From: a virus
Strand: one strand, 5' to 3'
DNA: 22,838 nt
IMG/VR virus record: IMGVR_UViG_3300046499_000319
Span: 1-22,838 of that record
Shown here: in pieces, positions 1-22,838 of the stretch
Numbering within the stretch: position 1 is the stretch's first letter
Layout of the letters: every line of letters starts with the position of its first letter
Notes under the pieces: model-generated
Told to the model about the DNA's origin: nothing
What the model saw: only the letters and a program-made list of their open reading frames with translations
Databases searched by the model: none
Program-made: the position numbers and the translations under genes

Positions 1-1905
1 GTGTTGCCGAACGCGCAGGCAGTCGACCGCCTCGCCGCCGAAACCGTCGACCTACTCACCGAGCGGCACCGCAGCATTCTGCGCGCCGTCGACGACGGAT
101 ACCGCGCCATCGTCGCCGAGGTGACCGCCACGCCCCTACTCGGCACCGGCACCCGCCGCCAGGCCACCCAAGACGCCATGACGCGTTTCGCGGACCGCGG
201 CATCAGCAGTTTCACGGACCGCGCCGGCCGCCGTTGGCAGCTCACCTCTTACGCGGAAATGGCCGTCCGTACGTCCGTGGGGCGTGCGGCGACCGAGGCG
301 CACATGCGCACCCTCGGAGACGCGGGCGTAGACCTGGTGATCGTGTCCAACGCCCCGCGCGAGTGCCCGCTCTGCCGCCCATGGGAAGGCAAGATCCTCT
401 CGATTGGCGGGGGCGGGGCGCGCACGGTCGAGGTCGAGCACGCCATCGACGACGGCCGCATGATCCGCGTGGACGTCGCCGGAAGCCTCGACGAGGCCCG
501 CCGCTCAGGGTTGCAGCACCCCAACTGTCGGCACTCCGTGTCCGCATACACGCCCGGTATCACTCGCGCCGACCAGGCCGAGCCGGACCCGGAAGGGTAC
601 GAGGCAGGACAGCGGCAACGCGCCATCGAGCGGAACATCCGCAAGCACAAGAACCGCGCCGCCGCAGCCGTCACCCCCGAAGCCAAGCAGGCCGCGAACG
701 CCAAGGTGCGCCAGTGGCAAGGCGCCATGCGCGACCACCTGAACGCGCACCCCGACTTGCGCCGCAACCCCAAGCGCGAGCAGCCCGGAGCATCGAACCT
801 TCCCGCACCGTCCCGCACGATCCCCGACGAGGCGCAGCAGGCCGCACGCATCCGTTCCGGCGACCACCTCACCCCGAGCGAGATGACCGACGACCAGCTC
901 AGCGCCGCGATGCGGCACGGCGAGTTGACCGAACGCGACCGCGCCCGCATCGAGACCGAGGCGGACCGCCGCGACCGACAGGCCCTGTTGGACCGCGCCG
1001 CCCCGGGCGGACGGCTCACAGACGACCTGCTCGGCCTGTCGGACGACGAGCTCGGCCGCGTGTTCGGCGACCTCGACGACCGCGACGCACTGCGCGTCAT
1101 GTCCGAGCTGGACCGCCGCGACCGCGCCGGACAGCTCCCCGGCGTACGCCGCGACCTTGTGGGCCTCTCGGACGACGAGCTCGCCAGCCGCTACCGCAAC
1201 GCACCCAACGACCATGCAGGACTCGCCGAGGAGGCCGCACGCCGCGACCTGCTCGCCGAGCACTTCCCCGGCGGTGAGCTCGGCGCCGACCTCACCCAGA
1301 CGTCAGACGACGCGCTCGGGTGGTGCATGCAGTACGCCGACAGCGGCGAAATCCTCCGCATCGCCGACGAGATGGACCGCCGCGACGCCGTGGCCATGCC
1401 CGCGCCCGCGGCGACCGGTGACGCCGTCCTCGACCTGCTCGCCGACCGGAACGCCCTCGCCGACGCCATGGACCCCGCACCCGATCCGGACGGGTGGGGC
1501 GCCCTCGCCGACGATGCCGCATTCGCCACCCAGTTGGCCGAGGCGGTCGCCCGCCAGTCCGCCCGCGATGCCGCCATGGCCGAGGGCGCAGCGCCCGTGA
1601 TCACCCGCGCCGCCGCCCGCGCCATGTACGACGAATACGTGTACCGGCAGTACCTCCAGGCCGAGGACGACCTACGGGGCGTACTGCTCAACAAGAGGGC
1701 CGAGGTCGCGGGCAGGGCGCCTATCACCCTGTTCAGCGGTCCCGCGCGTATCGCCCATGCGCACGCGTCGGACGAGTTGAAGGAGTGGTGGGCCGAACAC
1801 GGCCGGTTGACTCAGGCCGAGTTCATCGAGAAAGCCACCGGCCAAGAGCAGCGTTGGGCAGCCGGGGCCCGCAAGAATGAATCGGACCACCAGAACCGAC
1901 GCTGA
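1..1905 (+). CDS. MuF-type minor capsid protein with C-terminal repeat region
   Basis: Minor capsid protein of the Phage_min_cap2/Mu gpF group, which normally sits at the portal inside the head. The diagnostic part is visible: a CPLC pair (C122, C125) followed about 50 residues later by HPNCRH (H173, C176, H178). Residues 1-190 form the MuF-like domain. Residues about 291-462 hold four degenerate repeats of roughly 35 residues, each opening with a DD-x-L or SDDEL motif and ending in RRD. The C-terminal ~100 residues (from YDEYVYRQYL) are a Tyr/Trp-rich segment that I recall in other Streptomyces phage homologues. A GTG lies at base 1, but no upstream sequence is available, so the true start may lie outside the window. 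It leads the head gene cluster, where a portal gene would be expected just upstream. Confidence 0.85.
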   Translation: MLPNAQAVDRLAAETVDLLTERHRSILRAVDDGYRAIVAEVTATPLLGTGTRRQATQDAMTRFADRGISSFTDRAGRRWQLTSYAEMAVRTSVGRAATEAHMRTLGDAGVDLVIVSNAPRECPLCRPWEGKILSIGGGGARTVEVEHAIDDGRMIRVDVAGSLDEARRSGLQHPNCRHSVSAYTPGITRADQAEPDPEGYEAGQRQRAIERNIRKHKNRAAAAVTPEAKQAANAKVRQWQGAMRDHLNAHPDLRRNPKREQPGASNLPAPSRTIPDEAQQAARIRSGDHLTPSEMTDDQLSAAMRHGELTERDRARIETEADRRDRQALLDRAAPGGRLTDDLLGLSDDELGRVFGDLDDRDALRVMSELDRRDRAGQLPGVRRDLVGLSDDELASRYRNAPNDHAGLAEEAARRDLLAEHFPGGELGADLTQTSDDALGWCMQYADSGEILRIADEMDRRDAVAMPAPAATGDAVLDLLADRNALADAMDPAPDPDGWGALADDAAFATQLAEAVARQSARDAAMAEGAAPVITRAAARAMYDEYVYRQYLQAEDDLRGVLLNKRAEVAGRAPITLFSGPARIAHAHASDELKEWWAEHGRLTQAEFIEKATGQEQRWAAGARKNESDHQNRR

Positions 1906-1922
1906 GACACGGGGGCAACGAC

Positions 1923-2093
1923 ATGGGTACACGGCAGGACATCGCGCAAGCGATCCAGCAAGGGCAGGAAGCCGGCAGGACCGGCGAGCCGCCCACCGTG
2001 TGCCCGTACGGCGCCGCCGACATCCTGCGCACCGCGTGGATACGCGGGTACGCGCAGACCGCGCCGTCCCCGACACAGGGCGACGACGCGTAG
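1923..2093 (+). CDS. Rmf/CrpP-fold small protein
   Basis: A 56-aa protein that starts at ATG 1923, 17 bp after the minor capsid stop, and ends with TAG at 2091-2093. Its layout matches ribosome modulation factor: an N-terminal helix with a Q-x-G-x-E-A-G motif, then CPY (residues 27-29), then R-x-AW-x-RGY. E. coli RMF has the same spacing (Q-x-G-x-x-A-G, CPY, R-x-x-W-x-x-G). RMF dimerises stationary-phase 70S ribosomes. The related CrpP was reported as a ciprofloxacin-modifying enzyme, a claim that has been disputed. Whether this phage protein binds ribosomes is inference. It sits between capsid genes and is followed at once by a terminator hairpin, so it is likely made late together with the head proteins. 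Confidence 0.7.
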   Translation: MGTRQDIAQAIQQGQEAGRTGEPPTVCPYGAADILRTAWIRGYAQTAPSPTQGDDA

Positions 2094-2115
2094 CACCCGT
2101 TCCACCACACACCGA

Positions 2116-2142
2116 AGGGCCCGCCAGGTGCGGGCCCTTTTC
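2116..2142 (+). terminator. Rho-independent-type terminator
   Basis: A perfect 10-bp GC-rich stem (2116-2125 with 2131-2140) closes a 5-nt loop and is followed by TT. It lies 22 bp after the Rmf-like gene and before the scaffold gene. A 13-bp piece of it (CCGCCAGGTGCGG, 2122-2134) is repeated directly at 2161-2173. I see no promoter between it and the scaffold gene, so it may reduce rather than stop transcription into the capsid genes. Confidence 0.7.
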
Positions 2143-2204
2143 CGTGTGCCCGTTTCCGGCCCGCCAGGTGCGGACCGGCCGAGTCTCCCCAGGAGGGCGA
2201 CACC

Positions 2205-2915
2205 ATGAGCGACACCGCTACCCCCGCCGCCGGAACCGGCACGGAAGGCGCCCCCGCCGGCGCCCCCGCCACGCCGGCCGCACCGGCGACCCCCGCCGCA
2301 CCGGCCACGCCCGCAACCCCCGCAGCCCCCGCCGCCCCCGCGACGCCGGCCGCGCCGCAGGGCGAGGACACCGCCGCACAGATCGCGCGACTTACCTCCG
2401 AGCTCGCCGCCGCGCGCGCCGAGGCCGGTAAGACCCGCGTGACCGCCAAGCAGACGGCCGCCGACCAAGCCCGCGCCGACCTCGCCAAGCAGGTCATGAG
2501 CCTGCTCGACCCGAACGCGGCACAGGAACAGGCCACCCCCGAGCAGCTCGTCGAGCGGCTCACCGAGCAGCAGGCCCGCGCCCGCAACGCCGAAATGCGC
2601 CTCGCCGTATTCGGCGCCGCCGCCGCGGCCGGCGCCGACCCGCAGGCCCTCAACGACTCGGTCACTTTCCGCGACTCCCTCGCCAACATCGACCCGACCG
2701 ACACCGCCGCCGTCACGGCCGCCATCACGGCCGCCGTCGCCGCGAACCCGCGCCTTGCCGCACAGCTCCCCACCGGGCCCGCCCGGGGCGGAGTCGAGTT
2801 CGGGGGCACCCCCGGCGGCGAGGTCACCCGCGAGCAGTTCGCCGCCATGGACTACCGCGCGCGCACCGCGCTGTACCAGTCCGACCCCGACACGTACCGG
2901 CGCCTCGCCGGATAA
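2205..2915 (+). CDS. Capsid scaffolding protein
   Basis: A 236-aa protein starting at ATG 2205 after a good ribosome site (AGGAGGG, 2191). It acts, by inference, as the internal scaffold on which the major capsid protein assembles. The N-terminal ~50 residues are a low-complexity Ala/Pro/Thr run (APATP-type repeats). Residues about 55-135 are Ala/Glu/Arg/Gln rich and look like a long helix or coiled coil, and the C-terminus carries a short GGEVTREQF...YRAR stretch of the kind that contacts capsid subunits. Size, composition and its position just before the major capsid gene all fit the scaffold family; no protease domain is visible. The repetitive GCC-CCC-GCC coding at 2215-2350 is prone to slippage. 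Confidence 0.75.
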   Translation: MSDTATPAAGTGTEGAPAGAPATPAAPATPAAPATPATPAAPAAPATPAAPQGEDTAAQIARLTSELAAARAEAGKTRVTAKQTAADQARADLAKQVMSLLDPNAAQEQATPEQLVERLTEQQARARNAEMRLAVFGAAAAAGADPQALNDSVTFRDSLANIDPTDTAAVTAAITAAVAANPRLAAQLPTGPARGGVEFGGTPGGEVTREQFAAMDYRARTALYQSDPDTYRRLAG

Positions 2916-2978
2916 GCCCGGCGCCCGCCGGGCCCCATCAAAGCCCGGCACCGCGCCGGCAGATAAGGAGCAGGCATC

Positions 2979-3842
2979 ATGCCTCAGACCACCGCAGCCC
3001 AGATGATCGTTCCCGAGGTGTGGGGCGACATGGCGCAGGCCGCCTTCACCGGACAGGTCCGCGTTGCCGGATCGTCCGCCGTCGTCGAGGACAACACCCT
3101 CGAAGGCGCGCCCGGCAGCACCGTGCACTTCCCGAAGTGGGGCGCCCTCGCCGACCTCGACGACCTCACCGAGGGCACGCCGATGACCACGGCGCAGATG
3201 GCTACCTCGAACAGCACGGCCACCATCAAGGAGGCCGGTAAGGCCGTCGAGATCACCGACAAGGCGCGTCTCGTGTCGCTCGGCGACCCGGAGGCCGAGG
3301 CCCGCCGCCAGTTCGGCATTCTCGCCGCGCGCAAGGTCGACGCGGCGCTGATCGCGCAGGCGCAGGCCGACGAGACCGCGCAGGGTGGCAGCAACCCGTT
3401 CACGTTCACCATCGCGGCTGGTGGAGGAAAGACCAAGCTCACGTGGCTGGACTACATCGTTCCGTCCATCGGCCAGTTCGGCGACGAGTGGGAGCCGTCC
3501 GACTTCGCTGGTCTGTGGATCAACTCCGCCCAGCTCGGCGACATCTTCAGTGACTCCCAGTTCATCAACGCCGCCACCCTGGGAGCCAACGGGACCCCGG
3601 TCACGACCGGCCAGGTCGGCGAGATCGCGGGCGTGCCCGTGCTCGTCACGAACCGTCTCGCCGCGAAGAAGTTCCTTCTCATGAAGAAGGGCGCGCTCGG
3701 TCTGCTCTACAAGCGCCGCCCGCTGGTCGAGTCGGACCGCGACATCCTCGCCCGCTCGACCGTCGTCACCACGACCATGCACTACGCCGTCAAGCGCCTC
3801 GACGACCGCGCCGTGTGCGTCGGCACGATCCCCGCGACCTGA
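2979..3842 (+). CDS. Major capsid protein (N4-gp56-like)
   Basis: A 287-aa protein starting at ATG 2979 behind AAGGAG. Forms the icosahedral shell. The N-terminal segment (VPEVWGDMAQAAFTGQ) and the block around residues 45-100 (PGSTVHFPKW, DDLTEG, KEAGKAVEITD) match the N4-gp56 family of major capsid proteins, which have an HK97-type fold. The middle carries A-R-K-V-D-A-A-L-I (residues ~110-120) and the C-terminal part ends with a beta-rich MHYAVKRLDDRAVCVG segment. Length is normal for the family and no N-terminal pro-segment is evident, which agrees with a separate scaffold gene upstream. The gene is 63 bp from the scaffold and is the first of a run of tightly packed head genes. Confidence 0.85.
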   Translation: MPQTTAAQMIVPEVWGDMAQAAFTGQVRVAGSSAVVEDNTLEGAPGSTVHFPKWGALADLDDLTEGTPMTTAQMATSNSTATIKEAGKAVEITDKARLVSLGDPEAEARRQFGILAARKVDAALIAQAQADETAQGGSNPFTFTIAAGGGKTKLTWLDYIVPSIGQFGDEWEPSDFAGLWINSAQLGDIFSDSQFINAATLGANGTPVTTGQVGEIAGVPVLVTNRLAAKKFLLMKKGALGLLYKRRPLVESDRDILARSTVVTTTMHYAVKRLDDRAVCVGTIPAT

Positions 3843-3883
3843 TCGGACGCCACCCCACCAGCCCCAGGAAGGGAGGCGCCCGC

Positions 3884-4057
3884 ATGATGCTGCGCCGACA
3901 CCACAAGCGCGACGCCGACGAGGCGCCGCAGACCCCCGAGGACGGACCGGCCACCATGCCGCCGGACCCCGAGCCCGAGCCGGACCCCGAGCCGGACGCC
4001 CCGCAGGACACAAAGCCCGCGGGGCGTTCCGCTTCCCGCAAGAAGGGTGATGCCTGA
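3884..4057 (+). CDS. Small acidic Pro/Glu/Asp-repeat protein
   Basis: A 57-aa protein. I chose ATG 3884 over ATG 3887 because GGGAGG at 3871-3876 gives a 7-nt spacing. It is basic at both ends (RRHHKR; SRKKG) and has an acidic proline-rich centre built from EPEPDPEPD-type units, so it is probably disordered. No family is recognised. Its stop overlaps the next start (TGATG at 4055-4059), which suggests coupled translation. Genes of this kind after the major capsid gene are common in Streptomyces phages and are mostly unassigned; a head accessory role is only inferred from position. Confidence 0.6.
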   Translation: MMLRRHHKRDADEAPQTPEDGPATMPPDPEPEPDPEPDAPQDTKPAGRSASRKKGDA

Positions 4058-4404
4058 TGCCTCGTACCACCCTCACCGCGCAGACCGTCAGCGCGGCGAC
4101 GCCGCGCGTACCGCTGACGTTCGGCCCCGTCGACGCCGTCAACGGCGTGCAGTGGCCCTACACCGGCCGCCGCCGACTGATCGTGAACAACGCCTCGGCC
4201 AGCCCGGTCACGGTCACCGTGCGCACCCGCACGCCGTTTGCCGTGGCGGGGCTCACCGTCCCCAACCGCATCGTCACGGTCGCCGCCGGAGCACTCGCGT
4301 TCATCATCGAATCCGCCGAGGCGCGCAACGCCACCGACGGAATGGTCTACGTGGACTTTTCCGCCGCGACGTCCGTCACCGCCGCCCTGATCGACGAGCA
4401 GTAA
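4057..4404 (+). CDS. Probable head decoration/structural protein
   Basis: A 115-aa protein starting at ATG 4057, overlapping the previous stop by 1 nt. The sequence is almost wholly beta-prone: RRLIVNNAS, PVTVTVRTRTPF, NRIVTVAAG and MVYVDFSAATSVTAALI, with very few helices. This resembles the small all-beta proteins encoded after the capsid gene in many actinophages, which are proposed to decorate the head or plug the neck. No catalytic residues, signal peptide or membrane segment. The assignment rests on fold impression and gene order; it could equally be another head-completion protein. Confidence 0.55.
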   Translation: MPRTTLTAQTVSAATPRVPLTFGPVDAVNGVQWPYTGRRRLIVNNASASPVTVTVRTRTPFAVAGLTVPNRIVTVAAGALAFIIESAEARNATDGMVYVDFSAATSVTAALIDEQ

Positions 4405-4416
4405 GGGGGAGGGCCG

Positions 4417-4800
4417 GTGGCGTACGCAACCGCGGCAGATCTTGCCGCATGGACCGGGAAACCGGCCCCGACCGACGCCGAGCGGCTGCTCGCCCGCGCG
4501 TCCGAGGACATCGACGCCGCCCTGTTGACGGCCGTCTACACCACGGACGACGCGGGCATGCCGACCGACCCGAACATCGTCGCCGCCCTTGCCGATGCGA
4601 CATGCGCACACGTCGAGTACCAGCAGGCGAGCGGCGACGACGGCACCGGCGCCGCGGGCAAGTGGGGCAGCGTCTCACTCGGCCCGGTCAGTCTTTCCGG
4701 GCGCACCGATACCACCACCGCGCCGGGTGGCCTCGACCTCGCCCCGCGCGCGTGGCGGGCCCTGGCACGAGCAGGCCTTACCCCGGGGGTGGTGTGGTGA
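4417..4800 (+). CDS. Head-tail connector protein (gp6/gp15-like)
   Basis: A 127-aa protein starting at GTG 4417 after GGGGGAGGG. The first 75 residues are helical (YATAADLAAWTG, DAERLLARASEDIDAALL, DPNIVAALADATCAHVEY) and match the helical connector (HK97 gp6 / SPP1 gp15 class) that forms the ring under the portal. The C-terminal half is a Gly/Ser-rich loop (SLGPVSLSGR) followed by the APRAWRALARAGL helix, a usual ending for Streptomyces phage versions. Its stop overlaps the next gene's start (GTGA, 4797-4800). Position between capsid and tail genes supports the call. Confidence 0.75.
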   Translation: MAYATAADLAAWTGKPAPTDAERLLARASEDIDAALLTAVYTTDDAGMPTDPNIVAALADATCAHVEYQQASGDDGTGAAGKWGSVSLGPVSLSGRTDTTTAPGGLDLAPRAWRALARAGLTPGVVW

Positions 4801-5114
4801 CCGCGCTCCCCGCGTGGCTGCTGTGCCACACGATCACCATCGAGCCGTACCGCGGAAGCGGGGCGTATGGGCCTGTCTACGACGGGCCGGCCGCCGCGGC
4901 TGCACTGGTCGCCGAGACCGTCAAGCACGTCCGCGACTCGACGGGGGCCGTCGTCGTCTCGACCGCGCAGATTTACGCGGGCCCCGACCTCGATTGCCCC
5001 GTCGGGTCCCGCGTGATCCTTCCCGACGGGCGGATCACCAGGGCCCTCACTGTCGCCGCCCACACCGCGCCGGGGCTCCCCGTCCCGGAATCAACGGAGG
5101 TGTATTGCGAGTGA
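4797..5114 (+). CDS. Head closure / head-tail adaptor protein
   Basis: A 105-aa protein read from GTG 4797, which overlaps the stop of the connector gene by 4 nt. Starting here leaves out a long open stretch upstream in the same frame that lies over other genes. The predicted protein is beta-rich (HTITIEPY, AAALVAETVKHVRD, VVVSTAQIYAG, GSRVILPDGR, ALTVAAHTAPG) and has the size and layout of the SPP1 gp16-type head-closure proteins that seal the connector once DNA is packaged. It is the second of four consecutive connector/completion genes joined by 4-nt overlaps, consistent with stoichiometric co-translation. Confidence 0.65.
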   Translation: MTALPAWLLCHTITIEPYRGSGAYGPVYDGPAAAAALVAETVKHVRDSTGAVVVSTAQIYAGPDLDCPVGSRVILPDGRITRALTVAAHTAPGLPVPESTEVYCE

Positions 5115-5458
5115 GCCGCGCGCAGATCAGATGGGACGGAGACGCCGCCCTCGCCCACATACGGGCCGCAGCCGTACGGGGCGTACGCGTGGGCGGCGAG
5201 CACCTGTTGCAGGTCTCCCGCGAACGCGTGCCCATCGAGGAAGCCACGTTGGAGCGCTCCGGAGTCGTGTCCGTCGACGAGTCATCCATGACGTCCGCCG
5301 TCAGCTACGACACCCCGTATGCCGTGCGCCAACACGAGGAACTCAGCTACCGCCACGACCCCGGCAGGACAGCGAAGTACCTCGAACGCCCGTTGCGCGA
5401 GGAGAAAGACACGATCCTCGCCATCATCGCCGCGCAGGTACGGAGGGCGCTCCGGTGA
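5111..5458 (+). CDS. HK97 gp10-like tail completion protein
   Basis: A 115-aa protein. GTG 5111 is preferred because it makes the usual 4-nt overlap (GTGA) with the preceding gene and has GGAGG at 5096-5100; TTG 5105 is possible but less likely. The sequence contains VRVGGEHLLQVSRERVPIEEATLERSG in pieces followed by SYDTPYAVRQHE and a C-terminal RTAKYLERPL helix. This is the pattern of the HK97 gp10-like family: an N-terminal helix, a strand pair ending in a YAxxxHE motif, and a terminal helix with L-x-x-P. These proteins join the head connector to the tail. It overlaps the next gene by 4 nt. Confidence 0.75.
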   Translation: MSRAQIRWDGDAALAHIRAAAVRGVRVGGEHLLQVSRERVPIEEATLERSGVVSVDESSMTSAVSYDTPYAVRQHEELSYRHDPGRTAKYLERPLREEKDTILAIIAAQVRRALR

Positions 5459-5889
5459 CGTTCCTTGTCGATGTGGTCGACGGCATCGCCCGCCTGCTCG
5501 ACACCGCCGGCGCCGCCACCTACCGGCCCACCGGCATCTACACCGCCACCGAGACAGCGATCACGGACACCGTCATGTCCGACAGTCCAGACCGCGCCGT
5601 CGTCCTCACTGCCTACGACACCGCCGACGACCCCGCCCTCACTGACTGCACGGTGTTCCTACAGGTACGCACCCGCGCCAGACAGGATCCGCGCGAGGTC
5701 GTCGCCCTCGACGAGGCCGTGTTCGCCGCGCTGCACGGCCTACGAGACCAGCAGTTCGGCACCGCCCATGTGCAGCTCATCAAGCGCGAGAACACCGCGC
5801 CGATGGGCGCCGACGCCAACGGCCGCCACGAGCGGACCAGTAACTACACGCTGCGCGCCCAACGCCCGCAGTCCGACCGCCTCGAATAG
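5455..5889 (+). CDS. Tail terminator protein
   Basis: A 144-aa protein starting at GTG 5455 (GTGA overlap with the preceding stop). Mixed alpha/beta: an N-terminal helix (VDVVDGIARLLDTAG), strands VVLTAYDT and CTVFLQVRTRA, a helix (EVVALDEAVFAALHGL) and a final strand pair (HVQLIKRENTAPMGAD, TSNYTLRAQR). This is the order seen in minor capsid/tail terminator proteins of siphophages (lambda gpU and SPP1 gp17 class), which cap the tail tube and set its attachment to the head. It sits directly before the tail tube gene, where this function is usually encoded. Confidence 0.7.
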   Translation: MTFLVDVVDGIARLLDTAGAATYRPTGIYTATETAITDTVMSDSPDRAVVLTAYDTADDPALTDCTVFLQVRTRARQDPREVVALDEAVFAALHGLRDQQFGTAHVQLIKRENTAPMGADANGRHERTSNYTLRAQRPQSDRLE

Positions 5890-5898
5890 GAGGGCCCC

Positions 5899-6375
5899 AT
5901 GTCCACCCCTGTTGAGACAGAGACCGCGCTCGCGCGCCGGTACCGGCTCGAACTGGACACCAGCACCAACGGCACGCCCGCATGGGCGATCGTCCCCGGC
6001 ATCAACGACTTTGCGCCCAAGGTCGACCAGACGCAGCAGGACAGCACCACGTACGAGGACGACGGTTGGGCCGATCAGACGGCGACCGCGTACGCGTGGA
6101 GCATCGAGGCGACGATGTTGCACCGGTGCCACCCCACGACCAAGGCTTTCAACGCCGCTCAGGAACAGCTCAGGCTCGCCGCGGAGAACTTTGGTGACGC
6201 GGGCAAGGTCCACGTTCGTTGGTACGACCGCGAGGGCCGCGACGAGGCGTACGAGGGGTACGCCCTGGTCCAGTGGGAGCAGGACGGCACCGCTACCGAC
6301 GACCTCGACTCCGTCAAGGTGACGCTTACCGGCAAGGGCAAGCGTACGAAGATCACCAACCCGCTCGCGCCGTAG
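5899..6375 (+). CDS. Major tail tube protein
   Basis: A 158-aa protein starting at ATG 5899 after AGGAGG. It forms the stacked rings of the non-contractile tail tube. Features: RRYRLELDT and WAIVPGINDFAPKVDQT near the N-terminus, then TTYEDDGW (residues ~50-57), then a central helix (TTKAFNAAQEQLRLAAE), then strands VHVRWYDREG, YALVQWEQDG and DSVKVTLTGKGKRT. This strand-helix-strand layout and the GxxDF..xV start are typical of phage major tail proteins. Its place between the tail terminator and the frameshifted tail chaperone is the conserved siphovirus order. Confidence 0.8.
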   Translation: MSTPVETETALARRYRLELDTSTNGTPAWAIVPGINDFAPKVDQTQQDSTTYEDDGWADQTATAYAWSIEATMLHRCHPTTKAFNAAQEQLRLAAENFGDAGKVHVRWYDREGRDEAYEGYALVQWEQDGTATDDLDSVKVTLTGKGKRTKITNPLAP

Positions 6376-6387
6376 GAAGGCTGACCA

Positions 6388-6873
6388 ATGGCCTTTCAGG
6401 CACTGGGGGAGTTGCTCGACGAAACGCTCGCGCTCCCCATCAACGGCAAGACGTACACCGTGCCGCCGCCGTCCGCGGCAACCGGTCTCCGCGTGCAGGC
6501 CATCATGCAGGCCGCCGCGGTCGCCGCAGACGGCGGGCAGGTCGACGATGCCGTCCTCGCCGACGCCGCCGAGCGCGACATGTACCGCGACGTCCTCGGC
6601 ACCGCACACGCCGAGATGGTCGCCGATGACGTCGCATGGCCGACGCTCAAACACAGCGCGGTGACCGCGATGGTGTGGATTGTGCAGAACAAGGACGCCG
6701 CCGAACGCTACTGGAATTCCGGCGGCGACCCTTCTCGACTGGCCCCGAACCGGCAGCAGCGCCGCAGCTCATCGGATGCGGCGAACAAGACCCGGTCTCG
6801 GGGCTCTTCGAGTGGTACGAAGCCCCGCCAGGGCAACCGCGCCGGCGGAAAGAAGCCCGCGCCCCGGAAGTGA
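6388..6873 (+). CDS. Tail assembly chaperone, short form (gpG-like)
   Basis: A 161-aa protein starting at ATG 6388. It coats the tape measure protein during tail assembly (lambda gpG role). Residues 1-125 are the folded domain: GELLDETLALPINGKTY, PPPSAATGLRVQAIMQAA, then helices to KDAAERYWNSGGDPS. Residues from APNRQQRR onward are basic and Ser-rich, a usual tail for this family in actinophages. The gene lies between the tail tube and tape measure genes. The same start should also give a longer product by -1 slippage (see next entry). Confidence 0.8.
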   Translation: MAFQALGELLDETLALPINGKTYTVPPPSAATGLRVQAIMQAAAVAADGGQVDDAVLADAAERDMYRDVLGTAHAEMVADDVAWPTLKHSAVTAMVWIVQNKDAAERYWNSGGDPSRLAPNRQQRRSSSDAANKTRSRGSSSGTKPRQGNRAGGKKPAPRK

Positions 6874-7070
6874 AGTGGTCGCAGATCCTCGACGAGTGGC
6901 CGCTCGTCGAGGCCGACCTACAGGAGTTCTACGGCCTCGACGTCGGGGCGCCGGGCCTGCTCGCCGCCCGTTCGTGGCGGTGGCTACGCGTCCGCATCCT
7001 CGGCCTGCTCTCCGCGGACTCCCGCATCAACCGCCTGTTGTACCCGCCGCCCGACGCCCCCCAGGGCTGA
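6388..7070 (+). CDS. Tail assembly chaperone, frameshifted long form (gpGT-like)
   Basis: The -1 frame stays open to TGA 7068-7070 and encodes a plausible helical domain (KWSQILDEWPLVEADLQEF, ARSWRWLRVRILGL, SRINRLLYPPPDAP) like gpT domains of actinophage chaperones. It has no start or ribosome site of its own, so it is expected to be reached by programmed -1 frameshifting, as in lambda G-GT. The best slip site I find is CGGAAAG at 6846-6852 in frame as GGA-AAG, with a perfect A-site re-pairing (AAG to AAA) and an imperfect P-site. This would give 227 residues. CCCTTCT at ~6728-6734 is a weaker alternative. The exact site is unproven. Confidence 0.65.
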
Positions 7071-7121
7071 TAACTCCACACCGCGCCACCGCGCGCCCCC
7101 TACCCGAGAGGAGGCCCGCAC

Positions 7122-9341
7122 ATGGCGCTCACCGTGGGCGAGCTCGCCGCCACCATCACCGTGGACGACACCGAGGCCGAACAAGGCCTGAACGGCTTTC
7201 AGACCCGGTTGCGGGCCGCGCTCACCCGCATCACCCAGCGGGCCCGCACCGGCGGGCAGGACGCAGGAGGCGCCCTCGGCGATGGCCTCGATGAGGGAGC
7301 CAGCGACGGCGCCGACACGGCCGGACAGAGCATCACCGGCAAGCTCAAAGGCCTCGCCCTAGGTGCGGTCGGAGCAGGTCTCGGCGCCGCCCTCATGGGT
7401 GGCATCGCCTCAGCAATGGAACAGCAGCAGATCACCGGCAAACTCGCCGCGCAACTCGGCTCCACCCCGGCCGAGGCGCAGAAATACGGCAAGGCCGCCG
7501 GCCACCTGTTCGCGAACGCCGTCACTGAGGACTTCCAGGGCGCCGCGGACGCCATTAAGGCGACCATGAGTTCCGGTCTGCTCCCGCCGGACGCCACCAA
7601 CGCACAGATCGAATCGATATCGACGAAGGTGTCCGACCTCGCGAGCACATTCGATCAGGATCTCGGGGGCGTCACCAACGCCGTTTCACAGATGCTGCGC
7701 ACCGGTCTGGCATCGAGCGCCAACGAGGCGTTCGACGTCCTTACGGCCGGTTTCCAGTCCTCGGCGAACAAGGCCGATGACCTTGTCGACACCTTCAACG
7801 AGTACGGCGTCCAGTTCAAAAAAGCTGGTCTGGACGGTGCCACGGCCGTTGGCCTGATGAATCAGGCGATTCAGAATGGCGCTCGTGACTCCGACCTTGC
7901 CGCGGACGCGATCAAGGAGTTTTCGATCCGCGCCGTGGACGGGTCGACCACCACCGCGGCCGGTTTCCAGGCCCTCGGCCTGAATGCCGACGACATGGCA
8001 AAGAAGTTCGGCGCCGGCGGAAAGTCCGCCACGGCCGCGCTCGACACCACGCTCGACCGGCTGCGGAACATGAAAGACCCCGTCAAGCAGTCCGCGGCGG
8101 CAACGGCCCTGTTCGGCACCCAGGCCGAAGACCTCGGCGCCGCCCTGTTCGCGATGGACCCGAGCAGCGCCGCGCAGGGCCTCGGCAAGGTCGGAGGCGC
8201 CGCCGACCGCGTGGGCAACAGTCTGCGCGATAACGCCGCAACGCAGGTCGAGCAGTTCAAGCGGAAAGCCACTCAGGCATTCGTCGACGTGCTCGCCACG
8301 AAGGTACTTCCCATCCTGACCGCGTTCGGAAATTGGTTCCAGGAACATTCCGGGGTGGCGAAAGTCCTCGCCATAGGCATTACCGCGCTCGGCGTGGCGT
8401 TCGGTATCGCCGCGGTCGCCGTGTGGGCGATGAATTCCGCGATGTTGGCCAACCCAATTTTCTGGATTGTCGCCGGGGCGGCAGTCGCCGTAGCGGGCCT
8501 CGTCTATCTCATTGTCACGTACTGGGATCAGATCAAGTCCGCCACGCTCGCCGTATGGGATTGGGTGGTTCAAAAAATACTCTGGGTAAAGGACGCGATA
8601 GTTTTCGCGTTCCTGAATTTCACACTGCCCGGACTGCTCATCAACTATTGGTCCACCATTCAGAGCACCGCCGTTTCCTGGTGGAACGCCATTGTCGGAT
8701 GGGTAAAGGGCATCCCCGGAAAGATCTATAACGCGTTCCTCAACTGGACCGCAACCGGCCTGATCGTCAAGCACTGGTCGGCGATCAAAACCGCGACGGC
8801 CGTCAAGGCACTGGAAATGGTCGCGTGGGTGCGCGGTCTGCCCGGCCGGATCACCAACGCCCTCGGCAACATGGGCAGTCTGCTCGTCGGCAAGGGCCGC
8901 GACCTGGTGCGCGGTCTGTTCGACGGCGTCAAGGGTATGGGCGGGTGGCTGCGCTCGCAGCTCATCGGCTTCGCCAAGAACATGATCCCCGGGCCCATCG
9001 CCAAGGCCCTCGGCATCCACTCGCCCTCGCGTGTGATGCGCGACCAAATCGGCCGTTGGATCCCCGCGGGCATCGTCGAGGGCGTCGAGGACGGGGCCGG
9101 CGCGGTCGATTCGACGATGCGCAACCTGGTCGCAGTGCCCACCGGCGGGCAGGCCACCGCGGCGAACGTCGCCGCCTCGACCGCGTCCGGCGCGGTCGCA
9201 GGCCGAGGCAGCTCGCCCGACGTCGTGCGCATCGGATCGGACGGAAGCGCGTTCGGCGATCTCATCATCGCCACCCTGCGGCAGAAGGTCGCCGCGCGTG
9301 GCGGAAACGTCCAGTTCGTCATCACAGGAAAGGCAGCGTGA
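7122..9341 (+). CDS. Tail tape measure protein
   Basis: A 739-aa protein starting at ATG 7122 after GAGAGGAGG. It sets tail length and is ejected with the DNA. The N-terminal part (GELAATITVDDTEAEQGLNGFQTRL) and the helical region to ~400 (ATALFGTQAEDLGAALFAMD) are typical of TP901-type tape measures. Two hydrophobic segments lie at about 415-440 and 444-468. A Trp-rich stretch of loosely repeated ~40-residue units spans about 480-600. The C-terminal motif IHSPSRVMRDQIGRWIPAG (~630) is a hallmark of tape measures. At roughly 0.15 nm per residue the tail would be about 110 nm (inference). Bases ~8320-8720 use many A/T-ending codons (AAA, ATA, AAT, ATT), unlike the rest of the gene. Confidence 0.9.
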   Translation: MALTVGELAATITVDDTEAEQGLNGFQTRLRAALTRITQRARTGGQDAGGALGDGLDEGASDGADTAGQSITGKLKGLALGAVGAGLGAALMGGIASAMEQQQITGKLAAQLGSTPAEAQKYGKAAGHLFANAVTEDFQGAADAIKATMSSGLLPPDATNAQIESISTKVSDLASTFDQDLGGVTNAVSQMLRTGLASSANEAFDVLTAGFQSSANKADDLVDTFNEYGVQFKKAGLDGATAVGLMNQAIQNGARDSDLAADAIKEFSIRAVDGSTTTAAGFQALGLNADDMAKKFGAGGKSATAALDTTLDRLRNMKDPVKQSAAATALFGTQAEDLGAALFAMDPSSAAQGLGKVGGAADRVGNSLRDNAATQVEQFKRKATQAFVDVLATKVLPILTAFGNWFQEHSGVAKVLAIGITALGVAFGIAAVAVWAMNSAMLANPIFWIVAGAAVAVAGLVYLIVTYWDQIKSATLAVWDWVVQKILWVKDAIVFAFLNFTLPGLLINYWSTIQSTAVSWWNAIVGWVKGIPGKIYNAFLNWTATGLIVKHWSAIKTATAVKALEMVAWVRGLPGRITNALGNMGSLLVGKGRDLVRGLFDGVKGMGGWLRSQLIGFAKNMIPGPIAKALGIHSPSRVMRDQIGRWIPAGIVEGVEDGAGAVDSTMRNLVAVPTGGQATAANVAASTASGAVAGRGSSPDVVRIGSDGSAFGDLIIATLRQKVAARGGNVQFVITGKAA

Positions 9342-12300
9342 CCGTGGCGTTTCCGCAGACACCCCTTGGACTGCGCGGCGAGCTCAGGATCGGGCAGGTG
9401 TGGCAGAACATCACTGCCGACCTCTACACCCGCGCTCCGATCACCCACACCCGGGGGCGCCCGTACCGCTCCAACGCGGCCGACCCCGCGCAGTGCGCGG
9501 CGACAATCCGCAACCTCGACGGGAAGTACGTTCCGCGGAACCCCGAGGGCCCGTTCTACGGGCTGATCGGTCGCGGAACACCGTTCAGAATCAGCCTCCC
9601 GGGCGGGCCGTCCAACTACCTCGCATTGAACGGCTCGACGAACCTCGCCACCACCCCCGACGCGACCCCGCTCGACATCACCGGGGACCTAGACATCCGG
9701 TGGGAGGGCGAGGCCGATTGGTACACGCCCGGGGCGCAGATTCTCATCGGCAAGTGGGGCGCCTCCGGTAACCGCTCGTTTCACATGCGCGTCGCGGGTG
9801 GCGCTCTGTACCTGCACACCACGCAGGACGGCGTAAGCGGCTGGTCGGCGTTCATCGCGCTTCCCGCACAGCTCCCGCGCCGCGCCGCTGTACGGATGAC
9901 GGTGGACGTTGACAACGGCGCCGGGGGCGCAACGTGGGCCGCGTACTGGGCCCCGACCCTCGCCGGACCGTGGACGCAAATCTCTACCCTCACCACCAGC
10001 GCATTCGCCATCTTCGCGGGCAGTGCGCCACTGTCCATCTCCCCGGAACAACTCGACCTTGTCACCCCTCAGCGGCGCGCCGCGGTGGGCAAGTGCTACC
10101 GCGCCGAGGTGCGCAATGGCATCGGAGGAACGGTCGTTGCCGCCCCCGACTTCACCGCGCGCCCCCAAGGCGCCGGCGGCACGTTCACCGACAGCGCCGG
10201 CCGCGTATGGACGCTCGCCGCCGGGGCGGAGATCACCGACCGCGTGATCCGGTTCGAGGGCGAGGTACCCGAGTGGCCGCCGAAGTGGACCCCCAGCGCC
10301 AAGGACGCGTGGACGCCGATACAGACCGCGGGAATCCTGCGCCGCCTCGGCCAGGGACAGAAACCCCTCGCAAGCACGCTGCGCCGCCGCATCCCGTCGT
10401 ACAAGCCGCTCGCGTACTGGCCGATGGAAGAGGGCGCGAACGCAGTACAGGCGTACTCACCGATCCCCGGCGTCACTCCGCTGAAACTCACGGGCGCCAA
10501 GTGGGCGCAGGCCAACACCCTCCCGTCGTCCAGCCCTCTGCCCACCCTCGCGCCGACCGCCGCCCAGGCATGCGACATGCGGGGCAACATTCCGGCCCCG
10601 TCGACCGCGCCGAGCAGTTGGGCCGTGCGTTTCGTCTACCGACTCGACCAGCCCAACGCCACAGGACGCACGTTCCTGCGAATCCTGTCGACCGGCACCG
10701 TCCAGGACTGGTACATCCAAAGCGGCGCCGGCGGTAGCACGATCATCGGTAAGGACGCCGACGGAAACACCCTCTTCTCCCAAGGCATCGCCACCGGTGC
10801 CGACCTGTTCGGCCAGTGGATACAAGTCCGATTCAGCGCCACCCAGAGCGGCGGAAACGTCGCCTGGCGTATCGACTGGCAGGACGTCGGCGGCGACGCC
10901 GGCGGAAACGGCGGCACCTACACCGGCACCGTGGGCCGCCCGACCGGCGTTGCGTCCCCGCCGGACGGGTACAGCGCCGACCTATCTGGAATGGCGCTCG
11001 GCCATATCTCCGCGTGGGCATCGGACACCACCTCGGCCTATAGCAACGCGATCACCGCGTGGCAGGGAGAGACTGCCGCCGCCCGCATGATCCGCCTGTG
11101 CAGCGAGGAGGGCGTACCCCTCACCGTGACGGGCGATATCACCACCAGCGCGCCCGTGGGCCCGCAAAAACCGGCGCCCCTGCTCGACCTGCTACGCGCG
11201 TGCGCCGAGGCCGACGGCGGCCTGTTCGGCGAGTCCGCCGACCGGCGAGAGCTCATGTACCGCACCCGCGGCGACCTCTACAACCAGGCACCGACACTCA
11301 CCCTCGACTACGCGGCCGGCCACCTCGCCGAGCCGTTCGAGCCCGTCGAGGACGACACTGTCCGCAACAGTTGGGAGGTGCAGCGCGACGGCGGATCCAT
11401 GGGCACGGCGAGCCTCGACGACGGCCCGTTGTCCACCCTCGACCCGCCCGACGGGATCGGCCTGTACGAGGATTCCGTATCGCTCAACCTGTATGGGGAC
11501 GAGCAGACCAACCCCACCGCGCATTGGCTGCTGCATCTGTCGACGTGGGACGAACCCCGCTACCCGTCGGTCACGATCCTGCTGCACAAGGCGCCCGAGC
11601 TCATCCCCGCCGTGCAAGCGCTACGCGAGGGCGACAAGATCCGGATAGAGAATCTGCCGAAGCAGTTCACCGGGTCGGGCACTGCCGAGCTGCTCGTCGA
11701 CAGCCTCGCCGAAACCCTGCTGCCCCGGGCATGGACGATCACGTTCAACTGTTCGCCCGCAGGCCCGTGGAACGTGGCCGCCGCGGCGATCGTCGAGGAC
11801 TTCGAGGACACCACTTACGCGGTGCCCATCGCGGCCGGCGGCTCCCTGCCGTGGACACGCAGTCAGGTGCACTACAACACCGGTACCTGGTCTCTGCGGT
11901 CCGGGGCGATCACCAACAACCAGACATCGGACGCGATCGTGACCGTTCCCGACGGGGCGACCGAGTTGACGTTCTGGTATTTCACGTCGTCCGAGGGATC
12001 GGGCCCCGGGTTCGAGGGCGACCGGTTGACCGTCCTCGTTGACGGCGTGCAGGTGCTACGCGCTCAGGGGGAAACCCCGTGGACGTCGACCACCATCGAC
12101 GTCACCGGAGCCGCCACGGTGACGTTCCGATACACCAAGGACAACTCATCGCCCGGCGGCGAGGACGGGGTATGGATCGACGATCTGTTGTTTACCCGTG
12201 TGGCGCCGATGCGGGTAGACACCGACGGTAGCGAGCTCGCCGCAGCAGTCAGCGCGACCGCGACCGCTCTGTCTGTGGCAGTCACAGCCGGGCCCGCGTG

Positions 12301-12496
12301 GATCGACAGCGCCAAGTTCCCCGCCGAGTTCCCGTTTGACGTCCTGATCAGTGGCGAGCGCATGCGGGTTACCGGCATTACCGGCACCACCAGTCCGCAA
12401 ACGTTCGCCGTCCTGCGGAGCCGTAACGGCATCGTCAAGGCGCAAGCCGTCGGCGCGAGCGTCTCTCTCGCCGACCCCACCACCGTTGCTCTGTAA
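9338..12496 (+). CDS. Large minor tail protein (distal tail/receptor binding)
   Basis: A 1052-aa protein starting at GTG 9338, overlapping the tape measure stop by 4 nt (GTGA); GTG 9344 is an in-frame alternative. The N-terminal ~90 residues (GLRGELRIGQVWQNIT, CAATIRNLDGKYVPRNPEG) match minor tail proteins that attach after the tape measure in Streptomyces phages. Two concanavalin/LamG-like regions seem present at ~93-250 (LALNGSTNLATT, ILIGKWG) and ~355-570 (PLAYWPMEEG). Residues ~600-790 look hub-like (LLDLLRACAEADGGLF). Residues ~818-960 form a jelly-roll-like sandwich (EDFEDTTY, TWSLRSG, LTFWYFTSSEGSG, VWIDDLLF) of the carbohydrate-binding type. Domain names are by eye. It probably combines tail-tip structure with glycan or cell-wall recognition. 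Confidence 0.75.
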   Translation: MTVAFPQTPLGLRGELRIGQVWQNITADLYTRAPITHTRGRPYRSNAADPAQCAATIRNLDGKYVPRNPEGPFYGLIGRGTPFRISLPGGPSNYLALNGSTNLATTPDATPLDITGDLDIRWEGEADWYTPGAQILIGKWGASGNRSFHMRVAGGALYLHTTQDGVSGWSAFIALPAQLPRRAAVRMTVDVDNGAGGATWAAYWAPTLAGPWTQISTLTTSAFAIFAGSAPLSISPEQLDLVTPQRRAAVGKCYRAEVRNGIGGTVVAAPDFTARPQGAGGTFTDSAGRVWTLAAGAEITDRVIRFEGEVPEWPPKWTPSAKDAWTPIQTAGILRRLGQGQKPLASTLRRRIPSYKPLAYWPMEEGANAVQAYSPIPGVTPLKLTGAKWAQANTLPSSSPLPTLAPTAAQACDMRGNIPAPSTAPSSWAVRFVYRLDQPNATGRTFLRILSTGTVQDWYIQSGAGGSTIIGKDADGNTLFSQGIATGADLFGQWIQVRFSATQSGGNVAWRIDWQDVGGDAGGNGGTYTGTVGRPTGVASPPDGYSADLSGMALGHISAWASDTTSAYSNAITAWQGETAAARMIRLCSEEGVPLTVTGDITTSAPVGPQKPAPLLDLLRACAEADGGLFGESADRRELMYRTRGDLYNQAPTLTLDYAAGHLAEPFEPVEDDTVRNSWEVQRDGGSMGTASLDDGPLSTLDPPDGIGLYEDSVSLNLYGDEQTNPTAHWLLHLSTWDEPRYPSVTILLHKAPELIPAVQALREGDKIRIENLPKQFTGSGTAELLVDSLAETLLPRAWTITFNCSPAGPWNVAAAAIVEDFEDTTYAVPIAAGGSLPWTRSQVHYNTGTWSLRSGAITNNQTSDAIVTVPDGATELTFWYFTSSEGSGPGFEGDRLTVLVDGVQVLRAQGETPWTSTTIDVTGAATVTFRYTKDNSSPGGEDGVWIDDLLFTRVAPMRVDTDGSELAAAVSATATALSVAVTAGPAWIDSAKFPAEFPFDVLISGERMRVTGITGTTSPQTFAVLRSRNGIVKAQAVGASVSLADPTTVAL

Positions 12497-12507
12497 GGAG
12501 ACCCGTT

Positions 12508-12960
12508 GTGACCCAGTGGCAACCAGGCATGATCATTACCGCCGGGCGCTTGAATGATGGGTTGGACCCCGTCACCACCGCGTCCGGCGCCACCGCGGCA
12601 ACCAACTTCACCTTGGTGAGCTTCTCCGGTCGCAGGGCGGGGCGCCAAGTCACGATCAACTTTTCAGTCGCCCTGTCCCTCACAGACGTCTACACCAACG
12701 ACATTCACGCCGACGTCCGGGGCAACCTCGCGGATACCGCGCTCGGCACGCTTCCCGTGGGGTGGCGGCCTCCCGAGCTGGTCTATTGCGTGATCGGCGA
12801 CGGCTTCGGCAGCGGCGAGTGTTTCATCTCCACCACCGGAGTGATCACCGTCCGCTCTTGGAACAACGACGACGGCTCGACGCCCTCGGCCGCCAACCGG
12901 CGCGGCATCGTCGTGGGCCGCAACCTCCGCGTCACCGCGGCGTGGCTCGCCGACTCCTGA
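12508..12960 (+). CDS. Small tail protein (tip/fibre-like)
   Basis: A 150-aa protein starting at GTG 12508 after AAGGAG, 11 bp behind the large minor tail gene. It opens with WQPGMIITAGRLNDG, a motif common at the N-terminus of short actinophage tail-fibre or base-plate proteins. The rest is beta-rich (VTINFSVALSLTDVYTND, GVITVRSWNND, NLRVTAAWLADS), with no membrane segment. Position at the end of the tail operon, just before a terminator and the lysis genes, supports a tail role, possibly as a trimeric receptor-binding tip. The exact function is not known. Confidence 0.6.
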   Translation: MTQWQPGMIITAGRLNDGLDPVTTASGATAATNFTLVSFSGRRAGRQVTINFSVALSLTDVYTNDIHADVRGNLADTALGTLPVGWRPPELVYCVIGDGFGSGECFISTTGVITVRSWNNDDGSTPSAANRRGIVVGRNLRVTAAWLADS

Positions 12961-12981
12961 CCCTTCCCCCTTTCGCCCTGT

Positions 12982-13011
12982 ACGCCCCGCGCACCGCGCC
13001 GGGCGTTTTTT
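12982..13011 (+). terminator. Terminator after the tail genes
   Basis: ACGCCC at 12982-12987 pairs with GGGCGT at 13001-13006, with further GC pairing inside, and a run of six T follows (13006-13011). This is the most classical intrinsic terminator in the window. It ends only 9 bp before the ribosome site of the endolysin gene, so lysis transcription must read through it or start inside the tail genes. Confidence 0.8.
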
Positions 13012-13028
13012 CATGCCCTGGAGGCACC

Positions 13029-13988
13029 ATGACCAGCACTTCCCGCGGTATCGACGTATCCGCCTACCAGCCCGCCCAGGACTGGGCCGCCCACAAGCGG
13101 TCTGGCCTCGCTTTCGCGTTCGCCAAGGCGAGCGAGGGACAGACCTCACGGGACCCGAAGTTCGGCGCCCACGTGAAGGGCATCAAGGCCGCCGGGCTGG
13201 TCGCCGGGGCGTATCACTTCGCGTGGCCCAACCAGGACGCCGCGAAGGAGGCCGCGAACTACATCGCCGCCGTCAAGCCGTACGCGGGCGCCGGATTCCT
13301 GCACTGGCTCGACCTCGAACGCTACAGCGACGGCCGCAACTACCGAGGGCGTACCGCGGAGCAGATCCGGGCGTACGCCGTCGCGTGGATCGCCGCGGTG
13401 CAGAAGGCGTTCCCCGGGCAGCGTGTCGGCATCTACACGAGCGCCGACGACATCACCCACGGCCACGTGCCCGCGGGCGTGACCCTGTGGTACCCGGCGT
13501 ACCCGGGCCAGCGCGTCGACACGTTCGCCGAGGCCGAGGCCGCCGCACGGCCCGCCCCGTCCGGCCGTAAGCCGCTCATATGGCAGTTCACATCGACCCC
13601 GGGCAGCGGGCCGCGCGTCGACTCGAACATCTGCTACCTGTCTCCGTCCGCGCTGCGCGCGTGGGCCGAGGGCGACACCGCGCCGAGCAAGCCCTCGACG
13701 CCGAGCAAGCCGACCACGCCGAAGCCGTACACCCCGCCGGCGTTCCCGATCGGCCTCGCCCCGGGCAAGTCGAGGCCGTCCGCGGTAGCCCTACAGCGCG
13801 CACTCAAGGCCGCCGGGTTCATGCCCAAGAGCGTGAAGGAGTCCCCGAACTACGGGCCCGCCACGCAGGCCGCCACCGCCCGTTTCCACGACGCACACCC
13901 GCAGTACCGCGCCGCGGGCACCACGCACGACGTCAAGATCGGCCCGCGCGGCTGGGCCGCCCTGTTCCGCCTCGCCTACGGCAAGTAG
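13029..13988 (+). CDS. Endolysin: GH25 muramidase with peptidoglycan-binding domain
   Basis: A 319-aa protein starting at ATG 13029 with GGAGG at 13020-13024. It cuts the beta-1,4 bond between N-acetylmuramic acid and N-acetylglucosamine to lyse the host. Residues 1-212 are a GH25 (Chalaropsis/Cpl-1 type) domain: GIDVSAYQ with D9, KASEG (33-37), AGAYHF (59-64) and HWLDLE with D95 and E97, the expected acidic residues. A Pro/Ser/Thr/Lys linker lies at ~219-238. Residues ~243-319 resemble a peptidoglycan-binding domain (SAVALQRALKAAGF, YGPATQAATARFH, KIGPRGWAALFRL). There is no signal peptide, so release depends on the holin encoded next. Confidence 0.92.
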   Translation: MTSTSRGIDVSAYQPAQDWAAHKRSGLAFAFAKASEGQTSRDPKFGAHVKGIKAAGLVAGAYHFAWPNQDAAKEAANYIAAVKPYAGAGFLHWLDLERYSDGRNYRGRTAEQIRAYAVAWIAAVQKAFPGQRVGIYTSADDITHGHVPAGVTLWYPAYPGQRVDTFAEAEAAARPAPSGRKPLIWQFTSTPGSGPRVDSNICYLSPSALRAWAEGDTAPSKPSTPSKPTTPKPYTPPAFPIGLAPGKSRPSAVALQRALKAAGFMPKSVKESPNYGPATQAATARFHDAHPQYRAAGTTHDVKIGPRGWAALFRLAYGK

Positions 13989-14102
13989 GACACCGCAAAA
14001 CCTCGAGTTTTCTCGTCACTCTGACGCTAATACTCGAGCATCGCCGCCCGCCCGGCACCGCGCCGGGCGGGCCCCACCCCTCACACCCCCGGAGCGCCCC
14101 TC
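13989..14102. other. Endolysin-holin intergenic region with hairpin
   Basis: Contains a short A/T-flanked hairpin right after the endolysin (AAAAC 13997-14001 with GTTTT 14007-14011), two CTCGAG palindromes (14002-14007 and 14033-14038) and then a perfect 11-bp GC stem (14046-14056 with 14062-14072, 5-nt loop). The GC stem is not followed by T residues, so it may be an RNA stability or translation element rather than a terminator. GGAG at 14091 serves the holin start. Confidence 0.5.
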
Positions 14103-14366
14103 ATGAGCCCCGCCGCCAAGCGCAGTATTCGCACCGTCCTGCAAACGACGGTTGCCCTCGCCGCCGTCCTGCCCACCCTCGCCGCCGTCCTCGCCAATAC
14201 ACACGGCGTAACCGACGTGCTGCCGTGGCTCGTTGGCGGCCTCGCCACCGCGGCCGGCGCCGCCGGCGGCCTCGCCCGCTTCATGGCCCTGCCGAGCGTC
14301 GAGGCCCTGCTCGACCGGTTCGGCCTCGGCCTGCTCGACGACGAGCCGGGCGAGGGCCCACAGTGA
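14103..14366 (+). CDS. Holin
   Basis: An 87-aa protein starting at ATG 14103. A short basic N-terminus (KRSIR) is followed by two hydrophobic helices at about 11-31 (VLQTTVALAAVLPTLAAVLA) and 38-60 (VLPWLVGGLATAAGAAGGLA), joined by a short loop, and by an acidic C-terminus. Two helices, small size and direct position after the endolysin are the usual signature of class II holins, which form the membrane lesion that lets the endolysin reach the wall. The stop overlaps the next gene's start by 4 nt (GTGA). Confidence 0.8.
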   Translation: MSPAAKRSIRTVLQTTVALAAVLPTLAAVLANTHGVTDVLPWLVGGLATAAGAAGGLARFMALPSVEALLDRFGLGLLDDEPGEGPQ

Positions 14367-14620
14367 CCGAGCCGACCGACAACGCCGCCATAGCGGTCGC
14401 TCTCGCCGAGCTCCGCGGGACGATGGCCGAAGGGTTCGCCACCGTCAACGGATCATTGGCCCTGCTCGCACAGCGCCACGACCAGACCGACAAGACCATC
14501 GACGACCACGGGAAGCGGCTCGACGCGCTCGAACGCAACCGGTGGCCGCTGCCGAGCATTGCCGCCCTCGGAGGGCTCGCAGGCCTCGGCGTATCCGTGT
14601 GGCAGATGACCGCACACTGA
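14363..14620 (+). CDS. Coiled-coil membrane protein, holin-associated
   Basis: An 85-aa protein starting at GTG 14363 with a GTGA overlap to the holin. Residues ~11-58 form a predicted coiled coil (LAELRGTMAEGFATVNG, DKTIDDHGKRLDALERN), and residues ~62-80 form one transmembrane helix near the C-terminus. This layout matches the XhlA-like or small second-holin proteins that accompany holins in Gram-positive phages. A role in timing or anchoring lysis is inferred from the neighbours. It is the last gene of the late plus-strand cluster; a hairpin follows and the next genes run in the opposite direction. Confidence 0.65.
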   Translation: MTEPTDNAAIAVALAELRGTMAEGFATVNGSLALLAQRHDQTDKTIDDHGKRLDALERNRWPLPSIAALGGLAGLGVSVWQMTAH

Positions 14621-14625
14621 ACGCG

Positions 14626-14666
14626 AACGCCCCCCGTACGGCCACTCACGGCCGCGCGGGGGCGTT
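14626..14666. terminator. Hairpin between convergent genes
   Basis: AACGCCCCC (14626-14634) pairs perfectly with GGGGGCGTT (14658-14666), and CGGCC-type pairing continues inside the loop. It lies between the last lysis gene on the plus strand and the DUF397 gene on the minus strand, so it likely ends transcription from both sides. T tracts are short on either strand. Confidence 0.65.
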
Positions 14667-14687
14667 CTGTGCGTTCCGGTCGCGCCC

Positions 14688-14903
14688 TTACGCCTCGAAC
14701 TCACCCGCCCGGACACCAGCCACGAGACCGGCCAGACTCGCGCGCGAGAGCAGGAGCGCCGGCCCGGTCGGATTCTTGCTGTCCCGCACCGCGACCGTCT
14801 CCCCATCCACGATGCCGCACTCGACGCAATCGGACTGCGTACCGCTCGCCGACGACTTCCACCACGTGACAGGCAAGGTCGACGAATTCTCAACGTGGGC
14901 CAT
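14688..14903 (-). CDS. DUF397 family protein
   Basis: A 71-aa protein. I prefer ATG 14903 because AAGGG lies 6 nt upstream; the in-frame ATG 14909 would touch that ribosome site. DUF397 hallmarks are present: WWKSSASG, then CVECG, then VAVRDSKNPTGPALLLS, then a terminal helix. The family, which includes BldB-related proteins, is largely confined to Actinobacteria and is usually paired with XRE/DUF5753 regulators and thought to modulate them. Here it overlaps the 3' end of that regulator by 14 nt, so the two are translationally coupled. Such pairs are common on Streptomyces chromosomes; here the pair sits next to phage lysis genes and behaves as cargo. Confidence 0.9.
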   Translation of the reverse strand: MAHVENSSTLPVTWWKSSASGTQSDCVECGIVDGETVAVRDSKNPTGPALLLSRASLAGLVAGVRAGEFEA

Positions 14904-15756
14904 GTTCATCCCTTATTTGTTCGATGCGTTCTGCGGACTGCTCGACCGACAGCGCCGCGGCGCGAAGCCGCTCGAACGCGTCCCGGTACACGCTGACCTG
15001 CTCGCCGTCCTCGACGTACAGAGCAGCGGTCAGGCTTTCCACGTGCACAACGTCGAGGTCTGCATAATCCTCGAACCCCAGGACCGAATACGAACCCATT
15101 TGCCCTACGTGGGGCGGAGAGTCCGACGGCAACACCTGAATCGTCACGTTCGGCCGCCGCCCGCGGTCGAGCAGGCGCCCGAGCTGGTCGCGCATAACAC
15201 CAGTACCGACGCACCGCGTCCGCAACGCGCTCTCAGCGATGATCGCCCACAGGTTCAGCGGAGACTCACGGGTGAGCACGGACTGTCGCGCGAGGCGAAC
15301 CTCAACCAGCGCGTCAACCTTCTCCGTGACGGCGTCCGACATGCCGATCGAGGTCATGAGTTCGCGGGCATACTCGCCCGTTTGAAGCAGGCCCGGAATC
15401 ACGCCTATTTGCCACGTGCGGACCGACGTCGCCTCAGCCTCCAAGCTGATCAAGTCCTCGTACGCCGGCGACAACACGCCGCGGTACGACTGCCACCAAC
15501 CGCGCCGCGCACCCTCGCGGGTGAGCGCCAGCAAAGCCGTGCGCAACTCGGCGTCATCGGTGCCGTATAGGTCGAGCAGCAACTCAACATCCGCTGCTTT
15601 CGCTGCGGTCCGCGCAGTCTCCAGCCTCGACAGCTTCGCCGTAGTGATGCCACCGTTCGCCTTCTCGGCGACCTCGTCGAGGGTGAGGCCGAGCGCGTCG
15701 CGCAAAGCGCGAAGTTTCACGCCGAGCCTGCGCCGGCGCACTGTCGGTGTGCTCAC
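14890..15756 (-). CDS. XRE-family regulator with DUF5753 domain (WhiJ/Aba-type)
   Basis: A 288-aa protein. The start is set at GTG 15756 because a strong ribosome site (GGGAGGGGGG) precedes it; the longer open frame upstream reaches into the intergenic region. Residues ~11-65 are a helix-turn-helix domain (LGVKLRALRDALGLTLDEVA, TTAKLSRLETAR). Residues ~100-280 are the DUF5753 domain (DLISLEAEA, VIPGLLQTGEYAREL, NVTIQVLP, VVHVESLTAALYVED). Streptomyces carries many such regulators beside DUF397 and ATP-binding proteins; characterised sets affect development and antibiotic production. A phage copy could control lysogeny, its divergent neighbour operon, or host development. A 13-bp dyad (15779-15791) just upstream may be its operator. 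Confidence 0.9.
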   Translation of the reverse strand: MSTPTVRRRRLGVKLRALRDALGLTLDEVAEKANGGITTAKLSRLETARTAAKAADVELLLDLYGTDDAELRTALLALTREGARRGWWQSYRGVLSPAYEDLISLEAEATSVRTWQIGVIPGLLQTGEYARELMTSIGMSDAVTEKVDALVEVRLARQSVLTRESPLNLWAIIAESALRTRCVGTGVMRDQLGRLLDRGRRPNVTIQVLPSDSPPHVGQMGSYSVLGFEDYADLDVVHVESLTAALYVEDGEQVSVYRDAFERLRAAALSVEQSAERIEQIRDEHGPR

Positions 15757-15998
15757 GAACCCCCCTCCCGGATCTGATCTGTCGCCGACAGTCTGCCGCC
15801 TGCCCACGGGTGGTGTCACCTGAGACGCCCCCTTCGTCCAGCCACTCTCACCGGCATATGCAAATTCTCATTCCACTCCTGAGAGGGTTGCACATCACGT
15901 GTGACAGGGAGCACTCTGGTGCGACGAAATGTGACTGTGCCGACGTATGGCGTTACGAAACACTGCGCCAACTGGCACCACGGGCGTAGGGAGTTTGC
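15757..15998. promoter_or_regulatory. Divergent regulatory region of the cargo module
   Basis: A 242-bp gap between the divergent regulator and ATP-binding protein genes, and by far the most AT-rich stretch nearby. It holds a perfect 13-bp dyad (CTGTCG-C-CGACAG, 15779-15791) about 23 nt upstream of the regulator start. It also has CATATG within CGGCATATGC near 15855, a 10-mer that recurs in the phage immunity region near 20513, and CACGTG near 15899. No convincing -35/-10 pair was found on either strand, but promoters for both operons must lie here. Confidence 0.5.
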
Positions 15999-16436
15999 AT
16001 GGCTCACATGCCGCCGAGCGCGTTACCGGACTGCTGCGCTCCCCCCATCGGCCCCCCGTCGCAGGCCGTGTTCCCCTCCAGTACCGAAGCCCCGGCACAG
16101 GCCCGCCGCTACGTACGCGAGGTACTACGGCACGAGGAAAGGCCGCTTGAACGCGACCGGCTCGCCGATGTCCTGCTCGTCGTCTCCGAACTAGTGACGA
16201 ACGCGTACAGGTACGGCACCGAACCCGGCGACTCCCTACTCGTCAAAGTCCTCACGACCAGCGAGCGCGTACGTATCGAGGTCCATGACCCTCGACGCAA
16301 ACGCCCGTATCTGCGCAACGAGTCGGGGGAGCGCGCCCGCGGGCGCGGCCTGCACATCGTCGACGAACTCGCCGCGCGGTGGGACGTCGACGACAGGGAG
16401 TTCGGGAAAGCCGTATGGGTGGAGTTGGAGCGATGA
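15999..16436 (+). CDS. ATP-binding protein (HATPase_c, RsbW/anti-sigma-like)
   Basis: A 145-aa protein starting at ATG 15999 after AGGGAG. GHKL ATPase motifs are visible: N box SELVTNA (63-69), G1 around HDP (96-98) and G2 GRGLHIV (115-121). It has no sensor or dimerisation domain, so it is a stand-alone RsbW-like ATPase of the kind found in hundreds of copies in Streptomyces and often beside XRE/DUF397 pairs. It may act as a protein kinase or anti-sigma factor; the target is unknown. Codon 9 is TTA (16023-16025), a rare codon in Streptomyces whose reading needs the bldA tRNA, so expression may be tied to host development. It overlaps the next gene by 4 nt (ATGA). Confidence 0.9.
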   Translation: MAHMPPSALPDCCAPPIGPPSQAVFPSSTEAPAQARRYVREVLRHEERPLERDRLADVLLVVSELVTNAYRYGTEPGDSLLVKVLTTSERVRIEVHDPRRKRPYLRNESGERARGRGLHIVDELAARWDVDDREFGKAVWVELER

Positions 16437-16915
16437 CCGACAAAGAGATCACTTTCCGGCCCGTGCCCGGGCCCGCCTTCCTCGACCGCTGCACAGTGTC
16501 GACGTGGCTGCACGCGGGCGCGCTCGCCGTCCCTGTCGCGTACGTCCTGATCGGTCACGCGCCCCCACAAGGCCCGGACGAGACAGCCGAGTCGGTCGAG
16601 GCTGGCCTGTTAGGCATGGCCGACGCCATGGGGATGCGTCCGGCGGCTGAGCAGGTGCCGCACATCGGCAACCGCCTGATCATGCGCGGACCGTTCGTCA
16701 CGCTCGACTACGGACACCCGCAGTCCTACATGCAGATTCCAGCCCCCGGCGACGGCTGGCGCCGACACGTTGCCGCGGGTGGGCAAGCCTGCCTGACGCT
16801 CGGTCTCGACCCCATACCCCCGGGCGCCGGCCCCGATGCTGTCGAGGCATACCTCGCCCGTGTCCTGGCCACCGGTCGCGCCTGCATGGGCGCAACAACC
16901 GTACGGAACCCGTGA
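16433..16915 (+). CDS. Hypothetical protein with a TTA codon
   Basis: A 160-aa protein starting at ATG 16433 (ATGA overlap with the ATPase gene). No family is recognised. It contains a mildly hydrophobic segment (STWLHAGALAVPVAYVLIG, ~23-41), a central IIMRGPFVTLDYG-like strand region and a C-terminal helix (AVEAYLARVLATGRACMG). Codon 60 is TTA (16610-16612), the second in this operon. It is fused tightly between the ATP-binding protein and two small Cys/His-rich proteins, so the four genes are likely co-transcribed and co-translated. Its function, and whether the hydrophobic stretch enters the membrane, cannot be told from the sequence. Confidence 0.75.
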   Translation: MTDKEITFRPVPGPAFLDRCTVSTWLHAGALAVPVAYVLIGHAPPQGPDETAESVEAGLLGMADAMGMRPAAEQVPHIGNRLIMRGPFVTLDYGHPQSYMQIPAPGDGWRRHVAAGGQACLTLGLDPIPPGAGPDAVEAYLARVLATGRACMGATTVRNP

Positions 16916-17223
16916 TGTGGGAGGAACCAGCCCCGGAACGGCCCGTGCCCCCGCCGTTCATGTGGGCGTGCCCGGGGTGCGTTAAGTGGCTGCTGCGGCT
17001 CGCCCGTACCTGGGATGAGCCGGAAGGGTGTTTCTGGGAACAGTTGCAGGTGGCGCGGCACATCGCCGAGACACACCCCGCGGACGTCCCGGCTCAACAC
17101 CTCGACGACTGTGAGCTGTGCCCGGAGTACGCGCGCCGAGACGACGACGATTCGGCGGGGGTATGGGCGCAGCACCGTGCGCGCGACCACTTCATGCCGC
17201 CATCGCTCGCACGCATGTTGTGA
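16915..17223 (+). CDS. Small protein with two C2H2-like metal-binding modules
   Basis: A 102-aa protein. ATG 16915 overlaps the previous stop (TGATG); GTG 16912 directly before it is an alternative. Two similar metal-binding patterns are visible: C19-x2-C22 with H49-x4-H54, and C66-x2-C69 with H87-x4-H92. This suggests two zinc-finger-like units, with a Trp/Leu-rich helix after the first pair. The protein is rich in Trp and acidic residues (RRDDDDS), so DNA binding is not obvious and a protein-binding zinc module is as likely. No named family is recognised. Confidence 0.7.
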   Translation: MWEEPAPERPVPPPFMWACPGCVKWLLRLARTWDEPEGCFWEQLQVARHIAETHPADVPAQHLDDCELCPEYARRDDDDSAGVWAQHRARDHFMPPSLARML

Positions 17224-17230
17224 GCGGCCG

Positions 17231-17422
17231 ATGGCACCCGTAGACATTGGGCACCGCTGCCCGTTCTGCACGAACCTGATCTATCCCCACCAGGAAACCG
17301 AGCGCGTGAGCGTCGTAACCGATAGCGGCCCCGACATGTCGCTGATCGCGCACACCGACCCGTGCCCGGCTGTCCGCGGCGCGGCACCCCGACCGACGTA
17401 CACACCAATGAGCCACCCGTGA
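17231..17422 (+). CDS. Small zinc-ribbon-like protein
   Basis: A 63-aa protein starting at ATG 17231, 7 bp after the previous stop. C10-P-F-C13 opens a possible zinc ribbon with H20, H41 and C45 as candidate partners. The C-terminus is Pro/Thr rich and probably loose. It is the last gene of the four-gene plus-strand cargo operon, and a 17-bp hairpin terminator follows about 100 bp downstream. No family is recognised. The start lacks a strong ribosome site (GAGCGG), so it may depend on coupling to the upstream gene. Confidence 0.6.
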   Translation: MAPVDIGHRCPFCTNLIYPHQETERVSVVTDSGPDMSLIAHTDPCPAVRGAAPRPTYTPMSHP

Positions 17423-17528
17423 CGTACGCAGGCCCGCGCGTGCGTCCGTCGGCCCCACTACCGCGACGCCGGTAGCGGGAAGGGCCCGCCGCCGGCGTCA
17501 TCACCCGCGCAGCGCGGTGGGCCGAACG

Positions 17529-17568
17529 GAACGGCCCCGGTACCTACCGTGAGGTACCGGGGCCGTTC
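17529..17568 (+). terminator. Strong hairpin terminator of the cargo operon
   Basis: A 17-bp perfect stem (17529-17545 with 17552-17568) closes a 6-nt loop (ACCGTG). It is the longest perfect hairpin noticed in the window. Only short T runs follow on the plus strand. Lying between the plus-strand cargo operon and the minus-strand acyl-CoA synthetase fragment, it may stop transcripts in both directions. The ~100 bp before it (17423-17528) contain further small GC hairpins (for example CTACCG/CGGTAG near 17460-17475) but no gene that I can support. Confidence 0.75.
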
Positions 17569-17594
17569 TCTGCCCTGCCGCGCATTTCCCCAGG

Positions 17595-17843
17595 TCACGC
17601 CGCGAGTGTTTTACCTACGTTGCTGCACATCAACGTGCCCAAAACACTTCCCTCGGTTACTCCAAGGTCATCGCGTAGGGCGTGGGCGAGCTGCGCGGCG
17701 CGGTCGCCTATCTCGGCGAACGTACGGCGCTGCGGCTCGCCCTCACCGGTCCATGTGATCACTTGCGAGGTGCCGTGGGCGGTCCGGCCGTGCTGAAGAA
17801 TCCGGCTGATCAGAAGCGGTACGTCCTGCATGGTTCCCTGCAC
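17595..17843 (-). pseudogene. Phage-borne 5' end of an acyl-CoA synthetase gene
   Basis: An 82-codon frame that looks like the N-terminus of a long-chain fatty acyl-CoA synthetase (AMP-binding, FadD-like): MQDVPLLISRILQHG, RRTFAEIGDRAAQLAHAL, then LGTLMCSN, after which it diverges and stops (GKTLAA, TGA). The ~500-residue remainder, including the AMP-binding motif, is absent. GTG 17843 is the likely start because AGGAGG lies 6 nt upstream (17850-17855); ATG 17831 is the alternative. Family members typically continue as GTLMWNN at the point of divergence, and that point is the centre of the attP palindrome. So this is not random debris: it should complete the host gene after integration. On its own it cannot make an active enzyme. 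Confidence 0.8.
17605..17648. other. Putative attP of the serine integrase
   Basis: A 44-bp imperfect palindrome centred on 17626/17627. The outer arms AGTGTTTT (17605-17612) and AAAACACT (17641-17648) match perfectly, as do the inner arms ACGTTG (17617-17622) and CAACGT (17631-17636); the 4-bp spacers differ. Size and the two-block symmetry around a central dinucleotide (CA/TG) fit attP sites of large serine integrases. It lies about 270 bp beyond the 3' end of the integrase gene. The centre falls in the TGC codon at residue 73 of the acyl-CoA synthetase fragment, where host genes should have TGG (Trp). The crossover dinucleotide is inferred from symmetry. Confidence 0.75.
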
Positions 17844-17915
17844 GGCTGTCCTCCTGGTAGCTCGCCACGTTGCGACGCGTGCACAGATTCTGCGCACATA
17901 CCAAGCGGTATGTCA
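17844..17915 (-). promoter_or_regulatory. Acyl-CoA synthetase leader with operator-like dyad
   Basis: A perfect 7-bp inverted repeat (ACATACC 17896-17902, GGTATGT 17907-17913) starts 2 bp beyond the integrase stop and lies upstream of the ribosome site AGGAGG. It has the look of a TetR-type operator. A weak promoter may straddle it on the minus strand: GTGACA as -35, an 18-bp spacer holding most of the dyad, then CAGAAT as -10. This would be the control region of the acyl-CoA synthetase gene, carried by the phage and placed in front of the host gene on integration. Promoter hexamers are only partial matches. Confidence 0.5.
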
Positions 17916-19532
17916 CTACTTCTCGGTAGCGTTTTGGGCCACGTCCCACGGGTCCGGTTTCCACAAGGGATGAACCACGATCTCTACGTCCTCCGACCGT
18001 GACCCGTGCCGAGTGAGCGCCACGCGCCGAATGAGCTTGCGATACATCATGTTTCGCTCGCCGTCGTCGAGCGTCGGCCACTCCTCGACTGTGCCGACGA
18101 CGAGCGGTATGAACTCGGCGCGGTCGGGCAGCGGGGCGGTTTCCGGGATGCTGTCGAGGGTGGCTTGTGCCTCTGCCCGCTTGCGTCGGATCACGTTTGC
18201 GGCTTCCTCGTACTCCCCTTCCTCCCACTCGTCCGGGTCGGCCGCGTGTTCAGCACGGAGCCGCGCGAGGGCCTGGCGCTGCTTGTCGACTTCGGCCTGT
18301 GCCCGTGCGCGGGCCCGCATATTGGCGGCCTCTTCCTCGGCGAGGTTCCGCTCGGGAGTGTGCTCGGTGGGCGGGGCGTTGTCGATGCCTGCGGCGGCTT
18401 CGCGTTTGAGCCAGCGGAATACCTCGCGCTCGACGATATGGCGCGGTACGAGAACGCCCACGCACGCGGTCGCTCCGCTCTTGGCGCGGAGGCTGCACCG
18501 GTAGGCCCATCCAGGCACGTTGGCGCCGTCACGGCGTGCGGCGTTAAGGCTGGTCCCGAGTCGGCACGCTGAGCATTTGGCAAGTCCGGTGAGTTCGTAG
18601 ATGCCGACCCGGGAGCGCGGCGCGGTCGCGCGTACCTCTTTGCGCCGCTGCTGGTAGGCATCCCACAGGCCGTAGTCGATGAGTTCCTTTTGAGCACCCT
18701 GGATGTGGACGCGGTTGCGGCACTTGCCGTCAGTCTTGCGGCATCGGCACTCAGGGTTGTGGACGATGAGCAGACCCGCGGGAAAGCCTGAGTCCATGTA
18801 CCGGCTGAGGGTTTCCGTACTCCACAGTGATCCTTGGGTGGTGCGGTGTCCGGCGCGGTTCAGCATGCCGCACAGCGTGTTGAATCCCGTTCCTGCGATG
18901 TACGCGCGGTAGAGGTCGGCGACGGCTGGCCCGATGTCTTCCTGGGGCTCGTACCGCTCTTTCTGTAGCTTCCCCGTCGTCTCGTCGTAGCGGCGGTGCC
19001 ACTCGTACCCGAAACGCTTCCGGCCCTGCGCGGGCAAGTGGAGTTTGTACTTGCGGTGGTCGTGCGTCTCTCGCCACTGCTCGCCGGCGCGGTCGCTCTC
19101 GAACGCCCCGAATTCGAGGATCATGCCGCGCTGGAACCGGCCGATGGCGGTCGAGGCGTCGACGGGTTCTGTCGCGGATTCCAGCTCTCCGCCTGCCTCT
19201 TGGAGGCGGGCGAGGTTCATCGCGTTGCCGGTGCGGTCGCGGCCGAACCGGGAGTAGCGCCATACGGCGACGCCGCGGACTTCGCCGCCCTCGACGCGCT
19301 CGATGCACTGCATGATCTTGCGTTTGAAGTGTCGGCCGGACACGTCGAGGTCTTCGACCCATCCGACGATGCGGCGCCCTGTGCGGCGGGCCCACTGGGT
19401 GATCGCGTCCCGCTGTAGCTCGGGACTGATCTTTTCTTCCTTCCACGTACTGACGCGGATGTAACCGAGCCACGGCTCGCCCTCAGTGTCGGGCGAGCCG
19501 CGGAAGGTGTCGGGCAGTTGTGGTGTGGTCAC
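17916..19532 (-). CDS. int: Large serine integrase
   Basis: A 538-aa site-specific recombinase that should integrate and excise the phage at attP/attB. GTG 19532 is chosen: it overlaps the stop of the upstream gene (GTGA) and has GGAAAG upstream. Resolvase domain: YIRVST with the nucleophile S28, then WRYSRFGRDR (91-100) and the EFGAFESDRAGEQWRE helix (~140-155). The recombinase domain follows (~165-300). A zinc-ribbon segment has C320, C323, C346 and C357. A coiled coil (EEEAANMRARARAQAEVD and on) spans ~398-460. Length is normal. It ends about 270 bp from attP and is co-directional with the carried acyl-CoA synthetase 5' end, so after integration int would lie directly upstream of the rebuilt host gene. 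Confidence 0.95.
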   Translation of the reverse strand: MTTPQLPDTFRGSPDTEGEPWLGYIRVSTWKEEKISPELQRDAITQWARRTGRRIVGWVEDLDVSGRHFKRKIMQCIERVEGGEVRGVAVWRYSRFGRDRTGNAMNLARLQEAGGELESATEPVDASTAIGRFQRGMILEFGAFESDRAGEQWRETHDHRKYKLHLPAQGRKRFGYEWHRRYDETTGKLQKERYEPQEDIGPAVADLYRAYIAGTGFNTLCGMLNRAGHRTTQGSLWSTETLSRYMDSGFPAGLLIVHNPECRCRKTDGKCRNRVHIQGAQKELIDYGLWDAYQQRRKEVRATAPRSRVGIYELTGLAKCSACRLGTSLNAARRDGANVPGWAYRCSLRAKSGATACVGVLVPRHIVEREVFRWLKREAAAGIDNAPPTEHTPERNLAEEEAANMRARARAQAEVDKQRQALARLRAEHAADPDEWEEGEYEEAANVIRRKRAEAQATLDSIPETAPLPDRAEFIPLVVGTVEEWPTLDDGERNMMYRKLIRRVALTRHGSRSEDVEIVVHPLWKPDPWDVAQNATEK

Positions 19533-19891
19533 AACGCTTTCCGTTCCGGTAACTGGCTGATCGGGAACAAGGCAATGACGTTGTCCGCCTCCTCTGCGGC
19601 GGCGCGATGTCCGGGCCCTGTCGGCGCGGTGCTTGCCTGGTCGAGCAGGCCGCGGGCCACGTGGTCGAGGGCGAGGCGGTAGCCGGCGGTGTGTGCGTCG
19701 GCGAGCTGGTCGTCTTGGGCGCGGTGCTCGCCGCGGAGTGCGTTGATGACGACCAGTGGGACGGCAACGACCGTGAGGAAGAACCCGCAACTCATGACGT
19801 CATCGTTTACGCCAAGCAAGCCGATGATGCCGAAGGCCAACCCGGTTCCGAGCAGGCCGTAAGCGAGGTGCGGGGTGTGGTGCTGATTCAC
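19529..19891 (-). CDS. Small two-helix membrane protein upstream of int
   Basis: A 120-aa protein starting at GTG 19891 with GGAGGG 9 nt upstream. Two transmembrane helices are predicted at ~8-28 (LAYGLLGTGLAFGIIGLLG) and ~31-52 (VMSCGFFLTVVAVPLVVINAL), followed by a cytoplasmic helical tail (QLADAHTAGYRLALDHVARGLLDQ). No named family. The stop overlaps the integrase start, so the two are co-translated. A TTA codon lies at 19550-19552, near the 3' end, just before the int start, so slow decoding there could affect int expression. Candidate roles are superinfection exclusion or host membrane signalling; both are speculation. Confidence 0.7.
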   Translation of the reverse strand: MNQHHTPHLAYGLLGTGLAFGIIGLLGVNDDVMSCGFFLTVVAVPLVVINALRGEHRAQDDQLADAHTAGYRLALDHVARGLLDQASTAPTGPGHRAAAEEADNVIALFPISQLPERKAL

Positions 19892-19920
19892 GGTTGCGGT
19901 CCCTCCAACTTTGTGGGGCG

Positions 19921-20364
19921 TTAGTGCTCGGCGATCTGCTCGCCGTCTTCGGGGGGTGGCTGACGTTGCAGTGTCTCGGCCATAGACACAAAGAGTCGTT
20001 TGGCCTGCTCGTCGACGATGCCGAGAGCTGCGGCGGCTTCTTGTGGCGTTATGCGGCGCGCTCCGGGCTGTGGGTCCTGGACAGCGCGCAGTTCGGATCG
20101 ATCAATGACGCCGGCGCGTACAAGGATGTCGCCGAGTGGATGTCGTAGGAATTGGGCTAGTTGGGTGAGGATGTTGATGTCTGTGATGGTTCGGCCGTCT
20201 GGGTCGAGCATGCGACTGATGGTCGGCCGGCTGATGTTCGAATCTCTCGAAAAGTTGCCCTTGCCTCCGCTGCGCTGCCCGGAGAGGTCGTAGCCGCGGC
20301 GTACTAGTTCGGCGTGCAGCCACTCGGCAAACGCTGCGTTCTCTCTAGGACGTTCATTTTTCAC
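19921..20364 (-). CDS. Probable immunity repressor (HTH)
   Basis: A 147-aa protein starting at GTG 20364. Residues ~12-85 form a Cro/CI-like helix-turn-helix domain (FAEWLHAELVRRGYDLSG, NISRPTISRMLDPDGRTI, LTQLAQFLRHPLGDILVRAGV). The C-terminal part has a helix (AAAALGIVDEQAKRLFVSMAETLQ) that may mediate dimers; no RecA-cleavage (LexA-type) peptidase domain is visible. It is divergent from a Cro-like gene across a 253-bp region with matching dyads, the usual layout of a lysogeny switch. The ribosome site is poor (AGGG abuts the GTG). One CGTTC-N6-GGACG half-matched operator covers codons 5-10, which suggests autoregulation. Confidence 0.75.
   Translation of the reverse strand: MKNERPRENAAFAEWLHAELVRRGYDLSGQRSGGKGNFSRDSNISRPTISRMLDPDGRTITDINILTQLAQFLRHPLGDILVRAGVIDRSELRAVQDPQPGARRITPQEAAAALGIVDEQAKRLFVSMAETLQRQPPPEDGEQIAEH
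20337..20352. promoter_or_regulatory. Operator copy O3 (in the repressor gene)
   Basis: CGTTC-TCTCTA-GGACG, which matches the CGTTC-N6-GAACG dyad at nine of ten arm positions. It lies inside the repressor coding sequence, 12-28 bp after the start, a place where bound repressor could block its own transcription. Confidence 0.5.
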
Positions 20365-20483
20365 CCCTGAAATGTAGCGCGGAGGGGTGCGCTCCGGGAG
20401 TGAGGGTTTCGGGCACTTCTTCGCTTGCCTGCATGTGGCACCTACGAGCGCTTATCTGCGGGTTTGCTTCGAACAGATGTCCG

Positions 20484-20512
20484 ATTGTGGTCGCGCAATC
20501 GCTCTGTGTCAA
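20484..20512 (-). promoter_or_regulatory. Leftward repressor promoter
   Basis: On the minus strand, a perfect -35 TTGACA (20507-20512), a 17-bp spacer and a -10 CACAAT (20484-20489, four of six). It points at the repressor gene and would give a leader of about 110 nt. A 9-bp inverted repeat (TGTGGTCGC 20486-20494, GCGACCACA 20524-20532) brackets the promoter, with one arm over the -10 box and the other just upstream of -35, so a regulator may bind here. Confidence 0.6.
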
Positions 20513-20544
20513 CGGCATATGCGGCGACCACACGAACACACAAC

Positions 20545-20573
20545 TTTCACATCAGAAACTTAGGTGATAGCGT
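20545..20573 (+). promoter_or_regulatory. Candidate rightward early promoter
   Basis: TTTCAC (20545-20550), a 17-bp spacer and TAGCGT (20568-20573) precede the Cro-like gene. The -35 match is poor and the -10 is only fair, but the -10 overlaps operator O1, which is where a repressed early promoter would be expected. Confidence 0.3.
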
Positions 20574-20586
20574 TCTTTCCAGAACG
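20571..20586. promoter_or_regulatory. Operator copy O1
   Basis: A perfect dyad CGTTC-TTTCCA-GAACG. It overlaps the candidate -10 and start region of the rightward promoter. Same arms and same 6-bp spacer as O2, with centres 26 bp apart. Confidence 0.7.
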
Positions 20587-20596
20587 AACACGGTTC

Positions 20597-20612
20597 CGTT
20601 CAGAAAGGAACG
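20597..20612. promoter_or_regulatory. Operator copy O2
   Basis: A perfect dyad CGTTC-AGAAAG-GAACG. It overlaps the ribosome site (AAAGGA) of the Cro-like gene, whose ATG is 6 bp further on, so a protein bound here would sit across the start of the early transcript. Confidence 0.7.
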
Positions 20613-20617
20613 CGCCC

Positions 20618-20839
20618 ATGTACGACCGAACAACCCTGCGTGCAGCCGCCGGCGCCATCGGCGACGACCGGTACATAGACCTCGCGACGCGGCTGAAAGT
20701 TGCCCCCGCGACGGCATGGCGTTTGTGGACGGGCAAGACCGCGCCGTCCTCGCACATAGCCGCGAAGGTCGAGGCCGCCTACGGCCTCCCCGCGTCCCGC
20801 CTGCTCGTCCCCGCCGCGACCGCGCCGGCCGCCCTGTGA
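20618..20839 (+). CDS. Cro-like HTH protein
   Basis: A 73-aa protein starting at ATG 20618 with AAAGGA 8 nt upstream. Almost the whole protein is a helix-turn-helix unit: LRAAAGAIGDDRYIDLATRL, then VAPATAWRLWTGKTAPSS (turn and recognition helix), then HIAAKVEAAYGLPASRL. Size and its place as the first gene opposite the repressor suggest a Cro-type role, competing for the CGTTC-N6-GAACG operators and turning down the lysogeny promoter. An excisionase or activator role is possible. The gene overlaps the next by 4 nt (GTGA). Confidence 0.75.
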   Translation: MYDRTTLRAAAGAIGDDRYIDLATRLKVAPATAWRLWTGKTAPSSHIAAKVEAAYGLPASRLLVPAATAPAAL

Positions 20840-21018
20840 GCGCCCCCGTGATCAGCCGCGAGCAGGCCTACGCCGACGCCCGCGCCGTCCTCGACAGGGC
20901 CCGAGCCCGCCGCGACCGCGACCGCGCCGCCGGCCGCCTCGCCCCTGAAATCGAACTGGTGTGCCGACGCCTCGACCGCGCCGCCCGCACCGCCACGCCC
21001 CACCGCGCCGCCGCCTGA
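20836..21018 (+). CDS. Small Arg-rich helical protein
   Basis: A 60-aa protein starting at GTG 20836 (GTGA overlap with the Cro-like gene). It is Arg/Ala rich and likely all helical (REQAYADARAVLDRARARRD, EIELVCRRLDRAAR), with charged amphipathic faces. It may bind nucleic acid or pack as a coiled coil. No family is recognised. The tight coupling to the Cro-like gene makes it a candidate co-regulator or simply the second early gene. Confidence 0.6.
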   Translation: MSAPVISREQAYADARAVLDRARARRDRDRAAGRLAPEIELVCRRLDRAARTATPHRAAA

Positions 21019-21027
21019 AACACAGCA

Positions 21028-21058
21028 GGGCCGCCCCGGATGCGACCCGGAACGGCCC
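21028..21058 (+). terminator. Imperfect hairpin in the early operon
   Basis: GGGCCG (21028-21033) pairs with CGGCCC (21053-21058) and inner CCGG blocks can pair, but there is no T run. It sits between two early genes and may act as an attenuator or an RNA processing site rather than a full terminator. Confidence 0.35.
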
Positions 21059-21086
21059 ACACGCCCACCACAGAAAGGAACTGGAC

Positions 21087-21470
21087 GTGACCCCCGACTC
21101 TATCGCCCCGCAACTCTCCGCCGACGGGACCGCCGTACGCCTCCCCCTCACGGACCGCGTGGCCCCCCTGCTCGACGAGCTCGCCCTCGCCTACGCCGAG
21201 GACCCCGCCACGGTCGGAACGCTGCTGCTCGCCCACGGCGCCGCGGTCGTCTGCCTCGACTACGCGGTGTGCAGCGACGACACACCCGACTACGTCCGCG
21301 CCATCCGTGCCGCCGAGGCCGACGGCACCCGCGACGCCCTCACCAAGGGACTCCCCGCCGCCGTCCACGTCGACCCGCTCATGTCCCCGCACGACGCGAT
21401 CACCCTCGGCACGCGCCTTACGAAGTCGGCCGCCGCCATCCGCAACTCGCAGAACAGGAACCGCGCATGA
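21087..21470 (+). CDS. Hypothetical early protein
   Basis: A 127-aa protein starting at GTG 21087 with AAAGGA 10 nt upstream. It is mostly helical: RVAPLLDELALAYAED, TVGTLLLAHGAAVVCLDYAV, DYVRAIRAAEADGTRDAL and a C-terminal KSAAAIRNSQNRNR. It is acidic in the middle and basic at the end. No known family or motif is recognised. It overlaps the ERF-type gene by 4 nt (ATGA), so its function may be tied to DNA replication or recombination. Confidence 0.6.
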   Translation: MTPDSIAPQLSADGTAVRLPLTDRVAPLLDELALAYAEDPATVGTLLLAHGAAVVCLDYAVCSDDTPDYVRAIRAAEADGTRDALTKGLPAAVHVDPLMSPHDAITLGTRLTKSAAAIRNSQNRNRA

Positions 21471-22531
21471 ACGCCGCCCCCGTTATGTCGATGGCCGACG
21501 CCGTCGCCGCAGTCGAACTGACGTACGAGCCCGCCCCGACCGGTGCCGCGCCCGCGGACACCCCGCGCCTCTTCGCGGCGATCAACTCCGTGATGCGCGA
21601 CACGATGCCCGTCGGCAAGAACCAGCAGAACACCCAGCAGAACTACAAGTTCCGCGGCATCGACGACGTCATGTCCGCCATGGCTGGCCCGATGCGCACT
21701 CACGGTGTGTTCATCCTGCCGAACGTCGCCTCCCACCGGCAGGAGCGCCGCGGCGAGAAGATGACGCACACCACGATCAAGATGCGGTATCGCATTTACG
21801 GGCCCGCGGGTGACTGCCTTGTTGCGGAAGTCCCGGGCGAGGCATCCGACTTCGCGGACAAGAGCACCAACAAGGCCCAGTCCGCGGCCCTCAAATACCT
21901 TCTCTTCACTCTGTTCATGCTGCCCGTGGACGGCCGCAGCATCGACGACGGCGACCGAGATCACCCCGTCGAGCCGCCCGCCGAGCACCGCGCCGAGCGC
22001 CAGCAGCGCCAGCAGCAGCGCCGCCAACAGGGACAGCAGCGCCAGCAGCAGCCGCGCCGCAGCGACCGAGCCGAGTCCGGCCCGTGGGAGCAGCAGCCGC
22101 AGCAGACACCGCGCCGTGACTTCCTCGCCGAGGCGATGAAGGCGCCGGACCGCGCCACGTTCGACCAGGTACGCGCCGCCGCCGTCAAGGCCGGCGCCCC
22201 CGCCGACTACCTCGACCGCATCGACGCCGTGGCACGGCAGAAGGCCAACGCCGCCAACCAGCCGCAGCGCCAGCGCGACCCCGAGCCGGGCGACCAGCCG
22301 CAGCAGGACAAGCAGCAGGCGCCGCCGAGCACCGCGCAGGCCGCCGCCGAGCGCTCCGCCGCACTGAGCGAGATGTACGCCGCGGGCAAGACCGCCGGAT
22401 GCCGCAACCGCGCCGAGGTCGACACGCTGCTCGCCAGTAAGTACCAGGTCACCCCGAAGGACGCCACCCCCGACCAGATAGCCGCCATGACCGGCGACCT
22501 GATCGACGTCGCGAGGAGCGCCGCCGCATGA
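21467..22531 (+). CDS. erf: ERF-family single-strand annealing protein
   Basis: A 354-aa protein starting at ATG 21467. Residues ~35-155 match the ERF superfamily: LFAAINSVMRDTMPVGKN, NYKFRGIDDVMSAMAGPM (60-76) and ADKSTNKAQSAALKYLLFTL (130-149). These proteins anneal complementary single strands during phage recombination, as P22 Erf does. After the domain comes a Gln/Arg-rich linker (178-196, then further Gln runs near 258-285) that is probably disordered. Two helical segments follow (RATFDQVRAAAVKAGAPADY; SEMYAAGKTAGCRNRAEVD). A partner exonuclease would be expected downstream, outside the window. It overlaps the next gene by 4 nt. Confidence 0.85.
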   Translation: MNAAPVMSMADAVAAVELTYEPAPTGAAPADTPRLFAAINSVMRDTMPVGKNQQNTQQNYKFRGIDDVMSAMAGPMRTHGVFILPNVASHRQERRGEKMTHTTIKMRYRIYGPAGDCLVAEVPGEASDFADKSTNKAQSAALKYLLFTLFMLPVDGRSIDDGDRDHPVEPPAEHRAERQQRQQQRRQQGQQRQQQPRRSDRAESGPWEQQPQQTPRRDFLAEAMKAPDRATFDQVRAAAVKAGAPADYLDRIDAVARQKANAANQPQRQRDPEPGDQPQQDKQQAPPSTAQAAAERSAALSEMYAAGKTAGCRNRAEVDTLLASKYQVTPKDATPDQIAAMTGDLIDVARSAAA

Positions 22532-22838
22532 CGACCACCAGCGACGCCCCCGCCGCCGAGCAGCCGACCGCACCGGACCCCGGAGCCGTCCGCGCCGCCC
22601 TCACCCGCGAGGCCGTCCTCGCCGCCCTCGCCGACACCATCAAGGCCGAGCTCGCCGACGCCCGCACCGACACACAGCACCTGCTCGACCAGCAGGCCAA
22701 GGCAACCGGCTCGACCAAGTTCGACGCCACGTTGCCGGACGGCGTGAAGGTGGGAAGCGTCAGCGTCACCGGCGGCGAGGCCGAGGCCAAGATCGTTGAC
22801 GAGGAAGCGTTCACCGATTGGGTGCGCGAGACGTACCC
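22528..22838 (+). CDS. Unknown early protein, cut by the window end
   Basis: Starts at ATG 22528 (ATGA overlap with the ERF-type gene) and stays open for 103 codons to the window edge. The N-terminal ~20 residues are Ala/Pro rich, then a helix (VRAALTREAVLAALADTIKAELAD), then a beta-rich part (TKFDATLPDGVKVGSVSVTGGE, AKIVDEEAFTDWVRE). I recall similar proteins in Streptomyces phages, next to recombination genes and without a known function. The sequence does not reach any catalytic motif, so a nuclease-partner role is only a guess from position. Confidence 0.7.
   Translation, partial: MTTTSDAPAAEQPTAPDPGAVRAALTREAVLAALADTIKAELADARTDTQHLLDQQAKATGSTKFDATLPDGVKVGSVSVTGGEAEAKIVDEEAFTDWVRETY

Follow-up and report, generated by a model that had tools for sequence, protein, structure and literature searches.

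Why a phage carries the control region and first codons of a host fatty-acid gene beside its attachment site is the question raised by the window, a 22,838-bp virus record (IMGVR_UViG_3300046499_000319) of phage DNA with head, connector, and tape-measure genes. The window encodes a large serine integrase, Int, with a catalytic Resolvase domain (PF00239, E 3e-21) and a Recombinase domain (PF07508, E 7e-8), each above its cut-off, and a zinc ribbon below it (16.6 of 25.3 bits); several relatives of Int align only from about residue 75 to 93 onward. Located 3' of int are, in order, a host-type promoter with a dyad, a ribosome site, the 5' codons of fadD, an in-frame attP, and a hairpin (Table 1). 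The TAG stop codon of int (17918-17916) overlaps the captured promoter, and TGACATACCGCTTGGTATGTGCGCAGAATC lies immediately 3' of the TAG. As is usual for serine integrases, attP is a short palindrome beside int, and attP shares bases with attB chiefly around ATGTG.

Table 1. Features of the window at the int-attP junction
Feature	Position	Strand	Description and basis
Serine integrase gene (int)	17916..19790	-	624-aa frame; Pfam domains and relatives
Host-type promoter	17887..17916	-	-35 GTGACA 17916-17911, -10 CAGAAT 17892-17887, spacer 18; consensus scan and letters
Operator-like dyad	17896..17913	-	ACATACC-gctt-GGTATGT, between -35 and -10
Ribosome site and probable start	17841..17855	-	AGGAGG 17855-17850, probable GTG start 17843-17841; letters, native genes alike
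fadD 5' coding piece	17595..17843	-	72 codons from GTG or 68 from ATG to the crossover, then attP-arm codons and TGA
attP	17605..17648	-	imperfect palindrome AGTGTTTT..AAAACACT, 44 bp; left half coding; probable crossover from lysogen attL and attR
Hairpin beyond attP	17529..17568	-	strong; folding energy about -37 kcal/mol over 48 bases

The coding piece resembles the start of a gene that is nearly universal in the host genus. fadD, which encodes a long-chain fatty-acid-CoA ligase, was present in 288 of the 295 Streptomyces genomes searched, and the 68 residues that precede the crossover in the window are 65 to 79% identical to the N-terminus of 70 native Streptomyces genes. Those 70 genes are a nonrandom set: 29 are those that best match the gene displaced in one lysogen (G002), 1 was added singly, and 40 were picked by hand among the matches listed in the 295-genome search. 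Translation probably starts at GTG 17843, six bases past AGGAGG, rather than at ATG 17831, and the native genes have a matching layout, mostly GTG-CTG-AGC-ACC/G-ATG-CAG. Past the crossover, the frame ends in ten attP-arm codons (CSNVGKTLAA) and a TGA codon (17597-17595). In isolation, the window fragment fell below the cut-off of the Pfam AMP-binding family (E 7e-5, 22.2 of 29.9 bits, 45 residues aligned). Hybrid genes from lysogens (L022 and L139) scored 654 and 656 bits against NF004837, the long-chain-fatty-acid-CoA ligase family with a curated cut-off of 476, and both PF00501 and PF13193 were above cut-off in them.

The piece also recurs in related phages. Scanning viral contigs for the integrase gave 18 loci, nine with an Int 74 to 100% identical to that of the window, and the fadD piece was found in all seven close relatives that extend far enough past int; two others (L004 and L006) were excluded because their contigs end inside int or within 3 bases of it. 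The nine distant viral loci (Int 39 to 52% identical) gave no fadD piece, and five of them end within 70 bases of int. Searched against 50,697 phage records at E 1e-5, the window piece had no match. Eight copies in the attP form were compared, of which one (L003) matches the window and another (L010) nearly matches L008. On a separate contig (L016, 2879-2960), a palindrome resembling attP shares the AGTGTTTT..AAAACACT arms of the window but has a different center and lacks a fadD piece. Piece, dyad, and attP recur in related contigs and therefore are not there by chance, and conservation and the lysogen hybrids likewise rule out a chance reading frame. Thus, the preliminary description, which had reported a FadD-like N-terminal frame with a strong ribosome site and an upstream dyad beside the attP center, is confirmed from the letters and from related contigs, and its estimate of about 72 codons to the crossover is correct when counted from the GTG.

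Natural lysogens reveal what becomes of fadD. The integrase scan of genome contigs returned 20 Streptomyces loci, in which the sequence after int is a full-length fadD frame (six loci, L021-L024, L026, and L030), the 3' part of fadD only (four loci, L029, L034, L035, and L037), or neither (ten loci). A seventh lysogen, G024, was found by the fadD search of the 295 genomes. An intact, in-frame hybrid fadD therefore follows int in seven Streptomyces lysogens. Int of four of these (L023, L024, L026, and L030) is just 50 to 56% identical to that of the window. Five genomes of the six int-hybrid loci were examined, and each has one hybrid, with frames of 564 to 593 codons, and one orphan 5' end; G024 likewise has one of each, and G001 has one additional, distant fadD match. 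In all six lysogen genomes examined, the orphan reads TLMW (five) or TLMC (one) at the junction, enters the phage arm, and stops 10 codons (five) or 14 codons (one) after TLM. Where hybrid and orphan share a contig, the distance between them is 38.9 kb (G003), 34.9 kb (G004), or 38.6 kb (G024). The lysogens are known from genome assemblies, however, three of which (G001, G002, and G005, among the six) have the two ends on different contigs. Insertion is near the 5' end of a protein-coding gene; promoter, start, and N-terminus come in frame from the phage; and the original 5' end is displaced, as expected of a 5'-end-replacing element. Prophages that end inside fadD, full-length hybrids, and displaced host 5' ends that stop about 10 codons into phage DNA had all been predicted from the window, and all three were found.

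The junctions place the exchange within one short motif. Phage contig L007 and the hybrid L022 of S. sabulosicollis are identical in residues through TLM, after which L022 continues as the host does, with WNN. Crossover occurred in the TLM-W codons in the seven lysogens, within or adjacent to ATGTG, and in a search of Streptomyces genes, the host acyl-CoA ligase sequences match as far as the center of the attP palindrome, again as anticipated. That center is the TG at 17627-17626, which opens codon 69 when numbering starts at the ATG, and, judged by the palindrome center, we infer that crossover takes place at this TG. Codon 69 is TGC (Cys) in the window and TGG (Trp) in the host. The host TGG supplies the remainder of the codon, and thus the hybrid regains Trp; the phage form of L008 and L010 has TGG already. 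ATGTGGAAC is exact in 61 of the 70 native genes, and the remaining nine read TLAW (seven) or TLCW (two).

We propose that the phage 5' patch rebuilds fadD on integration and spares the lysogen the loss of FadD, an explanation in which we have high confidence. The integrase would recombine attP with attB inside codon 69 of host fadD (ATG TG|G, Trp). The host promoter and first 68 codons would be shifted to one prophage end, where they would read into the attP arm, stop after 10 to 14 codons, and then meet the strong hairpin. At the other prophage end, the host remainder would be fused in frame to 68 phage codons (72 from the GTG), preceded by the phage promoter, dyad, and ribosome site. Because the phage 5' module joins that remainder in frame, the lysogen would retain a single full fadD, presumably functional, whose start comes from the phage and whose promoter is a copy of the host type. 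The sequences themselves establish the hybrid, the orphan, the frame, the junctions, the conservation of promoter and dyad, and selection on the piece. The hybrid is presumably expressed, active, and important to the lysogen, and the piece would have been retained on the phage for that reason. Moreover, related phages restore the same gene by other means, in line with rescue. Weighing against the proposal are the four of seven hybrids that lack the strict dyad, the two hybrids (G004 and G024) whose N-termini fall outside the main phage group, the assemblies in which the prophage ends are on separate contigs, and the modest identity of four lysogen integrases to that of the window. The hairpin may serve as a transcription stop for whichever fadD 5' end runs into the phage. 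A hairpin of -24.8 kcal/mol or stronger was present in 7/8 attP-form copies and 6/6 displaced copies, the exception (L005) offering only 42 bases. A consensus scan of 17450-18050 for terminator-like sites did not list the hairpin at 17568-17529; the site that it did report at 17667-17651 was set aside, since it lies inside the coding piece.

The coding piece is under purifying selection on the phage, as judged by codon substitution. With the attP arm omitted, dN/dS was 0.146 in frame versus 2.0 and 1.9 in the other frames, and differences at codon positions 1, 2, and 3 numbered 59, 59, and 225; these values come from five distinct attP-form pieces, without L003, L010, and L009, the last being the same as the window over the 60 codons used. 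Including the attP arm, dN/dS was 0.156 over six phage pieces (without L003 and L010) versus 0.271 in native genes. The history of the piece is more complex. In a 60-codon tree, 13 of the 15 phage-derived sequences lie on one side of a well-supported branch (99/94), and the hybrids of G004 and G024 group with native genes outside the main phage group; L074, L076, L080, and L160 form long branches. A single capture, with all 15 in one clade, was rejected (p-AU 0.007). We conclude, from the tree, that the piece is maintained over time on phages, with at least one further capture or replacement.

The phage might retune FadD rather than preserve it, with a phage-evolved promoter and N-terminus that alter the amount or activity of the enzyme to the benefit of the phage. 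The separate, well-supported group of phage N-termini would fit, as would the distance between hybrids and the pieces displaced in the same cell (64 to 90% protein identity in six pairs). A consensus scan of 17450-18050 found one promoter, the captured one, compared to a mean of 0.1 in shuffled sequences, and the dyad between its elements may act as an operator. The sequence tagtgacat is present in 8/8 attP-form phage copies and 65/70 native genes, and the -35/-10 pattern is present in 7/8 attP-form, 58/70 native, 4/6 displaced, and 4/7 hybrid copies. The strict dyad occurs in 8/8 attP-form copies, 61/70 native genes, 3/6 displaced ends, and 3/7 hybrids; its absence from the other four hybrids favors retuning, but all eight attP-form copies fit the native pattern. 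The stretch similar to native genes starts at the int stop codon and finishes at the crossover. Since 61 of the 70 native genes and all eight attP-form copies have the same dyad, the comparison points to control that is kept rather than changed. A wide regulon marked by the dyad was considered and rejected: when GTGACATACC-N4-GGTATG was searched with at most one mismatch in five genomes, it gave a single site in each of three, upstream of fadD by position, two sites in lysogen G024 (the displaced and phage copies), and no site in G171, so that in four of the five it lies upstream of fadD and nowhere else, and it is absent from the fifth. Finally, the presence of the complete gene in related phages is suggestive of plain rescue. 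We consider retuning unlikely.

Two other explanations fare worse. The truncated frame could work alone during lytic growth as a peptide of about 80 residues, and it has its own promoter and ribosome site, with a stop codon and a hairpin downstream. The piece ends at the crossover, however, and the host gene continues the frame in lysogens; moreover, the residues right after the crossover vary (SNV, DNM, DSH, NSA, and NNV), and the rest are dictated by the attP palindrome, all of which makes a lytic peptide very improbable. Also very improbable is a role-free remnant, left behind when a prophage once excised imprecisely and of no use to lysogens, for although the fragment is short, its frame finishes ten codons past the crossover, and it was captured more than once, the promoter and ribosome site are retained, the piece is unbroken in 8/8 attP-form copies (two of them near-duplicates), the frame is full length in 7/7 hybrids, and purifying selection in a single frame, as measured by dN/dS, already contradicts it.

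Rescue of fadD by the patch also agrees with what related integrases do when they cut the same gene at about codon 230, where two further solutions occur: a 232-codon piece or a full-length replacement. The phage of G041 (L135-L137) crosses over near codon 232 and brings with it the promoter plus 232 codons; its integrase is more like that of phage Raleigh (60 to 61% identical) than that of the window (45%). On the two contigs of G041 are a native 5' piece, a complete hybrid, and a piece in the attP form, an arrangement best read as two prophages in tandem (a double lysogen). In G171, G299, G300, and G301, a complete phage-side fadD lies just inside attR (L134 5457-7097; L146-L149; L196-L198), 142 to 155 bp past a native 5' part that extends to about codon 230, and int at the opposite end adjoins the 3' part of the native gene; in G299, the two prophage ends are on different contigs. 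A reading of G171 as the scar of a lost prophage was dropped, because L029 shows the integrase of G171 together with the far end of the gene, about 40 kb off. The four complete phage genes are 87 to 93% identical to one another and 74 to 78% identical to two native proteins. At the attB position they read PQFHCNSWG, compared to FHV(N/L)AW in two native genes and five hybrids, and the altered FHCNSW motif perhaps serves to avoid self-targeting.

Similar sites are found in named phages and at other genes. The attP arms and center of Darolandstone and Raleigh (L132 and L133) resemble the att sites of G171, and we predict that both phages integrate at about codon 230 of fadD. The full FadD protein matched 79 phage records, none of them from a Streptomyces phage by tally, in a collection that may omit near relatives of the window, and no patch beside int was seen in the int-attP gaps of SV1, Raleigh, and Darolandstone. 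In L025 (11869-12350) and L027 (11656-12106), integrases about 50% identical directly precede a full exonuclease III frame. In L027 and in the attP of L014 (7800-7900), the ribosome site and TTG start (AGGAGcatgttTTG) seem to come from the attP arm, which would make it a patch of minimal length. In L033 (11773-12100) and L036 (11692-11950), SV1-like att arms enter a CoA-ligase-like gene, 29 to 33% identical to FadD, at HIYGLTAL. The positions of these sites suggest that several integrases of this clade target a conserved motif in paralogous ligases.

The integrases of dusA islands are tyrosine recombinases, whereas the window pairs an integrase of the serine type with a 72-codon piece and a host promoter and dyad copied in conserved form. 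The likeness is that the 5' end brought by the element replaces a displaced original. As described for dusA-specific islands and prophages, the original 5' end is carried to the opposite junction and is reunited with the gene upon excision (PMC4482086; IMEVchUSA3, PMC8409611), the att sites are 21-bp semiconserved repeats (PMC4482086), and a lacZ fusion showed that the target of IMEVchUSA3 is still expressed after integration (PMC8409611). With a fatty-acid-CoA ligase gene as the target, a serine integrase, and few shared att bases, the window element works like the dusA islands yet is outside their family. ICE SXT is described as using the same principle of 5'-end replacement at prfC (PMC8409611); compared by description, it differs from the window phage in being a conjugative element with another target and another integrase. 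The principle is thus already known from the dusA islands and SXT, according to these accounts (PMC4482086, PMC8409611). As far as searches show, what is new is the use of a serine integrase, the length of the piece, the copied host promoter and dyad, and three solutions at one gene; this case was not found in the open-access library searched, from which most subscription papers are absent.

Among serine-integrase systems, phage SV1 is similar in its target. Its integrase is 47% identical to that of the window, and its attB is in a CoA-ligase gene, SCO4383; its attP, in contrast, stands alone, and SV1 is stated to carry no fragment of SCO4383 (PMC4068962). SCO4383 is probably a paralogue of this fadD, and its identity with fadD was dropped as an interpretation, the attL sites of L033 and L036 pointing to a paralogue. 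R4-type attB is reported in an acyl-CoA synthase gene (PMC6549336), an analogy to the window phage by class of target gene alone. Prophages of Mycobacterium abscessus with serine integrases have attB inside reading frames and common cores of 5 to 8 bp, and the three serine attB sites are stated to disrupt the gene (PMC8092301). They are like the window phage in having an intragenic serine attB and unlike it in that the window phage restores its gene.

Serine-integrase sites within genes have been described as disrupting or potentially disrupting, in the accounts cited (PMC8092301, PMC6549336). The window phage and its natural lysogens show the opposite, a selected in-frame patch with a copy of the host control region. 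Related phages vary in patch length, attP position, and rescue of the whole gene, all at one gene, and this makes the cost of integration testable. The patch also bears on the puzzle of SV1, for which an int-attP vector is described as unstable in S. venezuelae while the lysogen is stable (PMC4068962). A practical warning is that int-attP vectors derived from such phages without the patch would break fadD. More tentatively, it is possible that a single common metabolic gene became the target of one clade of serine integrases in Streptomyces phages, and that rescue of this gene evolved in grades: promoter plus 72 codons, promoter plus 232 codons, or a whole fadD with an altered attB motif. A phage allele of long standing would then take the place of a lipid gene, in part or entirely, upon lysogeny, and this kind of lysogenic conversion may alter host lipid and secondary metabolism.

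Follow-up and report, generated by a model that had tools for sequence, protein, structure and literature searches.

Genes and promoters of the repressor-cro region

The window analysed here, a stretch of 22,838 nucleotides, comes from a Streptomyces phage related to Raleighvirus and found in soil. Its relatives are Streptomyces phages belonging to Raleighvirus, Picardvirus and Austintatiousvirus, together with an unclassified group that had S. sanglieri as its isolation host. A repressor gene and a gene for a Cro-like HTH protein are transcribed divergently (Table 1). The serine integrase gene is read leftward, downstream of the repressor gene, and an ERF annealing protein is encoded by a later gene in the window. 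For comparison we used 57 non-identical loci with the repressor/Cro layout, several dozen of them contributed by searches of IMG/VR, which also served for the prophage survey, and eight complete or nearly complete relatives. The repressor used as a single-sequence query against genome contigs gave no match.

Table 1. Genes, predicted promoters and candidate regulatory sites of the window, in order of position
Feature	Coordinates	Strand	Description
Serine integrase gene	17916..19550 (5′ end approximate)	-	Pfam Resolvase 2.5e-21; PHROG 95 3.4e-77
Lysogeny repressor gene, 147 aa	19921..20364	-	PHROG 3949 (transcriptional repressor), E 8e-28; homologues annotated immunity repressor
Probable operator	20337..20352		CGTTCTCTCTAGGACG; repressor codons 5-10; one mismatch (15/16) to CGTTCTYTCYAGAACG
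Putative operator at repressor start codon	20358..20373		TTTTC-ACCCCT-GAAAT; commoner form of the family; absent from the earlier note
Probable leaderless repressor promoter and start	20362..20376	-	TACATT-N6-GTG; conserved as TANNTT-N6-(A/G)TG
LexA (SOS) box	20469..20484		TCGAAC-AGAT-GTCCGA, TCGAACAGATGTCCGA; abuts Prep -10; fits S. venezuelae consensus
Leftward promoter Prep (predicted)	20484..20512	-	TTGACA 20512-20507, 17 bp, CACAAT 20489-20484; 10/12 consensus match
Putative operator O1	20544..20559		CTTTC-ACATCA-GAAAC, imperfect; over early -35; absent from the earlier note
Early promoter (predicted)	20545..20573	+	-35 TTTCAC 20545-20550, 17-bp spacer, extended -10 TGATAGCGT 20565-20573
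Putative operator O2	20571..20586		CGTTCTTTCCAGAACG; 6-4-6 palindrome CGTTCT-N4-AGAACG; over early -10/+1; kept in L018 and L019; distal copy
Alternative register of the second reported site	20592..20607		GGTTC-CGTTCA-GAAAG; 5 bp upstream of 20597, 21 bp from O2; weak
Second reported site	20597..20612		CGTTCAGAAAGGAACG, CGTTC-AGAAAG-GAACG; over Shine-Dalgarno; doubtful operator in this register
Cro-like HTH protein gene, 73 aa	20618..20839	+	PHROG 1702, E 4.6e-12; homologues annotated CRO

The earlier note had read this region as a lysogeny switch. That reading is supported by the assignment of the two proteins to PHROG 3949 and PHROG 1702, by their divergent genes and by the retention of this layout in all 57 loci. 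An XRE-type HTH domain, as expected of a phage repressor, is indicated by the PHROG 3949 match, by a profile match (E 5e-5) to the solved repressor 5d4z of a Salmonella temperate phage, which was the best structure match, and by an all-helical fold model (pLDDT 83) built from an alignment of the exact window and locus translations. Foldseek searches with the model returned HTH regulators as best matches with weak E-values, and the fold comparison informed little; Pfam HTH_26 was matched below the cutoff only. No recognisable self-cleavage domain was found in the repressor.

Promoter elements recur at the related loci. The extended -10 element TGNTANNNT was found upstream of cro in 50 of the 57 loci, against 2.7 in shuffled sequences, and an equivalent of Prep (TTGAC) in 46, against 1.2. 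The in-frame element TANNTT-N6-(A/G)TG was present at the repressor start in 51 loci, against 0.04 in shuffles; the repressor is probably translated from a leaderless mRNA. A LexA box that matched strictly and was followed by a -35 element occurred in 28 of the 57 loci and in none of the shuffles. The published S. venezuelae consensus is tCGAAC-N4-GNNCGa (PMC9380542).

The place of the LexA box is nearly constant in most relatives, and Bioscum, PapayaSalad, Alderaan and Austintatious carry a perfect TCGAAC-N4-GTTCGA.

Palindromes at the two divergent promoters

Three matching operators of the form CGTTC-N6-GAACG had been proposed in this region. Their coordinates are exact, with perfect copies at 20571-20586 and 20597-20612 and a copy with one mismatch at 20337-20352, and so is their placement, over the -10/+1 of the rightward promoter, over the Shine-Dalgarno sequence of the Cro-like gene (20604-20610) and in repressor codons 5-10 respectively. 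Under a Markov model of the window, 0.06 perfect copies are expected where two were found, and 1.65 copies with at most one mismatch where five were found. As the remaining one-mismatch copies lie at 19090 and 22158, the site at 20337 is not distinct from these by the plain motif. Counting mismatches to the plain motif was rejected as a measure, since at up to two mismatches there are 20 copies against 21 in shuffled sequence and nothing is discriminated. Pair statistics on their own were also set aside, being not significant over the window: in 31% of simulated windows two 5-6-5 palindromes of the same word fall within 300 bp of each other. The significance of the pair therefore rests on its place and on the relatives.

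Judged in this way, the three sites fare differently. The case for 20571-20586 as a putative operator is strong, and it is the best supported of the reported sites. In both L018 and L019 the changes at this site are confined to the spacer, and chance is excluded because the site is conserved and is copied at a distal promoter (see below). The site at 20337 became distinct when the motif was lengthened. Against the extended word CGTTCTYTCYAGAACG, built from O2 and the distal copies, a match of its quality has an expectation of 0.0012 in the window, where the next best match has three mismatches. It also lies exactly 21 bp from the 20358 site and is nearly kept in L019, and it is probably an operator.

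The site at 20597 is a doubtful operator in the register first given. Its right arm, GAACG, belongs to AAGGAACG, a Shine-Dalgarno context present in 17 of the 57 loci, mostly ones with other operator types; L019 breaks the palindrome, with GACCG as its right arm, and the distal copies do not include the site. The alternative register at 20592 makes a poor palindrome, but both L019 and the distal copies retain its GTTC.

Two further candidate sites, 20358-20373 and 20544-20559, had been missed; both match the commonest operator form among the relatives. Palindromes of the type TTC-N6-GAA total 27 on the early promoter side and 22 on the repressor start side, against about 0.3 in shuffles. Measured from the extended -10 element, 16 of 38 non-redundant loci have one at -24, covering the -35, and seven have one at +2/+3, covering the -10/+1. 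A palindrome at -7 from the repressor start, the position of the 20358 site, was found in 14 of 44 non-redundant loci. When whole records were scanned for exact CTTTC-N6-GAAAG, all eight records having it contained one copy each, which in Darolandstone, Raleigh and Bioscum lies over the early -35. The arms vary by clade (CTTTCA/TGAAAG, GTTCCA/TGGAAC and GTTTCA/TGAAAC, with CGTTCT/AGAACG in the window) and the geometry is constant. Putative palindromic operators are found at both divergent promoters, as in switches of the cI/Cro type.

Long inverted repeats with arms of about 16 bp, which start at the early -10 and reach as far as the Shine-Dalgarno sequence, were seen upstream of cro in L039, L040, L044, L047 and L096. 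They show paired changes between phages and could be a single extended dyad or a pair of inverted operators.

A putative distal operator upstream of the HNH-nuclease gene

Along most of its alignment to the window the L019 record shows about 94-96% identity, falling to 80% in one stretch, and it was therefore used as a substitute for regions beyond the window. In this record the perfect motif occurs again about 6 kb downstream, as ATAGCGTTCTCTCTAGAACGAACACAGTTC, which differs by one base from the early-promoter stretch of the same record (28/29 bp). About 75 bp separate the element from an HNH-nuclease gene downstream of it, and an SSB gene comes next. The same element was found in L109, a separate contig encoding a 92% identical HNH protein. 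The earlier statement that there are no copies elsewhere thus holds for the 22,838 bp, which contain no third perfect copy, but not for the close relative, where a copy lies past the point at which the window ends. The phage from which the window derives probably has this distal operator as well, beyond the window end.

Intervals upstream of the HNH gene were compared in seven complete phages, and most hold a version of the phage's own operator word, often past a GC-rich hairpin. Such copies, before HNH and SSB, were located at L098:6730-6760, L099:33014, L101:29925, L104:29576 and L105:33384. Over 31 records, the early and HNH operators matched at 18.4 of 24 positions within a phage, compared with 15.5 between phages and 14.1 after shuffling (permutation p = 1e-4). 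Seven whole genomes were also scanned, each for the 18-bp O2 word of the phage itself, with a tolerance of up to four mismatches. Matches were obtained only at the early promoter, at the HNH promoter (five of seven phages) and at the repressor start (two of seven); the HNH-promoter copies of Eklok and SoJo were not recovered by this strict scan. In a 34-kb close relative the extended word, with up to two mismatches, was present only at the repressor gene, the early promoter and the HNH promoter. The immunity determinant would thus extend beyond the switch region, as most relatives examined repeat the operator before the distant HNH gene.

These distributions bear on several other explanations of the sites. 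Stoperator or phiC31-type systems, with many repressor sites over the genome, are known in other actinobacterial phages, as PMC4557955 describes. Such a system is very improbable here, because the number of places with sites is three in the 34-kb relative and two or three in the complete ones; dispersed sites like the stoperators of cluster A mycobacteriophages or those of the phiC31 type were not found. We give equally little credence to the idea that the CGTTC motif is a host LexA box or a product of chance. Its GAAC/GTTC letters do resemble the SOS box, and the pair is not a rare one, but the half-sites of the S. venezuelae consensus are in the opposite order to those of the CGTTC sites, a genuine LexA box stands apart at 20469-20484, and conservation together with the distal copy rules out chance for 20571. 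Somewhat less remote, though still improbable, is that the two perfect copies are the arms of a hairpin in the cro 5′ leader, which would hide the Shine-Dalgarno sequence and control translation. The copies at 20571 and 20597 lie in inverse orientation, giving 17-bp arms that are 82% complementary, and at the equivalent place L039 and L040 carry long inverted repeats in which the changes are paired. Against this, the predicted transcript begins within the first arm, folding was no better than in shuffles (z -0.68 and -0.24), an Rfam search gave no match, and the distal and repressor-start copies retain the DNA palindrome alone.

A weightier question is which of the two proteins reads the sites. 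Similarity of the early-promoter operators followed Cro (partial correlation 0.43) rather than the repressor (0.15), but a nearby control stretch was equally biased. This Mantel test being confounded by linkage, we used the distal operator, whose distance of 6-8 kb from the two regulator genes makes linkage weak. In 28 records, similarity of the HNH operator correlated with repressor identity (r 0.67) and still did so given Cro and the HNH protein (partial 0.52), with partial values of 0.12 for Cro and -0.15 for the adjacent HNH protein, in tests that remove shared ancestry incompletely. In L021 and L029 the Cro recognition helix is identical to that of the window, whereas the O2 word and the repressor helix differ; among these two and the window, CGTTC sites occur only with the window's repressor type. 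The tracking of the HNH operator and the helices of L021 and L029 point to the repressor as the likely reader of O2. The opposite assignment, in which O2 and the distal copy are Cro sites or are shared by Cro and the repressor is limited to the CTTTC/TTTTC sites at 20358 and 20544, has perhaps a minor chance of being right. It would account for the better correlation of Cro with the early-promoter operators and for the two site forms, CGTTC-type and CTTTC-type, found in class I phages as well as in the window; the presence of both forms in one window might reflect two binding proteins. It does not agree with an unlinked HNH operator that follows repressor identity and not Cro, with O2 words that differ among phages having an identical Cro recognition helix, or with the ToastyFinz-type phages, in which the O2 word equals the word at the repressor start.

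A model for the switch and its relation to known systems

With the repressor as the likelier reader of O2, we are fairly confident that the region controls a lysogeny switch of the cI/Cro type, whose repressor would act at its own start, at the early promoter and at the HNH promoter. The scheme that we infer for repressor binding, oligomeric state, direction of regulation and the sharing of sites by Cro starts from what the sequences show: the sites with their positions and conservation, the distal copy, and operators that track the repressor. The 147-aa repressor, probably a dimer or higher oligomer, would bind the 16-bp palindrome of 6-4-6 geometry. Bound at O2, over the -10/+1, it would switch off cro and the early genes, and it may also occupy O1 over the -35 to stop the early promoter. 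Binding at 20337-20352 and 20358-20373, around the repressor start, would most likely be autoregulatory and limit repressor synthesis. The HNH-SSB promoter, a second early promoter 6-8 kb downstream in the relatives, would be locked by the same repressor through its operator, and Cro probably competes for some of the operator sites.

Homologous repressor and Cro-like genes in the same divergent layout form the cassette of the cluster BC phages (Raleigh, Darolandstone, Tubberson, SoJo and SV1; Raleighvirus, Picardvirus and Austintatiousvirus), which likewise have the serine integrase and a small gene downstream and HNH-SSB genes later. These relatives mostly carry CTTTC or GTTCC half-sites, whereas the window carries CGTTC. 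SV1, one of the related phages, serves for generalized transduction in S. venezuelae. On the basis of synteny with mycobacteriophage BPs, the Tubberson paper treats this cassette as an immunity system, and the excerpt that does so gives no operator sequence for it (PMC12243558). Our literature search found no published operator for cluster BC Streptomyces phages.

As far as sequence can tell, the system is cI/Cro-like in its working, and BPs is its closest resemblance. PMC4557955 describes the BPs repressor as acting at several distant promoters besides OR and ORep, through palindromes with short spacing; BPs has a 12-bp palindrome, CGACATATGTCG, an integration-dependent repressor and a tyrosine integrase. 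The likeness lies in an OR on the early promoter, an ORep that lies downstream of Prep and close to the repressor start, and a few further promoters; candidate counterparts of OR and ORep are present in the window, and in the relatives there are candidates at a distant promoter as well. The differences are a serine integrase encoded by a separate gene and 16-bp palindromes of 6-4-6 geometry. In integration-dependent immunity of the BPs type a tyrosine integrase gene adjoins a repressor gene containing attP; judged by its integrase, a serine recombinase, the window does not have such a system. The full BPs operator is two palindromes about 5 bp apart; here the spacing is 21 bp in the pairs 20337/20358 and 20571/20592, the second members of which are weak. 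Repressors of the 434 and P22 type are also short HTH proteins with palindromic operators, of about 14-18 bp. They are like the repressor of the window in both respects, and no confident sequence match to them was obtained.

Since the operator words vary by clade in step with the repressor, the sites define testable immunity groups. The operators were previously unmapped in these phages, and a specialist might not expect to see a LexA box or a distal HNH operator among their elements. Recurrence of the operator before HNH and SSB suggests that in lysogeny this nuclease/SSB unit is locked in the same way as the early operon. Taken together, the LexA box and the leaderless start suggest a route by which damage signals could reach a repressor without a recognisable self-cleavage domain. 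We offer only tentatively, as rather less likely than the basic switch, a three-point SOS-linked arrangement in which the leaderless repressor controls its own start and the early and HNH/SSB promoters while host LexA acts on the distal leftward promoter. If true, DNA damage would switch on the leftward repressor/integrase operon directly via LexA and not by repressor cleavage.

The repressor gene is irregularly annotated in two relatives. In ToastyFinz (KY676784.1, 25024-25764) the annotated gene runs over the control region and overlaps, at 25739, a cro-like ORF that has no annotation; the conserved repressor start is near 25470. Ignacio (MT451980.1) has no annotated repressor between the small gene and cro, and part of the ORF is recognisable there by tblastn.
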